DNA of 64,000 bases, from contig NZ_BAAAHE010000030.1 of the NCBI RefSeq assembly GCF_039525035.1, positions 29,696 to 93,695 on the forward strand, given 5' to 3'. A model generated the notes under the pieces. That model did no database searches. It had not been told where the DNA came from and worked only from the letters and a program-made list of their open reading frames with translations. A program made the position numbers and the translations under genes. Positions 1 through 64,000 of the stretch are shown here, one piece after another. How positions within the stretch are numbered: position 1 is the first letter of the stretch; each line of letters begins with the position of its first letter. This DNA is from Sporichthya brevicatena. Lineage in GTDB: Bacteria > Actinomycetota > Actinomycetes > Sporichthyales > Sporichthyaceae.

Positions 1-99
1 CCCAGCGGTCGGGGCTTTTGCGTGCTCCGGTTTCGGCGTCGACGGGTGCCGCGGCTTGGACATTGTCTCTAGACATCGTGTGCAAGTACGCTCCGTCGC

Positions 100-1110
100 A
101 TGAGCGTCGAAGCAGCAGAGTCGACGCGTCGGCCCGCGGAGGCATCCGCCGCCCGGCCCGCCGGCGTCGCAGCTCGACCGTCCAAGCCCGTGCTCGTCTG
201 GGCGGGTGTCGGACTCGTCCTCCTGATCGTGATCGCCCAGGCCCTGGTCCGTTGGGTCACGGGCGACGGCTTCCGCGGTGCCGACCCCGGCCCCGACTCC
301 TACGACGGGACGCGGTCGCTGGGCGCGCATGCGCTGGAGTGGGGGCTGTTCCTCTCCGCCCTGGTCGTCATCTGGCACTTCGGGGTCCGCAGCGTCCGGC
401 GGGAGCGGCGCTTGACGTTCGACGGGATGCTGGTCGTCGCGGCGTGCCTGTCCGGGTTCTGGGAGGCGTGCACCTCCTACGTCGCGCCCGCCCACGCCTA
501 CAACGCGCACCTGATCAACCTGGGTTCGTGGGCGCAGTACATCCCCGGGTGGCACGCGGCCAACGGCGAGGCCGTGGTGACACCGCTGGTGCTCGTGTTC
601 GGGATGTACATCTGGTTCGTCGCCGGCTTCCCGATCCTCGGCTGCTGGTTGATCCGGCGGCTGCGGGATCTCCGCCCGCGGCTGAGCACGCTGAGTGCCT
701 TCAGCCTCTTCTTCCTCTTCGGTGCGGCGCTGACCGCGGGCTTCGAGCAGCTCATCCTCCACTCGCAGGTCTACGTGTACCCCGAGGTCCCGCACGCGAT
801 CTCGCTGTGGGACGGGACGCTCCACCAGTACCCGCTGCTCTCCGCCGTCGGCGGTGGCGGCGTGCTGACGATGATCACGGCGCTGCGATACACCGCCCAG
901 GACGGCGACGCCCTGGCGCTCCGCGGCAGTGAGCACCTCTCGGCGCGGTTGCGGCCCGTGGTGTCGACGGTCGCGGTCGTCGGGTTCACGCACCTGGCCG
1001 TCATCGCGTGCTGGATGATCCCGTTCAACCTGTTCGTCGGCGTCGAGGCGGACACGTCCGTGAACGTTCCGAGCTACCTCGACCACGGCTTCGTCAGCGG
1101 AAACCGCTGA
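100..1110 (+). CDS. AveC-like integral membrane protein
   Basis: Integral membrane protein of about 336 residues with roughly seven hydrophobic segments after a charged, Ala/Pro/Arg-rich N-terminus of about 28 residues. Its pattern, with an acidic FWEA stretch in one helix and FEQLILHS followed by a VYVYPEVPHA stretch in a later helix, matches what I know of the spirocyclase AveC-like family. AveC itself acts in avermectin spiroketal formation; most relatives have no known substrate. The gene appears leaderless: a TACGCT box (87-92) lies seven bases before the ATG and TTGTCT (63-68) is a plausible -35. A second family member lies at 3438-4424. Family call moderately sure; function unknown. 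Confidence 0.65.
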   Translation: MSVEAAESTRRPAEASAARPAGVAARPSKPVLVWAGVGLVLLIVIAQALVRWVTGDGFRGADPGPDSYDGTRSLGAHALEWGLFLSALVVIWHFGVRSVRRERRLTFDGMLVVAACLSGFWEACTSYVAPAHAYNAHLINLGSWAQYIPGWHAANGEAVVTPLVLVFGMYIWFVAGFPILGCWLIRRLRDLRPRLSTLSAFSLFFLFGAALTAGFEQLILHSQVYVYPEVPHAISLWDGTLHQYPLLSAVGGGGVLTMITALRYTAQDGDALALRGSEHLSARLRPVVSTVAVVGFTHLAVIACWMIPFNLFVGVEADTSVNVPSYLDHGFVSGNR

Positions 1111-1189
1111 CCGTGGCATCGCTCCGGTCGGCATGTCCCGAGCCACCCGCTTGCGGTGGGAGCGGTTCGGCGCGTGGTGCGTACGCCGT

Positions 1190-1213
1190 GCTTCACGCGC
1201 TCCGGCGTGAAGC
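1190..1213. terminator. Hairpin between convergent genes
   Basis: A perfect 9-bp inverted repeat (GCTTCACGC / GCGTGAAGC) with a 6-base loop sits between two convergent genes. It is suited to act as a bidirectional terminator. There is no T tract, which is common in high-GC actinobacteria. Confidence 0.6.
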
Positions 1214-1233
1214 AGGCGCACTGTCCTGATCCC

Positions 1234-1587
1234 TCAGCCGACCACCGAGCGGACGATCTCCGCAATCCGTTGCTCGGTGGCGGCGTCCACCGAATCGAAG
1301 TACCAGGCGGCGGGCATCAGCTCCCCGTCGACGCCGCCGGCCGCGCGGAAGGGGGCCTTCTCGGTGAGCGCGAGATTCATTCGCTCGTCGTTGCGCAACG
1401 TGATGAGCGCCGGCGTGCTCGCCGACTTCGCGTAGGCCGGCATCCCGTACCAGATGCGCGGCTTGAGGGTGGGCGCCGCCGCCAGAACGACGTCGTGCAC
1501 GCGCCGCATGGCCGAGCGCCTCGGCTCGTCCATCGAGGAGATCTTCTCGAGTACTTGGGCCAGGTTCTTCTCGTCCTTCGACGACAT
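1234..1587 (-). CDS. DUF1801 (YdhG-like) domain protein
   Basis: Small soluble protein of 117 residues. The core IWYGMPAYAK, followed by ITLRNDERMNLALTEKAPF, is typical of the DUF1801/YdhG fold, related to the phage-T4-like YdhG/Fra family. Biochemical role is unknown. An in-frame extension to 1659 exists, but the start at 1587 is preceded by a good GGAAGG ribosome site and begins MSSKDEKNL, as expected for the family. It is convergent with the upstream AveC-like gene and divergent from the carboxyltransferase gene at 1804. Confidence 0.75.
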   Translation of the reverse strand: MSSKDEKNLAQVLEKISSMDEPRRSAMRRVHDVVLAAAPTLKPRIWYGMPAYAKSASTPALITLRNDERMNLALTEKAPFRAAGGVDGELMPAAWYFDSVDAATEQRIAEIVRSVVG

Positions 1588-1803
1588 GTCATGTCCTTCC
1601 GTCAGCCGATGTCGGGCGCACCGGTGCGATGAAGTCGACGCAACGGCGCCGCACCCCATCCGGACATGTCCTGAAGGCCCAGGCCTCTCCGCGATGATTC
1701 ACGTGGGTCGCCACGTGGAAGCGCAGTCGGTGGCGTACCACCGCGATCAGCTTAAGGGAGCCGCCCCGGACGAGTGGGCGTCGGCAGGAGGCGAAAGGCC
1801 GGG

Positions 1804-3333
1804 ATGACGGAGTACCCGCACGAGGTCCTGACCGAGGCCGGGCTCGACGCGGCGCGACCGGACGCGGTCGAACGCCAGCACCGGCGGGGGAAGCTCACCG
1901 CGAGGGAGCGCATCGCGCACCTGTGCGACGCCGGGAGCTTCCGGGAGATCGGGGCGCTCGCGCGTCCTGAGGGCTCACCCGACCTGGTGGCCGACGGCCT
2001 GGTCGCGGGGACGGCCACCGTCGACGGACGGCCCGTCGTCGTGCTCGCGACCGACTTCACCGTCGCGGGCGGGAGCAACGGTGACCTCGGCAACGCCAAG
2101 CAGGACCGCTGCTGGCGGATCGCCGCCTCGCGCGGCATCCCCGTCGTGATGCTCCTCGACGGCGGCGGGCACCGGGTGTCCGAGGGCCTCGACGCCCGGA
2201 AGTTCGGCGGCGGCTTCCCGCTTCAGCAGACGCAGGCGCGGCTGTCCGGCTGGGTCCCGATGGTCGCCGCCGTGCTCGGCCCGGCGTACGGGCAGCCGAC
2301 GCTGGCGGCCTCGCTCTGCGACTACGTCGTGGCGGTGCGGGGCCAGGCCGCGCTCGGGATGGCGCCGCCGGCGCTGGCCGCCGCCGCGACCGGGGAGCAC
2401 TTCGACGCGGAGGCCTCCTGCGGCGCGGACGCGCAGGCCCGACACGGTCCGGTGGACCTCGCCGTCGACTCCGAGACCGAGGCGCTGGACGCGCTGCGCT
2501 GGTACCTCGCGATGCTGCCGGCGAACGCGCAGGCGGCGCTGCCGGTGGAGCCGGTGACGGACCCTCACCCGGCGGCGGCCGCGGCGCTCGACGAGGCGGT
2601 GCCGGCGAACCTGCGGCAGCCCTACGACATGCACCGCGTGATCGCCGGAATCGTGGACGCCGACAGCGACGTCGAGCTCAAGGGCGAGTACGCCCCGAAC
2701 TTGATCACGACGCTGGCGCGGGTCGGGGGGAACCCTCTCGGCATCGTCGCGAGCCAGCCGATGCACAGGGCCGGGATGCTCGACGCGGCCGCGGCGGCGA
2801 AGGCGGCTCGGCTGGTCTCGTTGTGCGACGCGTTCGGCATCCCGGTGCTCGTCCTGATGGACCTGCCCGGCCTGGCGGTCGGTGCCGAGGCCGAGCGCAC
2901 CGGGCTGGCGAGCGCGTGCGCCCGGCTGATCACGGCCCTCGGGGGCGCGACGGTGCCGACGCTGACAGTGATTGCGCGCAAGGGGTACGGCGGTGGCTAC
3001 GTCGTGCTCTCGGGCGGGCGCACCTTCGACCCCGAACTGGTGGTCGCCTGGCCGCACGCACGGACCGCGGTGATGGGCCCCGAGAGCGCCGTCGAGCAGA
3101 TGTACCGGCGCGAGGTGGACGCGGCGCCGGACCCGGCGGCCCGGCGGGCCGAGCTCACCGAGCGGTTCGCCGAGCAGGCCGGCGTGATCGGGGCCGCGGA
3201 GGCGTTCGGCGTCGACGTCGTTCTCCGGCCGAGCGAGACCCGGGACTGGCTGCTGGCCACCCTCGCGACGCTGCCCCGCCGTCGGCAGCTGCAGACCCTC
3301 ACCCCACGCGTGCGGGCGGTGAGCCCGCTCTGA
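1804..3333 (+). CDS. Acyl-CoA carboxylase, carboxyltransferase (beta) subunit, orphan
   Basis: Carboxyltransferase of 509 residues from the propionyl-/methylcrotonyl-CoA carboxylase beta family, which moves CO2 from carboxybiotin to an acyl-CoA. The N-terminal RQHRRGKLTARERI block, the central DGGGHRVSEG region and the C-terminal KGYGGGYVVLSGG and WPHARTAVMGPE blocks fit the two-crotonase-fold architecture. The start has an AGGAGG site nine bases upstream; an in-frame start at 1774 lacks this. No biotin carboxylase gene is adjacent. The nearest is at 28979-30979, which already has its own beta partner, so this subunit either shares that alpha chain or uses one elsewhere. Substrate unknown. 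Confidence 0.85.
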   Translation: MTEYPHEVLTEAGLDAARPDAVERQHRRGKLTARERIAHLCDAGSFREIGALARPEGSPDLVADGLVAGTATVDGRPVVVLATDFTVAGGSNGDLGNAKQDRCWRIAASRGIPVVMLLDGGGHRVSEGLDARKFGGGFPLQQTQARLSGWVPMVAAVLGPAYGQPTLAASLCDYVVAVRGQAALGMAPPALAAAATGEHFDAEASCGADAQARHGPVDLAVDSETEALDALRWYLAMLPANAQAALPVEPVTDPHPAAAAALDEAVPANLRQPYDMHRVIAGIVDADSDVELKGEYAPNLITTLARVGGNPLGIVASQPMHRAGMLDAAAAAKAARLVSLCDAFGIPVLVLMDLPGLAVGAEAERTGLASACARLITALGGATVPTLTVIARKGYGGGYVVLSGGRTFDPELVVAWPHARTAVMGPESAVEQMYRREVDAAPDPAARRAELTERFAEQAGVIGAAEAFGVDVVLRPSETRDWLLATLATLPRRRQLQTLTPRVRAVSPL

Positions 3334-3360
3334 CGGGCGCACATTCCGGGCAAGCCGCTC

Positions 3361-3390
3361 TGGACAGCATGTATGGACGTCCCGTATAAC
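3361..3390 (+). promoter_or_regulatory. Candidate sigma-70 promoter
   Basis: TGGACA (3361-3366) and TATAAC (3385-3390) are separated by 18 bp, close to the vegetative consensus and unusually AT-rich for this genome. The downstream leader of about 45 bases ends in a GGGAG ribosome site before the ATG at 3438. Confidence 0.5.
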
Positions 3391-3437
3391 TTGACGGTCG
3401 GGTAGTAGCGCACGTCACGTCTCGGGAGCGGCCGCTC

Positions 3438-4424
3438 ATGTTGAACGAATTGGCCTTGAGGGCAATTTCGGCAGGTGGGGACAGTTGGAACCCCCTCGTC
3501 GGCGAGGAGGGGTGGCCGCCGAACGTCATCCCGTCGAACGAGCCGACTCTCGGCCCGGCGAGCCTCGGGGCCGAGGTGGCCTTCTTCTTCATCGCGGGCG
3601 CCGCGGTGGTCATCCTGGCGCTGCCGTGGGCGATCCGTTCGATCATCAACAGCCGCAACTGGATGCCGCTCATCGTCATGATCGGCGGCCTGATCTGCTC
3701 GCTCGAAGAAGCGATGCTCGATGTGCTCGGTCACCTGCACTGGGCGCCGAACCTGGCCCCGGCCTACACCAACTTCGGTGTGACCGTGCCGGCGTTGATT
3801 CCCCTGTGCTACGTCGCCTTCCTCGGCCTGATGTCGTACTTCTGCTACTTCGTCATCCGCAACGGCGCGAAGCGTGAGCACTACTTCATGCTGCTCGCGA
3901 TGGGCGGCATCCTCGACGCGGTCATGGAGACCATCGGCATCAACCTCGGTGTCTACAAGTACTACGGCACCCAGCCCTTCGAGTTCCTGAACTTCCCGTA
4001 CTGGTGGGCGTTCATCAACGGCGCCTCGTTCGTCGCCGTCGGCCAGATCCTCGCGTGGGGCGTCCCGCGCCTGAAGGGCCGTCAGAAGTGGTTCCTGCTC
4101 ATGGCGCCGTCGTACGGCATGGCCGGCACCTACTTCACCGTCGGCTGGATCCACCTGATCGCGCACAACTCGTCGCTGCCGACCTGGGCGCGCTGGGTCG
4201 CCGCGGCGCTGATGATGGTCGAGGCCTGCTTCTTCATGGCGCTCCTCCACTACATCGGTGGCCGCAAGGCCGACGAGCCCGCGCTCGCCTGGACCCTGCC
4301 GCGCATGTTCGCCTACGTCCTCGTTCCGGGCCGTAAGCGCGACGAGCTGTGGGCCACCATGGAGCGCGAGGGTGGCATCACCATCGACCGCGAGCAGAAG
4401 GTTCGCGAGCTCGCCGGCGTCTGA
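3438..4424 (+). CDS. Integral membrane protein, distant AveC-like paralogue
   Basis: Membrane protein of 328 residues with about seven hydrophobic helices. Two segments parallel the AveC-like protein at 100-1110: an acidic helix (SLEEAMLDVLG) before a tyrosine/proline-rich loop, and MGGILDAVMETIGINLGVYKYYG, matching the FEQLILHSQVYVYP region of the other protein. I infer shared ancestry but cannot measure identity. Ribosome site GGGAG lies nine bases upstream, with a near-consensus promoter further up and a strong terminator after the stop, so it looks monocistronic. Codon usage has fewer rare choices than its neighbours, hinting at good expression. Function unknown. Confidence 0.6.
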   Translation: MLNELALRAISAGGDSWNPLVGEEGWPPNVIPSNEPTLGPASLGAEVAFFFIAGAAVVILALPWAIRSIINSRNWMPLIVMIGGLICSLEEAMLDVLGHLHWAPNLAPAYTNFGVTVPALIPLCYVAFLGLMSYFCYFVIRNGAKREHYFMLLAMGGILDAVMETIGINLGVYKYYGTQPFEFLNFPYWWAFINGASFVAVGQILAWGVPRLKGRQKWFLLMAPSYGMAGTYFTVGWIHLIAHNSSLPTWARWVAAALMMVEACFFMALLHYIGGRKADEPALAWTLPRMFAYVLVPGRKRDELWATMEREGGITIDREQKVRELAGV

Positions 4425-4440
4425 TCCTTACCTGACCGGG

Positions 4441-4485
4441 CGCAAGACAGGGCCCCGATCGCGGTCGGCGATCGGGGCTCTTGCG
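4441..4485 (+). terminator. Rho-independent-type terminator hairpin
   Basis: An inner 11-bp perfect stem (GCCCCGATCGC / GCGATCGGGGC, loop GGTCG) is extended by an outer 7-bp stem (CGCAAGA / TCTTGCG) with a 4-base bulge, and is followed by TTGTC. It starts 16 bases after the stop of the preceding membrane-protein gene. Confidence 0.8.
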
Positions 4486-4550
4486 TTGTCCACAGCCCAC
4501 ATGTGCCACAGCCCGACCGCGGGTAGCGTGCGGCGTCGGGGGGTTGGACA

Positions 4551-4862
4551 ATGGCCAATGTGAACCGTGACGAGTACGACGAGCTCTCCGCGCGTGTCAG
4601 CGCGCTGGAGTCGCAGATCGGCTCGTTGCGCGCACGGACCGCGGACGTCCGGGGCGAGATCGCTCAGCTGCACGACGCGGTGCAGGACATCCGGCAGGTG
4701 CAGCGCGAGCACACTGCGCGGCTCGACGAGCACTTCGCCTTTCATCAGGCACACGCCACCGGGTTCGCGATGCTTGCGGACACCCAGCGCGAGCACGGCG
4801 AGACGCTGCGCGAGCACGGCGAGATGCTGCGCGAGATCTTGCGACGGCTGGACGCCGCCTGA
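4551..4862 (+). CDS. Small coiled-coil protein
   Basis: Hydrophilic, almost wholly alpha-helical protein of 103 residues. Heptad-like spacing runs through residues 9-60 (SARVSALESQIGSLRARTADV) and a repeated T/M-LREHGE(T/M)LRE segment lies near the C-terminus, so a coiled coil or oligomerisation module is likely. No signal peptide or catalytic motif is seen. Similar short coiled-coil proteins are common hypothetical proteins in actinobacteria. It sits between a strong terminator and a convergent CobW gene, so it is probably transcribed alone. Function not recognised. Confidence 0.7.
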   Translation: MANVNRDEYDELSARVSALESQIGSLRARTADVRGEIAQLHDAVQDIRQVQREHTARLDEHFAFHQAHATGFAMLADTQREHGETLREHGEMLREILRRLDAA

Positions 4863-4870
4863 CCCTCCGC

Positions 4871-5890
4871 CTACGGGGTGCGGAGGCGGCGGAGGGCAGC
4901 GAGGCCCTCGGGGGTCGGGTCGGTCGTGGGGGTCAGCGCCCGCTCGAGGCGGCGCCGGACCTGCTCGCGGTCGAGGTCCAGGCCGATGGCGACGAGCTCG
5001 CTCCGGGTCCCGGGTGATGCCTTGGCCGGGACGAGGTCGCCGGAGCGGCCGACGACGTGCAGCACGTACCGCTGCGGGCGGCCGCGGGTGGCGACGGTGA
5101 CCGTGCCCTTGATCCGGTACGCGGTGGGTGGGGGATCGGACAGCAGATCGACGATGCCGGCGGGTTCGACGGCTCCGTCGACCGCGACGGTCACCGACTC
5201 GGCGTGGACGTGCGGGGGCTCGACCGGGGACTCGGCACGCAGCGCCTCCCCGAACGGCAGCTGGTCGGGCGGGTCCTCGGTCGCGGCGGCGTCGTAGATC
5301 AGGTCGGGGTCGATGCGGCCGTGCTCCGCGGGCACGATCGCGACGTCGGCGTTGCGGGCCTGTACGCGTTCGGTGATGCGCGCGAGAGTCTTCTCCCGGT
5401 CCGCGGCGTCGACGCGGTCGAGCTTGTTCACCACGACGAGTGTCGCGGCCTCGAAGCGCAGCGGGGCGGGCCCGAGGCCGTTGTCGACGGTGTCGAAGTA
5501 CTCCGCGGCGTCGACGACCTCGACCACCCCGCCGGGCCGGACCCGCTCGACCGCGGAGAACCGCACGAGCCGGGCCAGGGTCGTGGGCTCGGCGAGGCCG
5601 CTGGCCTCGACGATCACGACGTCGAGGCCGAGCCGCGGGTGGGTGAGCTTGGCGAGGGCGTCGTCGAGTCCACCCGCGTCGGGAAGGCAGCAGATGCAGC
5701 CGCCGGCGATCGAGGCCGGCTCGTCGACCTGCCCGCTGACCAGGCCCGCGTCGACGTTCACCGCACCGAAGTCGTTGACGATGACCCCGACCCGCGCGCC
5801 CGGGCGGCGCAGCAGGAAGTTGAGCAGCGTCGTCTTCCCCGAGCCGAGGTGCCCCGTCAGCACCACCACCGGCACCCGTTGCGAACTCAC
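4871..5890 (-). CDS. CobW/COG0523 family GTPase (metal chaperone type)
   Basis: GTP-binding protein of the CobW/YjiA/ZNG1 group, which delivers or inserts metals, mostly zinc, into client proteins. Visible motifs are the Walker A loop GHLGSGKTT near the N-terminus, the metal-binding CxCC in GGCICC, SGLAEP, the base-specificity motif NKLD, and a C-terminal CobW_C-like domain (AYRIKGTVTVATRGRPQRYVLH). I chose the GTG at 5890 because VSSQRVPVVVLTG matches the usual family N-terminus. An upstream in-frame GTG at 5911 would add a His/Cys-rich start (HCHHD). No Zur-type operator was identified, so metal and client remain open. Confidence 0.88.
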   Translation of the reverse strand: MSSQRVPVVVLTGHLGSGKTTLLNFLLRRPGARVGVIVNDFGAVNVDAGLVSGQVDEPASIAGGCICCLPDAGGLDDALAKLTHPRLGLDVVIVEASGLAEPTTLARLVRFSAVERVRPGGVVEVVDAAEYFDTVDNGLGPAPLRFEAATLVVVNKLDRVDAADREKTLARITERVQARNADVAIVPAEHGRIDPDLIYDAAATEDPPDQLPFGEALRAESPVEPPHVHAESVTVAVDGAVEPAGIVDLLSDPPPTAYRIKGTVTVATRGRPQRYVLHVVGRSGDLVPAKASPGTRSELVAIGLDLDREQVRRRLERALTPTTDPTPEGLAALRRLRTP

Positions 5891-5958
5891 GCCGTCATGA
5901 TGGCAGTGCACGGATCTGACGGACCGTCCCGGGTTGCGCCCCGGAGTACGGTCGCGTC

Positions 5959-6357
5959 GTGGCCTACTTCGTGCTGGCGGCCTGGGTGCTCCAGGGCGCG
6001 GTCGGGGTTCTGCTGCTCGCCGGCTGGAACCGGCACCAGCAGCAGGCGCGCGTGGTGCTGGGGCACGTCGGGCTGTCGGTCGCGGGGTTGGTGCCCTGGA
6101 TCGCGTTCCTGGTGACCGATCGTGCGACGTGGGGCTGGGTCGCCCTCGGGTTGATCACCGTCGGGAACACCCTCGGCGACGAGGTGCTCCGCGGGCGCTG
6201 GCGGCGATCGTCGGGGCAGTCGTCCTCGCTGCTGCGCGACTACGGCGCCGCGATCCGCGCCGTCGTGACCGGGCACTTCCCGGCCTCGGTCACGTTCCAC
6301 GCATTGTTCGCCGGCGTCGTGTACTTCGCCGCGCTGATGGCCTGCGTCACCGCGTGA
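5959..6357 (+). CDS. Small membrane protein, four predicted helices
   Basis: Hydrophobic protein of 132 residues with about four transmembrane segments (residues about 3-20, 33-50, 55-70 and 108-128) and a basic loop before the last helix. No family recognised. The GTG start is preceded by TACGGT ending six bases before it (5947-5952), the spacing of a leaderless actinobacterial promoter, and no ribosome site is present. It is divergent from the CobW GTPase gene with only 68 bases between, so the two promoter regions overlap. Function unknown. Confidence 0.65.
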   Translation: MAYFVLAAWVLQGAVGVLLLAGWNRHQQQARVVLGHVGLSVAGLVPWIAFLVTDRATWGWVALGLITVGNTLGDEVLRGRWRRSSGQSSSLLRDYGAAIRAVVTGHFPASVTFHALFAGVVYFAALMACVTA

Positions 6358-6367
6358 GACCCCCGCG

Positions 6368-6400
6368 AATAACTTGTTCCTTCAACTAACGGCGTAGGCT
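6368..6400 (+). promoter_or_regulatory. MarR promoter with candidate MarR operator
   Basis: The -10 box TAGGCT (6395-6400) ends six bases before the MarR ATG, so the mRNA probably starts at the start codon. Just upstream, on the minus strand, is an imperfect dyad of the TTAGTTG-N6-CAAGTTA type (about 6371-6390), the TTG...CAA layout usual for MarR dimers. It would overlap the -35 region, consistent with autorepression. Confidence 0.5.
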
Positions 6401-6406
6401 GGAGTC

Positions 6407-6946
6407 ATGGACACCTCCCCGGTGCCGGCCGAGCCGCGATGGCTCGACGCCACCGAGCGTGCGGCGTGGCTACGGCTGGTCGCCGTCGTCGAACTGCTGC
6501 CCGGGGTGCTGGAGGCACAGCTGCGCGCCGACGCCGGCGTCACGCACTTCGAGTACTACGTGCTCGCGGTGCTGTCCGAGGCGCCCGAGCACACGCTGCG
6601 GATGACCACCCTCGCGCAGCGGACGAACGCGACGCTGCCGCGGCTCTCGCACGTCGTGAAGCGCCTCGAGGGCCGCGGCCTCCTCGAGCGGTTCCCGTGC
6701 CCCGAGGACGGCCGCGCCACCAACGCGCGGCTGACCACGGCGGGCCGGAATCTCATGGTCGCCGCTGCGCCCGGTCACGTCGCCAACGTCCGGCACCACG
6801 TGTTGGACCCGCTGTCCCGGGCACAACTCCGTCAACTGCGCGAGATCGCCGACGCGCTGCTGAGCCGACTCGACCCGGACGGACGGATGACCGATCTCTA
6901 CGACCCCGGTCGTGGCAGGACTGGCTCCCCGAGGAGGCCGGCATGA
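6407..6946 (+). CDS. MarR family transcriptional regulator
   Basis: Winged-helix DNA-binding regulator of 179 residues. The helical N-terminus is followed by LRMTTLAQRTNATLPRLSHVVKRLEGRGLLERFPCPEDGRATNARLT, the classic MarR recognition helix plus wing, with the DGR wing-tip motif. MarR proteins are usually ligand-released repressors of adjacent transporters. Here the stop overlaps the start of the downstream membrane-protein gene by four bases (ATGA), so the two are translationally coupled and probably co-regulated. A candidate operator lies over its own leaderless promoter. Ligand unknown. Confidence 0.92.
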   Translation: MDTSPVPAEPRWLDATERAAWLRLVAVVELLPGVLEAQLRADAGVTHFEYYVLAVLSEAPEHTLRMTTLAQRTNATLPRLSHVVKRLEGRGLLERFPCPEDGRATNARLTTAGRNLMVAAAPGHVANVRHHVLDPLSRAQLRQLREIADALLSRLDPDGRMTDLYDPGRGRTGSPRRPA

Positions 6947-8019
6947 CTGACCCTCAGAACTCCGATTCGCAGAACACCGCAGCCGTGGTGGGATTCCGCG
7001 CCGAGCTCCGGGACGCGGTGACGCCCCGCACGGTCGGGCTGGTGTTCGGCGTCCTCGTGCTGCAGCTCGCGTTCGTCCTGTCCTACGTCGGCGCGTTCCA
7101 TTCCCCGAAGCCCCACCAGATCTCGCTCGCCGTCGTCGCGCCGGAGCAGGTGTCCGCGCAGCTCGTCGACGAGTTCAACGGCATCGCCTCGGATCCGATC
7201 AAGGCCCGCGCCGTCAGCGACGAGGACCGGGTGCGGGCGGCGATCCGCGTGGGCAAGCTGTCCGCCGCGCTGATCGTGGACGGGTCCGGGACGAGCGACC
7301 GGCTGCTGATCACCACGGCCGGGGGCACGTCGGTGGCGACCGCGGTGCAGCAGGTCGTCGAGAGTGCGGAGGCCCAGCGCCAGCGCACCGTCGCGGTCGA
7401 GGACGTCGTGCCGATGCAGGACGGTGACGCCCGCGGGCTGACGGGGTTCTACCTCGTGCTCGGCTGGATCGTCGGCGGCTACCTGATGGCGGCGCTGCTC
7501 GGCATGGCCAAGGGGGCGCGGCCCGCGAACCTGCGCCGCGCGGTGATCCGTCTCCTTGCCGTCGTGCCGTACGCGGTCCTGTCCGGGCTCGGGGGAGCGG
7601 TCATCGTCGACCCGATGCTCGACGCCCTCGACGGGCACTTCCTCGCCCTGTGGTGGCTCGGAGCCCTCGTCGTGTTCGCGACCGCCGCGGTGACGATGGC
7701 CTTCCAGGTTCTGCTCGGTGTCCTCGGCATCGGGCTGACCGTGCTCGTGTTCGTCGTGCTCGGCAACCCGTCCGCCGGCGGGGCCTACCAACCGGAGATG
7801 CTGCCGTCGTTCTGGCGGGCCCTCAGCGACGTCCTCCCGAATGGTGCCGCCACCGACGCCGTCCGCCGGATCGTGTACTTCGGCGCCCACGGCAACGCCG
7901 GCCATCTGGCCGTCCTCGCCGCGTACGCGATCGGCGGGATCGTCGTCACCGTCGTGGCCTCCCATCTGCTCGGCCGCCGCGCGGCCGCCGCCGTGCCATC
8001 CAGTGGCACCATGCGTTGA
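6943..8019 (+). CDS. DUF3533-like / ABC-2-type membrane protein
   Basis: Membrane protein of 358 residues. One N-terminal helix (residues about 24-45) is followed by an extracytoplasmic domain of about 125 residues, then five or six closely spaced helices. This layout matches the YhgE/Pip and DUF3533 type of ABC-2-like proteins involved in export or phage infection. No ATPase is encoded beside it. It overlaps the MarR gene by four bases, which suggests a MarR-regulated efflux-like function. The family call rests on architecture and the N-terminal helix plus domain order, not on a strict motif. Confidence 0.7.
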   Translation: MTDPQNSDSQNTAAVVGFRAELRDAVTPRTVGLVFGVLVLQLAFVLSYVGAFHSPKPHQISLAVVAPEQVSAQLVDEFNGIASDPIKARAVSDEDRVRAAIRVGKLSAALIVDGSGTSDRLLITTAGGTSVATAVQQVVESAEAQRQRTVAVEDVVPMQDGDARGLTGFYLVLGWIVGGYLMAALLGMAKGARPANLRRAVIRLLAVVPYAVLSGLGGAVIVDPMLDALDGHFLALWWLGALVVFATAAVTMAFQVLLGVLGIGLTVLVFVVLGNPSAGGAYQPEMLPSFWRALSDVLPNGAATDAVRRIVYFGAHGNAGHLAVLAAYAIGGIVVTVVASHLLGRRAAAAVPSSGTMR

Positions 8020-8044
8020 CCGCCGGAATGGCGATTTCTACCGT
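8016..8044 (+). promoter_or_regulatory. Strong candidate promoter of the surface-protein / liv operon
   Basis: TTGACC (8016-8021) and TACCGT (8039-8044) are spaced by 17 bp, a near-ideal vegetative promoter that begins inside the last codons of the preceding gene. The leader contains a short GGGGGC/GCCCCC hairpin and then a GGAGG ribosome site before the GTG at 8074. Confidence 0.6.
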
Positions 8045-8073
8045 TCGGGGGCACTCAGCCCCCGGAGGCCCCT

Positions 8074-9432
8074 GTGGTCCGAACCTCCTCCGTCGTCGGT
8101 GTCGTCGTCGGCCTGACCTGCTCCTGCGCCTGGTTGGGAGCCACTGCCGGTAGCGCGACCGCCGGCGCGGCCTACGAGGCACTGGCGCGAACTGACGCCT
8201 CGACAGTCACCGTCGGCAACGAGTCCATCCCGACCGGGATCGACATCGAGGCCGGCGGGCCGGTGGCGCGGGTGGTCCAGGACAGCCTCGGCATCCGCGA
8301 CGCGAGCGCCGCCCTTCCCTACGCCGGTGACACGGTGGCCGGGCTGCCCGGGCTCGGGGCGAGCCTCTTCGGCTTCTCCGCCCCGCCGTACCCCTTCGTC
8401 GCCGCGTCGACCGCGGGCTCCCCGCCGCAGAACGTGGCCTACCCAGGCATGAACCTGGAGGCCGAGAGCGCGGACCTGCACAGTCGGGCCCGCGCGGTCG
8501 CGGGGGAGCCCGGTGCGGGCGCGAGTGCGTCCGCCTCGGTCGTCGAGGAGCGGGTCGGCACCGTGGTCGCGGTCGCCAGCACGGCGGTGGACACCATCAA
8601 GCTCGGTCCGTACGGCGTGCTCTCCAACGTCCGCACCGTCGCCGAGGTCGCCGCCGACGGCAACTCGGGCAAGCTCACGCGCTCGACCTCGAGCTCGATC
8701 GGGCGGATCTCCGTCCCCGGGCTCTCGTTCACGGTCCCCGACCAGAGCCCGGGCGCGGTGCCGATCCCGATCCCGCTGCCGGGGGTCCCCAATCAGGACC
8801 CGATCCCCGCGCCGCCGTTCCCGTTCCCCGGGGCCGGCACCACGTTCCACGACCCCGACCTCGGGGTCCAGGACGGCTACTTCACCGTGACGGCGCCGGG
8901 TCAGGACGGACCTCAGCGCTATGCCGTCCCGACCCAGCCGGTGCTCGACGCTTTGAAGGCCGCGGGCATCACGCTGCGCTTCCAGGCACCGGAGCAGACG
9001 GCCACCGGTGTCATCGCGGGGTCGTACATCGTGACCTACACGCTGCCGGCCCCGCCGGCGAACTCGTACTGGAACGGCCCGACGACGATCACGCAGACGA
9101 CGGCCTACGGGATTGCGAGCGTGAACCTCACCCCGACGGCGGCCGGGTCCGTGGTCGGAGCGCCGGACTCCGCGGGAACCGGGTCGGGCGTGGTGCCGGG
9201 GGTCGACGCCGCGGGGGCCGTGGACCTGCTCCCCGGCACGGACGCCGGCGCCCTGCCGGGCGCCGTGCCGGCGACGGTCGACCTGTACCCGACCGCGGAC
9301 CGGACGCAGTTCACCGCCGCGTACCCGCTCGGCCGCGGCGTCGACGCGCTGTACCTGACGCTGCTGGCCCTGGCGGTCGTGGGCGCCCTCGCCACGGCCG
9401 GCGTGATCCGGTTCGGGGTGCGTTCCTCATGA
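8074..9432 (+). CDS. Secreted, C-terminally membrane-anchored surface protein
   Basis: Exported protein of 452 residues with a signal peptide (residues about 1-31, Ala-rich cleavage region) and a C-terminal transmembrane helix (about 425-447) followed by a short basic tail, so it is likely tethered on the outer face of the membrane. The middle is Ala/Gly/Val/Ser-rich with a proline-rich stretch near residues 225-260 (PIPIPLPG, PIPAPPFPFPG), resembling actinobacterial spore- or wall-surface proteins. No enzymatic motif is seen. GTG start with GGAGG six bases upstream. It is the first gene after a strong promoter and precedes the ABC transporter genes, so a link to uptake is possible but unproven. 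Confidence 0.6.
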   Translation: MVRTSSVVGVVVGLTCSCAWLGATAGSATAGAAYEALARTDASTVTVGNESIPTGIDIEAGGPVARVVQDSLGIRDASAALPYAGDTVAGLPGLGASLFGFSAPPYPFVAASTAGSPPQNVAYPGMNLEAESADLHSRARAVAGEPGAGASASASVVEERVGTVVAVASTAVDTIKLGPYGVLSNVRTVAEVAADGNSGKLTRSTSSSIGRISVPGLSFTVPDQSPGAVPIPIPLPGVPNQDPIPAPPFPFPGAGTTFHDPDLGVQDGYFTVTAPGQDGPQRYAVPTQPVLDALKAAGITLRFQAPEQTATGVIAGSYIVTYTLPAPPANSYWNGPTTITQTTAYGIASVNLTPTAAGSVVGAPDSAGTGSGVVPGVDAAGAVDLLPGTDAGALPGAVPATVDLYPTADRTQFTAAYPLGRGVDALYLTLLALAVVGALATAGVIRFGVRSS

Positions 9433-9457
9433 CCGCCGCGCCGAACGGTCGCGCCTG

Positions 9458-10156
9458 ATGTTCGCCCTCGACGGCATCACGGCCGGGTACGGCGGAACGA
9501 CCGTCCTGCGGGACGTGAGCGTCCGCGTGCCCGACGGTGCCGTGGTGGCGCTGCTCGGGCCGAACGGGGCGGGCAAGACCACGTTGCTGCGCGTCGCCTC
9601 CGGCCTGTTGCGCCCGACCGGCGGGCGGGTGCTGCTCGACGGCGCGGACGTCACGACGCAGACCCCGCACGCGCTCTGTGCTCGCGGTGTCTGCCACGTC
9701 CCCGAAGGACGCGGCGTGTTCCCGAGCCTGACGGTGCGCGACAACCTCGTGCTGCTGTCGAAGGCCGGCACTGAGGCGGAGTCGCTGGAACGGGCCGTCA
9801 CCGCCTTCCCACGCCTCGGCGAACGGTTGAACCAACTCGCCGGCACCATGTCGGGCGGTGAGCAGCAGATGCTCGCCCTCGCGCGCACCTACATGCAGCG
9901 TCCCCGTGTCGTGCTCCTCGACGAGGTGAGCATGGGCCTCGCACCGACGATCGTCGACGAGATCTTCGCCTTCCTCGCCCGCCTCTCGGCCGAGGGCGCG
10001 AGCCTCCTGCTCGTCGAGCAGTACGTCACCCGTGCGTTGGAGGCAGCGGACTTCGTCTTCCTGCTGAATCGGGGTCAGATCGCCTTCGCGGGCGAGGTCG
10101 GAGAGGTCGACGTCGCGGCGCTCGCCGCGGAGTACGTGGGTGGCGGACGCGGATGA
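9458..10156 (+). CDS. Branched-chain amino-acid-type ABC transporter ATPase (LivF-like)
   Basis: ATPase of 232 residues, the usual LivF length. It has Walker A GPNGAGKTT, the signature MSGGEQQM, Walker B VVLLDEVSMGLAP and a switch histidine-equivalent region near LLVEQYV. LivF-like ATPases energise uptake of branched amino acids, but in catabolic clusters also aromatic acids, amides or urea. It overlaps the permease gene by four bases. A second, LivG-like ATPase would be expected in a complete transporter and none is encoded here, so LivF may work as a homodimer or with a LivG from elsewhere. Confidence 0.88.
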   Translation: MFALDGITAGYGGTTVLRDVSVRVPDGAVVALLGPNGAGKTTLLRVASGLLRPTGGRVLLDGADVTTQTPHALCARGVCHVPEGRGVFPSLTVRDNLVLLSKAGTEAESLERAVTAFPRLGERLNQLAGTMSGGEQQMLALARTYMQRPRVVLLDEVSMGLAPTIVDEIFAFLARLSAEGASLLLVEQYVTRALEAADFVFLLNRGQIAFAGEVGEVDVAALAAEYVGGGRG

Positions 10157-12090
10157 GCGACTACCTGCCGTTCCTCGTGATCGGGGTCGTCACCGGGTCG
10201 ATCTACGGCCTGTGCGCGATGGGCCTCGTCCTCACCTACAAGACGAGCGGCGTGTTCAACATCGGCCACGGCGCGGTGTGCGCCGCCTCCGCGTTCGTCT
10301 TCTACAGCCTCCGCGACCAGGCCGACCTGCCGTGGCCCGTCGCGGCCCTGCTGGTCGTGTTCTGCTTCGGCCCGGTCGCCGGGCTGCTCCTGGAGCGCCT
10401 CGCGGTCGCCCTGGCACCGGTCGCGATCGCGTACAAGATCGTGGGCACCGTCGGGCTCCTGGTGGCGATCCGCGCGCTGCTCGGCCTCGTCTACGGCGAC
10501 AGCACGCGGTTCTTCCCGCAGTTCCTGCCCGAGGACAAGGCGTTCGACCTCGCCAGTGTCGCGGTCGGGTGGGACGACCTCATCACCCTCGGGATCGGTG
10601 CGGCCTCTGCGGTGGCGCTGTTCCTGTTCTTCCGGCTCTCCCGGCTGGGCACCGCGATGCGCGGCGTCGTCGACGACCCGCAGCTGCTCTCCATGGCCGG
10701 GACCTCACCGGTCCGGGTGCGCCGCGCGGCCTGGGTCATCGGAACCTCGTTCGCCGCGATGTCCGGCGTCCTCTTCGCCGCGGTGCAGAACCAGCTCGAC
10801 GTCAATGTGCTCACCCTGCTGGTCGTCAACGCGTTCGGCGCCGCGACGATCGCCCGGTTCCAGAGCGTCCCCACCGCGTTCGCCGGCGGGATCCTGGTCG
10901 GGGTCGTGCAGGCCGTGCTGAGCAAGGCGGTCGGGACGTCCGAGCAGTTGCAGGGCATCGACCTGGCCACGCCCTTCCTCGTCCTGTTCCTCGGTCTGCT
11001 GCTGATCCCGCGACGCAAGCTGGTCGAGATCGGCCGGGCGGCCCGCCCGACGCCACCGCCCGCGAGTGCCTTCGGCACCCGCACCCGCGCGGTCGGCTAC
11101 GCCGGTGCGTTCGGCCTCGCGCTGCTCGTCCCGACTTTCGCCACCGAGGAACTCCCGGGCTACAACCTGGCGCTCACCCAGGTGGTGCTGTTCGCCTCGC
11201 TGCACCTGCTGGTCCGGTCCTCGGGTCAGATCTCGCTGTGCCACTTCGGCTTCGCCGCGGTGGGGGCCGCGACCTTCGGACAGATGCTCGCGAAGGACGT
11301 GCCGTTCTACGCCGCGGTCGTGCTCGGTGGCCTCGCGTGCCTGCCGTTGGCGCTGATCGTCTCGGTCCCCGCCATCCGCCTCTCCGGGTTGTACCTGGCG
11401 CTCGCCACCCTCGGCTTCGGAATAGTGCTCGCCCAGTTCGCGTACGCCAAGTCGTGGATGTTCGGCGGGGGGCAGTTGCTGACCGAGCGCGCACCGGGCC
11501 TCGACAGCGACCGCGCGTACTACTACCTCCTGCTCGGGATCGCGATCGCGTCGGTGCTCTTCGTCCTCGCGGTCGAGCACTCCCGCCTCGGCCGCCTGCT
11601 GCGGGCGATGTCCGACTCCCCGGTCGCGCTCTCGACGCTCGGGGCGTCGGTCAACGTCTCGCGCGTCATCGTCTTCTGCATCTCGTGCTTCCTGGCGGGC
11701 GTCAGCGGAGCCCTGTACGCGTCGCTGTTCGGCGCCGTCACGCAGGACGCCTTCAACTTCGTGCAGTCGCTGGTCGTGCTGGCGGTCCTGGCCGTCGCCG
11801 GCCGGCGCACCGTGACGGCGGCCTTCGTCGCGCCGTTCCTGCTCTACGTCGTCCCGGTGTACATCGACGACCCGGACACCGCCCAGTGGCTCCAGTTGGC
11901 GTTCGGGGTCGGGGCGATGGCCGTGGCCGCGGCCTCCCAGGGCGCGGTCCGGCAGTGGCTCTCCCGACAGTCGGTGACGCTGGCCGACCGGGCCCACGGC
12001 CCGGCCGAGGAACGCCGGCGAACCGCGGCCGACGAACCACCGTCGTCCTGGGCCGTCGTCGACCGTCCGCTCGTCGGAGCCGACGCATGA
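10153..12090 (+). CDS. Fused LivH-LivM-type ABC permease
   Basis: Inner-membrane permease of 645 residues that joins in one chain what is normally two subunits. Residues about 1-295 follow the LivH pattern (TYKTSGVFNIGHGAVCAA near the start, then FAGGILVG). After a short Pro-rich linker (TPPPASAFGTRT, near residue 305), residues about 320-610 follow LivM, including SSGQISLCHFGFAAVGA. The C-terminal 45 residues are charged and unlike a transporter. Fusion fixes a 1:1 ratio of the two halves. The gene overlaps the ATPase gene by four bases. Substrate cannot be read from the sequence. Confidence 0.87.
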   Translation: MSDYLPFLVIGVVTGSIYGLCAMGLVLTYKTSGVFNIGHGAVCAASAFVFYSLRDQADLPWPVAALLVVFCFGPVAGLLLERLAVALAPVAIAYKIVGTVGLLVAIRALLGLVYGDSTRFFPQFLPEDKAFDLASVAVGWDDLITLGIGAASAVALFLFFRLSRLGTAMRGVVDDPQLLSMAGTSPVRVRRAAWVIGTSFAAMSGVLFAAVQNQLDVNVLTLLVVNAFGAATIARFQSVPTAFAGGILVGVVQAVLSKAVGTSEQLQGIDLATPFLVLFLGLLLIPRRKLVEIGRAARPTPPPASAFGTRTRAVGYAGAFGLALLVPTFATEELPGYNLALTQVVLFASLHLLVRSSGQISLCHFGFAAVGAATFGQMLAKDVPFYAAVVLGGLACLPLALIVSVPAIRLSGLYLALATLGFGIVLAQFAYAKSWMFGGGQLLTERAPGLDSDRAYYYLLLGIAIASVLFVLAVEHSRLGRLLRAMSDSPVALSTLGASVNVSRVIVFCISCFLAGVSGALYASLFGAVTQDAFNFVQSLVVLAVLAVAGRRTVTAAFVAPFLLYVVPVYIDDPDTAQWLQLAFGVGAMAVAAASQGAVRQWLSRQSVTLADRAHGPAEERRRTAADEPPSSWAVVDRPLVGADA

Positions 12091-12160
12091 GTCGCGCGCT
12101 CCGTCCCACCACGACCCGTTCCCGCGCGAGCTCGGCTCGCCCCGGCTCCCGGAGGCCGCT

Positions 12161-13675
12161 GTGAAGCGATCCCCAGCACGTCGACGAACCTTCTTCTCGC
12201 GCGGGCAGCGCGTCGCCACGGCCTGGGCGACGCTGGGGCTGGTCGTCCTCACCGCCGGGTGCGGGACGCAGCTCGAGGAGGAGCGCCTCGCCGCGGTCGG
12301 CAACGGGTACAGCGCGCAGGTCGTCCCCACGCTCGCTCCCGGACAGGTGCCGGCGGGCGGGGAGATGACCCCGGCCGATTCCGGCCTCGCGCCGCCGCCC
12401 CCCGGCACCGCTCCCGACTCGGGCAGCACGGGTGCGGTGGCGAGCAGAGCTTCCGGAGTCGGGACCGGAACCGCGGCACCGGTGCCGGGTGGCTCACCCG
12501 GGCGTACGAAGCCGGCCGGCGGTGCCCCCGCGGCCCAGACGGCCGGCGGCGGCTGCACCGAGCCGCGGAAGCCGCTGGTGATCGGGCAGACGCTGGCGAC
12601 CTCCGGGCTCATCGGGTCCACGACCGGGTATCTGCGGCAGGGAATGCAGATGTGGGCCGCCGCGGTCAACGCCGCCGGCGGGGTGCAGTGCCACCCGGTC
12701 CAGGTCATCTCGCTCGACGACGGCTCCGACTCGGCGCGCGTGGCGTCGAACTGGAACACGCTGAAGGCGCGCGGCATGGTCGCCATGGTCGGGGCGGGTG
12801 AGCCGATCACGATGGGCGCGCTGCGCGCGCAGGCCGAACGGGACAAGATCCCCGTGATCGGCGGGGACCTCGTCGACACCGCCTGGTTCGAGAGCGAGTG
12901 GGTCTTCCCGCAGGGCGCTCCCACGGCGGCGTCCTACGACGGGTCCCTGGTCGAAGCCGCGCGGGCGCGGACGGGCGCGAAGACGGCGGGGCTGATCTAC
13001 TGCGTCGAGGCCTCCATCTGCACCGCGATCAAGGGGAACTTCCCCCGGTCGGCGGAGACGGCCGGTCTGGGGGTCGGCCTGATGAAGGCGGTCTCGCTGA
13101 CCCAGTCCGACTTCACGGCCGAGTGCCAGGCGATGAAGGACGCGAAGGTCGACGTCCTCTGGCTCGCGCTCGACGGCTCGGGAGTCACCCGACTCGGCCG
13201 GTCCTGCGACCGCCTCGGGTACAAGCCGCAGCTGGCCACGATGGCCCTCGCGGTGCCGCCCGCGGTGGCGGAGGACCAGGTGCTGCGGAAGGCGACGGTG
13301 TACCTGGCGTCGCCGACCGTTCCGTACTCGACCACCGACACGGCCGGCACCGCCGAGTTCCACGCGGCGGCCAAGCGCTTCGCCCCGAGTCTGAAACTCG
13401 ATCAGAGCGTCATGCAGGGCTGGTCGGCCGGCAAGCTCTTCGAGGCGGCCATGGCGAAGGTCGGTGACCGGGCACGAACCGGGGACGTCACGACCGCGCT
13501 GATCCTCGAAGGGCTCTGGCAGCTGAAGTCCGAGAAGCTCGGCGGTCTCAGCCCCGGCGTCACGTTCGTGAAGGGGAAACCGGCGAGCGCGCCGCCGTGC
13601 TACTACGTGCTCCTGCTCAACGCCAACGGCGTGACCGCGCCCCTCGGCTCCAAGCTGCGCTGCCTCAAGCAGTAG
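12161..13675 (+). CDS. ABC transporter substrate-binding lipoprotein (LivK/PBP1-like)
   Basis: Lipoprotein of 504 residues. An N-terminal helix ends in a lipobox (VLTAGC), so it is anchored in the membrane. About 100 low-complexity Pro/Gly/Ser/Ala residues then form a spacer. The periplasmic-binding-protein type-1 domain starts near residue 138 (LVIGQTLATSGLIGSTTGYLRQGMQMWAAAVNAAGG), as in Leu/Ile/Val-binding receptors. GTG start with GGAGG upstream. It follows the LivF and LivHM genes, completing an uptake system apart from LivG. The long spacer suggests reach through a thick wall. Ligand unknown; the adjacent catabolic block makes an organic-acid ligand possible. Confidence 0.87.
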   Translation: MKRSPARRRTFFSRGQRVATAWATLGLVVLTAGCGTQLEEERLAAVGNGYSAQVVPTLAPGQVPAGGEMTPADSGLAPPPPGTAPDSGSTGAVASRASGVGTGTAAPVPGGSPGRTKPAGGAPAAQTAGGGCTEPRKPLVIGQTLATSGLIGSTTGYLRQGMQMWAAAVNAAGGVQCHPVQVISLDDGSDSARVASNWNTLKARGMVAMVGAGEPITMGALRAQAERDKIPVIGGDLVDTAWFESEWVFPQGAPTAASYDGSLVEAARARTGAKTAGLIYCVEASICTAIKGNFPRSAETAGLGVGLMKAVSLTQSDFTAECQAMKDAKVDVLWLALDGSGVTRLGRSCDRLGYKPQLATMALAVPPAVAEDQVLRKATVYLASPTVPYSTTDTAGTAEFHAAAKRFAPSLKLDQSVMQGWSAGKLFEAAMAKVGDRARTGDVTTALILEGLWQLKSEKLGGLSPGVTFVKGKPASAPPCYYVLLLNANGVTAPLGSKLRCLKQ

Positions 13676-13713
13676 CCGCGCGACCAACTCGGACGACGAA
13701 GGAGGCAACCAGC

Positions 13714-14052
13714 ATGGAGTTGTTCAGGTATCTACGGCTGCAGTGGGACCGGGCCGTCGCCGTCGGGGCGGTGGTGCTGGCGGCTGTCGTCCTGCTGCTC
13801 GGTTACCTCGGCACGGCCCGGACCGAGTACATCGCCGGACAGATCCCGTACCTGATCTCCGGTGGTCTGGTCGGCCTGATGCTGCTGACCGTCGCGGCGG
13901 TGCTCTGGATCTCGGCGGATCTGCGGGACGAGTGGCGCGTCATGCACCGTCAGAACGAGCTGCTGCACCGCGAGCAGGTCGAACGGCGCAGCGCGCTCGT
14001 CGACCTGGTGCGTGAGGAGCTCGCCGCGCGGGGCGTCCCGGAGCGGACGTGA
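13714..14052 (+). CDS. Small two-helix membrane protein
   Basis: Protein of 112 residues with two transmembrane helices (about 15-35 and 47-68) followed by a basic, helical cytoplasmic tail (DEWRVMHRQNELLHREQVERR). No family recognised. Start chosen at the ATG with GGAGG nine bases upstream. It follows the substrate-binding lipoprotein by 38 bases and overlaps the next membrane-protein gene by four bases (GTGA), so it belongs to the transporter operon and may be an accessory subunit. This role is inferred from position only. Confidence 0.68.
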   Translation: MELFRYLRLQWDRAVAVGAVVLAAVVLLLGYLGTARTEYIAGQIPYLISGGLVGLMLLTVAAVLWISADLRDEWRVMHRQNELLHREQVERRSALVDLVREELAARGVPERT

Positions 14053-14570
14053 CCGCCGTCGCCGACCTCGAAGCTCCGCCGCGGGACGTGGTGACTCCAC
14101 GCCGGCGCCGGGTCGCCGCGCCCGCGCCGGCCCGGTTGGGCTCGCCCGCGCCGTGGGGACGGGCCGACCTGACCGGGCCGGGCGTGCTCGGCGCGGTCGG
14201 CGCCGTCGTGGTCGCCGTGGCCTGGAACGGCGCGTCCCGCGAGGAGGTCTTCCGGGAGCAGATCGGCTGGATCGTGCTCGCGGCCGCGGGGTTCGGTGTC
14301 TTCGCCCTGGGCGGGGCGTGGTGGATCCTCGTCGGCTTCCGGCGGACCCGGCAGTGCCGGGCGCAGCTGCGGATCGACTTCGCCAACGCGTTCGCCGAGC
14401 CACTGCCCGGTGTCGATGCTCGGCCGCCGGACGACGTCGGCGGCCTGGTGACGGGCCCCGGCATGCGGTGGGCGCACCGGCCGGACTGCCTGCTGGTGCG
14501 GGACAAGGCCGTGCGCCCGCTCGGGCCGGACGAGGGCGACGTCCTGGCGCCCTGCGCCATGTGCCACTGA
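14049..14570 (+). CDS. Two-helix membrane protein with C-terminal Cys/His-containing domain
   Basis: Protein of 173 residues. An N-terminal basic, Pro/Ala-rich cytoplasmic stretch is followed by two helices (about 45-62 and 75-95) and a soluble C-terminal domain with RPDCLLVRD and a terminal CAMCH, so three cysteines and a histidine could bind metal. The CxxC ending is reminiscent of small treble-clef or thiol motifs, but this is speculation. GTG start coupled (GTGA) to the preceding gene. The last codons and stop lie inside the perfect palindrome that precedes the first Baeyer-Villiger gene. Function unknown. Confidence 0.68.
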   Translation: MTAVADLEAPPRDVVTPRRRRVAAPAPARLGSPAPWGRADLTGPGVLGAVGAVVVAVAWNGASREEVFREQIGWIVLAAAGFGVFALGGAWWILVGFRRTRQCRAQLRIDFANAFAEPLPGVDARPPDDVGGLVTGPGMRWAHRPDCLLVRDKAVRPLGPDEGDVLAPCAMCH

Positions 14571-14612
14571 GTGGCACGGCCGATTGCCGGAGCCGAGTCG
14601 GCTCCCTAGCGT
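14561..14612 (+). promoter_or_regulatory. Palindromic operator plus promoter of the first BVMO gene
   Basis: The palindrome GTGCCACTGAGTGGCAC (14561-14577) is followed after exactly 6 bp by -35 TTGCCG (14584-14589), a 17-bp spacer and -10 TAGCGT (14607-14612). The same palindrome, 6-bp gap, 17-bp spacer and TAGCGT box recur before the second BVMO gene at 17084-17135. The IclR-type regulator encoded between them is the obvious candidate binder. A site just upstream of -35 would suit an activator as well as a repressor. Confidence 0.8.
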
Positions 14613-14659
14613 CGTGCGACCAACGGCGCCACCACCGAACGACGAGCCGGGAGGTCCCC

Positions 14660-16291
14660 ATGCCGGACGCGAGCACGGAGTACGAGGTCCTGATTGTCGG
14701 CGGTGGACTCACCGGCCTGTATCAGCTCTACCGAGCCCGCGAGCACGGTTGGTCGGTGCGCCTGCTCGAAGCGGGCGGCGGCGTCGGCGGCACCTGGTAC
14801 TGGAACCGGTACCCCGCCGCGCGCACGGACTCCGAGGGTTACAGCTACGCCTACTTCATGAACGAGGAGCTCCTCCAGTCCTGGGACTGGAAGGAGACCT
14901 TCCCGGCGCAGCCCGACCTGGAGCGCTACTACAACGAGTTCGTCGACCGGTTCGACCTGCGTCGCGACATCGAGTTGAACACCCGGGTGACCGCGGCCGA
15001 GTACGACGAACCGAGCGGCCGCTGGACGCTGCGGACGGCGACGGGGCAGACGTTCGTGACGCGGTACCTCGTCGCGGCCAGCGGTGTGCTCTCGGTGCCG
15101 CACTTCCCGGACATCCCCGGTGCGGGGGAGTTCGCGGGCCCGGTCCACCACACCGCCCAGTGGCCGGCGGAGGGCGTCGACGTTCGGGGCAAGCGGGTCG
15201 CGGTCATCGGCACCGGCTCGAGCGGGATCCAGCTGATCCCGGCGATCGTGGACGAGGTGGGCTCGCTGACGGTCTATCAGCGCACGGCCAACTGGGCCAT
15301 GCCGCTGAACAACAAGCCGCTTTCCCCGCAGGAGCAGGAGGACATCCGCCGCAACTACCCCGCGCTGCGCGAGCTCCTGCGACGCACGTCCGGCGGCTTC
15401 GTCCACGAGGACGCCACCCGCAAGACCTTCGAGGACTCCGAGTCCGAGCGCCGGGCTCACTACGAGCGGCTGTGGAACGGCCAGGGCATGCGGGCGATGT
15501 TCAGCACGTACGCGGACCTCGTGACCGATCCCGCGGCCAACGCGGAGTTCAGCCGGTTCCTCGCCGAGAAGATCCGCTCGATCGTCACCGACCCGGTGGT
15601 CGCGGAGAAGCTGATCCCCTCGGACCACGGCTTCGGGATGAAGCGTCCGCCGATGGAGAACGGGTACTACGAGGCCTTCAACCGGTCGCACGTCGAACTG
15701 GTCGACCTGCGTGCGAACCCCACCCGCCGCATCACCGCCACGGGCATCGAGTCCGAGGATCGGCTGCGGGAGTTCGACGTGATCGTCTACGCGACCGGAT
15801 TCGACGCGTTCACCGGTGCGCTGCTGAAGATGGGCATCCGGGGGCGCGACGGGGTCTCGCTGAACGACACCTGGGCCGACGGCCCGTTCACCTACCTGGG
15901 CGTCGCGGTGCCGGGGTACCCGAACCTGCTCATCGACAGCGGGCCGCACGGGACCTACGGCAACATCCCGCGCTCGGCGGAGGTTCAGGTCGACTTCGTG
16001 ACCGAACTGGTCAACCACGCGCGCGCGCACGGTTACGAGCGGATCGAGGCGACGACCGAGGCCGCCGAGGCCTGGACGGCGCACGTGTACGAGGCGGCGC
16101 AGTACTACCTGCTCGCCGACGGCGCGTGGTACGTCGGCGGGAACGTGCCGGGCAAGCCGCGGCGCTTCCTGCCGTACAGCTGGGGCATCCCGACCTACCG
16201 CAGCAAGCTCGACGAGGTCGTGGCGGCCGGCTACCGCGGGTTCGAGTTCGCGACCGCGGCCGTACCGTCCCCAGTCGCGTCGGGAGCGTGA
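14660..16291 (+). CDS. Baeyer-Villiger monooxygenase (flavin-containing, type I)
   Basis: FAD/NADPH monooxygenase of 543 residues, the usual size for cyclohexanone-monooxygenase-like enzymes, which insert oxygen beside a ketone to give an ester or lactone. It shows the FAD Rossmann motif GGGLTG (residues 14-19), GGVGGTWYWNRYPAARTD, the type I fingerprint FxGxxxHxxxWP as FAGPVHHTAQWP (from residue 158) and the NADPH motif GTGSSG (from residue 184). GGGAGG ribosome site six bases upstream. It is preceded by the palindrome-linked promoter and convergent with the IclR gene. A paralogue follows at 17143. Substrate likely a cyclic ketone, inferred from the family. Confidence 0.92.
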   Translation: MPDASTEYEVLIVGGGLTGLYQLYRAREHGWSVRLLEAGGGVGGTWYWNRYPAARTDSEGYSYAYFMNEELLQSWDWKETFPAQPDLERYYNEFVDRFDLRRDIELNTRVTAAEYDEPSGRWTLRTATGQTFVTRYLVAASGVLSVPHFPDIPGAGEFAGPVHHTAQWPAEGVDVRGKRVAVIGTGSSGIQLIPAIVDEVGSLTVYQRTANWAMPLNNKPLSPQEQEDIRRNYPALRELLRRTSGGFVHEDATRKTFEDSESERRAHYERLWNGQGMRAMFSTYADLVTDPAANAEFSRFLAEKIRSIVTDPVVAEKLIPSDHGFGMKRPPMENGYYEAFNRSHVELVDLRANPTRRITATGIESEDRLREFDVIVYATGFDAFTGALLKMGIRGRDGVSLNDTWADGPFTYLGVAVPGYPNLLIDSGPHGTYGNIPRSAEVQVDFVTELVNHARAHGYERIEATTEAAEAWTAHVYEAAQYYLLADGAWYVGGNVPGKPRRFLPYSWGIPTYRSKLDEVVAAGYRGFEFATAAVPSPVASGA

Positions 16292-16309
16292 CGGAGCGGG
16301 CCCGCGTCC

Positions 16310-17053
16310 TCAGCCCCGCATCGGGCGGGCGCGGGCACGGGCCGCGACGCGCGTGATCGTCGAGGCTGCGAGCCGGGCGGCGCTGAGCAGTTCGTCCGGC
16401 CGGATCGCCTCGCGTGGCCCGCGCAGCTCGAGAGCGGACTCGAACACACGCGAGCCGGAGGTGGCGAGCGGAACCGCCAGCGAGCCCAACGCCGGATCGG
16501 TGGCGCCGTACTCCAGGGCGAAACCGTCGTGGCGGATGCGCCGGAGCTCCTCCGCCAGGTCGTCGACGTCGAACTCGTCGCGGGGGAGAAGGCCGTCCAG
16601 GATCCGGGCCGGGAGGCTCGAGAGCAGCACCTTGCCCGCGGCGGACAGGTGCGCCGGTACGCGGATCTCCGCGCGGCGCCGTGCGGTCCCGACGCCCCGC
16701 GGCACGTGCCGATCCAGGAAGGCGACGTCGGCGCCGTCCAGCAGGCCGGCCTGGACGGTGAGACCGGTGGCGCGGCACAGGTCGGCCATGTAGGGCTGCA
16801 CGGCCTCCTTCACCCCGGAGGGGTAGTGCCGGTTGCCGAGTTCGTAGAGGCGCAGACCGATGCGGTAACCGCGTTTGCCCGGTTGCAGCGCGCCGATCGC
16901 CACCAGCTGACGGGCGAGTCGGAACGCGGTCGACTTCGGCAGTCCGGTGGCCAGCGCCAGCTCGCTGGGGCCCAGCGGTTCGGGCGCGGCGGCGGCGACG
17001 GCGTCCAGGAGCGCGAACGCGCGGGCGAGGACCGCGTCGGGTGGTTCCGGCAT
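16310..17053 (-). CDS. IclR family transcriptional regulator
   Basis: Regulator of 247 residues. The N-terminal winged helix (GPSELALATGLPKSTAFRLARQLVAIGAL, residues about 27-55) is followed by the effector-binding domain (HLSAAGKVLLSSLP, HDGFALEYGATDPALGSLAVPL), both typical of IclR. IclR proteins control catabolic operons and bind small organic effectors. It sits between two Baeyer-Villiger monooxygenase genes. One copy of the 17-bp palindrome lies 31 bases upstream of its own start, in the shared divergent region, and the other lies before the first monooxygenase. I infer control of both promoters plus itself. Confidence 0.93.
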   Translation of the reverse strand: MPEPPDAVLARAFALLDAVAAAAPEPLGPSELALATGLPKSTAFRLARQLVAIGALQPGKRGYRIGLRLYELGNRHYPSGVKEAVQPYMADLCRATGLTVQAGLLDGADVAFLDRHVPRGVGTARRRAEIRVPAHLSAAGKVLLSSLPARILDGLLPRDEFDVDDLAEELRRIRHDGFALEYGATDPALGSLAVPLATSGSRVFESALELRGPREAIRPDELLSAARLAASTITRVAARARARPMRG

Positions 17054-17083
17054 GCCGCGCAGGTTATCTGAGGCGGCGTCAAC

Positions 17084-17135
17084 GTGCCACTGAGTGGCAC
17101 CTCGCGTTGACCGGTCCTGACCCTGTTCCTAGCGT
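17084..17135 (+). promoter_or_regulatory. Second palindromic operator plus leaderless promoter
   Basis: GTGCCACTGAGTGGCAC (17084-17100), 6 bp, TTGACC (17107-17112), 17 bp, TAGCGT (17130-17135), then the ATG seven bases on, which implies a leaderless mRNA. The geometry is identical to 14561-14612. Because iclR starts at 17053 on the other strand, the same site can also control the regulator itself. Confidence 0.8.
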
Positions 17136-17142
17136 TCCGGAC

Positions 17143-18756
17143 ATGCAGCAGGCGAAGGAGCGCGACGTCACGAACGTCGACGCCGTGGTGATCGGGGCCG
17201 GCTTCTCCGGCCTGTACATGCTCCACTGTCTGCGCGACCGGCTCGGTCTCGACGTGCGCGGATTCGAGGCGGCCGGTGGCGTCGGCGGGGTCTGGTACTA
17301 CAACCGGTACCCGGGCGCCCGCTGCGACTCCGACGGCTTCGTCTACTGCTACTCCTGGGACTCCGAACTCCTGCAGGAGTGGGAGTGGGGCGGCAAGTAC
17401 CCCGTGCAGCCGGAGCTGCTCCGCTACCTCGAACACGTGGCGGACCGCCACGACCTGCGGCGCAGCTTCACCTTCGACACCCGCGTCACCTCAGCCGTGT
17501 ACGACGAGGCGGCGGCCCGCTGGACGGTCACGACCGACGGCGGGGAGACGCTCTCCACCCGCTACCTCGTCACCGGGATCGGGCACCTGTCGATCGCCCG
17601 GTACGTCCCGGACCTCCCGGGTCTGTCGGAGTTCGGCGGCGAGTGGTACCACACCGGATCCTGGCCCCACGAGCCCGTGGACCTGCGCGGGAAGCGGATC
17701 GGCGTCATCGGCACCGGCTCCTCCGGGGTGCAGTGCATCCCGGTGGTGGCGGAGCAGGCCGAGCACCTGACGGTGTTTCAGCGGACCCCCCAGTTCAGCA
17801 TCCCCGCGCGGCACGAGACCGTGGACGAGAACTTCTGGCGTGACGTCAAGGCGAACTACGACGAGATCTGGGCGCAGGCGAAGGTCTCCGCGAGCGGCTT
17901 CCCGTGGCAGCACAACGGCAAGCGGGCCCTGGAGGTCTCGGACGAGGAACGGCGCGAGACCTACGAGCGCCTCTGGCTTCACGGGGGAGTGCGGTTCGCC
18001 AACGGGTCGTTCCGCGACCTCGTCAGCGACGACGAGGCGAACCGGACCGTGTCCGAGTTCCTGCGGGAGAAGATCCGCGAGATCGTCAAGGACCCGGTGA
18101 CCGCGGAGAAGCTCGTTCCGCGACACCCGTTCCTGTCCCGCCGGCCGATCGTCGACACGAACTACTTCGAGACCTACAACCGCGACAACGTGACCCTCGT
18201 CGACATCCGCGCCGAGCCGATCGTCACGCTGACGCCGGCCGGGGTCCGCACCGCCGAGGCCGAGTACCCGCTCGACGTCCTGATCCTCGCGACCGGGTTC
18301 GACGCCGTCACCGGTCCGTACTTCGGGATCGACGTCCGTGGACGGGACGGGCTCTCGCTCGTGGACGCCTGGCGCGACGGGCCCTCGGGCTACCTGGGTC
18401 TGCAGACCGCCGGTTTCCCGAACCTGTTCACGGTCACCGGGCCGGGCAGCACCCTCGGGAACCTCCCGATCACGATCGAGACGCACGTCGAGTGGATCAC
18501 CGACTGCATCGCCCATCTGGAGGCGAACGGGATCCGGGAGATGGAGGCCGACGCGGCCGCCGAACGGGAGTGGATGCGCCAGGTCAACGAACAGGCGGAG
18601 AGCTCGATGATCTCCCGCGCCGACTCGTGGATCAACGGCGCGAACATTCCCGGCAAGCAGCGGGCGTACGTCTTCTACTTCGGCCACTTCGGCTACTTCC
18701 GCCGACTGTGCGCGGAGGTCGCCGCGGACGGCTACCGAGGGTTCGTGCTGCGATGA
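17143..18756 (+). CDS. Baeyer-Villiger monooxygenase, second copy
   Basis: Flavin monooxygenase of 537 residues, clearly homologous to the enzyme at 14660 but diverged. It has FAD motif GAGFSG (residues 18-23), GGVGGVWYYNRYPGARCD, the type I fingerprint FGGEWYHTGSWP (from residue 164) and NADPH motif GTGSSG. No ribosome site precedes the ATG, which lies seven bases after the -10 box, so translation is probably leaderless. Its stop overlaps the next gene by four bases, and this starts an operon running to about 27 kb. Two BVMOs under one operator type suggest two related ketones or two successive oxygenations. Confidence 0.92.
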   Translation: MQQAKERDVTNVDAVVIGAGFSGLYMLHCLRDRLGLDVRGFEAAGGVGGVWYYNRYPGARCDSDGFVYCYSWDSELLQEWEWGGKYPVQPELLRYLEHVADRHDLRRSFTFDTRVTSAVYDEAAARWTVTTDGGETLSTRYLVTGIGHLSIARYVPDLPGLSEFGGEWYHTGSWPHEPVDLRGKRIGVIGTGSSGVQCIPVVAEQAEHLTVFQRTPQFSIPARHETVDENFWRDVKANYDEIWAQAKVSASGFPWQHNGKRALEVSDEERRETYERLWLHGGVRFANGSFRDLVSDDEANRTVSEFLREKIREIVKDPVTAEKLVPRHPFLSRRPIVDTNYFETYNRDNVTLVDIRAEPIVTLTPAGVRTAEAEYPLDVLILATGFDAVTGPYFGIDVRGRDGLSLVDAWRDGPSGYLGLQTAGFPNLFTVTGPGSTLGNLPITIETHVEWITDCIAHLEANGIREMEADAAAEREWMRQVNEQAESSMISRADSWINGANIPGKQRAYVFYFGHFGYFRRLCAEVAADGYRGFVLR

Positions 18757-19865
18757 CCGACATTGCACGCCTGTTCGGCATCGAGTTCCCGGTGTTCGCC
18801 TTCAGCCATTGCCGCGACGTGGTGGCGGCCGTCTCCGGGACCGGCGGGTTGGGTGTCTTCGGCGCCAGTGTGTTCACGCCGGAGGAGATCGAGATCGAGC
18901 TCGACTGGATCGACCGGCACAGCCACGGCGGCCCGTACGGGATCGACTTCGCCTTCCCGCCCCGGGCGACGGATTCCGGACCCGGTGCGGAGCCCGACCT
19001 CCCGGCGCAGCACCGTGCCTTCGTGGCGGACCTGCTGAACCGGTACGGCGTCGCCGAGTTCCCGGCGGGCACGGACGAGGAGCGGGCGACCTATCGCGGC
19101 GTCGACTTCGGGGACTACGACGAGGCGCTCGAGGTGGTCTACCGGCACCCCAACTGCCGCTTGGTGGTCAGCGCGCTCGGCACCCCACCGAGCGGGGTGG
19201 TGGAGCGGGCCCACGCCGAGGGCCGGCTGGTCGCGGCCCTCGCGGGCAAGCCCGAGCACGCCGTGCGCAGTGTGGCGGCCGGTGTCGACATCATCGTCGC
19301 GCAGGGCTCGGAAGCGGGCGGCCACGCCGGATCGGTGTCGACCATGGTGCTCGCCCCGCAGGTCGTCGACGCAGTCGCCCCGACGCCCGTGCTCGTGGCC
19401 GGGGGCATCGCGTCCGGCCGTCAGATGGCGGCCGCGATGGCGCTGGGCGGCGCCGGGGTCTGGACCGGCTCGATGTGGCTGGCCACCGAGGAGTCCGACC
19501 TCAGCCCGGAGATGGTGCAGAAGATCGTCACGGCCGACTCCTGGCAGACCGTGCAGACCCGGTCGATCACCGGCAAGCCCTGCCGGGTGGTCCGGTCGGC
19601 GTGGTCCGACGCGTGGGAGGCCGAGGGCTCGCCGAAGCCGCTGCCCATGCCGGCGCAGGGGTTCCTCGTCGAGGACGCGATGCGCCGGATCGAGCGCGCC
19701 TCCCGCGACCGTGACACGGGCGGGCTGGAACTCCTGACGTGTCCCGCTGGACAGGTGATCGGTCAGCTGACCAAGGTTTCGAAGGCGTCCCGGCTGCTGC
19801 TCGACATGGTCGAGGAGTACATCGAGTGCGTCGAGGACCTCGAGCGGCGATTGGTCGCGGAGTGA
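18753..19865 (+). CDS. FMN-dependent oxidoreductase, nitronate monooxygenase/enoyl-reductase family
   Basis: TIM-barrel flavoprotein of 370 residues from the 2-nitropropane dioxygenase-like superfamily. The key motif AQGSEAGGHAG, with the conserved histidine, and the phosphate-binding AGGIASGRQMAAAMALGG are present. The superfamily includes nitronate monooxygenases, FabK-type enoyl reductases and many unassigned catabolic enzymes. Context with BVMO, CoA ligase and SDR genes makes a reductase or oxygenase in ring breakdown more likely than nitroalkane oxidation. It overlaps the BVMO gene (ATGA). Substrate not determinable. Confidence 0.82.
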   Translation: MTDIARLFGIEFPVFAFSHCRDVVAAVSGTGGLGVFGASVFTPEEIEIELDWIDRHSHGGPYGIDFAFPPRATDSGPGAEPDLPAQHRAFVADLLNRYGVAEFPAGTDEERATYRGVDFGDYDEALEVVYRHPNCRLVVSALGTPPSGVVERAHAEGRLVAALAGKPEHAVRSVAAGVDIIVAQGSEAGGHAGSVSTMVLAPQVVDAVAPTPVLVAGGIASGRQMAAAMALGGAGVWTGSMWLATEESDLSPEMVQKIVTADSWQTVQTRSITGKPCRVVRSAWSDAWEAEGSPKPLPMPAQGFLVEDAMRRIERASRDRDTGGLELLTCPAGQVIGQLTKVSKASRLLLDMVEEYIECVEDLERRLVAE

Positions 19866-19888
19866 GCGCCGGACCGGAGGTGGCGGCA

Positions 19889-20623
19889 GTGACGCGGGCG
19901 AACGCGGTGGCGCTGGTCTTCGACCAGGACTCCGGGCTGGGCGTGGCCACCGCCCGCGCGCTGCACAAGCTCGGCGCCACGGTGGTGGTGGCCGGGCCGG
20001 ACCCGTCCGGCCACGACGCCGATGTCGTCCTCCTCGAGAACGACTGGACCGACGAGGATGCCGTCGCGCAGGTGTGTGCGGCCGCGCGGGAGTACGGCCC
20101 GATCCGCAGTGCCGTGGCGATCTCCGGGCTCTCCTCGTCCCGCCGGCTCGTGGACCGGAGCGGGGGCGTTCACCCGCTGGCGGAGTTCGATCAGGCGCTC
20201 CGGCACGGACTGTGGGGCCCGTTCAACGTGCTGCGTTCGGTCGCCGCCGCGATGCGGACCAACGAACCGGACGAGAACGGTCAGCGTGGCGTCATCGTCA
20301 CCACCGCGTCGGTCTCGGCCTACGACGGCCAGGTCGGGCAGGTGGCCTACGCGGCGGCGAAGGGCGGCGTCGTCGCGATGACGTTGCCCGCGGCGCGCGA
20401 CCTGGCGCCGATGGGCATCCGGGTCTGCGGTGTCGCTCCCGGGCTGTTCGCGGTGCCGAAGGCCGCCGGGCTCGGCCCCGACGTCGCCCGGCCCGTCCTG
20501 TCCCCGCCCCGGTTGGGGCACCCCGAGGAGTTCGCCGAACTCGTCGGGCACATCGTGACCAACCCGTACCTGAACGCCGAGGTCATCCGCCTCGACGGTG
20601 GGCTGCGGTTGTCGGCGAAGTGA
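19889..20623 (+). CDS. Short-chain dehydrogenase/reductase (divergent cofactor loop)
   Basis: SDR of about 244 residues with the catalytic YxxxK (VAYAAAKGG) and upstream serine (TTASVSAYDG), and a C-terminal RLDGGLRLS typical of 3-hydroxyacyl-CoA dehydrogenase-like SDRs. The normal TGxxxGxG loop is altered to FDQDSGLG, so the cofactor site is unusual. I chose the GTG at 19889, eight bases after a GGAGG; an upstream GTG at 19862 overlaps the preceding stop (GTGA) and would add nine residues. Probable role: oxidation of a hydroxy intermediate in the same operon. Confidence 0.82.
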   Translation: MTRANAVALVFDQDSGLGVATARALHKLGATVVVAGPDPSGHDADVVLLENDWTDEDAVAQVCAAAREYGPIRSAVAISGLSSSRRLVDRSGGVHPLAEFDQALRHGLWGPFNVLRSVAAAMRTNEPDENGQRGVIVTTASVSAYDGQVGQVAYAAAKGGVVAMTLPAARDLAPMGIRVCGVAPGLFAVPKAAGLGPDVARPVLSPPRLGHPEEFAELVGHIVTNPYLNAEVIRLDGGLRLSAK

Positions 20624-22194
20624 TGGTGGTGGAGACCATGGGTGAGACCGACCGGACCGTGCCGGCGATCCTGCGCGCGCGAGCGGCCCAGGACCCGGAC
20701 GGGACGGCGATCTGGTGCGAGGACCGCCGGACGTCCTTCCGTGAGCTGGACGTCCGGTCGGACCGGATCGCGACGGCGCTGCTCGCCGACGGCCTCCGTG
20801 CCGGCGATCGCGTCGCCTACATCGGCAAGAACTCGGAGCGCTTTCTGGAGATGCTCCACGGCTGCGCGAAGGCCGGGACCGTCCTGATCTCGGTGAACTA
20901 CCGCCTCACCGCGCCGGAGATCCACTTCATCCTCGCCGACAGCCGGAGCCGGCTGCTCGCCGTCGACGCGGACCTGCTGCCGGTCGGTACGGAGGCGATC
21001 GCCGACACCGGCGTCGATCACGTCCGCGTGATGGACGGCGGCGACGACCCGCGCGACTTCGACACGTGGCGCGACGCCCAGCCCGCCGGGCCCGTCGACG
21101 TCACCCCGTGCCTCGAGGACCCGGTCCTGCAGATCTACACGAGCGGGACCACCGGCTTCCCGAAGGGCGCCGTGATCCCGCACCGCTCCTTCGCCGGGAT
21201 GCTCGACCTCGCCCACAACGTCCCGCAGCAACCGCTGCGGTGGTACGAGGGCGAGTCGATCCTCTGCCCGATGCCGAACTTCCACGTCGGCGGGTCGCTG
21301 TTCCCGTTCTGGGTCACGATGCAGGGCGCCACGATCGTCCTGATGCCGAACTTCACCCCGGACGCGGTGCTCGACGCGGTGGAGACGCATTCGGCGGCCG
21401 CCTTCGTCGCCGTTCCCGAGATGCTCCAGATGATCCTGGCGAACCCCCGGACCGAGACCCTCGACTACAGCCGGCTGCGCTACATCTACTACGGCGCCGC
21501 CCCGATGTCGCCGGAGCTGCTGAAGCGGTGCATGGACACCTTCGGCTGCCGCTTCACCCAGACCTACGGCATGACCGAGCACTCGGTGATCGGGCTGCTC
21601 GGACCCGACGACCACGGCCCGGACCTCGCCGAGCGGATGCTCTCCGTCGGGCAGCGGACACCGGGGATGGAGACCGAGATCCTCGACCCCGCGGGCGATG
21701 TCGTGCCGCCGGGCGTCGTCGGCGAGATCTGCGTGAAGTCGCCGGCGATGATGCTCGGCTACTGGCGCAGCGACGGCACGGTCGACCCGTCGGTGGACGC
21801 GAACGGCTGGTTCCACACCGGCGACGCCGGGTGCTACGACGAGAGCGGCTACCTGTTCCTCAAGGACCGCATCAAGGACATGCTCATCTCCGGCGGGGAG
21901 AACGTGTACCCCGCGGAGGTCGAGCGTGTGCTCGGCGAGCACCCCGCGGTGCTCGAAGCCGCGGTGGTCGGGCTGACGGACCCTCAGTGGGGTGAGGTCC
22001 CGAAGGCCTACGTGGTCCGTCGGTCCGACGTCGACGCCGCGGACCTGCAGGCCTTCGCCCGGGAGCGCCTCGCGCGCTACAAGGTGCCGAAGGAGATCGA
22101 GTTCATCGACGCGCTGCCGCGCACCGCTTCGGGCAAGGTCCGGCGACGTGACCTCCGCGAGCGCGCTCGGCAGGAGCAAGGAGTGACGGCATGA
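20623..22194 (+). CDS. Acyl-CoA synthetase (AMP-forming)
   Basis: Adenylate-forming ligase of 523 residues that activates a carboxylic acid with ATP and CoA. It shows the P-loop YTSGTTGFPKG, the YGMTEHS adenine-binding motif, the hinge GWFHTGDAGCYDESGYLFLKDR, GGENVYPAEVE and the catalytic lysine region RTASGKVRRRDLR. The size fits medium- or long-chain and fadD-like enzymes. The start overlaps the SDR stop (TGATG); a second ATG at 20638 has a closer GGAG site. In this operon it would activate the hydroxy acid formed after lactone opening. Substrate inferred only. Confidence 0.92.
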   Translation: MVVETMGETDRTVPAILRARAAQDPDGTAIWCEDRRTSFRELDVRSDRIATALLADGLRAGDRVAYIGKNSERFLEMLHGCAKAGTVLISVNYRLTAPEIHFILADSRSRLLAVDADLLPVGTEAIADTGVDHVRVMDGGDDPRDFDTWRDAQPAGPVDVTPCLEDPVLQIYTSGTTGFPKGAVIPHRSFAGMLDLAHNVPQQPLRWYEGESILCPMPNFHVGGSLFPFWVTMQGATIVLMPNFTPDAVLDAVETHSAAAFVAVPEMLQMILANPRTETLDYSRLRYIYYGAAPMSPELLKRCMDTFGCRFTQTYGMTEHSVIGLLGPDDHGPDLAERMLSVGQRTPGMETEILDPAGDVVPPGVVGEICVKSPAMMLGYWRSDGTVDPSVDANGWFHTGDAGCYDESGYLFLKDRIKDMLISGGENVYPAEVERVLGEHPAVLEAAVVGLTDPQWGEVPKAYVVRRSDVDAADLQAFARERLARYKVPKEIEFIDALPRTASGKVRRRDLRERARQEQGVTA

Positions 22195-23021
22195 CCACAG
22201 TGACCTCAAGCGTCCGGGAGATCCGGCCGGAGGAGAGCGAGACTTTCCGGCAGAACGGATGGGTCAAGCTCGAGAGCTTCCTCTCGGCCGACGTCGCCGC
22301 GCAGTTGCTGGAGGGAGCGCAGCGGCTGCTGGGCCCCGACGGCACCGGACACACGGCCCGGCGCGGGGTCGACATCGACTTCGACTGGTTCGCCGAGTAC
22401 CAGCTGCCCGGCTACGAAGGCATCGAGCCCTTTCGGTCCGTCGCGTTCGACCCGGCGATGGGCAAGGCCGCCCACGCGCTGGGGGTACGCCGCGACGTCG
22501 GGGTCCGCTACCTGCGGGACCAGGTCGTGTGCCGGCAGCCGGCGGGGCAGCGCAAGTCCGAGCCGGCCCCGCCGCACCAGGACTTCTCGGCCGCGGTCTT
22601 CGACCGCATGGGCTACGTGAACTTCTGGATCGCGCTCAACGAGATCCCGCCCGAGCGCGGCTCGTTGCGCTTCTTCTCCGGCTCGCACCGTGAGGGTCCG
22701 CTCGGCTGGCGGGACCGGGACGGGCAGCTCTCCCCGAGCGGCCGTTCGCTGCTGGAGACCTACCCGGACCTGGCCGAGCGGTGCCCGCCGTCCGAACCGC
22801 TGCACCTGCGCCCCGGCGACGCCACCGCGCACACGATGCTCACCGTCCACGAGTCGCCGGGGAACTTCACCGACGAACCGCGGTGGAACCTGATCAACCT
22901 CTATGTGCCCGAGGACGTCGTCTACACCGGGCTGGTGCGGGGCGGCATCGAGCCGCTGGTCGACGTCGGTCAGCCGCTCGACCATCCGCGGTTCCCGGTG
23001 ATCTGGCGACCGGGCGACTGA
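22191..23021 (+). CDS. Phytanoyl-CoA dioxygenase (PhyH) family protein
   Basis: Fe(II)/2-oxoglutarate dioxygenase of 276 residues. The iron triad is visible as HxD in PPHQDFS and a distal histidine in HTMLTVHES, followed by the 2-oxoglutarate-binding arginine in EPRWNLINLY. PhyH enzymes hydroxylate the alpha carbon of branched acyl-CoAs, or other small molecules. It overlaps the acyl-CoA synthetase gene by four bases, so an acyl-CoA substrate is plausible. With the AMACR-like protein at 25975 it hints at methyl-branched intermediates. Confidence 0.88.
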   Translation: MTTVTSSVREIRPEESETFRQNGWVKLESFLSADVAAQLLEGAQRLLGPDGTGHTARRGVDIDFDWFAEYQLPGYEGIEPFRSVAFDPAMGKAAHALGVRRDVGVRYLRDQVVCRQPAGQRKSEPAPPHQDFSAAVFDRMGYVNFWIALNEIPPERGSLRFFSGSHREGPLGWRDRDGQLSPSGRSLLETYPDLAERCPPSEPLHLRPGDATAHTMLTVHESPGNFTDEPRWNLINLYVPEDVVYTGLVRGGIEPLVDVGQPLDHPRFPVIWRPGD

Positions 23022-23032
23022 GGGGGAGCGCG

Positions 23033-23809
23033 GTGATCGACCCGACGGGGTACCGGCACGTCGAACTCGACGCGCGGAACAACGGCGTCCTGGTGGCGCG
23101 GTTGAACCGCCCCGAGCGGCTGAACGCGATCAACGACCGGCTGCACCACGAGCTCGCGCGTCTGACGTACGACGTCGACCTCGACCCGGACGTCGACGTC
23201 CTGGTGCTCACGGGCGCCGGGCGTGCCTTCACCGCGGGCGGCGACCTGCACGAGCCGATGGACACCACCCCGACGGCGGCGACCTACAAGATCGGCCGGC
23301 AGGTGGTGGACAACCTTCTGGCGCTGGACAAGCCGGTGATCGCGGCCGTCAACGGGCCGGCCCGCGGGCTCGGGGTGACCCTGGCCCTCCTCTGCGACGT
23401 CGTCTACGCCCACCGTGGCGCGACGTTCGCCGACACCCACGCGCTGATCGGGGCCGGCGCCGGCGACGGAGCCCAACTCGTCTGGCCGCTGCTCGCGGGA
23501 CCCAACTGGGCGAAGTACTACCTGATGACCGGCGAGACGGTCTCGGCCGAGGACGCGCACCGCCTCGGCCTCGTCAACTTCGTGGTCGACGGCGACGTGG
23601 AGGCCGCGGCGGTCGAACTGGCCGACCGGCTCGCCGCCGGCAACCAGCGGGCGATCCGCGCCTCGAAGGTGGCGGTCAACGCCCAGATGCGTGCCCTGGC
23701 GGCGTGGGTGGTCCCGTACGGGCTCGTCGCCGGCCAGGTCACCCCGGACCACACCCCGCACTGGCCGGACGCGCGACCGCAGTCCGGCCGGGCACCCGTC
23801 CCAGGCTGA
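23033..23809 (+). CDS. Crotonase-fold protein lacking both usual catalytic glutamates
   Basis: Enoyl-CoA hydratase/isomerase superfamily member of 258 residues, with the oxyanion region GAGRAFTAGGDL, the conserved GLGVTLALLCDVVYA helix and FADTHALIGAGAGDGAQLVWP. In classical hydratases the two catalytic glutamates lie in GGxCELAMxCD and xxPExxLG. Here the aligned residues appear to be Thr and His, so ordinary hydration is doubtful; isomerase, hydrolase, C-C lyase or another crotonase chemistry is more likely. GTG start with GGGGGAG upstream. It sits 11 bases after the PhyH gene in the same operon. Confidence 0.85.
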   Translation: MIDPTGYRHVELDARNNGVLVARLNRPERLNAINDRLHHELARLTYDVDLDPDVDVLVLTGAGRAFTAGGDLHEPMDTTPTAATYKIGRQVVDNLLALDKPVIAAVNGPARGLGVTLALLCDVVYAHRGATFADTHALIGAGAGDGAQLVWPLLAGPNWAKYYLMTGETVSAEDAHRLGLVNFVVDGDVEAAAVELADRLAAGNQRAIRASKVAVNAQMRALAAWVVPYGLVAGQVTPDHTPHWPDARPQSGRAPVPG

Positions 23810-23876
23810 TAGTTCGTCAGATTGCCCGTTCGTCAGTCGTCACGTCGTTGCGCAACCGAGAAATGAGGAGACCGCC

Positions 23877-24806
23877 ATGGTGGAACGCGTCAGCGACGCC
23901 CGCATGGACGCGCTGTTCGAGAAGGTCAAGAACTGGGGCCGCTGGGGTGACGACGACGAGCGCGGGACCCTCAACCTGCTGACGCCGGAGCACACGGCGC
24001 GGGCCGCCCGGAACGTCGTGGGCCGCACGGTGAACTGCGGGCGGGTGCTGCCGGTCGCTCCGTCGGTGGAGAACCCGGTCCCGGCGCAGCACATGATGAT
24101 CCTCGCGGGCGACGCCCGGCACGGGACCGGCGTCCCGGGCGCCGAGGCGTGCATCGACTACATCGGGCTCGCCTTCCACGGGCTCGGGGTCTCCCACCTC
24201 GACGCGCTCTGCCACGTCTTCCACGAGGGCGTCATGTACAACGGGCGCCCGGCGTCGGACGTGATGAGCACCGGGGCGACGCGCAACAGCGTCATGGCGA
24301 TGGCGGGCGGGGTCGCCTCGCGCGGCGTGCTCCTCGACATCCCGCGGACCCGCGGTGTCGACTGGCTCGAGCCCGGGGACGGCGTCACTCCGGACGACCT
24401 CGACGCGGCGTGCGAGGCCCAGGGCGTTCAGGTCGGTCCCGGGGACATCCTGCTGGTCTCGACAGGCCGCGACGCCCGCCGCGAGGCCGAGGGACCGTGG
24501 GACCCCGGGCACGGCCTGGCCGGTCTCGACGGTGAATGCGTGCCGTGGCTCGCCGAGCGGGACATCGCGATGCTCGGTTGCGACGGCGCCAACGACATCA
24601 TGCCGCCGAACACGAACCGCTGGCCGCTGCCGATCCACGTGTGCTGTCTGGTCGCGATGGGCGTGCACCTGCTCGACAACCTCGACCTGTCCGGCCTGGC
24701 CGCGGTGTGCGAGGAGGAACGGCGCTGGGAGTTCCTGTTCACCGTCAGCCCGCTGCAGATTCAGGGTGGTACCGGTTCGCCGGTGAACCCGGTCGCGGTC
24801 GTGTAG
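23877..24806 (+). CDS. Cyclase family protein (kynurenine formamidase-like metal hydrolase)
   Basis: Protein of 309 residues with the family's metal-binding block GVSHLDALCHVFHEG and the ending NTNRWPLPIHVCCLVAMGVHLLDNLDL, typical of the PF04199 cyclase/KynB fold. Members hydrolyse amide or ester/lactone bonds with a bound metal. Here a lactone made by the Baeyer-Villiger enzymes is the obvious candidate substrate, an inference from context. GAGGAG ribosome site six bases upstream. The 67-base gap before it holds two copies of GTTCGTCAG (23812, 23828) and may carry an internal promoter. Confidence 0.85.
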   Translation: MVERVSDARMDALFEKVKNWGRWGDDDERGTLNLLTPEHTARAARNVVGRTVNCGRVLPVAPSVENPVPAQHMMILAGDARHGTGVPGAEACIDYIGLAFHGLGVSHLDALCHVFHEGVMYNGRPASDVMSTGATRNSVMAMAGGVASRGVLLDIPRTRGVDWLEPGDGVTPDDLDAACEAQGVQVGPGDILLVSTGRDARREAEGPWDPGHGLAGLDGECVPWLAERDIAMLGCDGANDIMPPNTNRWPLPIHVCCLVAMGVHLLDNLDLSGLAAVCEEERRWEFLFTVSPLQIQGGTGSPVNPVAVV

Positions 24807-24808
24807 CG

Positions 24809-25558
24809 GTGATCGACCTCAAGGGCGAGATCGCGGTCGTCACCGGCGGTGCGTCCGGGATCGGCCGCGGTGTCGTCGAGCTGCTGGTGCAGTGCGGGGC
24901 CGTCGTCGCGATCGTCGACCGGGACGCCGACGCGATGGCGGTCACGCTCGAGGGCCTCGGGTCGGCACCGGAGGTCGCCGCCTTCGTCACCGACGTGACG
25001 GTGCTGGACGAGGTGCACGAGATGCGCCGGCAGGTCCTCACGGACCTCGGGACGCCGACGATCCTCGTCAACAGCGTCGGGTGGGACCGTCCGATGCCGT
25101 TCCCGGACACGGATCCGGCGTTCTGGAAGGAGGTCCTGGACCTCAACCTGCTCAGCACGCTGACGGTGACCCACGAGTTCTTCGGTCTGATGCTGGAGCA
25201 GGCGCGCGGCGGGCGGATCGTCAACATCGCCAGTGAGGCCGGCCGGATCGGCAGTCTCCACGAGGCGCTGTACTCCAGTGCCAAGGGAGCGGTGATCGCG
25301 TTGACCAAGGCGCTGGCCCGCGAGGGTGCACGACACGCGGTCACCGTGAACTGCGTCTGTCCCGGCGTCATCGACACACCGCTCTACCGGTCGATGCCCG
25401 ACCCGCACGCCGCGTCCCGGGTCCGGGCCATTCCCATGCGGCGGTTGGGCATTCCGGAGGACGTCGCGGCCGCGGTCGTCTTCCTCGCCTCCCCGGGGGC
25501 CGCGTACATCACCGGGCAGGTGCTGTCGGTCAGCGGCGGCCTGACGATGGTCGGGTGA
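24809..25558 (+). CDS. SDR, BadH-like (2-hydroxycyclohexanecarboxyl-CoA dehydrogenase type)
   Basis: NAD(P)-dependent SDR of 249 residues with TGGASGIG, catalytic Ser in NIASEAGRIGS and YSSAK. Several stretches resemble what I recall of Rhodopseudomonas BadH: VNSVGWD, SLHEALYSSAKGA, VCPGVIDTPL and the terminal ITGQVLSVSGGLTMVG. BadH oxidises a ring hydroxyl beside a CoA thioester in cyclohexanecarboxylate degradation. A similar alicyclic hydroxyacyl-CoA step is therefore suggested here, not proven. GTG start two bases after the preceding stop; tightly packed in the operon. Confidence 0.87.
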   Translation: MIDLKGEIAVVTGGASGIGRGVVELLVQCGAVVAIVDRDADAMAVTLEGLGSAPEVAAFVTDVTVLDEVHEMRRQVLTDLGTPTILVNSVGWDRPMPFPDTDPAFWKEVLDLNLLSTLTVTHEFFGLMLEQARGGRIVNIASEAGRIGSLHEALYSSAKGAVIALTKALAREGARHAVTVNCVCPGVIDTPLYRSMPDPHAASRVRAIPMRRLGIPEDVAAAVVFLASPGAAYITGQVLSVSGGLTMVG

Positions 25559-25562
25559 CGGC

Positions 25563-25970
25563 GTGGCACTGACGCCCACGAAGGACTCGGTCGACATCGG
25601 GATCGTCACCAACGACCCCGGACCGATGCTCGGCTTCTACCGCGGCGTGGTCGGGTTGGTCCCCGACGGGGAGACCCCGCTCCCCGGTGGCGTGAGTTAC
25701 CGCCTCCGCTGCGGGACGACCGTGGTGAAGCTGCTCGCCCTGCGCAAGCCGCTGCCGGCCCGGTCGGCCCCGGGCGGGATCTACGCCTCCACGGGTCTGC
25801 GGTACTGGACGATCTCGGTCCCGGACGTGACGGTGCTGCTCGCCGACTGCGAGACGGCCGGGGTCCCGATCGCGGTGCCGTTGACCGAGTACGCGCCCGG
25901 CCGCCGGATGGTGATCGTCGAGGACCCCGACGGTAACTGGGTCGAGTTCGTCGACGCGCGCCCGAACTAG
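25563..25970 (+). CDS. VOC (glyoxalase/extradiol dioxygenase-fold) protein
   Basis: Protein of 135 residues with two beta-alpha-beta-beta-beta modules: VDIGIVTNDPGPMLGFYRGVVGL at the start and a closing module ending VIVEDPDGNWVEFVD, where the terminal Glu is the usual metal ligand. Such small VOC proteins act as isomerases, epimerases (for example methylmalonyl-CoA epimerase), lyases or binding proteins. Its place between an SDR and an AMACR-like gene fits an epimerase on an acyl-CoA, but this is only positional. GTG start four bases after the SDR stop. Confidence 0.82.
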   Translation: MALTPTKDSVDIGIVTNDPGPMLGFYRGVVGLVPDGETPLPGGVSYRLRCGTTVVKLLALRKPLPARSAPGGIYASTGLRYWTISVPDVTVLLADCETAGVPIAVPLTEYAPGRRMVIVEDPDGNWVEFVDARPN

Positions 25971-25974
25971 GCCC

Positions 25975-27021
25975 GTGGCACCCTCAGCGTCCGCGGATCC
26001 TCCGCTCACCGGCGTCCGTGTGCTCGAACTGGCCGGGCTGGGGCCGGTCTCCTTCGCCGGGATGATGCTCGCCGACCTCGGGGCGACGGTGCTCCGCGTC
26101 GACCGCCCCGAACCGCCGGCGGTCCCGGCCGAGGCTCGCCGCCGGGTCGACGTCCTCGGCCGGGGCAAGCAGTCGGTCGTCCTGGACCTGCGGGCGCCGG
26201 GGGCGGCCGATGAGCTGCTCGACCTCGTCGCCTCGTGCGACGTGCTGATCGAGGGGTACCGACCCGGGGTGACCGAACGGCTCGGTGTGGGTCCGGGTCC
26301 GTGCCACGAACGCAATCCGGCCCTGGTCTACGTCCGCCTGACGGGCTACGGGCAGGAGGGGCCGTTGGCCCAGGAGGTCGGGCACGACCTGAACATCCTG
26401 GCCGTCAGCGGTGTGCTCGACGAGGTGGGGCGGGCGGGACAGGCCCCGACGCCGCCGCTCAATCTCGTCGCGGACTACGGCGGGGGCGGGATGCTCGCGG
26501 TGGTCGGTGCGCTCGCCGCGCTGACCGACGCCCGGCGGACCGGGCGTGGTCGCGTCGTGGACGCCGCCATGTGCGACGGCGCGATGCTGCTCGCGAGCGC
26601 GACGTACGCGTTCGACCCGCCGGGGCCGCGCGGGACCAACCTGCTCGACTCCGGGGCGCCGTTCTACGAGGTCTACGAGACCTCCGACGGGCAGCACGTC
26701 GCGGTGGGAGCGCTGCTGGACCCGTTCTGGCGCGCCCTGCTCGAGGTGCTCGGTCGGGCCGACGACCCGCGGTGGCGCGACCGGCGCGCGGCGGACTGGC
26801 CGGCGCTCAAGAGCGAGCTCCGGGAGATCTTCGCCGGGCGCACCCGGGCGGAGTGGCTGGACGCCTTCGCCGGGACCGCCGCCTGCGTGTCCCCGGTGCT
26901 GCGGCGCGACGAGCTCGCCGACTTCCCGCACCACGCCGCCCGCCGGGCGCTGATCGAGGTCGACGGAGTCCCGGTACCCGCCCCGGCTCCCCGCTTCGCC
27001 CCCCCCGCCGAACCTGCATAA
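25975..27021 (+). CDS. CoA-transferase family III, alpha-methylacyl-CoA racemase (AMACR)-like
   Basis: Protein of 348 residues. The N-terminus VRVLELAGLGPVSFAGMMLADLGATVLRVDRP and the block GHDLNILAVSGVLDEVGRAG...PLNLVADYGGGGM match AMACR more than CaiB or formyl-CoA transferases. AMACR epimerises 2-methylacyl-CoA so that beta-oxidation can proceed, so methyl-branched intermediates are implied. It is the last gene of the plus-strand operon. The stop codon TAA lies inside the intergenic palindromic repeat: one base change in the repeat (CACA to CATA) creates it, so the natural C-terminus may once have been different. Confidence 0.87.
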   Translation: MAPSASADPPLTGVRVLELAGLGPVSFAGMMLADLGATVLRVDRPEPPAVPAEARRRVDVLGRGKQSVVLDLRAPGAADELLDLVASCDVLIEGYRPGVTERLGVGPGPCHERNPALVYVRLTGYGQEGPLAQEVGHDLNILAVSGVLDEVGRAGQAPTPPLNLVADYGGGGMLAVVGALAALTDARRTGRGRVVDAAMCDGAMLLASATYAFDPPGPRGTNLLDSGAPFYEVYETSDGQHVAVGALLDPFWRALLEVLGRADDPRWRDRRAADWPALKSELREIFAGRTRAEWLDAFAGTAACVSPVLRRDELADFPHHAARRALIEVDGVPVPAPAPRFAPPAEPA

Positions 27022-27071
27022 GAGATGTCATCTCCAGTGCATTGCTTTGGAGATGACATCTCTTGTGCAGG
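27013..27071. repeat. Inverted pair of the palindromic repeat; bidirectional terminator
   Basis: Two oppositely oriented copies of a 24-base element (27013-27036 and 27048-27071) form a stem of 24 pairs with only one T-G mismatch and an 11-base loop. They lie between convergent genes, so the structure can end transcription from both sides. The same element occurs twice in direct orientation at 44539-44603, upstream of the DUF222-HNH gene. The stop codon of the AMACR-like gene lies within the left arm. Confidence 0.85.
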
Positions 27072-27076
27072 GGCAC

Positions 27077-28081
27077 TCACGACTGAGCGCGGAGGGCGGC
27101 GAGCAGACCGCCGAAGCGTCGGGGTGAGGGGATGTCACCCGGGCGGTTGAACCGGATGCGGTCGACGAGGCCGGAGAACTGCCGGTGGAGCGCGGCCGCC
27201 ACCTCCTCCTCGGTGCCGGACGCGCACATCGCGTCGAGCACCTCGTCGGACACCAGCGGCACCATGTCGTCCCAGCGTCCCTGCTTCGACAGCGCGTTCA
27301 GTTCGTCGTGGAGATCGCCCCAGCCGTGGAGGTCGAGCACCGGGCGGTAGGCGGGCGTGGAGCCGTAGAAGGAGATCTGGCGACGTACCGCCTCGCGGTC
27401 GGCCTCGTCGAGCGCGACGAAGGGGGAGTGGGCGATCTCCAGCGGTGCGGCCCCGTCGGGACGGTGCCGCTCCAGCGTCGGCCGGATGACCTCGCGGAGG
27501 TAGCGCTCGGTGCAGAACGAGTGCACGAACAACCCGTCCGCGACCTCGGCGGTGGTCTGCAGCATCTTCGGGCCGACGGCGGCGAGGAACACCTTGGGCG
27601 GTCCGTACGGGTTCGGGGCCGGGGTGAAGTTCGGCGTCATCAGGGAGTGCTCGTAGAACTCCCCGCGGTGGTCCAGACGCTCGCCGGTCTCCCAGGTCCG
27701 CCAGATCGCGCGCAGAGCGGTGACGAACTCGTGCATGCGGGCCGCCGGTCGTCCCCACGGCATCGAGAAGCGCTTGGCCACGTGCGGGCGGATCTGACTG
27801 CCGAGCCCGAGCACGAACCGGCCGCCGGAGAACCGCTGCAGGTCCCAGGCGGGGTAGGCGACCGTCATCGGCGTCCGGGCGAAGGCGATGGCCACCGACG
27901 GCCCGATCTCGACCTGCCGGGAGTGCTCCGCGGCGAGGGTGAGCGCGACGAACGGGTCGTTGACGGTCTCGGTGTTCCAGGCCCCGTCGAAGCCGAGCTC
28001 GTCGCAGGCGCGGACGTCCTCGGCGATGGTGGTGAGGTCGTTGCGCAACCGGGCGTCGATCCGCAACCGGGGTTCGGTCAC
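27077..28081 (-). CDS. LLM-class (F420-dependent type) oxidoreductase
   Basis: Luciferase-like TIM-barrel protein of 334 residues with GFDGAWNTETVNDPFVALTLAA near the start, SVAIAFARTPMTVAYPAWDLQRFSGGRFVLGLGSQIRPHV and a family-typical ending. It is closest in pattern to the actinobacterial TIGR03617 subgroup of probable F420-dependent enzymes. These transfer hydride to or from ketones, alcohols or enones. GTG start overlaps the SDR stop by four bases (GTGA), coupling it to the mycofactocin-type dehydrogenase. A role in ketone/alcohol or enone reduction feeding the BVMO step is plausible. Confidence 0.87.
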   Translation of the reverse strand: MTEPRLRIDARLRNDLTTIAEDVRACDELGFDGAWNTETVNDPFVALTLAAEHSRQVEIGPSVAIAFARTPMTVAYPAWDLQRFSGGRFVLGLGSQIRPHVAKRFSMPWGRPAARMHEFVTALRAIWRTWETGERLDHRGEFYEHSLMTPNFTPAPNPYGPPKVFLAAVGPKMLQTTAEVADGLFVHSFCTERYLREVIRPTLERHRPDGAAPLEIAHSPFVALDEADREAVRRQISFYGSTPAYRPVLDLHGWGDLHDELNALSKQGRWDDMVPLVSDEVLDAMCASGTEEEVAAALHRQFSGLVDRIRFNRPGDIPSPRRFGGLLAALRAQS

Positions 28082-28935
28082 GCCGTCACCGGGGCCAGGT
28101 TGAGCCCGGGCAGGAGCAGGTGGCCGGCCTCGACGGGCAGGGTGGCCCCGGTGATCGCGGCGGCCAGGTCCGAGTTGAGGAACAGGGCGGCGTCGGCGAT
28201 CACCTGGGGGTCGAGAAACCCGGTGCCGCGCAGGGCGTGGAAGGCGTGGCCGCCCGCGAGCATGTCCTCGCGCGTGCCGCCCTCGCGTCCGGCGAACATG
28301 TCGTAGACCGCCGGCTGGTTGACCATCGGGGTGTCGATCGCGCCCGGGCAGATCGCGTTGCAGCGGACCCCGAACGGGGCGAGCTCGAGCGCGATGTTCT
28401 TCATCAGTCCGACCACCCCGTGCTTCGCCGCGCAGTAGTGCGCGTAGTTCTGGCCGGGTTCGACGCCGTTGGCCGAGGAGATGACGACGATCGACCCGGC
28501 CCGGCGCTCCATCATGTGCGGGGCGACCGCCTTGGCGCTGTGCCACACACCCGTGAGGTTGACCGCGAGCATCTCCTCCCACTGCGCGTCGGTGAGTTCC
28601 CAGAACGGCGCGCGGGTCCAGATGCCGGCGTTCGCGACCAGGATGTCGATCCGGCCGAACTCCGCCACGCCCTGCGCGACGACGGCGTCGAGGGCCGCCT
28701 GGTCCCGGACGTCGGCCGCCGCCGTGAGGACCCGGCGGTCGTGCTCCTCGACGCCCCGGGCGGTCTCGGCGAGCTCCTCCGCGGTCCCGAGCGGGTACGG
28801 CACCGAGGGCAGGTCGTCGGGGACGTCCACCGCGATGACGTCCGCGCCCTCGCGGGCACAGGTGAGGGCGTGCGCCCGCCCCTGCCCCCGGGCCGCTCCG
28901 GTCACCAGCGCGACCTTGCCGTCGAGAAGTCCCAT
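28078..28935 (-). CDS. Mycofactocin-coupled-type SDR oxidoreductase
   Basis: SDR of 285 residues with TGAARGQGRAHA, an insertion after the second strand (VPDDLPSVPYPLGTAEELAETARGVEEHDRR), catalytic Ser in VVISSANG and YCAAK. The GxxRGQGRxHA loop and this insertion are the hallmarks of the mycofactocin-associated SDR group (TIGR03971), which includes carveol dehydrogenase and holds a non-exchangeable NAD. Mycofactocin genes themselves are not in the window. GGAGCG ribosome site upstream. It would oxidise an alcohol to the ketone used by the monooxygenases, an inference from the locus. Confidence 0.88.
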   Translation of the reverse strand: MGLLDGKVALVTGAARGQGRAHALTCAREGADVIAVDVPDDLPSVPYPLGTAEELAETARGVEEHDRRVLTAAADVRDQAALDAVVAQGVAEFGRIDILVANAGIWTRAPFWELTDAQWEEMLAVNLTGVWHSAKAVAPHMMERRAGSIVVISSANGVEPGQNYAHYCAAKHGVVGLMKNIALELAPFGVRCNAICPGAIDTPMVNQPAVYDMFAGREGGTREDMLAGGHAFHALRGTGFLDPQVIADAALFLNSDLAAAITGATLPVEAGHLLLPGLNLAPVTA

Positions 28936-28978
28936 GGCTCGCTCCGATCGTCGGGTGGTGCGGTTTCGGCAGCGTGTT

Positions 28979-30979
28979 TCAGGCTGCGTGTTCGGGTTGC
29001 TGCTCGTCGATGACGGCGATCAGTTGCTGGGGCTGCACCTGGTCGCCGGGGGAGACGGTGAGGCGGCTCAGCGTTCCGGCGGCGGGCGCGGTGACGGTGT
29101 GCTCCATCTTCATCGCCTCCAGCACGACGAGGGCCTGACCCGGCGTCACGGACTCGCCGGTCGCGGCGAGCACGCGGACGACCGTCCCGGGCATGGGGGC
29201 GAGCAGGGAGCCCGGGGCCGCGACGGACCCGGGTTCGGGCAGTCGCGGCAGTTCCACCAGAGTGGCGGCGCCGTCCGGTCCGTCGACGTAGGTGCGGTCG
29301 CCGACGGTGTGGACGCGGTAGCTCCGGCGGACCCCGCCGCTCTCCAGCACGACCCGTTCGGGGACGGCGGTGACGAGCCGGCAGGGGAGAGCCTCGCCGT
29401 CGACCGCGACGTCCACGTCCCGGCCGAAGGCACCGCGGTCGTGGAACGTGTAGGTGACCGCGTACGTCCGGTCGCCGACGGCGTAGGAGACCGACTGCGG
29501 CGGGGCGGGCACGTTGCGCCAGCCCGACGGGAACCCGGCGAGCGCCGGGGCCGCGGAGCGGTTGCGGGCCTGACGGGCCAACGCCGCCACCGTGGCGTGG
29601 ATGCGAGCCGCCGCGCCGGACTGAGGGTTCGTCAGCTCCGGGTGACGGTCCAGGTATCCGGTGTCGGCGCGTCCGGCGAGGAACTCCTCGTCGCCGAGGA
29701 GGCCCACGAGCAGGTCGCGGTTGGTGACGACGCCGTGGAGCTCGGCCCGGGCGAGGACACGAGCCAGTCGTCGCGCGGCCTCGTCCCGGGTCCCGCCGTG
29801 GGCGACGACCTTCGCGAGCATGGCGTCGTAGTGCGGGCCGACGACGGAGCCGTCCGACACCCCGGCGTCCACGCGAACCCCGGCCGGGGTGGGGACGTGG
29901 AACCGGTCGAGGGTGCCGGTGGTCGGGAGGAACCCGGCCGGGACGTCCTCGGCGTAGAGGCGGACCTCGATCGCGTGGCCGTCGAGGCGCGCGGCCCGCA
30001 CACTCTCCGGCAGCGGACGGCCCTCCGCGACCTGGAGCTGGAGCGCGACCAGGTCGAGCCCGGTGACCATCTCGGTCACGGGGTGCTCGACCTGCAGGCG
30101 GGCGTTGACCTCGAGGAAGTGGAACGCCCCGCTCTCTTCGAGGAGGAACTCGACGGTCCCGGCGTTGGTGTAACCGATCGCCCGGCCCGCCGCGACGGCC
30201 GCCGCACCGAGGTCCGCGCGCAGCTGCGCGTCGACCGCGGGGGAGGGGCACTCCTCGACGATCTTCTGGTGCCGGCGCTGGATCGAGCAGTCCCGCTCGA
30301 ACAGGGAGACGACCGTGCCGTGGTGGTCGCCGAGGATCTGCACCTCCACGTGCCGGGGCCGCTCGACGTACCGCTCGAGGAAGACCGTGCCGTCCCCGAA
30401 GGCCGAGGCGGCCTCACGCGCGGCCTGCTCGAGGGCGCCGGCCAACTCGTCCGGGTTCCGCACGACGCGCATGCCGCGGCCACCGCCGCCGAAGGCGGCC
30501 TTGACGAGGACCGGGTAGCCGATCCGGTCGGCCGCCGCCCGGGCGTCGTCCCCGGGTCCCACGGTCGCGCCCGGGAGCACCGGGACGCCGGCGGCGGCCA
30601 TGACGGCCTTGGCCTCCAGCTTGGACCCCATGGCCGCGATGGCCGCGGGGGACGGACCGACGAAGGTCAGCCCGGCGTCCTGGCAGTCGCGGGCGAACCC
30701 GGAGTTCTCGGACAGGAAGGCGTAGCCGGGATGGACGGCGTCCGCGCCCGTGCTGCGCGCGGCGGCGATCACCGAGTCCCCGCGCAGATAGGTCTCGGCC
30801 GGGGTGGCGCCGGGCAGGCGGACCGCCTCGTCGGCCAGCGCCACGAACGGGGCGTCCGCATCCGGGTCCGAGTACACGGCGACGGTGGCGATCCCGAGGT
30901 CGTGCGCGGTGCGCTGGACGCGGACGGCGATCTCCCCGCGGTTCGCGACGAGGAGCTTACGGACAGGACGGAACGTCAT
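28979..30979 (-). CDS. Acyl-CoA carboxylase alpha subunit (biotin carboxylase + BCCP)
   Basis: Biotin-dependent carboxylase subunit of 666 residues. The N-terminal biotin carboxylase begins KLLVANRGEIAVRV, with the ATP-grasp glycine loop KAAFGGGGRGMRVV and ERDCSIQRRHQKIVEE. A central BT/linker domain follows, and a C-terminal biotinyl domain has the biotinylated lysine in EAMKMEHTV. It charges biotin with bicarbonate for the beta subunit encoded nine bases upstream. The organisation matches methylcrotonyl-, geranyl- and propionyl-type carboxylases. The pair lies between the SDR and the GntR regulator, which suggests control by that regulator. Confidence 0.95.
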   Translation of the reverse strand: MTFRPVRKLLVANRGEIAVRVQRTAHDLGIATVAVYSDPDADAPFVALADEAVRLPGATPAETYLRGDSVIAAARSTGADAVHPGYAFLSENSGFARDCQDAGLTFVGPSPAAIAAMGSKLEAKAVMAAAGVPVLPGATVGPGDDARAAADRIGYPVLVKAAFGGGGRGMRVVRNPDELAGALEQAAREAASAFGDGTVFLERYVERPRHVEVQILGDHHGTVVSLFERDCSIQRRHQKIVEECPSPAVDAQLRADLGAAAVAAGRAIGYTNAGTVEFLLEESGAFHFLEVNARLQVEHPVTEMVTGLDLVALQLQVAEGRPLPESVRAARLDGHAIEVRLYAEDVPAGFLPTTGTLDRFHVPTPAGVRVDAGVSDGSVVGPHYDAMLAKVVAHGGTRDEAARRLARVLARAELHGVVTNRDLLVGLLGDEEFLAGRADTGYLDRHPELTNPQSGAAARIHATVAALARQARNRSAAPALAGFPSGWRNVPAPPQSVSYAVGDRTYAVTYTFHDRGAFGRDVDVAVDGEALPCRLVTAVPERVVLESGGVRRSYRVHTVGDRTYVDGPDGAATLVELPRLPEPGSVAAPGSLLAPMPGTVVRVLAATGESVTPGQALVVLEAMKMEHTVTAPAAGTLSRLTVSPGDQVQPQQLIAVIDEQQPEHAA

Positions 30980-30988
30980 GACGGAGCC

Positions 30989-32587
30989 TCACATCCGGAA
31001 GACGCCGAAGCCGCGGCGTCCGCTGACCGGGCCCGAGTGGGCAGCCGACAGGGCCATCCCGAGCACCGTGCGGGTGTCCCGCGGGTCGACGACGCCGTCG
31101 TCGTAGAGCCGGGAGGAGACGGCGAACGCGTGTGACTCGCCGTCGATCTGTGCCTCGATCGCTCGCGTGCGGTCGGCGTCGGCCTCCTCGTCGAAGGGCC
31201 GTCCCTGCGCGGCGGCGGAGGCCCGGCCGACGAGCGAGAGCACCCCGGCCAACTGGGTCGCCCCCATGACGGCGAGCCGCGCCCCCGGCCAGGAGAACAG
31301 GAGGCGTGGGTCGAAGGCGCGCCCCGCCATGCCGTAGTTCCCGGCTCCGAACGACGAGGCCATGTTCACGGTCAGGTGCGGGACCGTGCTGTTGGTGACG
31401 GCGTTGATCATCTTCGCGCCGTCCTTGACGATGCCGCCCTCCTCGTAGCGCCGACCGACCATGTAGCCGGTCGTGTTCTGGAGGAAGACCAGGGGGACGT
31501 CGGAGGCGTTCGCGAGCAGGATGAACTCGGTGGCCTTCTTCGCCTCCTCGCTGAACAGCACCCCGCGGTGATTCGCGAGGATTCCGACCGGGTACCCGTG
31601 CAGCGTCGCCCACCCGGTGACGAGGGACGTGCCGTAGAGCGGCTTGTACTCGTCGAAGTCGGAGTCGTCGACGGTGCGGGCGATCACCTCCCGCGGGTCG
31701 AAGGGAATCTTCGGGTCGGCCGAGACGATGCCGAGGATCTCGTCCGGGTCGTACCGGGGATCCCTCACGTGCGGGGCGGGCGGCGGACCCTGCTTGCGCC
31801 AGCCGAGGCGTGCGACGATCTGCCGGCCCAGCCGGATCGCGTCGAGTTCGTCGGCCGCCAGGTGGTCGGAGAGGCCGGAGATCCGTGAGTGCATCTCGGC
31901 GCCGCCGAGTGACTCGTCGTCGGACTCCTCGCCGGTCGCCATGCGGACCAACGGCGGGCCGCCGAGGAAGACCTTCGCCTGCCGGTCCACGAGAACGGCG
32001 TAGTCGCACATCGCCGGCACGTACGCACCGCCGGCGGTGGAGTTTCCGAAGACGAGCGCGACCGTCGGGATCGCGAGGGCGGAGAGCTCGGTGAGCTCGT
32101 GGAAGATCCGCCCACCGGGGACGAACAGGTCGGCCTGCGTCGGCAGGTCCGCCCCGGCGGACTCCACCAGGTTGACGACCGGCAGCCGGTTGATGCGGGC
32201 GATCTCCAGCGCGCGCAGGATCTTGCGCAGGGAGTAGGGGTTCATCGCCCCGCCGCGCACGGTCGGGTCGTGTCCGACGACGACGCACTCGACGCCGGAC
32301 ACCACCCCGATCCCGGTGACCGTCGAGGCGCCGACCGTGAAGGAGGTGCCCCACGCGGCGAGGGTCGAGAGCTCGAGGAAGGGGGAGTCCGGATCGAGCA
32401 GCAGGGCGATGCGCTCCCGGACCGGCAGCTTCCCCCGTTCCCGGTGCCGCCGGAGGGCGCTCTCGCCGCCGCCGGCCGCGGCGACCGCGAGCTGCTCCGT
32501 CAAGGCGGTGAGCAGCTCGAGCTGGTGGGCGCGGTTGGACGTGTACGTCTCGGACGTCAGGTCGAGCGCAGACCGCAGCACGGTCAT
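30989..32587 (-). CDS. Acyl-CoA carboxylase beta subunit (methylcrotonyl/geranyl-CoA type)
   Basis: Carboxyltransferase of 532 residues with RHRERGKLPVRERIALLLDPDSPFLELS, GNSTAGGAYVPAMCDYAVLV and QNTTGYMVGRRYEEGGIVKDGAKMI. Retention of the TGYMVG block and the total length point to the methylcrotonyl-/geranyl-CoA carboxylase branch used in leucine and isoprenoid breakdown, rather than propionyl-CoA carboxylase. Start chosen at 32587, seven bases after GGAGG; the in-frame extension to 32650 has no such site. First gene of a minus-strand operon with the alpha subunit, and a GntR-type operator lies about 70 bases upstream. Confidence 0.92.
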   Translation of the reverse strand: MTVLRSALDLTSETYTSNRAHQLELLTALTEQLAVAAAGGGESALRRHRERGKLPVRERIALLLDPDSPFLELSTLAAWGTSFTVGASTVTGIGVVSGVECVVVGHDPTVRGGAMNPYSLRKILRALEIARINRLPVVNLVESAGADLPTQADLFVPGGRIFHELTELSALAIPTVALVFGNSTAGGAYVPAMCDYAVLVDRQAKVFLGGPPLVRMATGEESDDESLGGAEMHSRISGLSDHLAADELDAIRLGRQIVARLGWRKQGPPPAPHVRDPRYDPDEILGIVSADPKIPFDPREVIARTVDDSDFDEYKPLYGTSLVTGWATLHGYPVGILANHRGVLFSEEAKKATEFILLANASDVPLVFLQNTTGYMVGRRYEEGGIVKDGAKMINAVTNSTVPHLTVNMASSFGAGNYGMAGRAFDPRLLFSWPGARLAVMGATQLAGVLSLVGRASAAAQGRPFDEEADADRTRAIEAQIDGESHAFAVSSRLYDDGVVDPRDTRTVLGMALSAAHSGPVSGRRGFGVFRM

Positions 32588-32622
32588 CAATGACCTCCGG
32601 GACGGCCAGGAACGGATGGCCG

Positions 32623-32665
32623 ACCTTAGCGATTCCGGAGCGCCGAGCACAAGATTGTATGCAAT
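32623..32665 (-). promoter_or_regulatory. Carboxylase-operon promoter with GntR-type operator
   Basis: On the minus strand ATTGCATACAAT (32654-32665) is a near-perfect dyad of the kind bound by FadR/FCD-subfamily GntR proteins. One base downstream follows -35 TTGTGC (32647-32652), an 18-bp spacer and -10 TAAGGT (32623-32628). The operator abuts the -35 box, so the adjacent GntR regulator probably controls the carboxylase operon. Confidence 0.65.
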
Positions 32666-32682
32666 TTAGTAGGCAATCGGCC

Positions 32683-33354
32683 TCAGCTGGACGGTGACGC
32701 GAGTGCAGCGTGGAGGTCGCTCACGGTGAGGTCGCGGTGCGCGTCCATCAGGGCGACGACCTGCTCGTGGTCGCCCTGGCGCAGTGCGGTGATCATCCGG
32801 CGGTGTTCGCGGACGATCCGCTTGCGCCCGTCGCTGTCGTAGAGGTGCAGCGTCCGGTACGGCTCGCTGCGGCGCCACAGCTTCTCGATCTCGGCCACGA
32901 CGAGGTCGAGGCCGGACAGGCCGAACACCGCGAAGTGGAAGGCCTGGTTGGTGGCGAGAATCTCCGCGACGTCCGCGCGCTCGACGGCCTCGCCGATGGC
33001 GTCGTTGAGTGCCGCAAGTTCCTTGACCTGCAGCGATGTTAGACGGGGGAGCGCGCGCAGCACCTCGGTCTCCAGGGCCCGGCGCATCAGGTAGATCTGG
33101 GCGAGCTCGGCCGCGTTCAGCCGGGCGACCGTGTAGCCGACGTTGGGTTCGTGGTCGAGGATGCCCTCGGCCGCCAGCGCCTTGAGTGCCTCGCGGACCG
33201 GGATCCGGCTCACCCCCAGGCGGCCGGCGAGGGCCTCCTGGCGGACCTGCTGCCCCGGCACGAGCTGACGGCTCCGGAGCAGGGCGCGAATCTCGGAGAT
33301 CGCGCGCTCCACCGTCGTGGTCCGCTGCGGGGGAGCGGGTTCGATCGCGGCCAT
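32683..33354 (-). CDS. GntR family (FCD/FadR subfamily) regulator
   Basis: Regulator of 223 residues with an N-terminal winged helix (QVRQEALAGRLGVSRIPVREALKALAAEGIL) and an all-helical FCD effector domain in which RRALETEVLRA, NQAFHFAVF and EHRRMITALRQGD supply the usual metal/ligand residues. FCD regulators respond to carboxylic acids or acyl-CoAs. Start chosen at 33354 after GGAGGT; an extension to 33417 runs through the operator region. Candidate sites lie downstream of it (32654-32665, before the carboxylase operon) and upstream (33407-33430, shared with the divergent synthetase). Confidence 0.92.
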   Translation of the reverse strand: MAAIEPAPPQRTTTVERAISEIRALLRSRQLVPGQQVRQEALAGRLGVSRIPVREALKALAAEGILDHEPNVGYTVARLNAAELAQIYLMRRALETEVLRALPRLTSLQVKELAALNDAIGEAVERADVAEILATNQAFHFAVFGLSGLDLVVAEIEKLWRRSEPYRTLHLYDSDGRKRIVREHRRMITALRQGDHEQVVALMDAHRDLTVSDLHAALASPSS

Positions 33355-33406
33355 CGGCACCTCCCGGACCAGCCTAACGTTCCGATCGCTGGGTCGGCCG
33401 CTGGAC

Positions 33407-33430
33407 ATTGGATACAAAATTGTGTCCGAT
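33407..33430. promoter_or_regulatory. Tandem candidate GntR sites in the divergent region
   Basis: Two abutting 12-mers, ATTGGATACAAA (33407-33418) and ATTGTGTCCGAT (33419-33430), each resemble the carboxylase-operon site ATTGTATGCAAT as read on the plus strand (9 and 8 of 12 matches by eye). Together they contain an 18-bp dyad GGATACAA-AA-TTGTGTCC with one internal mismatch. They lie between gntR and the divergent acyl-CoA synthetase gene, well placed to regulate both. Confidence 0.6.
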
Positions 33431-33473
33431 ATGGCGATGAGGGCAGGGGTGCCCGGGTGAGCGGAGGACGGCG

Positions 33474-35543
33474 ATGAGCCTGCCGGACGATCGGGTCACG
33501 GACTGGGCCCGGGTGTTCCGACCGCGCTCGGTGGCGTTGGTCGGAGTGTCCGGGCGACCGGGACACCCGATGGCGCGGCCGCTGGAGTGGCTGCGGGACC
33601 GCGGCTACGCCGGGCGAGTGCTGCCGGTCAATCCGAAGTACTCCGAGCTCGGGTCGTTGCCGTGTCATGCGGACCTGGCCGCGGTGCCGGGTCCGGTCGA
33701 CCTGGTGCTGTGCCTGACCCCGGCCGAGAACGTCGTCGCGACCGTGGAGGCGGCCGGTGCCGTCGGCGCGGCGGCCGTCGTCGTCTTCGCCTCCGGGTTC
33801 GCGGAGGTCGGAGCGGACGGGGCGGCGCTCCAGGCCGACCTCGTCGCGGCCGCGCGGGCGGCCGGTGTCCGGGTGATCGGACCGAACTGTCAGGGACTGT
33901 TCGTCGCCCGCAGCCGCCTCTTCGCGACGTTCTCGGCGGCCGCCGCGCGACCGCTCGAGACCGGCAGCGGCATCGCGTACGTCGGGCAGAGCGGCGCGGT
34001 GGGTGGATCGCTGCTGGACCTGGCCGCGGCCCGCGGCCTCGATCTCAGTGCCTGGGTCAGCACCGGTAACCAGGCCGACGTCGACCTCACGGAGATCGGG
34101 CGCGTCCTGGTGGCCGATCCGGAGATCCGGGTCCTCGCGATGTACACCGAGTCCCTCCCCCGGGGGGAGGACTACGCGCGCCTGGCCGTCGAGGCGGAGG
34201 CGGCCGGCACCGCGCTGGTCGTGCTCCGCAGTGGGCGCAGCGAGACCGGGCGCCGGGCCGCGCTCTCCCACACCGGGGCAATGCTCGGCGACCACCCGGC
34301 GTTCGACCTGGTCTCCCGGGAGCACGGAGTCGTGCTCGTCGACGACGTGGAGGAGATGCTCGCGGCCGCGGCCCTGCTCCGCGGGCAGGCCCGGCCGACC
34401 GGGCGCCGCGTCGCCGTTCTCACCAGTTCCGGTGGGGCGGGCATCCTCGCCGCGGACCGGTGCGCCGACGCCGACCTCTCCGTCCCGCAGCTCAGTTCCG
34501 CGACCCAGGAGGCGCTGACTGCCCTGGTCCCGTCGTTCGGGGCGGTGCAGAACCCGGTCGACGTCACCGCGCAGCAGTTCAACGACGGGGGCGACGCGTT
34601 CGCCCGGGTGTGCGCGACCGTACGGGCCGACGCGAGCATCGACGCGGTGGTCGTCGTCCTCACGATGCTGGTCGGCGAGGTGGCCCGGACGCTCGCGGTC
34701 GACCTCGCCCGGGTGGTGCGGGACGCGCCCGCCGGCGCCCCGCCCCTCGTCGTCGTGTGGATGGCCGGGGAGGACGCCACCGCCGAGGCGCGCCGCATCC
34801 TCACGGACGCCGGGGTCCCGGTCCTGTCGTCGGTGGCGTTGGCCGCCCGGGTCCTGGGCGCCGCCGCTCCGTCGCCGGTCGCATCGCCCGTGGCGGTCGA
34901 CGGGGCGTCCGTCGGCGGATTCGCCGACGGCTGGGAGCTCCTCGCCCGCCTGGGGGTGCGGACTCCCGAAGCCGTCCTGATCGAGTCGGCGGAGGCCGCG
35001 GCCGCCGCCGTCGCGAAGGTCGGCGGTCGTGCCGTGTTGAAGGCGGTCGCGCCCGGGCTGGAGCACAAGACCGAGCTCGGCGGGGTGCGGCTCGACGTGC
35101 CGGCGGATCGCGCGGTCGTGGAGGCCGCGGAGCTCCTGTCGTCGGTCCCGGGGGCGCAGGCGGTGCTGGTGCAGGAGCAGATCCCGGGGGGAGTGGAGCT
35201 GCTGGTGTCGGTGACCGCCCCGGCGGACGGGTGGCCCGGGGTCCTCACCGTCGGCCGGGGCGGCACCGAGGTCGAACTGCACCGCGATCTCGCCCACGCT
35301 CTCGCGCCCGTCAGCGCCGACACCGCGCGGGCCCTGCTCTCCTCGCTGCGGTGCTGGCCCCTGCTCGCCGGTCATCGGGGTGCGCCCGCGCGTGACGTCG
35401 AGGCCGCGGTGGCGGCCGTGGAGCGGATCAGCCGGGCCGGCCGAGCGCCGGGGGTGCGCGAACTCGAGGTGAACCCGTTGGTGGTGGGCCGGAGCGGAGC
35501 GGTCGCGGTGGACGTCCTGCTGGACCGCGGCCAGTCTGACTGA
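33474..35543 (+). CDS. Acyl-CoA synthetase (NDP-forming), acetate-CoA ligase family
   Basis: Ligase of 689 residues with all domains of the NDP-forming acyl-CoA synthetase type in one chain: a CoA-binding Rossmann domain (FRPRSVALVGVSGRPGHPM), succinyl-CoA-ligase-like domains with the catalytic phosphohistidine region ALSHTGAMLGDHPAF, and a C-terminal ATP-grasp domain (GGRAVLKAVAPGLEHKTELGGVRLD). The reaction interconverts acyl-CoA plus NDP/Pi with acid, NTP and CoA. It is transcribed away from gntR over shared operator sites, so it probably belongs to the same regulon as the carboxylase. Substrate unknown. Confidence 0.9.
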   Translation: MSLPDDRVTDWARVFRPRSVALVGVSGRPGHPMARPLEWLRDRGYAGRVLPVNPKYSELGSLPCHADLAAVPGPVDLVLCLTPAENVVATVEAAGAVGAAAVVVFASGFAEVGADGAALQADLVAAARAAGVRVIGPNCQGLFVARSRLFATFSAAAARPLETGSGIAYVGQSGAVGGSLLDLAAARGLDLSAWVSTGNQADVDLTEIGRVLVADPEIRVLAMYTESLPRGEDYARLAVEAEAAGTALVVLRSGRSETGRRAALSHTGAMLGDHPAFDLVSREHGVVLVDDVEEMLAAAALLRGQARPTGRRVAVLTSSGGAGILAADRCADADLSVPQLSSATQEALTALVPSFGAVQNPVDVTAQQFNDGGDAFARVCATVRADASIDAVVVVLTMLVGEVARTLAVDLARVVRDAPAGAPPLVVVWMAGEDATAEARRILTDAGVPVLSSVALAARVLGAAAPSPVASPVAVDGASVGGFADGWELLARLGVRTPEAVLIESAEAAAAAVAKVGGRAVLKAVAPGLEHKTELGGVRLDVPADRAVVEAAELLSSVPGAQAVLVQEQIPGGVELLVSVTAPADGWPGVLTVGRGGTEVELHRDLAHALAPVSADTARALLSSLRCWPLLAGHRGAPARDVEAAVAAVERISRAGRAPGVRELEVNPLVVGRSGAVAVDVLLDRGQSD

Positions 35544-35546
35544 CTG

Positions 35547-35843
35547 TCAGATGCGCCGGAGCACTTCCTCCGGGACGCCCCAGTGCTCCCGTAGCCAGGT
35601 GAAGTCCTTGGACCGGAAGCCGGCGCACTCGCGCTGGACGACGAGGGCCCAGGCGGCGTCGCGGGCCTCGGTCAGGGCCGTCTCGACGCGATCGGGGTCG
35701 GCGCCGGTCTCGAGGACCGACGCGTAGGCCGTGAGGGCCTCGTTCAGCCGGACGCCGGCGCGGCCGAGGGTGTTGGCGCGTTCGCCGGAGAGCTCCTTGA
35801 GCACGGACTCGTGGTAGCTCCAGCTCCGGCGAAGATCACGCAT
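35547..35843 (-). CDS. Small helical protein of unknown function
   Basis: Soluble, helical protein of 98 residues without signal peptide. Recognisable features are an acidic middle (ETGADPDRVETALTEARDAAWALV) and a C-terminus rich in Trp and Phe (FRSKDFTWLREHWGVPEEVL). I do not recognise the family. A GGAGGG sits directly before the ATG, closer than ideal, so a leaderless or slightly shifted start is possible. It is convergent with the synthetase gene, only three bases apart, and 35 bases downstream of the ANTAR gene, so it is likely co-transcribed with that regulator. Confidence 0.65.
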   Translation of the reverse strand: MRDLRRSWSYHESVLKELSGERANTLGRAGVRLNEALTAYASVLETGADPDRVETALTEARDAAWALVVQRECAGFRSKDFTWLREHWGVPEEVLRRI

Positions 35844-35878
35844 CCCTCCACGGTACGTGGGTCGTGGCCGGAGCGTCG

Positions 35879-36622
35879 TCAGCTCTGGGCAGCGTGCCCG
35901 TTGAAGTGGGGGAGCGCGCCGGTCTCGGCGACGTGGGCGGCGATCTCGCGCAGCTTGCGGTTCTGGTCCTGGCTGTGGGCGCGCAGGACGTCGAACGCCT
36001 GCTCGCGGGTGAGCTGCTCGTTGACCATGAGGACGCCGATCGCGATCCCGATCTCCCGCGCGGTCCCCAGGGCCTGCTGCAGCTCCTCGGCCCGGCGCCG
36101 GTCGGCGATCGAGTTCAGCCCCAGCGCCGAGTAGGTGGCCATCAGCCGCCCGGTGGCCACGGCTCCGGCGTCGAAGGCGTCGACGGCGCAGCTGAAGACG
36201 TTGAGCGCGGCGATGGTGTCCTTGACGTCCATCGTCAGGCGGAACGCCATCATGCTGCGGACGCCGAACTCGTCGGCGACGCGGCGGCCGAAGGTCGGCC
36301 AGCGCTCGTCGGTCCGCAGGTCGCGGACGAGGACGTCGTTCTCCTCCAGGATCGCGTCGACGCACGGCCCGGAGCCGACCGCGTACTGGATCGCGTCCGC
36401 CCGCTCGGCCCGCGGGTCCGTGCTGGCCATCGTGCGGAACTCGCCGCCGGCCAGGGTCGTGATGCTGACCCACTCCGCTGGCTCGATCCGCGCCTGGGCC
36501 ACCCGCGCGACCGCGGCGAGGAGGTCCTGCTCGTCCGCGATCGCCAGCGTCACGCGGCCGAGGGCGACGAAGTCGTCCGCCAACGCCAGCAGCGTCCCGG
36601 CGAGATCCGGCCGTTCGTCCAC
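35879..36622 (-). CDS. GAF-ANTAR domain protein (RNA-binding antiterminator type)
   Basis: Protein of 247 residues with a GAF-like sensor domain (about 15-165; VGSGPCVDAILEENDVLVRDL and SMMAFRLTM) and a C-terminal ANTAR domain (about 180-230; REIGIAIGVLMVNEQLTREQAFDVLRAHSQDQNRKLREIA). ANTAR domains bind paired RNA hairpins and prevent transcription termination. I chose the GTG at 36622, which has an AGGA-type site; a longer in-frame start at 36763 would run into the promoter area of the divergent STAS gene. Target RNAs are not evident here. Confidence 0.87.
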   Translation of the reverse strand: MDERPDLAGTLLALADDFVALGRVTLAIADEQDLLAAVARVAQARIEPAEWVSITTLAGGEFRTMASTDPRAERADAIQYAVGSGPCVDAILEENDVLVRDLRTDERWPTFGRRVADEFGVRSMMAFRLTMDVKDTIAALNVFSCAVDAFDAGAVATGRLMATYSALGLNSIADRRRAEELQQALGTAREIGIAIGVLMVNEQLTREQAFDVLRAHSQDQNRKLREIAAHVAETGALPHFNGHAAQS

Positions 36623-36789
36623 GCTTCGTCGTCCTGTCGAGTGGTGTCCGCGCCGGAGATTCGCGCGGATCGGGGGTGGGGAGGCCGACTTTCGTTCGCC
36701 GACGCGGCCCCTGTCAACCGAAAGGTGCGCTAGTGTCGAGATGTCCGACTCCGCTGAAGACACCGGCGGTGCGACTTTCTAAGGCACCC

Positions 36790-37128
36790 ATGGATCTCAC
36801 CGTCTCAGTGGAAACACAAGGCGTCAGCACGGTCGCGCACGTCCGCGGCGAGCTCGACGCCCACACGGCCCCCGTGCTGCGTTCCGTGCTCTCCGACCTC
36901 GCCGATCAGGGCGCGACGGACGTGATCGTCTCCCTCCGTGACGTCACGTTCGTGGACTCCAGCGGCCTCGGCGTCCTCGTCGGCGGGCTCAAGCGCCTGC
37001 GCACCGTCGGCGGGACCCTCCGCCTGGCCGCGATCAACGAGCGTGTGCTCCGGGTCGTGCGGATCACCGGGCTCGACACCGTCTTCGAGATCCACCCGGA
37101 CGTCTCCTGCGCGGTCGGCGTCGACTGA
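36790..37128 (+). CDS. STAS-domain anti-sigma factor antagonist
   Basis: Protein of 112 residues with the full STAS fold. The phosphorylatable serine lies in VTFVDSSGLGVLVGGLKRL, typical of SpoIIAA/RsbV-type antagonists that are inactivated by an anti-sigma kinase. No anti-sigma factor is encoded nearby, so the partner is elsewhere. Divergent from the GAF-ANTAR gene, which often accompanies STAS and stress-response genes in actinobacteria. An in-frame start at 36676 exists, but MDLTVSVET at 36790 matches the family N-terminus. Confidence 0.9.
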   Translation: MDLTVSVETQGVSTVAHVRGELDAHTAPVLRSVLSDLADQGATDVIVSLRDVTFVDSSGLGVLVGGLKRLRTVGGTLRLAAINERVLRVVRITGLDTVFEIHPDVSCAVGVD

Positions 37129-37149
37129 CCGCGGGCCCGTCCCGCGGGG

Positions 37150-38178
37150 TCAGGCGGCCTGGCGCCAGGCCTCGGCCACGTCGGCGAGGCTGCGGGCCCG
37201 CCGCGCGCGGTCCAGGCTCGGGGTGACGACGACGATCTCGTCGACCTGGGCCTGCTCCTTGAGCTCCAGCAGGCGCTCGGCCACGGCCTTGGCCTCCCCG
37301 ACCACCATGCGGGTGCGGTCCCGCTCGGCGCGGCGGAAGGACTCCGAGCGCGCCAGCTCGACGATGTCCTGCGGGCGCAGCGGGTCCTTGATGCCGCGGG
37401 CGAGGTTGCGCATCATCAGCGTCCACGCCGCCTCGAACTCGGCGACGTCGTCGGGGTCGTCGCTGGCGAACGTCAGCACGGACATGACGGAGTAGGGCTC
37501 GTCGCCGGGACGGCGGGGTTCGAACTCGCGGCGGTAGGCGCGCAGGGCCTCGACGGCGATCTCGGGGCTCATGTGGTGGGCGAACGCCGCGCGCAGGCCG
37601 TTGACGGCCGCGAACCGGGTGCCGTAGCCGCTGGAGCCGAGCACGAACATCTCCGGCTGCTCCTCGATCACCGGCGCGGCGACCAGCGGTGCGTACGGGT
37701 GGCCCTCGGGGAAGCCGTCGCCGAGGAACGCGACCAGCTCGGCGACCTGCCCGGGGAACTCGGCCCCGGGGTCGATGTTCAGCCCGCGGCGCAGCACGTG
37801 GGCCGTGAGCGGGTCGGTGCCCGGTGCACGGCCGAGGGCGAGGTCGATCCGCCCCGGGTGCATGGCGAGCAGGGTGCGGAAGAGCTCCGCGACCTTGAAC
37901 GCCGCGTGGTTCGGCAGCATGATCCCCGCCGCGCCCACGCGGATCCGCTCGGTCTGCGCCGCAATGTGCGCGATCAGGATCTCCGGCGCACTGCAGGCGA
38001 GGCTGCGCATGTTGTGGTGCTCGGACACCCAGTAGCGGTGGTAGCCGGCGGCCTCCACCCCGCGCGCGATCTCCACCGCGCCGCGGATCGAGTCGCCGGC
38101 GGTCTCGCCGTACTCGATCCCCACGAAGTCCAGTACGCCGACGGGCAGGGTCTCGGTCACCGCTGAAGTTTCACTCAC
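37150..38178 (-). CDS. MsnO8-type LLM oxidoreductase
   Basis: Luciferase-like monooxygenase family protein of 342 residues. The N-terminus VGVLDFVGIEYG, the block GYHRYWVSEHHNMRSLACSAPEILIAHIA and LPNHAAFKVAELFRTLLAMHPGRIDLALGRAPG are characteristic of the MsnO8 subgroup (TIGR03558), which is flavin- rather than F420-linked in studied members. It follows the acetoacetyl-CoA synthetase gene on the same strand by 28 bases. It is convergent with the STAS gene (21 bases apart). Substrate unknown. Confidence 0.87.
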   Translation of the reverse strand: MSETSAVTETLPVGVLDFVGIEYGETAGDSIRGAVEIARGVEAAGYHRYWVSEHHNMRSLACSAPEILIAHIAAQTERIRVGAAGIMLPNHAAFKVAELFRTLLAMHPGRIDLALGRAPGTDPLTAHVLRRGLNIDPGAEFPGQVAELVAFLGDGFPEGHPYAPLVAAPVIEEQPEMFVLGSSGYGTRFAAVNGLRAAFAHHMSPEIAVEALRAYRREFEPRRPGDEPYSVMSVLTFASDDPDDVAEFEAAWTLMMRNLARGIKDPLRPQDIVELARSESFRRAERDRTRMVVGEAKAVAERLLELKEQAQVDEIVVVTPSLDRARRARSLADVAEAWRQAA

Positions 38179-38206
38179 GACAGGTGCAGCGACGGACGGG
38201 GCGGTG

Positions 38207-40180
38207 TCATTCCCGCCGGAACTGCTCCGCGTACCGGGCGTACCAGCGCAGGGCGTCGGGGTCGTCGACGGCGGCGATGTTCGCGGCCCGCTCCAGGGGC
38301 GTGCCGCGGAGCAACTTCTTGATCGGGACCTCGAGGCGCTTGCCGGACAGGGTGTGGGGGACCGCCGGGGCCTCGACGATCTCGTCGGGGACGTGCCGGG
38401 GGGACAGGCGGGTGCGCAGGGTGTCGACGATCTTCTGCCGGAGCGCGTCGTCCAGCGCGTGCCCCGGCGCGGGCACCACGAACAGGCCGAGCCAGTACCC
38501 GTCGTCGGGCAGGTCGTTGCCGATGACCAGCGTCTCGGTGATCTCCGGCATCGTCTCGAGCACGTCGTAGAAGTCGCTGCTGCCGAGACGCACTCCGTGC
38601 CGGTTGAGTGTGGCGTCCGAGCGGCCGTGGACGGTGATGCTGCCGTCGGAGTGCATCGTCACCCAGTCGCCGTGGCGCCACACGCCGGGCCAGGTGTCGA
38701 AGTACGCCTCGGTGTAGCGGGCGGCGTCGGGGTCGTTCCACAGGTGGACCGGCATCGACGGCATCGGCTGGGTGACGACGAGTTCGCCGACGGCGTCGAC
38801 CAGCGGCTTGCCGTCGTCGTCCCAGGCCGCGCAGTCGCAGCCCGCGAGCTTGCCGCCGATGCGCCCGACCTGGACCGGGGCGTACTCGTTGCCGCCGACG
38901 AACGCGCCGCTGACGTCGGTGCCGCCGCTCGTGGAGTCGATGCGGACGTCGGGGCTGATGTGCTCCATGACCCAGCGGTAGCCGTCCGACGGCAGCGCCG
39001 ACCCGCTGACCATGACGTGCCGCAGGCCACTCAGGTCGAACTCGCGCCGCGGGGAGATGCCGGACTTCGACGTCGCCGTCACCACCGCCGCGCCGAGCAG
39101 GACGACGTGCGCGCCGGTGCGTGCGGCCGCCTCCCACACCGCTCCGACGGGGTGGTTGAAGCTGCCCTCGTAGAGCACGATGCTCGCGCCGGTGGCGAGG
39201 GCGTTGATCTGCATGTTCCACAGCGCCCACCCGGTCGAGGTGTACGCGAAGAGGCGCTCGTTCGGGTCGAGACCCGCGTACAGGCCGGCCCACTTCAGGC
39301 CTTCGAGGGTGATGCCGCCGTGCCCGTGCACGAGGCCCTTCGGCAGGCCCGTCGTCCCGGAGGTGAACAGCACCCACAGCGGGTGCGAGAACTCGACCGG
39401 CTCGAACTCCGCCGGGGCGTCCTCGGCGAGCAGGTCGCCCCAGGGCGTCGAGTTCTCCGGGTGCGGCCGGTCGAACACGTACGGGACGTGGACGAAGTGA
39501 CGGAGCGTCGGAAGTTGGGCGCGCAGCTCGGCGACGACGTCGCTGCGGTCGACCTCCTTGCCGTTCCAGTGGTAGCCGTCGGTGGCGATCAGCACGGTCG
39601 GCTCCAGCTGGGCGAGGCGGCCGATCGTGCCCTCGGCGCCGAAGTCGGGTGAGCAGCACGCCCACACCGCGCCGACCGTCCCGGCCGCGAGGGCGCCGAT
39701 CACCGCGTGCTCGGTGTTCGGCAGATAGGCGACGACCCGGTCCCCGGGCCGGACCCCGGCGCGGCGCAGCCACCCCGCCGCGGCGGCGACCGCCCGGCGC
39801 AGGTCCGCCCGGGTGATCTCGCGGGCCGGCGTCCCGCCCTCGGTCAGGCAGACGAGCGCGACGTCGTCGTCCGCGCCGGGCCGGAGCAGGTGTTCCGCCC
39901 AGTTCAGCCGCGCCCCGGGGAACCACCGGGTGCGGGGCATCGGGTCGGCGGTGCGGACCTGCGTCCACGGGGTGGAGAAGTGCACGTCGTAGTACTCGGC
40001 CAGGGAGGTCCAGAACCGGTCGATGTCCTCGACCGACCAGGCCCACAGGGCGTCGTGGTCGGGGAACGGGCGGGCCTCGCGGGACTCGAGCCAGTCCAGG
40101 TATGCGCGCAGCGGGGAGGCGGCGATGCGGGCGGGCGAGGGTTCCCTGAGGGTTTCGGCTCCGGACGCGTCGGCATTCAT
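38207..40180 (-). CDS. Acetoacetate-CoA ligase
   Basis: Acetoacetyl-CoA synthetase of 657 residues, the usual length. It shows WFPGARLNWAEHLLRP, PNTEHAVIGALAAGTVGAVWACCSPDFG, the P-loop FTSGTTGLPKGLVHGHGG, and the C-terminal lysine region LSGKRLEVPIKKLLRG. It activates acetoacetate (or a related 3-oxo acid) with ATP to acetoacetyl-CoA, feeding thiolase. That would suit the end of leucine/isoprenoid-type degradation, although the gene is 5 kb from the carboxylase. TATGGT ends six bases before the ATG, suggesting a leaderless promoter that overlaps the divergent LLM promoter. Confidence 0.93.
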   Translation of the reverse strand: MNADASGAETLREPSPARIAASPLRAYLDWLESREARPFPDHDALWAWSVEDIDRFWTSLAEYYDVHFSTPWTQVRTADPMPRTRWFPGARLNWAEHLLRPGADDDVALVCLTEGGTPAREITRADLRRAVAAAAGWLRRAGVRPGDRVVAYLPNTEHAVIGALAAGTVGAVWACCSPDFGAEGTIGRLAQLEPTVLIATDGYHWNGKEVDRSDVVAELRAQLPTLRHFVHVPYVFDRPHPENSTPWGDLLAEDAPAEFEPVEFSHPLWVLFTSGTTGLPKGLVHGHGGITLEGLKWAGLYAGLDPNERLFAYTSTGWALWNMQINALATGASIVLYEGSFNHPVGAVWEAAARTGAHVVLLGAAVVTATSKSGISPRREFDLSGLRHVMVSGSALPSDGYRWVMEHISPDVRIDSTSGGTDVSGAFVGGNEYAPVQVGRIGGKLAGCDCAAWDDDGKPLVDAVGELVVTQPMPSMPVHLWNDPDAARYTEAYFDTWPGVWRHGDWVTMHSDGSITVHGRSDATLNRHGVRLGSSDFYDVLETMPEITETLVIGNDLPDDGYWLGLFVVPAPGHALDDALRQKIVDTLRTRLSPRHVPDEIVEAPAVPHTLSGKRLEVPIKKLLRGTPLERAANIAAVDDPDALRWYARYAEQFRRE

Positions 40181-40248
40181 CCGAAAACCATAGGAGGTGT
40201 GGCTAGGGTCACTCCCACCTGACAACGCACGGCAAGGAGGCCGCACGC

Positions 40249-41238
40249 ATGAGGCTCGCTCTGTACCTTCCGAACTTCCGGACCAAGGTCACCCTCAAGG
40301 AGATCGAGGACCTGACGGCGCTCGCCGAGCAGCTCGACTTCGACTCGGTGTGGACCCTGGACCGGATCGTCGTCCCCGAGGCGTCGGACCGCCAGGAGCT
40401 GCAGTACTCCTTCGGCATGATGTCGGAGTTCCCGAAGGGCATGCCGGTCGCCGCCCGGGGCGAGTGGTTCCAGGGGTACCCGCTGATTCCGTACCTCGCG
40501 GCGAAGACGTCGAAGCTGCGCGTCGGCATGAGCATCATCGACACCCCCTACCGGTCGCCGGGCGTGCTCGCGACCGAGCTCGCGACGATCGACCACCTCG
40601 CCGGCGGACGCCTCAACGTCGGCGTCGGGTCCGGATGGATGCCCGAGGAGTTCGCGGCGGCCAGCGCGTCGGACATCTTCCCGCGCCGCCACGCGCACGT
40701 GCGGGAGACGATCGAGATCATGCAGGGCATCTGGAGCAACGACCTCTTCGAGTACCACGGTGAGTTCGCGGACTTCGACCTGTGCGGCTTCGGGCACAAG
40801 CCCCTGCAGAAGCCCGGCCCGCCGATCTACTTCTCCGGCCTCAAGGACCCGAAGCGCTCGGCGAAGCGCATCGCGAAGTACGGCCTCCAGGGCTGGATCG
40901 GCATCCAGGACACGCCCGAGGAGATCGCCCGCTGGAAGACCGAGATCAACAACGAGCTCGGCGAGATGGGCAAGGCGCTGCCGGACAACTTCGACATGTG
41001 CTCGATGATCTGGTTCGTCATCACCGACGTGGACATGGACCAGTCCCCGGCCGGCAAGGGCACCAACCTGCTCGTCGGCTCCGTCGGCCAGATCACCGAC
41101 CGGCTCAAGGCCTACAAGGAAGCCGGCATGACGATGCCGCTGCTGTGGCCGCCGTTCGCCGACGTCCCGACCGAGAAGACGATGGACGACCTCAAGCGCC
41201 TCGCCGAGGAGATCCTGCCGAAGGTCAACGCGGGCTGA
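40249..41238 (+). CDS. LLM-class F420-dependent-type oxidoreductase
   Basis: Luciferase-like protein of 329 residues. LALYLPNFRTKVTLKEIEDLTALAEQLDFDSVWTLDRIVVPE and the block ATIDHLAGGRLNVGVGSGWMPEEFAA are typical of F420-linked LLM enzymes (TIGR03619-like). AAGGAGG lies eight bases upstream. Unlike its neighbours it is rich in Lys and uses few alternative codons, which suggests high expression. Divergent from the acetoacetyl-CoA synthetase gene with overlapping promoters. Substrate unknown; such enzymes reduce enones or oxidise alcohols. Confidence 0.87.
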   Translation: MRLALYLPNFRTKVTLKEIEDLTALAEQLDFDSVWTLDRIVVPEASDRQELQYSFGMMSEFPKGMPVAARGEWFQGYPLIPYLAAKTSKLRVGMSIIDTPYRSPGVLATELATIDHLAGGRLNVGVGSGWMPEEFAAASASDIFPRRHAHVRETIEIMQGIWSNDLFEYHGEFADFDLCGFGHKPLQKPGPPIYFSGLKDPKRSAKRIAKYGLQGWIGIQDTPEEIARWKTEINNELGEMGKALPDNFDMCSMIWFVITDVDMDQSPAGKGTNLLVGSVGQITDRLKAYKEAGMTMPLLWPPFADVPTEKTMDDLKRLAEEILPKVNAG

Positions 41239-41247
41239 TCGTCCGGC

Positions 41248-41664
41248 TCAGGAGCCGGTCCAGCCGCTCCAGCGCTGCACCTCGATCCACACCACCGGCC
41301 CGGCGGGTGGACGGTCGCGGTACTGCGCATAGCGCGTGCACAGCGCAGCGACGGCCTCGTCGCGGTGCGGGTCTTCGTCCCTGAGCACCGCGGCGAGGCC
41401 GTCGGCGCGTACCCACCACAACTGCGTCCAGTCCTCGGACCACTCGTCGGCCAGCAGGGCGACGGCCGGGTTCGCGGCGATGTTCGCGAGGCGGCGCAGC
41501 GCGGTCGTCGTCTTCGGCTTGTGGTCGACGGCGAACACGACGACGTCCGGGGTCGGCAGCGCGAACGTGATCGGCACGAGGTGGGGGACACCGGCTGCGT
41601 TCACCGTGGCGAGCCGGACCACCCGCGCCGCTGCGAACGCGGTCCGCGCCTCGTCGGGGGTCAC
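41248..41664 (-). CDS. PPOX-class F420-dependent enzyme (TIGR03668-like)
   Basis: Split-barrel flavin/deazaflavin-binding protein of 138 residues: VVRLATVNAAGVPHLVPITFAL, VVFAVDHKPKTTTALRRLANIAANPAVALLADEWSEDW and LWWVRADGLAAV. This matches the Rv0121-like group of F420-binding PPOX proteins, some of which were found next to F420 biosynthesis genes. GTG start chosen at 41664, after which the family pattern begins; the longer frame upstream has no recognisable sequence. It is convergent with the LLM gene on its left and divergent from the LLM gene on its right. Confidence 0.85.
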   Translation of the reverse strand: MTPDEARTAFAAARVVRLATVNAAGVPHLVPITFALPTPDVVVFAVDHKPKTTTALRRLANIAANPAVALLADEWSEDWTQLWWVRADGLAAVLRDEDPHRDEAVAALCTRYAQYRDRPPAGPVVWIEVQRWSGWTGS

Positions 41665-41725
41665 GGGACGCAGCGTAGTTCCGTCGCGTCGGCCGGACGC
41701 GCGTGCGGGCCTAGGCTCGCCGGTC

Positions 41726-42655
41726 ATGGAGCTCGGCTTCGCCCTCCCGTACGCCGGTCGCTGGGCCACGCCCGCGAACCAGGCGACCGTCGCCCGCCGG
41801 GCGGAGGAGCTCGGGTGGTCGTGCCTGTGGACCTCGCAGCGGTTGCTGTACCCCGACTCGCCGCGGGACAGCTTCCCGGCCGCACCCGGCCCGACCTGGC
41901 CGGCGACGATCCGCAGCGTCGTCGACCCGATCACCCCCCTGGCCTACGTCGCCGCGCTCACCAGTCGGATCCGGCTCGGCACCTGCTCCCTGATGCTGCC
42001 GCTGTTCTCACCGGTCCTGCTCGCGAAGCAGTTGGCGACCCTCGACGTGCTGTCCGGCGGTCGCCTCGACGTCGGAGTGTCGCTCGGCTGGTCGCAGGAC
42101 GAGTACGCCGCGGTCGGGACGCCGTTCGTCCGGCGCGGGGCCCGGTTCGACGCGTACCTGGAGGCGCTGGTCGCGACCTGGACGGGGGAGGCGGCGGCGA
42201 ACGAGTTCGTGACGCTGCCTCCGGGCGAGGTTCTGCCCGCCCCGGTGCAGCGGCCGCACCCGCCCCTGTTCGTCGGCGGGTACACCGAGAACGCGCTCCG
42301 CCGCGCGGTGAGGTTCGGCCGGGGGCACCTGGTCGGGAGCCTCCCGCTGGATCGCGTCCCCGAGGTCCGGGCCCGGCTGTCGGAGTTCGCACTCGCCGGT
42401 GGCCGTGACCCGGCCGAGCTCGCGCTGGTCTGCCGCGGGGTGACGGTGGTGACCGCGGCGCCGATGGCTCCGGGCGGGAAGCCGCTGACCGGGACCGTGG
42501 AGCAGATCGCCGCCGACGTCGAGCGCTACGCCGCCGCCGGCGTCGACCACCTGTTCCTCGACCTCAACTTCGACCCCGCCGTCGGGACCCTCGACTCCGA
42601 CCCCGCCGCCGCCCTCGACACCGCCCTCGCCGTGCTGGAAGGCGTAACGGTCTGA
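41726..42655 (+). CDS. LLM-class F420-dependent-type oxidoreductase
   Basis: Luciferase-like protein of 309 residues: LGFALPYAGRWATPANQATVARRAEELGWSCLWTSQRL, LATLDVLSGGRLDVGVSLGWSQDEYAAVG and GGYTENALRRAVRFGRGHL. These match the TIGR03619 group of probable F420-dependent oxidoreductases. TAGGCT (41712-41717) ends eight bases before the ATG and no ribosome site is seen, so it is probably leaderless. It lies beside the PPOX/F420 gene, divergently. Substrate unknown. Confidence 0.87.
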   Translation: MELGFALPYAGRWATPANQATVARRAEELGWSCLWTSQRLLYPDSPRDSFPAAPGPTWPATIRSVVDPITPLAYVAALTSRIRLGTCSLMLPLFSPVLLAKQLATLDVLSGGRLDVGVSLGWSQDEYAAVGTPFVRRGARFDAYLEALVATWTGEAAANEFVTLPPGEVLPAPVQRPHPPLFVGGYTENALRRAVRFGRGHLVGSLPLDRVPEVRARLSEFALAGGRDPAELALVCRGVTVVTAAPMAPGGKPLTGTVEQIAADVERYAAAGVDHLFLDLNFDPAVGTLDSDPAAALDTALAVLEGVTV

Positions 42656-42718
42656 CGAGACGTCAGGGGTCTTGGCCGCGGCGAGGACCGACGGGCGACC
42701 TTGTCCGCCCCGGGAGCC

Positions 42719-44422
42719 TCAGGCGGCTGGCTCGTCGGGTGCGGGGCGGGGTTGTGGTCGTTCCCCGGGTGCTCTGGCTCGGCCGGGTCGGTCGGGTTCG
42801 ATCAGGGGTGGGATCTCGACGTCGTAGACAGCGCCGAGGCGGGTGATCCAGCGGACCTTGTGGTCGGACAGGCGGATGAGTTGCCAGCCGCCTTTCGATT
42901 TAAGGTCGTGGTCGTGCTCGCACAGGGGTCCGAGGTTTCCGGCGAGGGCCAGACCGCCGCGGGCGTGGTCGAGGGTGTGGTCGATCTCGGAGCGGGCAGC
43001 GGGGAGGCGGCAGCCGGGGCCTTGGCAGGTCGTCATCCGGAGTTGGGTGTCCCGGCGTAGTCCTGAGCGGGGGAAGCGGCGCCGGGCGTCCTTGGCCCCG
43101 GTCTCCTCGTCCTCGGTGTGCGCGGGTGCGGCGGCGTGGTCGGCGATGTCCTCCAGTACCGGCCACCAGGGCTTGAGTGTGGGGCTGGTGAGCGTGCCGT
43201 CCAGGAGCGCGGCGAGCAGGTCGGCGGGGATGAGGAGGTCGACGATGCCGTGGTCGTCCGCCCGGCGCCGCTCCCAGCGGATCGGCCGTGCGGTGACCAG
43301 TCCGGAGGAGATCGCGTAGCCGTCGGGGCCGGTGACCGCGAAGCGCCACTGCCCGGCGGACAACTGCTTCGCGAGGTCGCGGGCGTACTCGGCGTGGATC
43401 GGCCCCTGTCCGGCGAGTTCGGCGGGGTCGCGGTCGATCCCGAGCAGGGTGGAGACCTTCGCGGTCAGCTGCACCCCGCGGTGCGGGGACCGCGCCACCG
43501 CCACCGGCTGGGGCGCCGCCTCCGGCTCGGGCTGCGGTGCGGGCGCCGGCTCCGGCTCGGGCTCCGGCACGTCGGTCTCACCCATCTCCGCGTCGGCGGG
43601 GCGGGTGGTGGCGAGGTGGGCGAGGATCTGGCCGTCGGTGAGGTCGGCGTAGGTGCCGTCGAGCAGGTTGAGCGCGATCTCCGAGCGCAGGTGATCCACC
43701 GGCCGCGGATCCCCGGACCGTTTGGCGTCATCAGCGAGTTTGCGGACCCGGGCGATGGCGGCGGCGACGCGGGCGGGGTCCTGGTTCTGCGCGGCGAGGG
43801 TGGCGGTGCCGTCCTCGTTGCGCCAGGAGATCACCCGCCGTTCGCGGTGGGCCTCGGCGAACCGTCGTTGGGCCCAGTCCGGGTCGAGTTGGATGCCGAG
43901 TTTGCGGCACCGGGCCCCGATCTGCTCACTGGTCCACGGCCGCTCCGAGTCAAGGGAGCAGTGGTCGAGGACTTCGTCGATGACGGTGTGGGCGTGCTCG
44001 TCGCTCATGTCCCGGGTCCAGAAGTGGATCACCTTCGCGCGTTCGATGCTCAGGTCCCCGGCGGCCATGGCGGCGTGCAGTTTCGGGAAGCGGTGGACGA
44101 CGGCCCCGGCGAAGTCGAGCAGTTCGTTGCCGGAGTAGGCGGAGATCCGCAGCGCGGTGCGGACCTCGTCGGCGCCCCAGCGGTCCGGGGCGGGCAGGCG
44201 CACGATCTCGTCCTCGGAGTCCAGGGCGCGGGTCCCGACCTCGGCCACCAGGCCCAGCCAGACCGCGTGGGCGGCGTTGAGTTGCCGCTGTGCGGCGCGC
44301 AGCAACGCGACTGACTCGGCCCCGGTCATCGACGCGCGCTCGGCCTCGCTGGGCGCGATGCCCAACGAGATGCCCCACGCGCCCGGCGTGGGAACCGCTG
44401 CTGCTGTCGATGTCCCCGTCAT
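42719..44422 (-). CDS. DUF222 (13E12 family) protein with C-terminal HNH nuclease domain
   Basis: Protein of 567 residues of the actinobacterial 13E12/DUF222 family. It has a helical N-terminal DUF222 region (about 25-270), a Pro/Glu-rich linker near 290-315 (PEPEPEPAPAPQPEPEAAPQP) and a C-terminal HNH motif: CQGPGCRLPAARSEIDHTLDHARGG followed by NLGPLCEHDHDLKSKGGW. This nuclease family is multicopy in many actinobacteria and behaves like a mobile repetitive gene, though its biology is unclear. GTG and ATG starts are adjacent (44425/44422) and TAGGTT ends about eight bases upstream, suggesting leaderless expression. Its upstream region carries two copies of the palindromic repeat seen at 27 kb. 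Confidence 0.88.
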   Translation of the reverse strand: MTGTSTAAAVPTPGAWGISLGIAPSEAERASMTGAESVALLRAAQRQLNAAHAVWLGLVAEVGTRALDSEDEIVRLPAPDRWGADEVRTALRISAYSGNELLDFAGAVVHRFPKLHAAMAAGDLSIERAKVIHFWTRDMSDEHAHTVIDEVLDHCSLDSERPWTSEQIGARCRKLGIQLDPDWAQRRFAEAHRERRVISWRNEDGTATLAAQNQDPARVAAAIARVRKLADDAKRSGDPRPVDHLRSEIALNLLDGTYADLTDGQILAHLATTRPADAEMGETDVPEPEPEPAPAPQPEPEAAPQPVAVARSPHRGVQLTAKVSTLLGIDRDPAELAGQGPIHAEYARDLAKQLSAGQWRFAVTGPDGYAISSGLVTARPIRWERRRADDHGIVDLLIPADLLAALLDGTLTSPTLKPWWPVLEDIADHAAAPAHTEDEETGAKDARRRFPRSGLRRDTQLRMTTCQGPGCRLPAARSEIDHTLDHARGGLALAGNLGPLCEHDHDLKSKGGWQLIRLSDHKVRWITRLGAVYDVEIPPLIEPDRPGRARAPGERPQPRPAPDEPAA

Positions 44423-44538
44423 CACTGATCAACCTAGACGGCACCACCGACAGTCTGTTCTCGTCGACGCCTGGGTCCGCCGCGGCCCTGGAACCCCGGC
44501 AGGACAACGCCTCTGACGCATCATCAGCACCGCCGGCC

Positions 44539-44603
44539 CCTGCACAAGAGATGTCATCTCCAGTGCACGTCAGGCCTGCACAAGAGATGTCATCTCCAGT
44601 GCA
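44539..44603. repeat. Tandem pair of 27-bp palindromic repeats
   Basis: Two direct copies, 36 bases apart (palindromic cores 44541-44567 and 44577-44603), upstream of the DUF222-HNH gene. Each core has arms TGCACAAGAGATG and CATCTCCAGTGCA around a central T, matching as a palindrome at 11 of 13 positions. The same element occurs as an inverted pair at 27013-27071. Copy 4 runs directly into the perfect hairpin at 44605. Confidence 0.85.
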
Positions 44604-44604
44604 C

Positions 44605-44660
44605 GTCAAGAAAGGGTGACACCCCTTACTGCGGAGTAAGGGGTGTCACCCTTTCTTGAC
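44605..44660. terminator. Perfect 26-bp stem-loop
   Basis: A perfect 26-bp inverted repeat with a 4-base GCGG loop lies between the palindromic repeats and the NlpC/P60 stop codon at 44678. It can terminate minus-strand transcription from the NlpC/P60 gene. Its perfection and length are far beyond normal terminators, so a mobile-element origin is possible. Confidence 0.75.
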
Positions 44661-44677
44661 AGCCGGGCGGGCTGACG

Positions 44678-45211
44678 TCAGAGGACGCGGCCGGCGCGCC
44701 AGGCGGAGGTCCAGATCTTCTCGAGCTTCACCTTCTGGCCGGGGCGGGGGGCGTGCCAGATCTGCTTGTCCCCGGCGTAGATGCCGACGTGGTAGACGCG
44801 GCCGCCGCGGTGGAAGAACACGAGGTCGCCGCGGCGGATCTTGTTCTTCGCGACCTTGTGGGCGCGGGCGAACTGCTGCCCGGAGGTGCGGGGGAGCTTC
44901 TCGCCGGCCTTGGCGTAGACGAAGCGGGTGTAGCCGGAGCAGTCGAAGCCGCGGCGGGTCGTGCCGCCGTAGACGTACGGCGTGCCCTTCAGCGCCTTCG
45001 CCGTGTGCAGGACGCGGTCGACCTTCTGCAGGCGCAGCGTCTTGCCGACCGGGCCGGCCGCGGCGGCGCTGCTGCCGAGGGCGCCGGCGCCGAGCACGAC
45101 GACGGCGGCGAGGGTGACGAGGGTGACGAGGGAGAGTGCGGTGGCCACGATCCGGCGGACGTGGGTTCGGAGGCGGATGCGGGCGTGCGTCATCGCGGGC
45201 GGAAGAGTCAT
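44678..45211 (-). CDS. Secreted NlpC/P60 peptidoglycan endopeptidase
   Basis: Exported cysteine peptidase of 177 residues. A basic, hydrophobic N-terminus (about 8-55, with Ala-rich cleavage region) is followed by an NlpC/P60 domain with catalytic Cys in GFDCSGYTRFVY, His in VYHVGIYAGDK and a third polar residue in IWHAPRPGQ. It cleaves peptide stems of peptidoglycan outside the membrane. The leader carries a c-di-AMP riboswitch, as is usual for actinobacterial wall hydrolases of this kind. A very strong hairpin follows the stop, so it is probably monocistronic. Confidence 0.92.
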   Translation of the reverse strand: MTLPPAMTHARIRLRTHVRRIVATALSLVTLVTLAAVVVLGAGALGSSAAAAGPVGKTLRLQKVDRVLHTAKALKGTPYVYGGTTRRGFDCSGYTRFVYAKAGEKLPRTSGQQFARAHKVAKNKIRRGDLVFFHRGGRVYHVGIYAGDKQIWHAPRPGQKVKLEKIWTSAWRAGRVL

Positions 45212-45223
45212 GGAGATCCCCAG

Positions 45224-45376
45224 GACCGCCTGCGGAAGGAAACCTGTCGGATTCGGACGCCAGGGACGCCCGGCCCTCCGCGGAGGGCTTCACCCCGAGG
45301 GCGCGCAGGTTCGCGCCCGCCTTGCCGGTTCTCCCGCTCCCGCCGCTCGTCGGTAGTACGGACCGCGGGACAGGCG
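45224..45376 (-). ncRNA. c-di-AMP riboswitch (ydaO-yuaA type)
   Basis: In the leader of the NlpC/P60 gene the minus strand shows the conserved blocks of the ydaO class in order: GGGAGAACCGG, GGGGTGAA (45289-45296), a short hairpin, then CCGAATCCGACAG (45244-45256). CGCCTG (45371-45376) can pair with CAGGCG (45228-45233) to close stem P1. The P1 3' side ends about seven bases from the GGGG ribosome site, so translational control is possible. Cyclic di-AMP binding would link wall hydrolysis to turgor and spore or wall state. Confidence 0.85.
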
Positions 45377-45539
45377 ACGGGATTCGGCGTGCACGTCTCG
45401 CGGCGGTGCCCGGTGCAGGCACCGAGAACTCCTATCGGCGACCTCGGCCCCCGCCTTGACCGTTCGGGCTCATGCGATCGACATTGCCAATCTCACGGCG
45501 ATCTCACAGGCGGGCTCACCGACGGGCTGACCGGCACGC

Positions 45540-46475
45540 TCACGCCAGCACGAGGTACGTGAGCAGGAAGCACAGGGCCGCGAGCAGGACGCAACCGGCG
45601 ACGACCACGGCGCCGGGGAGCTCCCGAGCCGGGGCGGTGGGCTCGGGGCCGTCCGCCCCCTCCGGGACGAATCGGGACAACCCGCGGGCGAACTCGGTCG
45701 CGCTCGCGGGGCGCGCCGCGGGGTCCCAACTCAGGGCCCGCGCGAGCAGGGAGTCGAGCGCGGCGGGGCGACCCACCTGCGCGGCGACGGGCACCGGGCG
45801 GGAGTCGGGGGCACGGTGCACCACCGACGCCGCGGTGCGGTGCGAGAACGGCGGCTCGCCGGCCAGCAGGTGGTAGGTCACGGCCGCGACGGCGTAGACG
45901 TCGGCGCGGGCGTCGAAACCGGCGCTCTGGTTGATCTGCTCCGGCGCCATGTACGACGGCGTCCCGGTCGTGACGGTGATGCCCGAAGCCTCGGCGAGCA
46001 GCTTCGCGCTGCCGAGGTCGGAGACGATCAGCCGCGGCGGCGTGACCCGGTCGTCGAGGAGCAGGTTGCTGGGCTTGAGGTCGCGGTGGACGACGCCGGC
46101 GTCGTGCAGCACCTGCACCGCCTCGGCCGTCGCGACGCCGAAAATCAGGGCGTCCGCCGGGCTCAGCGTCCCGATGCGGTCCGCGAGCGTCCCGCCGGGG
46201 ACGTACTCCATGACGAAGTACGGCCGCGCCTCCGCCTCGCTCACCCCGACGTCGAAGACGCGCACCACGCGCGGGTCGTCGATGCGCCGCAGCATCCGCG
46301 CCTCGGCGAGGAACCGCTCGACGACGTCGGCGTTGTTCACCCAGTTGTCCGCGAGCACCTTCACGGCGACGGGCACCTCGAGCGCCGGGTCGTCGCCGAG
46401 CCACACCGTCGCGAAGGCGCCCGACCCGATGACACGCACGAGTCGGTACCGACCGACTCGCTTGATCGACTGCAT
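45540..46475 (-). CDS. Membrane-anchored Ser/Thr protein kinase (PknB-like)
   Basis: Eukaryotic-type kinase of 311 residues: glycine loop IGSGAFATVWLG, lysine in VAVKVLADN, catalytic HRDLKPSNLLL, DLG in place of DFG, and the activation-segment ending TPSYMAPEQ. A single C-terminal helix (about 288-308) leaves only two or three residues outside, so it lacks the PASTA or other sensor domain usual in PknB. The sensor may be a separate protein, and a secreted protein is encoded 1.6 kb away. Its start codon is only 19 bases from that of a divergent sigma factor, so their control regions overlap. Confidence 0.9.
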   Translation of the reverse strand: MQSIKRVGRYRLVRVIGSGAFATVWLGDDPALEVPVAVKVLADNWVNNADVVERFLAEARMLRRIDDPRVVRVFDVGVSEAEARPYFVMEYVPGGTLADRIGTLSPADALIFGVATAEAVQVLHDAGVVHRDLKPSNLLLDDRVTPPRLIVSDLGSAKLLAEASGITVTTGTPSYMAPEQINQSAGFDARADVYAVAAVTYHLLAGEPPFSHRTAASVVHRAPDSRPVPVAAQVGRPAALDSLLARALSWDPAARPASATEFARGLSRFVPEGADGPEPTAPARELPGAVVVAGCVLLAALCFLLTYLVLA

Positions 46476-46494
46476 TGAGACACCATGACAGCCC

Positions 46495-47043
46495 GTGGAT
46501 TCCGACGACGGTACGACGACGCTCGAAGACGCCCTCGTGGCGCGCGCCCGCGCCGGGGACGCGGCCGCGCTGGAGGAGCTGCTCCGCGAGCTCCGCCCGT
46601 TCGTCGTGCGCCGGTGCTCGCGGTTCCTGCCGCACACCCACGACGCCGAGGAGGCCGCGCAGGACGCGCTGGTCGCGATCGCGCAGAATCTCGGCAGCTA
46701 CCGCGGTGTCGGCACGTTCCGCGGCTGGGTCACCGTCATCGCCTCGAACAGTGCACGCATGACGTACCGCCGGCTGCGGCGGCAGGCGATCGAGAACGGC
46801 GCGATCGAGCTGCCCGAGACGGCGGACCCCCGCACGACGAGCGTCATCGCGGGGACGCGGATCGACCTGATGGAGGCGCTCGCCCGCCTGGAGGAGGCGA
46901 AACCGCAGGTCGTCGAGCCGTTCGTGCTGCGCGACCTCGGCTCGCTCCCGTACGAGGAGATCGCCGCGATCACGGGGACGCCGCTCTCGACCGTTCGGGA
47001 GCGCATCTCCGTGGCTCGCACGTTCCTGCGCGCACGACTGTGA
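46495..47043 (+). CDS. ECF-type RNA polymerase sigma factor
   Basis: Sigma-70 family protein of 182 residues. Region 2 is visible as HDAEEAAQDALVAIAQNLGSYRGVGTFRGWVTVIASN and region 4 as LGSLPYEEIAAITGTPLSTVRERISVARTFLRARL. No separate anti-sigma gene follows, which is typical of ECF groups controlled by Ser/Thr kinases. The divergent kinase with a 19-base gap makes phosphorylation control plausible. GTG is the only in-frame start available after an upstream stop. Downstream lies a secreted protein, perhaps its target or sensor. Confidence 0.85.
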   Translation: MDSDDGTTTLEDALVARARAGDAAALEELLRELRPFVVRRCSRFLPHTHDAEEAAQDALVAIAQNLGSYRGVGTFRGWVTVIASNSARMTYRRLRRQAIENGAIELPETADPRTTSVIAGTRIDLMEALARLEEAKPQVVEPFVLRDLGSLPYEEIAAITGTPLSTVRERISVARTFLRARL

Positions 47044-47143
47044 TCCAGCTCACACAACGTGTCGCCGACGAAACCGCGGCCCCGCGCATCAAGCGGGGTG
47101 GGACGGCAGACCGCGCCGCCCGTCGACGACAGGGGAGGACACC

Positions 47144-47827
47144 ATGAAGCGCAGCACCGCCACCATCGCCGCCGTCACCGCCGCCGTGCTCGGGATCGGG
47201 GGTGGCGCCACCGCGGCCCTGCTGAGCGGCGACGACAACGCCGAGGTCAGTCAGGTGACGCCCTCGCCCGCCGCGACACCGGCCGGGACCCCCGCGGCGA
47301 ACCCGACGGGCGGGCCGGCGGACGCGCTGTCGGAGGAGAACCTGCTGCGTGAGCGGATGTACTTCGACGTCACCGGGCACTCGTTCGACCGCACGTCGCT
47401 CGGCCAGAACGCGCGGCTCGGTCCGTGCACCGGCGACAGCACCTTCGCCGACGTCCTGCCGGTCCAGGGCGTCACGCGGATCGGGACCCGCCTCACCGGC
47501 AGCGACAACCGACAGGTCACCCACCAGCTCGCGCAGACCCTGAACGCGCAGGAGGCGCGGGTCGCCGCGAACGAGATCGTGTCGCTCGTCGACGAGTGCG
47601 CGGCGATCCAGGGCGGCGACTTCGGTTACGGCGACCCGGTGACGGTGATCGACGAGGCGGACCGCAAGGTCGTGTACTTCCCGGCGTTCGACAGCGACCG
47701 CGTGTACGGCGGCTACATCGTGCTGCAGGTCGGCCCGCGCGTCGGCGTCGTCGACGTCTCCGACACGGTGCCGGCGGACCAGGTCGAGCACCTCGCGAAG
47801 GAAGCCGCGGGTATCGCGGACGACTGA
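47144..47827 (+). CDS. Secreted protein, possible sensor-type extracellular domain
   Basis: Exported protein of 227 residues with signal sequence (about 1-25), a Thr/Pro/Ala-rich stalk (residues 35-60) and a globular domain containing two cysteines (ARLGPCTGD and VDECAAIQGG) and a conserved-looking YGDPVTVIDEADRKVVYFP. The layout recalls PknH/sensor-like extracellular domains of actinobacteria, but I cannot confirm this. GGGGAGGA ribosome site upstream. It follows the sigma factor by 100 bases; together with the divergent kinase it may form a signalling set in which this is the exported partner. Confidence 0.6.
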   Translation: MKRSTATIAAVTAAVLGIGGGATAALLSGDDNAEVSQVTPSPAATPAGTPAANPTGGPADALSEENLLRERMYFDVTGHSFDRTSLGQNARLGPCTGDSTFADVLPVQGVTRIGTRLTGSDNRQVTHQLAQTLNAQEARVAANEIVSLVDECAAIQGGDFGYGDPVTVIDEADRKVVYFPAFDSDRVYGGYIVLQVGPRVGVVDVSDTVPADQVEHLAKEAAGIADD

Positions 47828-47851
47828 CGTGCCGTCAGGCGCGTGGTGCGG

Positions 47852-48829
47852 TCAGAAGTACCGCACCCGCGCCTCGGGGTGCTCCGCGAGCCACTGCTTC
47901 GCCGGGGGAGTGGTCCGCGAGGAGTACCCGACGCGGAGCACGGCGTCCCCGGCACGGGTCCGGTAGTACACCTGCCAGGCGTGGAAGGACGCGTACGCGC
48001 GCTCGTCGGCGCGGAGCACGGCCGCGTACTGCAGGACGCCGGTGACGTAGTGCTCGGAGTTGTTGTACCGGCGGACGGCGCGCCGCAGGCCGGCGCTGGT
48101 GCCGTCCGCCCCGCCGTTCGCGGCGAGGTAGCGGGCGGCGGCGAGAATCGAGTCGTGCGCGTCGTCGATGTCGCCGCGCCCGTACGCGCGCCAGGTGGCG
48201 GGCATGAACTGCATCGGCCCGCGCGCCCCGGCGGTGGAGTATCCGACGATGCGGCCCATCCGGGTCTCGACGAGGTTGATCGCGGCGAGGACCTCCCACG
48301 GCACCCCGAAGCGCCGCTCGCCCGCCGCGTAGTAGCGGCGCAGGTTCGCCGCCGGCTCCGGCTCGACGATCCGCCAGGCCGGCATCGTGGTCGCCGGCTT
48401 GCTCACGAGCTTCGCCAGGGCCTCCCCGGCCCGCAGTTGGTGCCGGGCGAGCTTGCGGTAGGGCGCCGGCAGCGCGGCGAGCACCGTGCGCTGCCACTCC
48501 GGTCGGCTGTGCAGGGCGCGGTACGCGTGCTGGGCGGCCCAGCCCGCGGCGGCGACCCGGGCGGGGCTCTCGGCGCGGTCGCGCACGACGTCCTCGGCGA
48601 CGGTCAGGTACTGGGCGAGCTGCTGCGGATCGGGCGGCAGCAGCGGCTGCTCGCCGGCCAGCGGCCGGGTGAGCACCGCGTCCCGTTCGGGGGAGACCGC
48701 CGCGGCGTTCGCCGCCGCGGGCCCAGGTTCGCCGGCCGAGGACCCCGTCAGGTCCCCGCACCCGGCGACCGCGAGGGCGACGGCGAGCGGGGCCGCCAGG
48801 GCACGAACGGCGGTGCGGGTGGATCTCAT
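47852..48829 (-). CDS. Lipoprotein lytic transglycosylase (SLT domain)
   Basis: Lipoprotein of 325 residues with a lipobox (LAVAGC) near residue 24, so anchored outside the membrane. The catalytic SLT domain shows VPWEVLAAINLVETRMGRIVGYSTAGARGPMQFMPATWRAYG, with the acid glutamate in NLVET and the family block PMQFMPATW, plus YNNSEHYVTGVLQYA. It cleaves glycan strands of peptidoglycan. It converges with the secreted protein gene at 47827 with 24 bases between. It joins other wall-remodelling genes nearby (NlpC/P60, DUF4015, CAP protein). Confidence 0.9.
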   Translation of the reverse strand: MRSTRTAVRALAAPLAVALAVAGCGDLTGSSAGEPGPAAANAAAVSPERDAVLTRPLAGEQPLLPPDPQQLAQYLTVAEDVVRDRAESPARVAAAGWAAQHAYRALHSRPEWQRTVLAALPAPYRKLARHQLRAGEALAKLVSKPATTMPAWRIVEPEPAANLRRYYAAGERRFGVPWEVLAAINLVETRMGRIVGYSTAGARGPMQFMPATWRAYGRGDIDDAHDSILAAARYLAANGGADGTSAGLRRAVRRYNNSEHYVTGVLQYAAVLRADERAYASFHAWQVYYRTRAGDAVLRVGYSSRTTPPAKQWLAEHPEARVRYF

Positions 48830-48914
48830 CGGTCCGAGGTTAGGCGCAGAACGTGCAAGGCGCGGCGCCCCGGGTGGGGCGCCGCGCCTGTCGCGCTGCT
48901 GCTGCTGAAACTAC

Positions 48915-50357
48915 TTACGGCGTGGCCGTCGCCGACGGCTCCGGCGAGGACTCGCTGTCCGACGACGAGGAGGTCGGCTCCGGCGTCGCGGCCGGCTCGT
49001 CGAGCGGGTTCTTGAAGGTGCCCTGACGCCCGCCCTCGAGCCAGGCCAGGTAGGCCTCGAAGACCTTGCGGGCCTTCTCGATGTCCGTGCTGCCCTCGGA
49101 CTTGTTGCCCGGCTTGTTGATCGAGTAGAGGATCTGGCCCGGCTTGTTGTCCTCGGCCTTGCCCGGCTGCAGGGCCGGGGCCCCGATGCCGACCTTCGAC
49201 GAGTCGTTCCACAGGTACCAGCTGTTGATGCCGGTGTCCTTGACCGCCTTGATCTGCGCGGCCACGTCCGCGGCGGTGTAGGTCTTCGGCCAGCTGAAGT
49301 TCTGCAGCCACGGGACGACCTGGCACTTCGTGCCGATCATCATCCGGTTGAAGTCCATCATCGACTGCTTGACGATGTCGTACGGCTGGTCGACCGGGGA
49401 GGCGACCGAGTACTCGCCCTTGTTCCAGTGCGACGGGTAGATCATCGGCGAGACGAAGTCGAGAACCTTGGCCATCGCCGGGATGTCCTGGGCGACCGAG
49501 GACGGCGCGAACGACGAGATGCCGTAGACCGCGGCGCCGGCGGCAGCGCCCGCCGCGCGGATGCGCGGGGCCGCCTTGGCGAGGAAGGCGGTGATGCCCT
49601 CGGCCGGGGTCTTGTCCCCGATGCCCGGGTAGACCTGGCCGCTGTTCTCGGGCTTGCGGACGTAGTCGTACATGATCGCGTCGAAGCCGGCCTTGGCCGC
49701 CTCCTCGGCGAGCTGGATGTTGTACTCCATGACGTCGTTGTTCGCGAAGTTCGTGAACGCCCCGACGCCGTAGTTGCCGGCCGGGTAGGGCTTGCCGGCG
49801 CTGTCCTGGATGAGCATGTCCATCTTGCCCGCGTTCAGCGCCCACTTGCCCAACCGCGGGTCGCGGAAGGCCACGATGCGCCCGGTGATGGTCGCGCCGA
49901 GGTCGTGGATCTCCTTGACGGTCGCGGCGAGGTCGAACCGCGCCGTGCCGTTGGGCTTGTAGACCGTCTTGGCCTCGACGGCCAACGGGACCTGCGAGTC
50001 GTAGCCGACGATCCCGTCCTCGTCCTTGATGTCGAGCTGGACGTTGTCGAGCTTGCCGGCCTTGATCAGCGCGACGACCGGGTCCTTGGTCGCCGCGTCG
50101 CCCCACGCCCACGAGGTGAGGTGGACGGAGCGGACGTTGACCGCGCCGACGCCGTAGCCGGCCTCGGGGCCGGAGGCGTCCGGGTTGGTCGTGGGCGCGG
50201 GCTCCTCGCTGGGTGCCGCGCTCTCGGTGGCTGCCGGGGCGGGCTCCGCCACGGGGTCGTCGTCATCGTTGCTGCACGCGGCCAGCGTGGTCAGCAGGGC
50301 CATAGCCCCAGCGGCGGCCAAGGCGCGCCGGAGGTTCGGCCGTCGTGCACCGGTCAT
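48915..50357 (-). CDS. Secreted putative glycoside hydrolase (DUF4015 family)
   Basis: Lipoprotein of 480 residues. The lipobox LAAC precedes an acidic low-complexity spacer (residues 28-65). The catalytic domain follows: VRSVHLTSWAWGDA, VALIKAGKLDNVQLDIKDEDGIVGYDSQVPLA, GFDAIMYDYVRKPE and FVSPMIYPSHW, which fit the DUF4015 TIM-barrel group of putative glycoside hydrolases. The C-terminus is Ser/Thr/Pro-rich. Substrate unknown, perhaps wall or exopolysaccharide. It is on the same strand and directly upstream of the lytic transglycosylase gene. Confidence 0.8.
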   Translation of the reverse strand: MTGARRPNLRRALAAAGAMALLTTLAACSNDDDDPVAEPAPAATESAAPSEEPAPTTNPDASGPEAGYGVGAVNVRSVHLTSWAWGDAATKDPVVALIKAGKLDNVQLDIKDEDGIVGYDSQVPLAVEAKTVYKPNGTARFDLAATVKEIHDLGATITGRIVAFRDPRLGKWALNAGKMDMLIQDSAGKPYPAGNYGVGAFTNFANNDVMEYNIQLAEEAAKAGFDAIMYDYVRKPENSGQVYPGIGDKTPAEGITAFLAKAAPRIRAAGAAAGAAVYGISSFAPSSVAQDIPAMAKVLDFVSPMIYPSHWNKGEYSVASPVDQPYDIVKQSMMDFNRMMIGTKCQVVPWLQNFSWPKTYTAADVAAQIKAVKDTGINSWYLWNDSSKVGIGAPALQPGKAEDNKPGQILYSINKPGNKSEGSTDIEKARKVFEAYLAWLEGGRQGTFKNPLDEPAATPEPTSSSSDSESSPEPSATATP

Positions 50358-50539
50358 GGTTGTGCCCCCCGAATCAGGTCAGTCGTCAAGATCAGAGTGC
50401 GGCAGAACGCGGGTCCGCCGCACGGACTTCGGTGATCTTGCACCCGATCGGGCTGGGCGAGGCCGGGACGAAATTGGTGAATCCGCCACATCGCAGGATT
50501 CGTCCGGGCGCGATCGGGATACGTACAGATCGTAGTTCC

Positions 50540-50553
50540 CCGACTGCAGTCGG
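50540..50553. promoter_or_regulatory. Perfect 14-bp palindrome upstream of REC-EAL gene
   Basis: CCGACTGCAGTCGG is a perfect dyad within the 267-base region between two divergent genes (DUF4015 hydrolase and REC-EAL protein), about 70 bases before the latter's start. It could be an operator or a small hairpin. No second copy was noticed. Confidence 0.35.
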
Positions 50554-50624
50554 TGAGGGAGGCGGGGAGGCAGTTCTCGCGCCGTGGCGGTCGGGCGCAC
50601 GCACCGGGGGGCGGGGATCTCGAC

Positions 50625-51848
50625 ATGTTGGAGCGGTTCGCCGATGCGGACGTCCTGGTCGTCGACGACAACCGGGCGAATGTCGCGCTGCTGACGGCGA
50701 TCCTCGAGCGCGCCGGTCTGCGGAACGTGCGCGCGTACACCGACCCGCGCGAGGCCGTCGCCGGACTGGCCCAGCGTCCTGATCTCGCGCTGGTCGACCT
50801 GCACATGCCCCACCTCGACGGCTACGCCGTCCTGGAGCGGATCGTCGAACGCGCCGCCGGCTCCTACCTGCCCGCGCTGGTGCTGACCGCGGACGTCAGC
50901 ACCGAGGCGATGCGGCGCGCGCTGGCCACCGGCGCCCACGACTTCGTGACCAAGCCCTTCGACGCGACGGAGGTCGTGCTCCGGGTCCGCAACCTGTTGC
51001 AGACGAACGCCCTGCACAAGGAACTGCGGTTGCACAACCGGTGGTTGCGCTCGAAGGTCGACGAGCAGCGTGCGTACGCCGAGGCCGAACGCGGCGAGCG
51101 GTCGCAGCAGGAGGCACGGATCCGCCGCGTCCTCGACGAGCGGGCTCTGACCGTCCTCTACCAACCCGTCGCGGACGTGCGCACCGGCCGGGTCGTCGGG
51201 GTCGAGGCCCTCGCCCGGTTCCCCGGTGAGTTCGCGCGCACTCCCGACGTCTGGTTCGCCGAGGCGGACCGGGTGGGGCTGGGCGTGGAACTGCAGATGC
51301 TGGCGATCGAGGAGGCCCTGGCGGCGCTGAACGCGCTTCCCGCCGACGTCCTCCTCGGGGTCAACCTGACGCCGTCGGTCCTGCTCGACCGCGCCCATCG
51401 CCTCGCGACCGTGACGGAGCCGGTGCTCGAGCGGCTGGTTCTCGAACTCACCGAGCAGGTGCCGGTCGAGGACTACGACGCGCTGAACGCCGCGGCCGAA
51501 CCGCTGCGCAAGGGCGGCGCGCGGCTCGCCGTCGACGACACCGGCGCCGGGTACGCCGGGCTGCAGCACCTGGTCGCGCTCTCGCCCGACATCGTCAAGC
51601 TCGACCTGTCGCTCACCCGCGGCGTAGACCGGGATCCGACGCGCCGGGCCCTGGCCAGCGCGCTGGTCCGGTTCGGGACGGACACCGGTTCCGGGGTCCT
51701 GGCGGAAGGGGTCGAGACCGCCGCCGAGCTGGAGTCGCTGCGGGAGCTGGCCGTGCCGTGGGCGCAGGGGTACCTGATCGCCCGTCCGCTGCCGCTGGAC
51801 GAGGTGCTGCGGTTCTGTCGCGGGGACGACGGTCGGCCGCCGGAGTGA
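50625..51848 (+). CDS. Response regulator with EAL (c-di-GMP phosphodiesterase) domain
   Basis: Protein of 407 residues: an N-terminal receiver domain (DVLVVDDNRANVALL, phosphoacceptor Asp in LALVDLHMPHLDGY, conserved Lys in FVTKPFD), a coiled linker, then an EAL domain (EALARF, GVNLTP, LELTE, VDDTGAGYAG, IVKLDLSL, EGVET, QGYLIARPL). The catalytic residues needed for c-di-GMP hydrolysis appear present. Its stop is seven bases before the start of the hybrid histidine kinase, the likely phosphate donor. The pair thus links a sensor to c-di-GMP levels. Confidence 0.92.
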   Translation: MLERFADADVLVVDDNRANVALLTAILERAGLRNVRAYTDPREAVAGLAQRPDLALVDLHMPHLDGYAVLERIVERAAGSYLPALVLTADVSTEAMRRALATGAHDFVTKPFDATEVVLRVRNLLQTNALHKELRLHNRWLRSKVDEQRAYAEAERGERSQQEARIRRVLDERALTVLYQPVADVRTGRVVGVEALARFPGEFARTPDVWFAEADRVGLGVELQMLAIEEALAALNALPADVLLGVNLTPSVLLDRAHRLATVTEPVLERLVLELTEQVPVEDYDALNAAAEPLRKGGARLAVDDTGAGYAGLQHLVALSPDIVKLDLSLTRGVDRDPTRRALASALVRFGTDTGSGVLAEGVETAAELESLRELAVPWAQGYLIARPLPLDEVLRFCRGDDGRPPE

Positions 51849-51855
51849 AACCGAG

Positions 51856-53820
51856 ATGACGGACCGTCAGCGGGGCGTCTTCGGTCGGTGGTGGTCGGAC
51901 CGCTCCCTCCGCACGAAGGGCGTGCTCGTCCTCGCCCTGCCGCTGTTCGCGTTCGTGGTCGCCGCCGTCGTGTTCCTCTCGGTCCTCGCGCAGACCGACC
52001 GTTCGCAGGAGCGGGTGGAGGACACCCGGCAGGCGCAGGACAAGCTCGCCCAGGCCTACCGCCTGGTCATCGACGGCGAGACCGGCATCCGGGGGTATCT
52101 CGCCACCGGCGACCGGCAGTACCTGGCTCCGACGACCGCGGCGCGGGGACGTCTGCCCCAGGTGCTCGACGAGCTGACGGCGCTCGTCGGCGACTCGCCG
52201 GACCAGGCCGCGCGCCTGGCCCGCGTGCGCACCCTGCTCGACGACGGCTACCAGCTGCGCGAGCCCCCGCGGGGGAACGCCGACTCGCGGTTCGTCCGCA
52301 CCTGGGTCGACCGCCAGAAGGCCTCGACCGACGAGCTGCGCGAGCTGCTCTCCGACGTCTGGCGCACCGAGGACCGGTTGCTCGCGGAGCGGCGGCTGCG
52401 GTCCGAGGACCGGTGGATCGACCGCGGGACGGTGATCACCGTCGTCGCGCTCGGCCTCGGGATCGCCGGCGGCGTCGCGGCGATGCTGGCCTTCACGGTG
52501 GGAGTGACGCGCCGTCTGGAACGGGTCGTCGCCCGGACCGACGGCCTGCGCGAGGGGGAGGTCCCCGACTTCGTGGATCCGGGCCGCGACGAGATCGGTG
52601 TCGTCTCCCGCCGGCTGACGGACGTCGCGTCCCGCTGGCAGCTGTGGAAGTCCGAGGCACAGACGGCCCGGGTCGCCGCGGAGGAGGCCAACCGGGCGAA
52701 GAGCGAGTTCCTCTCGCGGATGAGCCACGAGCTCCGCACGCCCCTCAACGCCGTGCTCGGGTTCGCGCAACTGCTGGAGATGGACCTGCCCGAGGGGGAG
52801 AAGGAGAGCGCCCGTCAGATCCGGCGGGCCGGGGTCCACCTGCTCGACCTGATCAACGAGGTGCTCGACATCTCGAGGATCGAGGCGGGGCAGCTCACGC
52901 TGTCGCTGGAGCCGGTTCGCGTCTCGGCCGTCGTCGGCGAGGTGGTCGAGCTGATGGCCCCGCTGGCCGCCGACCGCGGCGTCGCGCTCGACGTCTCCGA
53001 CGTGGTCGGCAGCCCGGGGCACGTACTGGCCGACCGGCAGCGCACCAAGCAGGTCGTGCTGAACCTCGTCTCGAACGCGGTCAAGTACAACCGGCCGGGC
53101 GGCTTCGTCGTGGTGCGGTGCCGGGTCGGGGACGCCACGACCGCGATCGAGGTGACCGACAGCGGCGTCGGCATCGCCGCGGAGGACCTCGACCGCCTGT
53201 TCACCCCGTTCGAGCGGCTGGGTGCGACGAACAGCGAGATCGAGGGGACCGGGGTCGGGCTCGCGCTCTCGCAACGCCTCGCGTCCGCGATGGACGGGCG
53301 CATCGAGGTCGAGTCCCGACTGGGCGCGGGCAGCACGTTCCGGTTGGTGCTCCCCGCGGCCGCGGCGCCGGGAACGGCGGCGGACCGGCCGACGGGAGAG
53401 ATCCGGCTGCCGGCCGCGCGGGCGAGCGCGGAGTCGACCCTCGTCGTCCTCGCCGTCGAGGACAACCCGGCGAACGTCCGCCTCCTGCAGGAGATCGTGA
53501 GTCGGCGGCCGGACTGGCGGCTCGTGACGGCCGGGCAGGGACAGGTCGGCATCGACCTCGCGATCGCCGACCCGCCCCACCTGATCCTGCTCGACCTCCA
53601 CCTGCCCGACCTGCGCGGCGAGGACGTGCTGACGCGACTGCGGGCCGAGCCGCGGACGGCCGCGGTGCCGGTCGTCGTGGTCAGCGCCGACGCGACCCCG
53701 GGCCGCGCGGAGCGGGTCCTTGCCCTGGGAGCCGTGGACTACTTCACCAAGCCGATCCAGGTCGGCCGCCTGCTCTCGCTCCTCGACGACGTCCGGCTGG
53801 CCCGGATCCCCGGGTCCTGA
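51856..53820 (+). CDS. Hybrid sensor histidine kinase with CHASE3-like domain
   Basis: Membrane kinase of 654 residues. Helix 1 (about 23-45) and helix 2 (about 195-215) enclose a helical CHASE3-like domain (LVIDGETGIRGYLATGDRQYLAP). HAMP-like linker, HisKA with the phosphorylated His in FLSRMSHELRTPLNAVLGFAQLLE, HATPase (NLVSNAVKYNRPGG, DSGVGIAAEDL, GTGVGLALSQRLA) and a C-terminal receiver (LVVLAVEDNPANVRLL, LLDLHLPDLRGED, YFTKPI) follow. It is co-transcribed with the REC-EAL gene, a likely two-component system acting on c-di-GMP. The extracellular signal is unknown. Confidence 0.93.
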   Translation: MTDRQRGVFGRWWSDRSLRTKGVLVLALPLFAFVVAAVVFLSVLAQTDRSQERVEDTRQAQDKLAQAYRLVIDGETGIRGYLATGDRQYLAPTTAARGRLPQVLDELTALVGDSPDQAARLARVRTLLDDGYQLREPPRGNADSRFVRTWVDRQKASTDELRELLSDVWRTEDRLLAERRLRSEDRWIDRGTVITVVALGLGIAGGVAAMLAFTVGVTRRLERVVARTDGLREGEVPDFVDPGRDEIGVVSRRLTDVASRWQLWKSEAQTARVAAEEANRAKSEFLSRMSHELRTPLNAVLGFAQLLEMDLPEGEKESARQIRRAGVHLLDLINEVLDISRIEAGQLTLSLEPVRVSAVVGEVVELMAPLAADRGVALDVSDVVGSPGHVLADRQRTKQVVLNLVSNAVKYNRPGGFVVVRCRVGDATTAIEVTDSGVGIAAEDLDRLFTPFERLGATNSEIEGTGVGLALSQRLASAMDGRIEVESRLGAGSTFRLVLPAAAAPGTAADRPTGEIRLPAARASAESTLVVLAVEDNPANVRLLQEIVSRRPDWRLVTAGQGQVGIDLAIADPPHLILLDLHLPDLRGEDVLTRLRAEPRTAAVPVVVVSADATPGRAERVLALGAVDYFTKPIQVGRLLSLLDDVRLARIPGS

Positions 53821-54186
53821 CGGCTCACTGCGCGAGGAACTCCGCGACGCGGACGTCGAGCAACCGGCGATCGGCCCGCGGAACCTGCTGGACGTTCACC
53901 GGCCACCCCCTGGGAACGAGCTGCACCAAAGCTGACAAGGTCTGAATAACCGTCAGATTGCTTTGATCAGGAGAAACCCCGGCCCGGCGGCCCTGGGTCT
54001 TGAGATCCGGTTCGGCCCGTTTCGATCCGGGATCGTCCGAACGGATGGTTGCTCGGCGCGGCGGCGAGACGCACCTCACGGTTCCTCAAGGGCGACCGGT
54101 CCAAGTCCGACATTCACAGCGAACCGCGACGGCCATTCGACGAGCGGGTCCGAGACACCTCACGACGTTCCTTCAGGAGACCCTCG
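53821..54186. other. Intergenic region of 366 bases without a convincing gene
   Basis: Lies between the hybrid kinase and the CAP-protein gene. A short minus-strand frame (about 53825-54079) has no ribosome site and no recognisable features. A relatively AT-rich stretch near 53925-53975 (AAGCTGACAAGG, TTGCTTTGATCAGG) may hold the promoter of the CAP gene, and CTGAC/GTCAG form a loose dyad there. No riboswitch blocks seen. Confidence 0.5.
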
Positions 54187-54672
54187 ATGTCGCATGCCCC
54201 CCTGGCCCGCACCGCCGCGGCGGCGGTCCTCGGCCTGACCGTCCTCACCCCGATGCTGCAGAGCACCTCCGCGGAGGCCGTCGCAGTCAGCGACGCGACC
54301 CGCGGCCAGCTGCGGAAGGAGATCGTCGCCGCGGTGAACGCCGCCCGGGCGAAGCAGGGCTGCAAGCCGGTGAAGGTGGCCCCCAAGCTGACGGCGGCGG
54401 CGCAGCGGCACGCCGATGACATGGCGCGGACGACGTTGTTCAGTCACACCAGCGCCGACGGTCGCTCGTGGATCGCGCGGATCAGGAAGACCGGCTTCAA
54501 GAAGCCGGGCGGGGAGAACATCGCGCGCGGCTATCCCTCGACCGAACGCGTCATGACCGGCTGGCTGAACTCCCCGGGCCACCGCGCGAACATCCTCAAC
54601 TGCCGCTTCCGGGCCATCGGCGTCGGCCACAACGCGACCGGGAACTACTGGGTGCAGGACTTCGGGTACTGA
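54187..54672 (+). CDS. Secreted CAP-domain (SCP/PR-1-like) protein
   Basis: Exported protein of 161 residues with a signal peptide (about 1-31, Ala-rich) and a bacterial CAP domain: LTAAAQRHADDMARTTLFSHTSADG, GGENIARGY, VMTGWLNSPGHRANILNCRFRAIGVG and YWVQDFG. The conserved His and Glu of the CAP cavity are present (SHTS, GEN, GHR). Bacterial members are often found with wall-related genes; function is unclear. The start is preceded by CAGGAG, and an in-frame extension to 54049 has no support. Confidence 0.88.
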   Translation: MSHAPLARTAAAAVLGLTVLTPMLQSTSAEAVAVSDATRGQLRKEIVAAVNAARAKQGCKPVKVAPKLTAAAQRHADDMARTTLFSHTSADGRSWIARIRKTGFKKPGGENIARGYPSTERVMTGWLNSPGHRANILNCRFRAIGVGHNATGNYWVQDFGY

Positions 54673-54805
54673 CCCGGGCTGACCCGGGCCCGACCTGGGG
54701 TTAGGTGAGCTTTCCCATACCCGCGAATCCGGTCGATCCGTTCAGGTCGACCGGCCCCCGACCGATGGACGGCCGACGGACCGGACGACGCAGGGGGAGC
54801 CAGGG

Positions 54806-56455
54806 ATGGCAGCACATCGCGGGTCGACGAGCACGCGGCGGCGCGGAACGCACCGGCGACCGAACCCGCGGGCCGGCGCGGGCCGGCGCGCGGTCGCGCT
54901 GACGACGGCGACGGGTCTCTCGGCCGCGGGGCTGCTGCTCACCGCCGGGCCGGCCACCGCCGACGACCCGGTCGCGCAGGCCTCGGGCCGGTTCCTGTCG
55001 GGGAGCGTCCTCGGGCTGAACCTCGACAACCTCCTCGCGGTGCTGCCGGCCGGCGCGACGAACCTCGGGTCCGTCCCGCAGGTGTTTCAGGCCAACCCGC
55101 TGGACCTCGACCTGCTGAACGCGATCCCCGTCTCGCTCGGGCCGGTCAACCTCCTGGGGTCGAACCCGATCCTCACCCTCGGCGCCGTCGGCCAGTACGC
55201 CCAGGCGAATGCCGACGGCAGCGCGGTGGCCGCCGCCGGAGCGGTGACGGACTCCGGGGCGATCGCCGTCGGCGGGGCCGGCGTCCCGCTCGCGAACGCC
55301 GCGCTGAACCTGAGCGGGCTGCTCGGCAGCGGCGACACCGGACTGATCAGTGAGCTCGGGCTCAACATCGAGTCCATCGCCGCGCGCGCCGTCCAGGCCG
55401 CCGGGGCGGGCGGCGCCCAGACGGGTACCTACGGCATCGCGGACATCAGCCTCGACCTCCGCAGCCCCGCGGTGGCGCAGATTCTCGGGGGACTGCGCAC
55501 CACGCTCGCCGGCCTGCAGGTGCCGGTGGATGCGATCGTCGACACCCTGAACTTCCTGCTCGACCCCGCCGACCTCGGCATCGTCGAGATCAGTGGCCTG
55601 CCCAGGCTCGTCGACCTCGTCGACGCCCTCGGCACGATCAACAGCAACGACGGCTCGCTGCAGGTGAACCTCCTCGAGGGCCGGATCAGCGTCGACGTCG
55701 GGCACCTCGTCGACCTTGCCGGGCCGGACCTGGACTCGCTCCCGCCGAACACCGAACTGCTGCCGCTGATCACCACGACGCTCACCACACAGCTGCTGCC
55801 GACGATCACCGGGATCCTCGACGACCTGCTCGCGGACATCACCGGCTCGCTCGAGGACCTGACGGTCACCGTGCTCGGGCTGCCGATCGAGGTCGGCACG
55901 CTGCTGTCGGTCGTCACGCCGGTCGTGAACCTGGTGACCGGCGCGATCACCGGCGTGGTCGCGGGTCTGAACCCCCTCCTCGACGACACGATCGCGAACC
56001 TGCTGCCGAACGTGCTCGGTCTGCAGGCCAACGTGCAGGAGACCGCGGACGGCCGCTTCACCCAGTCCGCGTTGCGCGTCGCCGTGCTGCCCGGCAGCCC
56101 GTCGGTCGCGGAGATCAAGCTCGCGTCCGCCTCGGTCGGTCCGAACGCCGGGCCCGCGGACCCGGAGCCGACCCCCACCCCCACCCCCACGCCCGACCCG
56201 ACGCCCACCCCGGACCCGACGCCGAGCCCGACTCCCACACCGACCCCGACCCCGTCCGCGACGCTGCCGGAGGCGGTGACGCCGGACGCCGACGAGGTGC
56301 CCGCGCCGACGGACGCGACCGCGACGCCCGCGCTCCCGAACACCGGGGCGGCCGGGATCGTGCCGATCGGGACGGCCGGTCTGACGATGCTGGTCGCGGG
56401 CGGGGCCCTGAGCGCCGTCCGTTCCCGGCCCCGCGGTCGACACGCGCGGCGATAG
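54806..56455 (+). CDS. Surface protein with LPNTG sortase-type ending
   Basis: Exported protein of 549 residues with an unusually long, Arg-rich N-terminus, a signal helix (about 30-52), a Leu/Gly/Asp/Asn-rich repetitive body of about 350 residues resembling choice-of-anchor G-type proteins, a Thr-Pro/Asp-Pro repeat stalk (residues about 452-488) and the wall-sorting signal LPNTG, hydrophobic helix and basic tail RSRPRGRHARR at the end. Sortase would attach it to peptidoglycan. No enzymatic motif. A strong GGGGGAG site precedes the ATG. No sortase gene in the window. Confidence 0.8.
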   Translation: MAAHRGSTSTRRRGTHRRPNPRAGAGRRAVALTTATGLSAAGLLLTAGPATADDPVAQASGRFLSGSVLGLNLDNLLAVLPAGATNLGSVPQVFQANPLDLDLLNAIPVSLGPVNLLGSNPILTLGAVGQYAQANADGSAVAAAGAVTDSGAIAVGGAGVPLANAALNLSGLLGSGDTGLISELGLNIESIAARAVQAAGAGGAQTGTYGIADISLDLRSPAVAQILGGLRTTLAGLQVPVDAIVDTLNFLLDPADLGIVEISGLPRLVDLVDALGTINSNDGSLQVNLLEGRISVDVGHLVDLAGPDLDSLPPNTELLPLITTTLTTQLLPTITGILDDLLADITGSLEDLTVTVLGLPIEVGTLLSVVTPVVNLVTGAITGVVAGLNPLLDDTIANLLPNVLGLQANVQETADGRFTQSALRVAVLPGSPSVAEIKLASASVGPNAGPADPEPTPTPTPTPDPTPTPDPTPSPTPTPTPTPSATLPEAVTPDADEVPAPTDATATPALPNTGAAGIVPIGTAGLTMLVAGGALSAVRSRPRGRHARR

Positions 56456-56532
56456 GAAATTCGTTCTGCTCCTGTCGGTGGGTCGTGATTGGGTACCCCG
56501 TGGTCCCCGTCCGGCCACACGGCAGGAGAGTC

Positions 56533-57510
56533 ATGACGGACATGGTCCGGGCCACCGGCCTGGTCAAGCGGTACAAGACGGTGGAGGCGCTCAGCGGGCT
56601 CGACCTGCAGGTCGAGGAGGGGTCGGTCGTCGCGCTGCTCGGGCCGAACGGTGCGGGCAAGACGACGGCGGTGCGGGTTCTCACGACGCTGCTCGTCCCC
56701 GACGCCGGCACCGCCCAGGTCGCCGGCGTCGACGTGCTCGCCGACCCCGCGGGCGTCCGTGCGCGCATCGGTCTGTCCGGGCAGTACGCCGCGGTCGACG
56801 AGCACCTCACCGGCTACGAGAACCTCGAGATGGTCGGCCGGCTCTACGACCTCGGCCGCGCGCGGTCGCGCGCCCGGGCGCGCGAGCTGATCGAGCGCTT
56901 CGGCCTGACCGACGCGGCCGACCGGCCCACCAAGACCTACTCCGGCGGCATGCGTCGCCGGCTCGACCTCGCGGGCGCGATCGTGGCCGCACCGCCGCTG
57001 CTGATCCTCGACGAGCCCACGACCGGGCTCGACGTGCGCAGCCGGTTGCAGCTGTGGGACGTCATCCGCGAACTCGTCGCGGCCGGGACCACGCTGCTGC
57101 TGACGACGCAGTACCTGGAGGAGGCCGACCGCCTCGCCGACGAGATCGTCGTGATCGACCACGGCAAGGCGATCGCCCGCGGCACGGCCGACCAGCTCAA
57201 GGCACAGACCGGGGGCGAGCGGATCGAGGTGATCCTCGCCGACTCGACGCGGCGGGAGAGCGCGGAGCGCGTGCTGGCGGCCGTGGCGCGCGGTGACGTG
57301 CAGGTCGACGAGAGCGGCCGCGGTCTCGCCGCCCGCGTCGACGAGGGCGCGCGTTCGCTGCAGCAGGCGCTGCGCGAGTTCGAGTACGCCGGTATCGAGG
57401 TGCTCGAGATCGGGTTGCGGCGTCCCACGCTCGACGACGTCTTCCTCGAACTGACCGGGCACGCGGCGGAGCCCAGTACCGACGCTTCGACCGAGGGGGT
57501 GGCGTCGTGA
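56533..57510 (+). CDS. Daunorubicin-resistance-type ABC transporter ATPase (DrrA-like)
   Basis: ATPase of 325 residues: Walker A GPNGAGKTT, a Q-loop region near SGQYAAVDEHLTGYENLEMVGRLY (typical of the DrrA group), signature YSGGMRRRLDLA, Walker B LLILDEPTTGLD and switch region TTQYLEEAD. The extra C-terminal domain of about 100 residues matches the DrrA type. It energises drug or lipid export with the membrane protein encoded next (overlap of four bases, GTGA). Start at 56533 after GGAGAG. No cognate regulator is adjacent; substrate unknown. Confidence 0.93.
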   Translation: MTDMVRATGLVKRYKTVEALSGLDLQVEEGSVVALLGPNGAGKTTAVRVLTTLLVPDAGTAQVAGVDVLADPAGVRARIGLSGQYAAVDEHLTGYENLEMVGRLYDLGRARSRARARELIERFGLTDAADRPTKTYSGGMRRRLDLAGAIVAAPPLLILDEPTTGLDVRSRLQLWDVIRELVAAGTTLLLTTQYLEEADRLADEIVVIDHGKAIARGTADQLKAQTGGERIEVILADSTRRESAERVLAAVARGDVQVDESGRGLAARVDEGARSLQQALREFEYAGIEVLEIGLRRPTLDDVFLELTGHAAEPSTDASTEGVAS

Positions 57511-58340
57511 CCGGTACTCCGACGACGTCGACAAGGCCCGCGCCGGTGCGCATCGCCCGCGACGGCTGGGTGGTCGCGCGGCGGAACGTCATCAAGATCG
57601 TGCGGGTGCCGGAGATCCTGGTCTTCGTCCTGATCTCGCCGATCATGTTCGTGCTGCTGTTCGCGTACGTCTTCGGCGGCGCGATCGACGTCCCCGGCGA
57701 CGTGGACTACAAGGAGTTCCTGGTCCCCGGGATCTTCGCCCAGACCGTCGTGTTCGGCGCGACGTTCACCGGCGCCGGGCTCGCCGAGGACATGCAGAAG
57801 GGCATCATCGACCGGTTCCGGTCGCTGCCGATGTCCCGGTCCGCCGTGCTGGTCGGGCGGACGGCGTCGGACGTCATCTACAACGTCCTGTCGCTGACGA
57901 TCATGGCGCTGACGGGTCTGCTCGTCGGCTGGCGGATCCGCGACGGCATCCTCGACGCGGCGCTCGCCTTCGGAGTTCTGCTCGTGTTCGCCTACGCCAT
58001 CAGCTGGGTGATGGGCTGGGTCGGCCTGCTGGTCCCGAGCCCCGAGGTCGTCAACAACGCCTCGTTCATCGTGATCATGCCGCTGACGTTCGTCTCGAAC
58101 GTGTTCGTGCCGACCGAGTCGTTCGACGGCCCGCTGCGCACGTTCGTCGAGTGGAACCCGGTGTCGACGGTCGCGCAGGCGACCCGGGAGCTGTTCGGCA
58201 ACACGTCGCCGGACGTCGTCACGCCCGACAGCTGGGCCATGGAGAACCCGGTGATCTACACGCTGCTGTGGTCGGTGGCGATCGTCGCGATCTTCGCGCC
58301 GCTGTCGGTGCGCCAGTACGTCCGGGCGTCGAACCGCTGA
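57507..58340 (+). CDS. ABC-2-type exporter membrane subunit (DrrB-like)
   Basis: Membrane subunit of 277 residues with six hydrophobic helices. Helix 1 is near residues 35-58 (ILVFVLISPIMFVLLFAYVFGG), and the EFLVPGIFAQTVVFGATFTGAGLAEDMQKGIIDRFRSLPMSRSAVLVGR block is typical of DrrB/ABC-2 membrane proteins. It forms the export channel with the ATPase upstream. GTG start overlaps the ATPase stop (GTGA). The gene ends just before a convergent glutathione peroxidase gene (20 bases between stop codons). Confidence 0.92.
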   Translation: MTGTPTTSTRPAPVRIARDGWVVARRNVIKIVRVPEILVFVLISPIMFVLLFAYVFGGAIDVPGDVDYKEFLVPGIFAQTVVFGATFTGAGLAEDMQKGIIDRFRSLPMSRSAVLVGRTASDVIYNVLSLTIMALTGLLVGWRIRDGILDAALAFGVLLVFAYAISWVMGWVGLLVPSPEVVNNASFIVIMPLTFVSNVFVPTESFDGPLRTFVEWNPVSTVAQATRELFGNTSPDVVTPDSWAMENPVIYTLLWSVAIVAIFAPLSVRQYVRASNR

Positions 58341-58359
58341 CCGGCGCGCTGAGGCGGCG

Positions 58360-58842
58360 TCAGCCGGCGAGGGCCTTCTCGATGTCGGCCCGCAGCTTCT
58401 CGGGCTTGGTGGTCGGGCCGTAGCGCTCGACCACCTGGCCGTCCCGGCCGACGAGGAACTTGGTGAAGTTCCACTTGATCTTCTCGCCGAGCAGGCCGCC
58501 CTTCTGCTTGCGCAGCCAGTCGAAGAGCGGGTGGGCGTCGGAGCCGTTGACGTCGACCTTCTCCATCATCTGGAACGTGACGCCGTAGTTGCGGGAGCAG
58601 AACTCGCCGATCTCGGCGGAGTTCCCCGGCTCCTGGTGGCCGAACTGGTTGCAGGGAAATCCCAGGATCACCAGCCCCTGGGAGCCGTAGGCCTCGTGGA
58701 GTTCCTGGAGACCGGCGTACTGGGGCGTGAACCCGCACTTGGAGGCGGTGTTCACGACGAGAACGACGGAGCCCTTGTACTCGGCGAGGGACTTCTCCTC
58801 GCCGTCGAGGGTGCGGGCGGTGAAGTCGGTCAGGGCGGTCAT
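58360..58842 (-). CDS. Glutathione peroxidase-family thiol peroxidase
   Basis: Protein of 160 residues with the peroxidatic Cys in NTASKCGFTPQY, Gln in FPCNQFGHQEPG and Trp/Asn in KWNFTKFLV, the catalytic tetrad of the family. Actinobacterial members normally use thioredoxin or mycothiol-linked reductants, not glutathione, to reduce peroxides. The start with GAGGG upstream fits MTALTDFTARTLDG; the in-frame extension to 58941 is not supported. Divergent from the TspO gene with about 88 bases between, suggesting a shared stress promoter region. Confidence 0.94.
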   Translation of the reverse strand: MTALTDFTARTLDGEEKSLAEYKGSVVLVVNTASKCGFTPQYAGLQELHEAYGSQGLVILGFPCNQFGHQEPGNSAEIGEFCSRNYGVTFQMMEKVDVNGSDAHPLFDWLRKQKGGLLGEKIKWNFTKFLVGRDGQVVERYGPTTKPEKLRADIEKALAG

Positions 58843-58930
58843 GGACCCTCCTCGCGGTGTCGTGGCTCTCATTCTTCGTTGCCGACGCCGGAGTGGGTGG
58901 GTCGGGGCCGGATCGGGGAAGGAGACGGCC

Positions 58931-59455
58931 ATGGCCTTCACTCAGCAGGTGACGCCCACCGCGCCCGCGGCCGCCGACCGGCGCGTCGGCTTCGACGTCG
59001 GCGTGCTCGTGCTGTCCCTGCTCCTCGTGGCGGCGGTGGCCGTCTCCGGGGCGCTGATCAACGCGGGGGAGACCGACGGCTGGTACGCCGCGGCGGACAA
59101 GCCGCCGGCGACGCCGCCCGGGTGGCTGTTCGGGCCGGTCTGGTCGATCCTCTACACGGCGATGGCCGTCGCCGCCTGGCTGGTCTGGCGCGCGGGTGGC
59201 TTCGCCGGGGCGCGCACCGCCCTCGGTCTCTACGCCCTCCAGCTCGCGCTCAACGCCACCTGGACGCCGGTGTTCTTCGGCGCCGAGCGGCTGTTCCTCG
59301 GCCTGGTCGTGATCCTGGCCCTGGACCTCGCGATCCTCGCCACCGCGGTGGCGTTCCGCCGACACAGCCGGACGGCCGCGCTGCTGCTTGTGCCCTACCT
59401 GGCGTGGACGCTGTTCGCCACGTACCTCAACGCCGGGATCGCGGCGCTGAACTGA
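58931..59455 (+). CDS. TspO/MBR-family membrane protein
   Basis: Membrane protein of 174 residues with five helices and the family block WYAAADKPPATPPGWLFGPVWSILYTAMAVAAWLVWR, including the WxFGPVW element, plus ALQLALNATWTPVFFG. TspO proteins bind tetrapyrroles and cholesterol-like ligands and relate to oxidative stress. The N-terminal 30 residues are longer than usual. GAAGGAG ribosome site eight bases upstream. The stop lies 29 bases inside the convergent SGNH gene (59427-60494), so the two 3' ends overlap. Confidence 0.92.
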   Translation: MAFTQQVTPTAPAAADRRVGFDVGVLVLSLLLVAAVAVSGALINAGETDGWYAAADKPPATPPGWLFGPVWSILYTAMAVAAWLVWRAGGFAGARTALGLYALQLALNATWTPVFFGAERLFLGLVVILALDLAILATAVAFRRHSRTAALLLVPYLAWTLFATYLNAGIAALN

Positions 59456-60494
59456 CGGTCGGGACCTCGACCGTCACCGCCTGGCCCCACGGCCCGGACA
59501 TCGAGCCGCGCACCAGGCGCAGCCGGACGTCGTAGACGCCACCGCGTTCCAGCGCGAACTGCGCCGACCGCGCACGTTCCTTCGTCGCCACCGGCGCGGG
59601 CGCGTCGACCCGCCGGACCTGGACGGCCGCGCTGGTCACGGCCTGCGGGGACCACCGGACCGTGACCTTGCGGCCCGTGATCGACACCTCCGGCCGCTGG
59701 GTGAAGGTCCACCGGGTGGCGATCGGGATCTGCGGCTCCGTCGGCAGCACCCCGACGCGGGCGAGCTCCTCGGCGATCCGGCGCGCGATCATCCCCTCGC
59801 CGGCGGACGTCGGGTGCAGACCGTCCCAGGTGTGCTCAGCCGGCGACCACCCCTGGGTGGTTCGCGCGACGGTGACCGGCGAGCGGCGGGTGGTGAGCCG
59901 GGTCGCGAGCCGGGGGAGCCGGGCGTTGTACTCGGCGGCGGCGGCGTTGATTCGGTCGCGGTCGGCGACGCGGTCGGCGGGCAGCACCGGCGAGATCACG
60001 ATGCGCACGTCGCGCTTGGCCGTCCGCACCTGCTTCACCCAGGCGCGTAGCGAAGCCTCGATCTGGTCGGGCGTCTGTCCGCGGCGCAGGTCGTTGACGC
60101 CCGCCTCGAGGACGATGACGTCCGGCTGGTGCCGCGCGACCTCGGCCCCGATGGCGCCGACCATCTCCCGCAGCTGCCAGCCCGCGCGCGCGAAGTGGTC
60201 CTGGTCGAAGGCGGGGTCGGCGTAGGCCGCGCCCGCGAAGCCGGCCGGCCGGTACGGCGACCGCCACGACCCGACGAAGTCGAAGGGCTTGGCCTGGAGC
60301 CGGAACTCCTGCGCGAGCCGATACCGCCAGGTGTAGTCCCCGTGGCTGCCGTGCGTGATCGAGTCGCCGGTCAGGAGCAGCCGCACGGGCTGGCTGCCCG
60401 CCCGCGCCGGGGTGGCGGTGAGGGTCGCGGGGCCGACGGTGAACGCGCCGAACGCCGTGACGGCAGCGAGGAGGCCGAGGCCGATCCGGGACAC
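59427..60494 (-). CDS. Secreted SGNH/GDSL hydrolase with Fn3-like C-terminal domain
   Basis: Exported protein of 355 residues with a signal peptide (about 1-32), an SGNH hydrolase domain (block I GDSITHG with nucleophile Ser; VIVLEAGVNDLRRG; block V DGLHPTSAGEGMIA) and a C-terminal beta-rich domain (VTVRWSPQAVTSAAVQVRRVDAPAPV and TKERARSAQFALERGGVYDVRLRLV) of fibronectin-III style. It probably hydrolyses ester bonds of wall, lipid or polysaccharide outside. GTG start chosen at 60494; TACCAT ends six bases upstream, so leaderless. Its last 29 bases overlap the TspO gene in antisense. Confidence 0.88.
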   Translation of the reverse strand: MSRIGLGLLAAVTAFGAFTVGPATLTATPARAGSQPVRLLLTGDSITHGSHGDYTWRYRLAQEFRLQAKPFDFVGSWRSPYRPAGFAGAAYADPAFDQDHFARAGWQLREMVGAIGAEVARHQPDVIVLEAGVNDLRRGQTPDQIEASLRAWVKQVRTAKRDVRIVISPVLPADRVADRDRINAAAAEYNARLPRLATRLTTRRSPVTVARTTQGWSPAEHTWDGLHPTSAGEGMIARRIAEELARVGVLPTEPQIPIATRWTFTQRPEVSITGRKVTVRWSPQAVTSAAVQVRRVDAPAPVATKERARSAQFALERGGVYDVRLRLVRGSMSGPWGQAVTVEVPTVSSAPRSRR

Positions 60495-60646
60495 GCGGCG
60501 ATGGTAGGTGCCGAATCCGGCGAAGTGATCACCCTTCCGCTGAAAAGGTGGCCGGAAACCTGCGAATCGGCTGAATCGAGCCCCGTGGCGGCGCTCGGAC
60601 CGCCGGAGCACGACGGCAGAGTCGCCGTATCGGGCAGGATGGGGAC

Positions 60647-61672
60647 GTGTCGAAGAGTCGCCCGGTCCCGGTTCGTCTTGCTGCGGTCACGCTGACCGCG
60701 GCTTTGTCGGCCACCGCGATCCACACCACGGCGGTCGCCGGACCGGCGGACGATCCGCGGCCGAAGTACGGCTCCGAGCAGGTGCCGACCGGTGTCACCC
60801 CGCCGTCGCCGAAGTCCGGGTTCGCGGGCGACGTCGAGGACGTGCCAAGGGTTCGTGCGACCGCGCAGAACTTCGGTCGCCTCGCGTCGCGGAACGGGAT
60901 CGGCGTGCGGACCTACGTCGTCTCCGAGGAGTTCGGCAACGCCCGCACGCTGGACGTGTACACGCCGCGGCACCTGCGCGGTAAGAAGGGCAAGAAGGGC
61001 CGAACGGTCATCCTGGTCCACGGCGGTGACTGGCAGAAGGGCGACCGCATCGACCTCGAGCGGCACGCCGTCGACCTCGCCCGGCTCGGATTCGTCGTCG
61101 TCTCCGTGAACTACCGACTCGCCACCGAGGCGCCCTGGCCGGCGCAGCGGGACGACGTGAACGCCTCGATCCGCTACGTCCGGCAGAACGCGAAGCAGCT
61201 CAACGTCGACAACAAGCGGACCGTGCTGATCGGCTCGTCCGCCGGCGGGCAGATCGCGGCGAACGTCGCCACGTACGGATCGGGCAAGAAGCGGTTCCGG
61301 GGCCTGGTCACGCTCTCCGGGCTGATCAGTCCGCTCCACATGGCGAAGAAGGATCCGGCCTACTCCAACGGTGTGATCACGAGCATGCTGCTGCGCTGCC
61401 CGCTCGGTCAGTGCCGCGAGCAGTACCGGGACGCCAGCGCGATCACGCTCCTGGACCGCAAGGATCCGCCGGCGCTGCTGTTCCACTCCCTGAAGGAGCA
61501 GCCCTGGGGGCCGCAGCAGGCCAAGGACTTCGCGCGCGCCGGGCGGCTGCGGGGCGTCCCCGTCAAGCTCGTGCTCCTGCCGGGTCGCCAGCACGGGATC
61601 GACACGTGGACGAAGGTGTTCCCGACGCTGAAGAAGTGGCTCCTCGAACGGCTGGGCACCAAGGACCGTTAG
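60647..61672 (+). CDS. Secreted alpha/beta hydrolase (esterase, HSL-like)
   Basis: Exported protein of 341 residues with a signal peptide (about 1-31), linker, then an alpha/beta hydrolase: oxyanion HGGDWQKGDR, nucleophile Ser in LIGSSAGGQIA, His in LPGRQHGIDTW, and Asp region in LDRKDPPALLFHS. The HGGDW and GSSAGG pair places it near the hormone-sensitive-lipase/carboxylesterase group, where HGGGW is usual. GTG start 6 bases after CAGGAT, apparently leaderless. A close paralogue follows at 61804, sharing EE(F/Y)GNAR(T/A)LDVYTPR and GSSAGGQIAA, so this is a tandem duplication. Confidence 0.88.
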   Translation: MSKSRPVPVRLAAVTLTAALSATAIHTTAVAGPADDPRPKYGSEQVPTGVTPPSPKSGFAGDVEDVPRVRATAQNFGRLASRNGIGVRTYVVSEEFGNARTLDVYTPRHLRGKKGKKGRTVILVHGGDWQKGDRIDLERHAVDLARLGFVVVSVNYRLATEAPWPAQRDDVNASIRYVRQNAKQLNVDNKRTVLIGSSAGGQIAANVATYGSGKKRFRGLVTLSGLISPLHMAKKDPAYSNGVITSMLLRCPLGQCREQYRDASAITLLDRKDPPALLFHSLKEQPWGPQQAKDFARAGRLRGVPVKLVLLPGRQHGIDTWTKVFPTLKKWLLERLGTKDR

Positions 61673-61803
61673 GTCGGGATGTCCGGATACGTCCGGCCTG
61701 TCCCGGGTCCGTTCGGCTGATGTGCCGCTGAAAGCCGGACGATTCCGCGGCCCGCCCCCCACGATGACCGCGGGGGTGTTCAGGGGTGGGCACGAGAGTA
61801 GGA

Positions 61804-62817
61804 ATGCGTCAGGCCTGGGTGGCCGTCATCGCGCTGGCGACCGCGCTGTCGCTGCTGGTCGGGTCGGACGACTCGCCGGCCGCCGCGGGTGAGACCGCGC
61901 CCGGGCAGGTGGTCGTGGCCGAGACGGTCGCGAGCCAGACCTCCACCGGCGCCACCGACTCCGGCGACTCCGACCTCGCGGCGGCGGCCCCCGAGCCGAT
62001 TCTGCTCCCGCCCGTGACCGCTCCGGCCGACTTCGGCCTCCTCGCCTCCAAGGCCGGCGTCCGGGTGAAGACCCACGTCGTCTCGGAGGAGTACGGCAAC
62101 GCCCGCGCGCTTGACGTCTACACACCCCGTCAGTTGCGCGGACGGACCGGCCAGGCGCGGCCGACGATCGTCCTCGTCCACGGCGGGGGCTGGGTCAAGG
62201 GTGACCGCACCGACCTGGAGAAGCAGGCGGTTCAGCTCACGCAACTCGGCTACGTGGTGGTGTCGGTGAACTACCGCCTCGCCCAGCACGGGACGGCGGC
62301 CGAGCAGCGCGAGGACGTCCAGGCGGCGATCGCCTACGTGCGGAAGAACGCGTCGCGGCTGAACGTCGACCCGAAGCGCATGGTCCTCATCGGCAGCTCG
62401 GCCGGCGGCCAGATCGCCGCGAGCGTGGCCACGGCCGGCACCGGCCCGAACCGCTTCCGCGGACTCGTCACGCTGTCCGGGCTCCTCGACCCGTTCTACA
62501 TGGTGGGCACGAACCCGGACTACAGCGGCGGTGTCGTTCCCAACCTGCTGCTGCGCTGCCTGCCGATCGAGTGCCCGGACGAGTACCGGGCCGCCGCCGC
62601 GGTCAACCAGCTCGACCGAACTGACCCGCCGTCACTGCTGTTCCACTCCGCCAAGGAGCAGTCGTGGGGACCGGAGCAGGCCCAGGCCTTCCAACGTGCT
62701 GCCCACGCGGTCGGCGTGGACTCACGCCTGGTCGTGCTCCCGGGCCGCAAGCACGGCATCGCGCTGTGGAACCAGATCTTCCCGGTTCTGCGGGACTGGC
62801 TGGCCGAGCGCGTCTGA
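61804..62817 (+). CDS. Secreted alpha/beta hydrolase, tandem paralogue
   Basis: Exported protein of about 337 residues paralogous to 60647-61672, with EEYGNARALDVYTPRQLRG, oxyanion HGGGWVKGDR, nucleophile in LIGSSAGGQIAAS, and His in LPGRKHGIALW. The N-terminus is a signal helix with Ser/Ala-rich linker. Start uncertain: ATG at 61804 has a weak AGGA motif close by; GTG at 61786 is in frame and would add six residues. The last 96 bases overlap the opposite-strand hydrolase gene. Substrate unknown; likely an ester. Confidence 0.86.
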   Translation: MRQAWVAVIALATALSLLVGSDDSPAAAGETAPGQVVVAETVASQTSTGATDSGDSDLAAAAPEPILLPPVTAPADFGLLASKAGVRVKTHVVSEEYGNARALDVYTPRQLRGRTGQARPTIVLVHGGGWVKGDRTDLEKQAVQLTQLGYVVVSVNYRLAQHGTAAEQREDVQAAIAYVRKNASRLNVDPKRMVLIGSSAGGQIAASVATAGTGPNRFRGLVTLSGLLDPFYMVGTNPDYSGGVVPNLLLRCLPIECPDEYRAAAAVNQLDRTDPPSLLFHSAKEQSWGPEQAQAFQRAAHAVGVDSRLVVLPGRKHGIALWNQIFPVLRDWLAERV

Positions 62818-63999
62818 CCCGTTCGACCGGGGCGTCCGGCCCAGCTGGGCGCGGATCCAGCGCTGGGTGAAGTCGAAGAACTCACGGGCGCGGGGGGCCT
62901 GGTTCAGGTCGTGCCCCGCACCGGGGAGGACGTAGGCGTCCAGCACCGGCAGGTACGCCCCGAGGTGCCGGCGCTCGTCGGCGATCAGCTCCTCGGGGGT
63001 GTCGCACTGCGTGGCGCCGAAGCGCAGGCCGGTGACGTCGCCGGTCTCGGGAAGCGTGCGGTCCTCGTAGGGACGGGTCGCGGTGTCGAGCTGCGCGCCG
63101 GCGGGGAAGGGGTGGAAGTTCTCGCGGCAGAACAGACTGTCCTGCTCGCCGGCGACGAGCAGTACGGGGACGCGGATGTCGTGCTTCGTGGTGAGGATGT
63201 CGCGGAACTTCGCGAGCTCGGAGAAGGTGACGGTCGACTTCGTCGCCTCGTCGTGTGCGATCACCTCGGGGTCGGCCTCGGCGGGGGCGTAGAACGACTT
63301 GTAGCGCGTGTTCGGAAGGGTCGTCAGATAGCCCGGGTCCAGGCCGGCGTCGCGGAACTTCTCGTCGAACATCGCCGGGTACATGTTGCCCAGCGCGTTC
63401 GCCAGGGCCGTCGGGGCGCCCTTGCTGGAGGCCGCGGTGAACACCGCGGCGTCGACGTCGGAGTAGCGGCCGACCTCGAACCAGCCGGTCCAGGTCCCGT
63501 AGGAGTGACCGACGTAGACGACCTTGGAGAAGCGGCGGCCGTCCGAACGGCGGATCTCGCCGGTGCGGATCGCCTGCACGACCTCGTGGACCGAATGGGC
63601 GTTGCTGTCGATCGTGAGGTCGGTGGAGAGCGGCTTCGACGAGCGCGTTGACCCGACGCGGTCGATCGCCAGCGTCGCGAAGCCGGCCCGGTTCGCGGAG
63701 GCGACGTAGTTGTAGCGATCCGTCCCACCGGTGCGGTCGGGGAAGGACCAGTACCCGGCGTCGTAGGTGATGCCGTGGACGAGCAACTGGATCGCGGTCG
63801 CCCGCACACCCTTCGGTTCGCAGAGATCACCGACGATGCGCTGGTCCTTCGGTCCGCCCTCGGTCAGCGCGACGGCGACCTCGACCTGCCGGCAGGACGG
63901 ACCGGCCTCGGCGGCGATCGCGGTGCCGGGCGCGAGCAGCGTCAGCGCCGCCGCACCCGCGACTGTGTGCCGCACCCGTCGGGCCCGACCGCCAATCAT
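62722..63999 (-). CDS. Secreted alpha/beta hydrolase
   Basis: Exported protein of 425 residues with a signal peptide (about 1-29). The hydrolase fold shows VHGITYDAGYW near the oxyanion site, nucleophile Ser in VVYVGHSYGTWTGW, and His in VLPGAGHDLNQAP. It is not a close paralogue of the two preceding esterases. About 32 C-terminal residues lie antisense to the neighbouring esterase gene, a 96-base overlap; no earlier stop exists, so either the tail is real or it is a chance extension. The start lies one base from the window edge, so the promoter is not visible. Confidence 0.85.
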   Translation of the reverse strand: MIGGRARRVRHTVAGAAALTLLAPGTAIAAEAGPSCRQVEVAVALTEGGPKDQRIVGDLCEPKGVRATAIQLLVHGITYDAGYWSFPDRTGGTDRYNYVASANRAGFATLAIDRVGSTRSSKPLSTDLTIDSNAHSVHEVVQAIRTGEIRRSDGRRFSKVVYVGHSYGTWTGWFEVGRYSDVDAAVFTAASSKGAPTALANALGNMYPAMFDEKFRDAGLDPGYLTTLPNTRYKSFYAPAEADPEVIAHDEATKSTVTFSELAKFRDILTTKHDIRVPVLLVAGEQDSLFCRENFHPFPAGAQLDTATRPYEDRTLPETGDVTGLRFGATQCDTPEELIADERRHLGAYLPVLDAYVLPGAGHDLNQAPRAREFFDFTQRWIRAQLGRTPRSNGSDALGQPVPQNREDLVPQRDAVLAAREHDQA

Positions 64000-64000
64000 T

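Follow-up and report, generated by a model that had tools for sequence, protein, structure and literature searches.

A divergent Ser/Thr kinase and ECF sigma factor pair with a candidate linker phosphosite and a candidate promoter before an exported-protein gene

A Hanks-type Ser/Thr kinase gene and an ECF sigma factor gene diverge from one another in the window (the whole 64,000-nucleotide stretch of Sporichthya brevicatena DNA that was analysed), and a gene for an exported, stalked protein follows the sigma gene (Table 1). The preliminary description reported start codons 19 bases apart on opposite strands, a kinase almost without an extracellular tail, a sigma factor with no anti-sigma neighbour and an exported stalk protein downstream, and all four observations were borne out: the spacing is exact in the sequence, a transmembrane scan leaves 2–3 residues beyond the membrane segment of the kinase, Pfam finds zero anti-sigma domains in the trio and the six adjoining genes, and the third protein begins with a hydrophobic N-terminus that runs into an Ala/Pro/Thr stalk.

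Table 1. Genes and candidate regulatory features of the kinase–sigma locus (positions within the window)
Feature	Position	Strand	Basis or detail
Hanks-type Ser/Thr kinase gene	45540..46475	-	ATG at 46475, stop at 45540, 311 aa
Gap between divergent start codons	46476..46494	.	19 bp, read from sequence
ECF sigma factor gene (product P0002)	46495..47043	+	GTG at 46495, stop at 47043, 182 aa
Sigma2.2 acidic motif DAEE, residues 50-53, intact	46642..46653	+	Alignment, 117 factors
Linker motif DPRTTSVIAG, residues 111-120	46825..46854	+	Thr115 kept in kinase-linked factors; linker pLDDT < 50
Second candidate phosphosite, Thr114 codon	46834-46836	+	Within DPRTTSVIAG
Candidate phosphosite, Thr115 codon	46837-46839	+	T115 in 91/93 kinase-linked vs 1/24 kinase-less
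Candidate cognate ECF promoter of exported gene, CGACGAA-N13-GCATC (RAC-N16-GCATC)	47066..47090	+	20/21 trio loci
Exported stalked protein gene (product P0003)	47144..47827	+	227 aa

The window kinase matches Pfam Pkinase (E=9.5e-43) and has the elements that define Hanks-type kinases (Gly loop, catalytic Lys, HRD, the Asp of DFG/DLG, and APE), with the motifs VAVK, HRDLKPSN, DLG and APE intact on a motif check; the catalytic Lys, HRD Asp, Asn and DLG Asp are kept in 93/93 partner kinases. Its single C-terminal transmembrane segment spans 19 residues (approximately 290–308, Kyte-Doolittle 2.65) and is not followed by the folded domain of a receptor kinase, so any signal would have to reach the kinase by way of the transmembrane helix, through a partner protein or from within the cytoplasm. 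The term "sensor-less" is apt for this kinase but not for most of its relatives: of the 93 partner kinases, around two thirds have an extracytoplasmic domain of ~150–215 aa. The sigma factor comprises just the sigma2 and sigma4 domains with a connecting linker, as expected for ECF (group 4 sigma70) factors: it matches Pfam Sigma70_r2 (E=2.1e-13) and Sigma70_r4_2 (E=1.7e-8), scores 68.7 bits against TIGR02937 (cut-off 42.9), and is modelled by AF2 (pLDDT 82.6) with helices at residues 10–100 and 120–181.

Conservation of the trio, a check that the preliminary description had called for, extends well beyond the window. The sigma family is present in 71/393 genomes and 25/137 genera of the class at E <= 1e-30, and at E <= 1e-40 in 256/297 genomes of family f16 and 83/197 of family f26. 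A partner kinase was found in 93 of the 117 family loci examined (for the other 24, the extracted stretch contains none), and 92 of these 93 pairs are divergent, 50 with matched domain starts within 100 bp and 42 with starts more than 100 bp apart; the pairs are spread over at least five genome families. Forty later loci were hand-chosen from the f16 and f26 matches listed, 20 per family, nearly all from unsampled genera in f16 and mostly high-scoring in f26. One locus ends at a contig edge (L130), and the locus with a convergent kinase (L165_G094) was counted as kinase-less in early counts, including the near-invariant-column comparison below, and as kinase-linked in later ones. The same-order trio recurs with an orthologous exported protein in six loci, the window counted, while 15 further loci have a different exported domain in that place, that of L199 being possibly a distant relative. 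This set of 21 loci was fixed after inspection, in which L126 was removed (antisense of a convergent gene) and L205 was added by sequence; the automatic scoring had likewise given 21.

Kinase-linked and kinase-less sigma factors differ at a particular place, the linker between sigma2 and sigma4. Residue 115 is Thr in 91/93 kinase-linked factors; among the 24 kinase-less factors it is Val in 23 and Thr in one. When the first 60 kinase-linked factors were compared, 46 columns were near-invariant and five of these were lost in at least 9 of the 17 kinase-less factors then counted; four of the five are P112, R113, T114 and T115. Linker residues 105–122 have pLDDT < 50 in the AF2 model and are predicted to be disordered, and the linker motif occurs in 0/49 other ECF factors in a loose alignment. 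Three loci break the association, two with Val115 beside an intact kinase (L190_G796 and L207_G1046) and one with Thr115 in a genome that contains no orthologous full-length kinase at E <= 1e-40 (L142_G205). Kinase loss and T115V amount to roughly one joint event, with two to three independent pairs that carry no statistical power, as counted on a quick tree in which numerous branches are weak. In kinase-less factors, too, S116, A119 and G120 never vary and V117 hardly does; Ser116 is therefore not diagnostic, and the idea that SVIAG[ST] mimics a kinase activation loop was dropped for the same reason. Together, these sequence patterns point to Thr115 as a likely phosphorylation switch.

The exported gene is preceded by a promoter-like site. 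RAC-N16-GCATC stands before it in 20/21 trio loci, compared with ~0.2 expected, and in 0/96 other loci; the narrower AAC-N16-GCATC is found in 18/21, and ten other spacings in 0/21 each. Counts of RAC-N19 (8 loci) arise from a GAC directly before the AAC. Over whole loci AAC-N16-GCATC has 72 matches and the frame-compatible spacings 13, 19 and 22 have 47, 71 and 50; these being about equally common, only the position of the site beside the exported gene counts, and an earlier argument that N16 is commoner than spacings of 14, 15, 17 and 18 over whole loci was dropped after this comparison. Allowing zero mismatches, a search for the extended site gives a single match in the window's genome and a single match in a second genome (G003), each at the trio. 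Off-locus matches number eight in 21 sigma-bearing genomes and one in 11 sigma-free genomes, and a reversed control pattern has two matches across all 32; since some of these genomes supplied the loci from which the pattern was derived, only the eight off-locus matches are independent, and 5/21 sigma-bearing genomes lack matches altogether. Genes behind matching sites in other genomes encode DUF4232 proteins, an NPCBM secreted protein, a CarboxypepD_reg exported protein and acyltransferases. Related sites in other lineages precede mostly exported or envelope genes, with two of the eight off-locus matches (L237, L250) not clearly before an exported gene.

A wider regulon in the window's genome is unsupported, as the strict pattern has three matches in G000 and seven in G004, a genome that gave no hit for the sigma factor; a two-mismatch search gave no shared site that was clearly non-coding, judged by letters alone. 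For autoregulation, AAC-N14 to N18-GCATC was absent on the sigma strand within the 540–850 bp that lead up to the sigma stop. The exported gene could merely be co-transcribed with the sigma gene. The sigma factor seems chiefly to have the exported protein as its target, and the protein is not an established signalling component. The proposal of a kinase–sigma–exported protein unit is well supported at the level of gene conservation and the promoter-like site; kinase linkage and Thr115 speak for the putative regulation of the sigma factor by phosphorylation.

P0003 has a Gly-rich GIGGGA within its hydrophobic N-terminus and, beyond the stalk, a domain of ~165 aa with two invariant Cys (95 and 152). 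The domain matches no Pfam or NCBIfam family above cut-off, PknH_C (PF14032) included, and a profile of the window-type exported domain (A3) retrieved nothing from PDB sequences. Searches beyond its own clade matched 3/396 genomes of the phylum, one being the window's own and two matching at signal and stalk positions only. An AF2 model with only two sequences as input reached pLDDT 51; Foldseek matches to this low-confidence model (PsbP, DcrB, and PknH 4esq at rank 43 with TMq 0.40) were treated as uninformative.

We lean modestly toward the interpretation that the kinase phosphorylates the sigma linker and that the regulon of the sigma factor is very small and made up of genes for exported proteins. 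Under this model, the membrane-tethered kinase would phosphorylate the flexible sigma2–sigma4 linker, most likely at Thr115 and possibly at Thr114, linker phosphorylation would change how the sigma factor engages RNA polymerase, and the active sigma factor would drive transcription of the adjacent exported gene from the candidate RAC-N16-GCATC site. The elements that we infer are phosphorylation itself, its sign, the signal and what the exported protein does.

Different roles for the phosphate can be weighed against this model. As in EcfP (ECF43), a phosphate at sigma2.2 might replace a missing charge for beta' clamp binding, and the adjacent kinase and missing anti-sigma gene would fit; however, such a charge switch is highly improbable here because the sigma2.2 motif is intact, with Asp50 and Glu52 in 117/117 factors, an acidic residue 53 in 116/117 (Glu 99, Asp 17, Val 1) and no conserved Ser/Thr at the motif among the 117, and PMC8999054 states that a DAED-like motif is retained in the STK-linked groups outside ECF43, which may operate by another mechanism. 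Phospho-Thr115 could instead inhibit the sigma factor, the kinase-less Val115 factors being constitutively active and controlled transcriptionally. These factors persist although Val can neither carry nor mimic a phosphate, so an unphosphorylatable linker must be functional there. Nevertheless, inhibition seems doubtful and activation more likely: according to PMC13147305, phosphorylation of either T51 or linker T106 is required and sufficient for activation of X. citri EcfK, making the known linker case an activating one. It is also conceivable, if quite unlikely, that the kinase regulates something else, that shared promoters or neighbourhood inertia keep the pair together and that the linker motif contacts RNA polymerase. 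Conservation of S116, V117, A119 and G120 without a kinase does imply another role for part of the motif, and gene order can persist through overlapping divergent starts, but the 92 divergent pairs cover at least five genome families with 42 of them more than 100 bp apart, and T115 is changed specifically where the kinase is absent.

The exported protein, anchored in the membrane by its Gly-rich N-terminus, could also act upstream, as a sensor or co-receptor that touches the kinase transmembrane helix; the sensor would then have become detached from the kinase in the sensor-less branch, and sigma control of the exported gene would close a feedback loop. Of the short-kinase loci, 21/33 have a gene for a small exported stalk protein directly behind the sigma gene (32 is the better total, L102 having been scored short in error with a tail of 162 aa) compared with 1/59 fused-domain loci, where nine were flagged with an exported neighbour, eight of them lipoproteins of ~490–510 aa and only that of L165 small. 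Unrelated exported domains at the same place mostly share the Gly-rich hydrophobic N-terminus, the exported protein beside the short kinase of L042 reaches E=4.9e-5 against Pfam PknH_C (short of the curated cut-off), and the secondary structure that AF2 gives P0003 would be compatible with a PknH-like or PsbP-like fold. We consider this role unlikely, however, since profiles of the exported domains (types A and B, and that of L042) show no homology to 46 fused kinase domains, the P0003 model is poor and ranks PknH low, nine other short-kinase loci have no such neighbour (L116, L126, L128, L146, L212-L216), and six f18 loci have an exported gene with a similar promoter beside a full-length kinase that already has a fused domain. 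More specific, and rather improbable, is a two-piece receptor in which a sensor-stripped kinase works with a separately exported, membrane-anchored stalk protein whose gene is the sigma factor's only strong target, one Thr in the otherwise disordered linker that threads RNA polymerase serving as the switch with the clamp-binding motif intact. If true, this would be a self-feeding kinase–sigma loop with exchangeable sensor domains, recurring across actinobacteria.

In the literature consulted, phosphorylation-controlled ECF factors belong mainly to ECF43, whose mechanism rests on a missing acidic motif, and control of STK-linked groups with an intact motif is a question left by PMC8999054, as far as its available portion goes. 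Because the window family offers a candidate phosphosite, kinase-less Thr-to-Val relatives, a candidate cognate promoter and a target gene, it makes this question directly testable.

Several known systems resemble the window locus in part. M. tuberculosis PknH is a kinase with a C-terminal transmembrane helix and a fused PknH_C domain; the window kinase has no such domain, and L042 has a separate PknH_C-like exported protein. SigH and PknB of Mycobacterium tuberculosis are not known to be encoded as a dedicated divergent pair. SigH is similar in its phospho-residues T106 and T110 in the sigma2–sigma4 linker, as cited in PMC13147305, and differs in having an anti-sigma factor, RshA, itself a PknB target according to the same text. 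In the part of PMC8999054 available, the table of phosphorylation-regulated groups has one actinobacterial example, ECF283 from Nocardioides sp. Root190 (WP_056749340.1), for which the same part names no mechanism, phosphosite, promoter or target; STK association and an actinobacterial representative are consistent with the window family and not sufficient for membership. This family may be the catalogued ECF283. EcfK/PknS (Xanthomonas citri) and EcfP/PknT (Vibrio parahaemolyticus), both of ECF43, share an ECF gene near a Hanks kinase that phosphorylates its product, and EcfK T106 lies in the linker, as predicted here. An STK beside the sigma gene, as in ECF43, is found in 93/117 loci; in contrast to ECF43, where the full acidic motif is missing and DAED is replaced with a Thr phosphosite, DAEE is intact here. 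The window family is further set apart from ECF43 by its actinobacterial hosts, divergent arrangement, different linker motif and predicted output: exported proteins here, a type VI system or polymyxin resistance there. Kinase-controlled ECF factors are known, and what is new here is a putative variant with a candidate linker phosphosite and promoter, in many actinobacteria.

A Ser/Thr kinase, an ECF sigma factor and an exported stalk protein (P0003) lie in the window at the coordinates given in the preliminary description, with divergent starts 19 bp apart in the sequence. As also described there, the kinase is almost tail-less (one hydrophobic C-terminal helix, then 2–3 residues) and the trio lacks an anti-sigma neighbor: a Pfam scan found 0 anti-sigma factors among the six flanking genes, and an NCBIfam scan of five proteins combined with Pfam found none beside the trio and no family for P0003. 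In the genome (5.2 Mb, 89 contigs), 13 kinase matches exceed the Pfam cut-off. Envelope genes flank the trio; the adjacent SLT gene is retained in G003, a genome of the same family, and absent next to the Actinopolymorpha trio. The DUF222 protein is presumably of the 13E12-repeat type.

Features of the window around the trio
Feature	Position	Strand	Evidence
DUF222 protein	42719-44425		Pfam; weak HNH match, below cut-off
NlpC/P60 protein	44678-45211		Pfam
Ser/Thr kinase	45540-46475	-	Pfam Pkinase E=9.5e-43
ECF sigma factor, GTG start	46495-47043	+	Pfam Sigma70_r2 E=2.1e-13, Sigma70_r4_2 E=1.7e-8
Candidate promoter	47066-47090	+	RAC-N16-GCATC between sigma and exported gene
Exported protein P0003	47144-47827	+	Pfam, no family above cut-off
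SLT transglycosylase	47852-48829		Pfam
DUF4015 glycosyl-hydrolase-like lipoprotein	48915-50357		Pfam
Response regulator-EAL protein	50553-51848		Pfam
CHASE3-histidine kinase-receiver hybrid	51856-53820		Pfam

The sigma family occurs in 71/393 genomes and 25/137 genera of the class, in 256/297 genomes of family f16 and in 83/197 of f26; within the window's own family (5 genomes), the sigma factor and exported protein are found in the window genome and G003 only. Its close named members belong to Actinopolymorpha rutila (78% identity) and Streptomyces physcomitrii (59%), from which we infer an actinobacterial setting. We sampled 117 loci (the window, L041, L042, 74 other class-search matches and 40 picked from f16/f26 matches), taking ~4.5 kb either side of the sigma gene where the contig allowed. 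Conservation of the trio, the check proposed earlier, was borne out: the kinase–sigma pair is present in 93/117 loci and the trio order in 21, while 24/117 are kinase-less within the stretch taken. Among the pairs, 92 are divergent and one is convergent; matched domain starts lie ≤100 bp apart in 50 of the divergent pairs, 101–400 bp apart in 32 and farther apart in 10. The catalytic residues checked are retained in 93/93 kinases. About two thirds of the kinases (46 of 59 in one scoring, 59 of 93 in another) carry a ~150–215 aa domain beyond the transmembrane helix; those without it (short kinases) belong to the window's branch and to some other branches. In genus g40, four genomes hold two module copies each, pairing a short-kinase copy with a copy whose kinase has a fused extracytoplasmic domain (G125, L126/L138; G155, L128/L134; G201, L116/L137; G218, L146/L140).

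The linker between sigma2 and sigma4 suggests where the kinase might act. Residues 105–122 are predicted to be disordered (pLDDT < 50), and despite this the family motif DPRTTSVIAG shows few changes; it occurs in 0/49 other ECF factors, an alignment that is loose in the linker. Thr115 is present in 91/93 kinase-linked factors versus 1/24 kinase-less ones, 23 of which have Val115. Both classes share an invariant Ser116, Ala119 and Gly120 and an almost invariant Val117. Among 46 columns near-invariant in the first kinase-linked set, P112, R113, T114, T115 and R179 are lost in at least 9/17 kinase-less factors. Since position 114 is Arg in 13/93 kinase-linked factors (Thr in 80), Thr115 is the better candidate. 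On a tree from a quick search, in which many branches are weak, the Val115 clade counts as a single event. The tree requires 3 changes in kinase state and 2 at residue 115, and the 2–3 independent pairs fall short of what a statistical test needs. Exceptions are L190_G796 and L207_G1046 (Val115, kinase intact) and L142_G205 (Thr115 without kinase; its genome yielded no full-length orthologous kinase). In the five inspected loci with Val115 (L143, L149, L150, L158, L163), the sigma gene shares a new context: by names read from sequence, an otsA-like gene (trehalose-6-phosphate synthase) lies divergent, and threonine-synthase-like and MoaD/ThiS-like genes follow. PMC13147305 reports linker phosphosites at T104, T106, S108 and S110 of X. 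citri EcfK, which also has T51 in sigma2.2 and needs only one of T51 and T106 for activation, and at T106 and T110 of M. tuberculosis SigH, so a linker threonine is a plausible candidate phosphosite here.

A candidate promoter lies between sigma and exported genes. C[AG]AC[AG]AA-N13-GCATC, at fixed spacing, occupies this gap in all six loci with P0003 orthologues (the window, L041, L092, L093, L197, L198), with no 0-mismatch occurrence elsewhere in the 117 loci. A RAC-N16-GCATC site is present in the -60 to +80 bp interval around the sigma stop in 20/21 trio loci (L199 is the exception); the background rate predicts 0.2, 0/96 non-trio loci have it, and the trio loci share ancestry. Near the sigma stop, the AAC variant has spacing 16 in 18/21 trio loci and ten other spacings in 0. 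Over whole loci, AAC-N16-GCATC matches 72 times and the frame-keeping spacings 13, 19 and 22 match 47, 71 and 50 times; spacing 16 is thus not special at that scale, and the evidence is the site's position. Because its offset from the sigma stop varies (-31 to +50, at times within the gene's end), the site seems to track the exported gene. In six f18 loci, AACTTTT[CT]-N11-GCATC lies just beyond the kinase gene, before a stalked lipoprotein (DUF4232 in the one scanned).

We scanned 32 genomes, 21 sigma-bearing and 11 in which no copy of the sigma factor turned up. AACYTTTY-N11-GCATC gave 22 matches in the former (at least one in 16/21) and 1 in the latter; a reversed control pattern gave 2. The module itself, from which the pattern was derived, accounts for 14 of the 22. 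The eight elsewhere precede a secreted DUF4232 protein (2), a related secreted protein (2, NPCBM scored for one), or an acyltransferase (2, the one scanned being Acyl_transf_3); the other two do not clearly sit before an exported gene. The window genome and G003 each have the 0-mismatch form of the extended site at the trio only. As these sites precede mostly exported or envelope genes, the sigma factor's output is likely an exported or envelope protein, in the window genome essentially one gene. A literature search found no paper linking DUF4232 with a sigma factor.

The exported protein could instead be a detached sensor or co-receptor for the short kinase. A small exported stalk protein follows the sigma gene in 21/33 short-kinase loci versus 1/59 fused-domain loci (inspection-corrected), a contrast that suggests this reading. 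However, in the six f18 loci the promoter-driven lipoprotein adjoins a kinase that has kept a domain of its own. On this basis we prefer a target gene over a sensor or co-receptor, which comes second. In P0003's place, a different exported domain occurs in 14 further short-kinase loci and a possible distant orthologue in L199; we found no homology of either exported type to the fused kinase domains, and the predicted structure of P0003 is too weak for naming a fold. In eight fused-domain loci (L134, L135, L137, L140, L141, L144, L147, L164), a gene for a ~490–510 aa lipoprotein starts at the sigma stop or close to it, and the lipoprotein carries M1-aminopeptidase-like HExxHxWYG motifs.

Together, these patterns moderately favor a switch in which the kinase phosphorylates the sigma linker and the sigma factor transcribes a very small exported-protein regulon, a reading we hold slightly less firmly because the whole-locus spacing argument failed. 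STK-linked ECF factors are a known kind. In PMC8999054 and PMC8103513, EcfP (ECF43) is described as missing the sigma2.2 DAED motif, with phospho-Thr providing the charge. In contrast, DAEE is intact in this family (Asp50 and Glu52 in 117/117, residue 53 acidic in 116/117), which rules out the ECF43 mechanism in unchanged form. ECF283 is the sole group with an actinobacterial example in the phosphorylation rows of PMC8999054, the only paper mentioning it in a full-text search, and among the matches listed for ECF factors and kinases, titles and abstract openings revealed no study of a kinase–sigma–exported protein module. Relative to these systems, the new elements here are the intact clamp motif, the candidate linker phosphosite, the candidate promoter and the candidate exported target.
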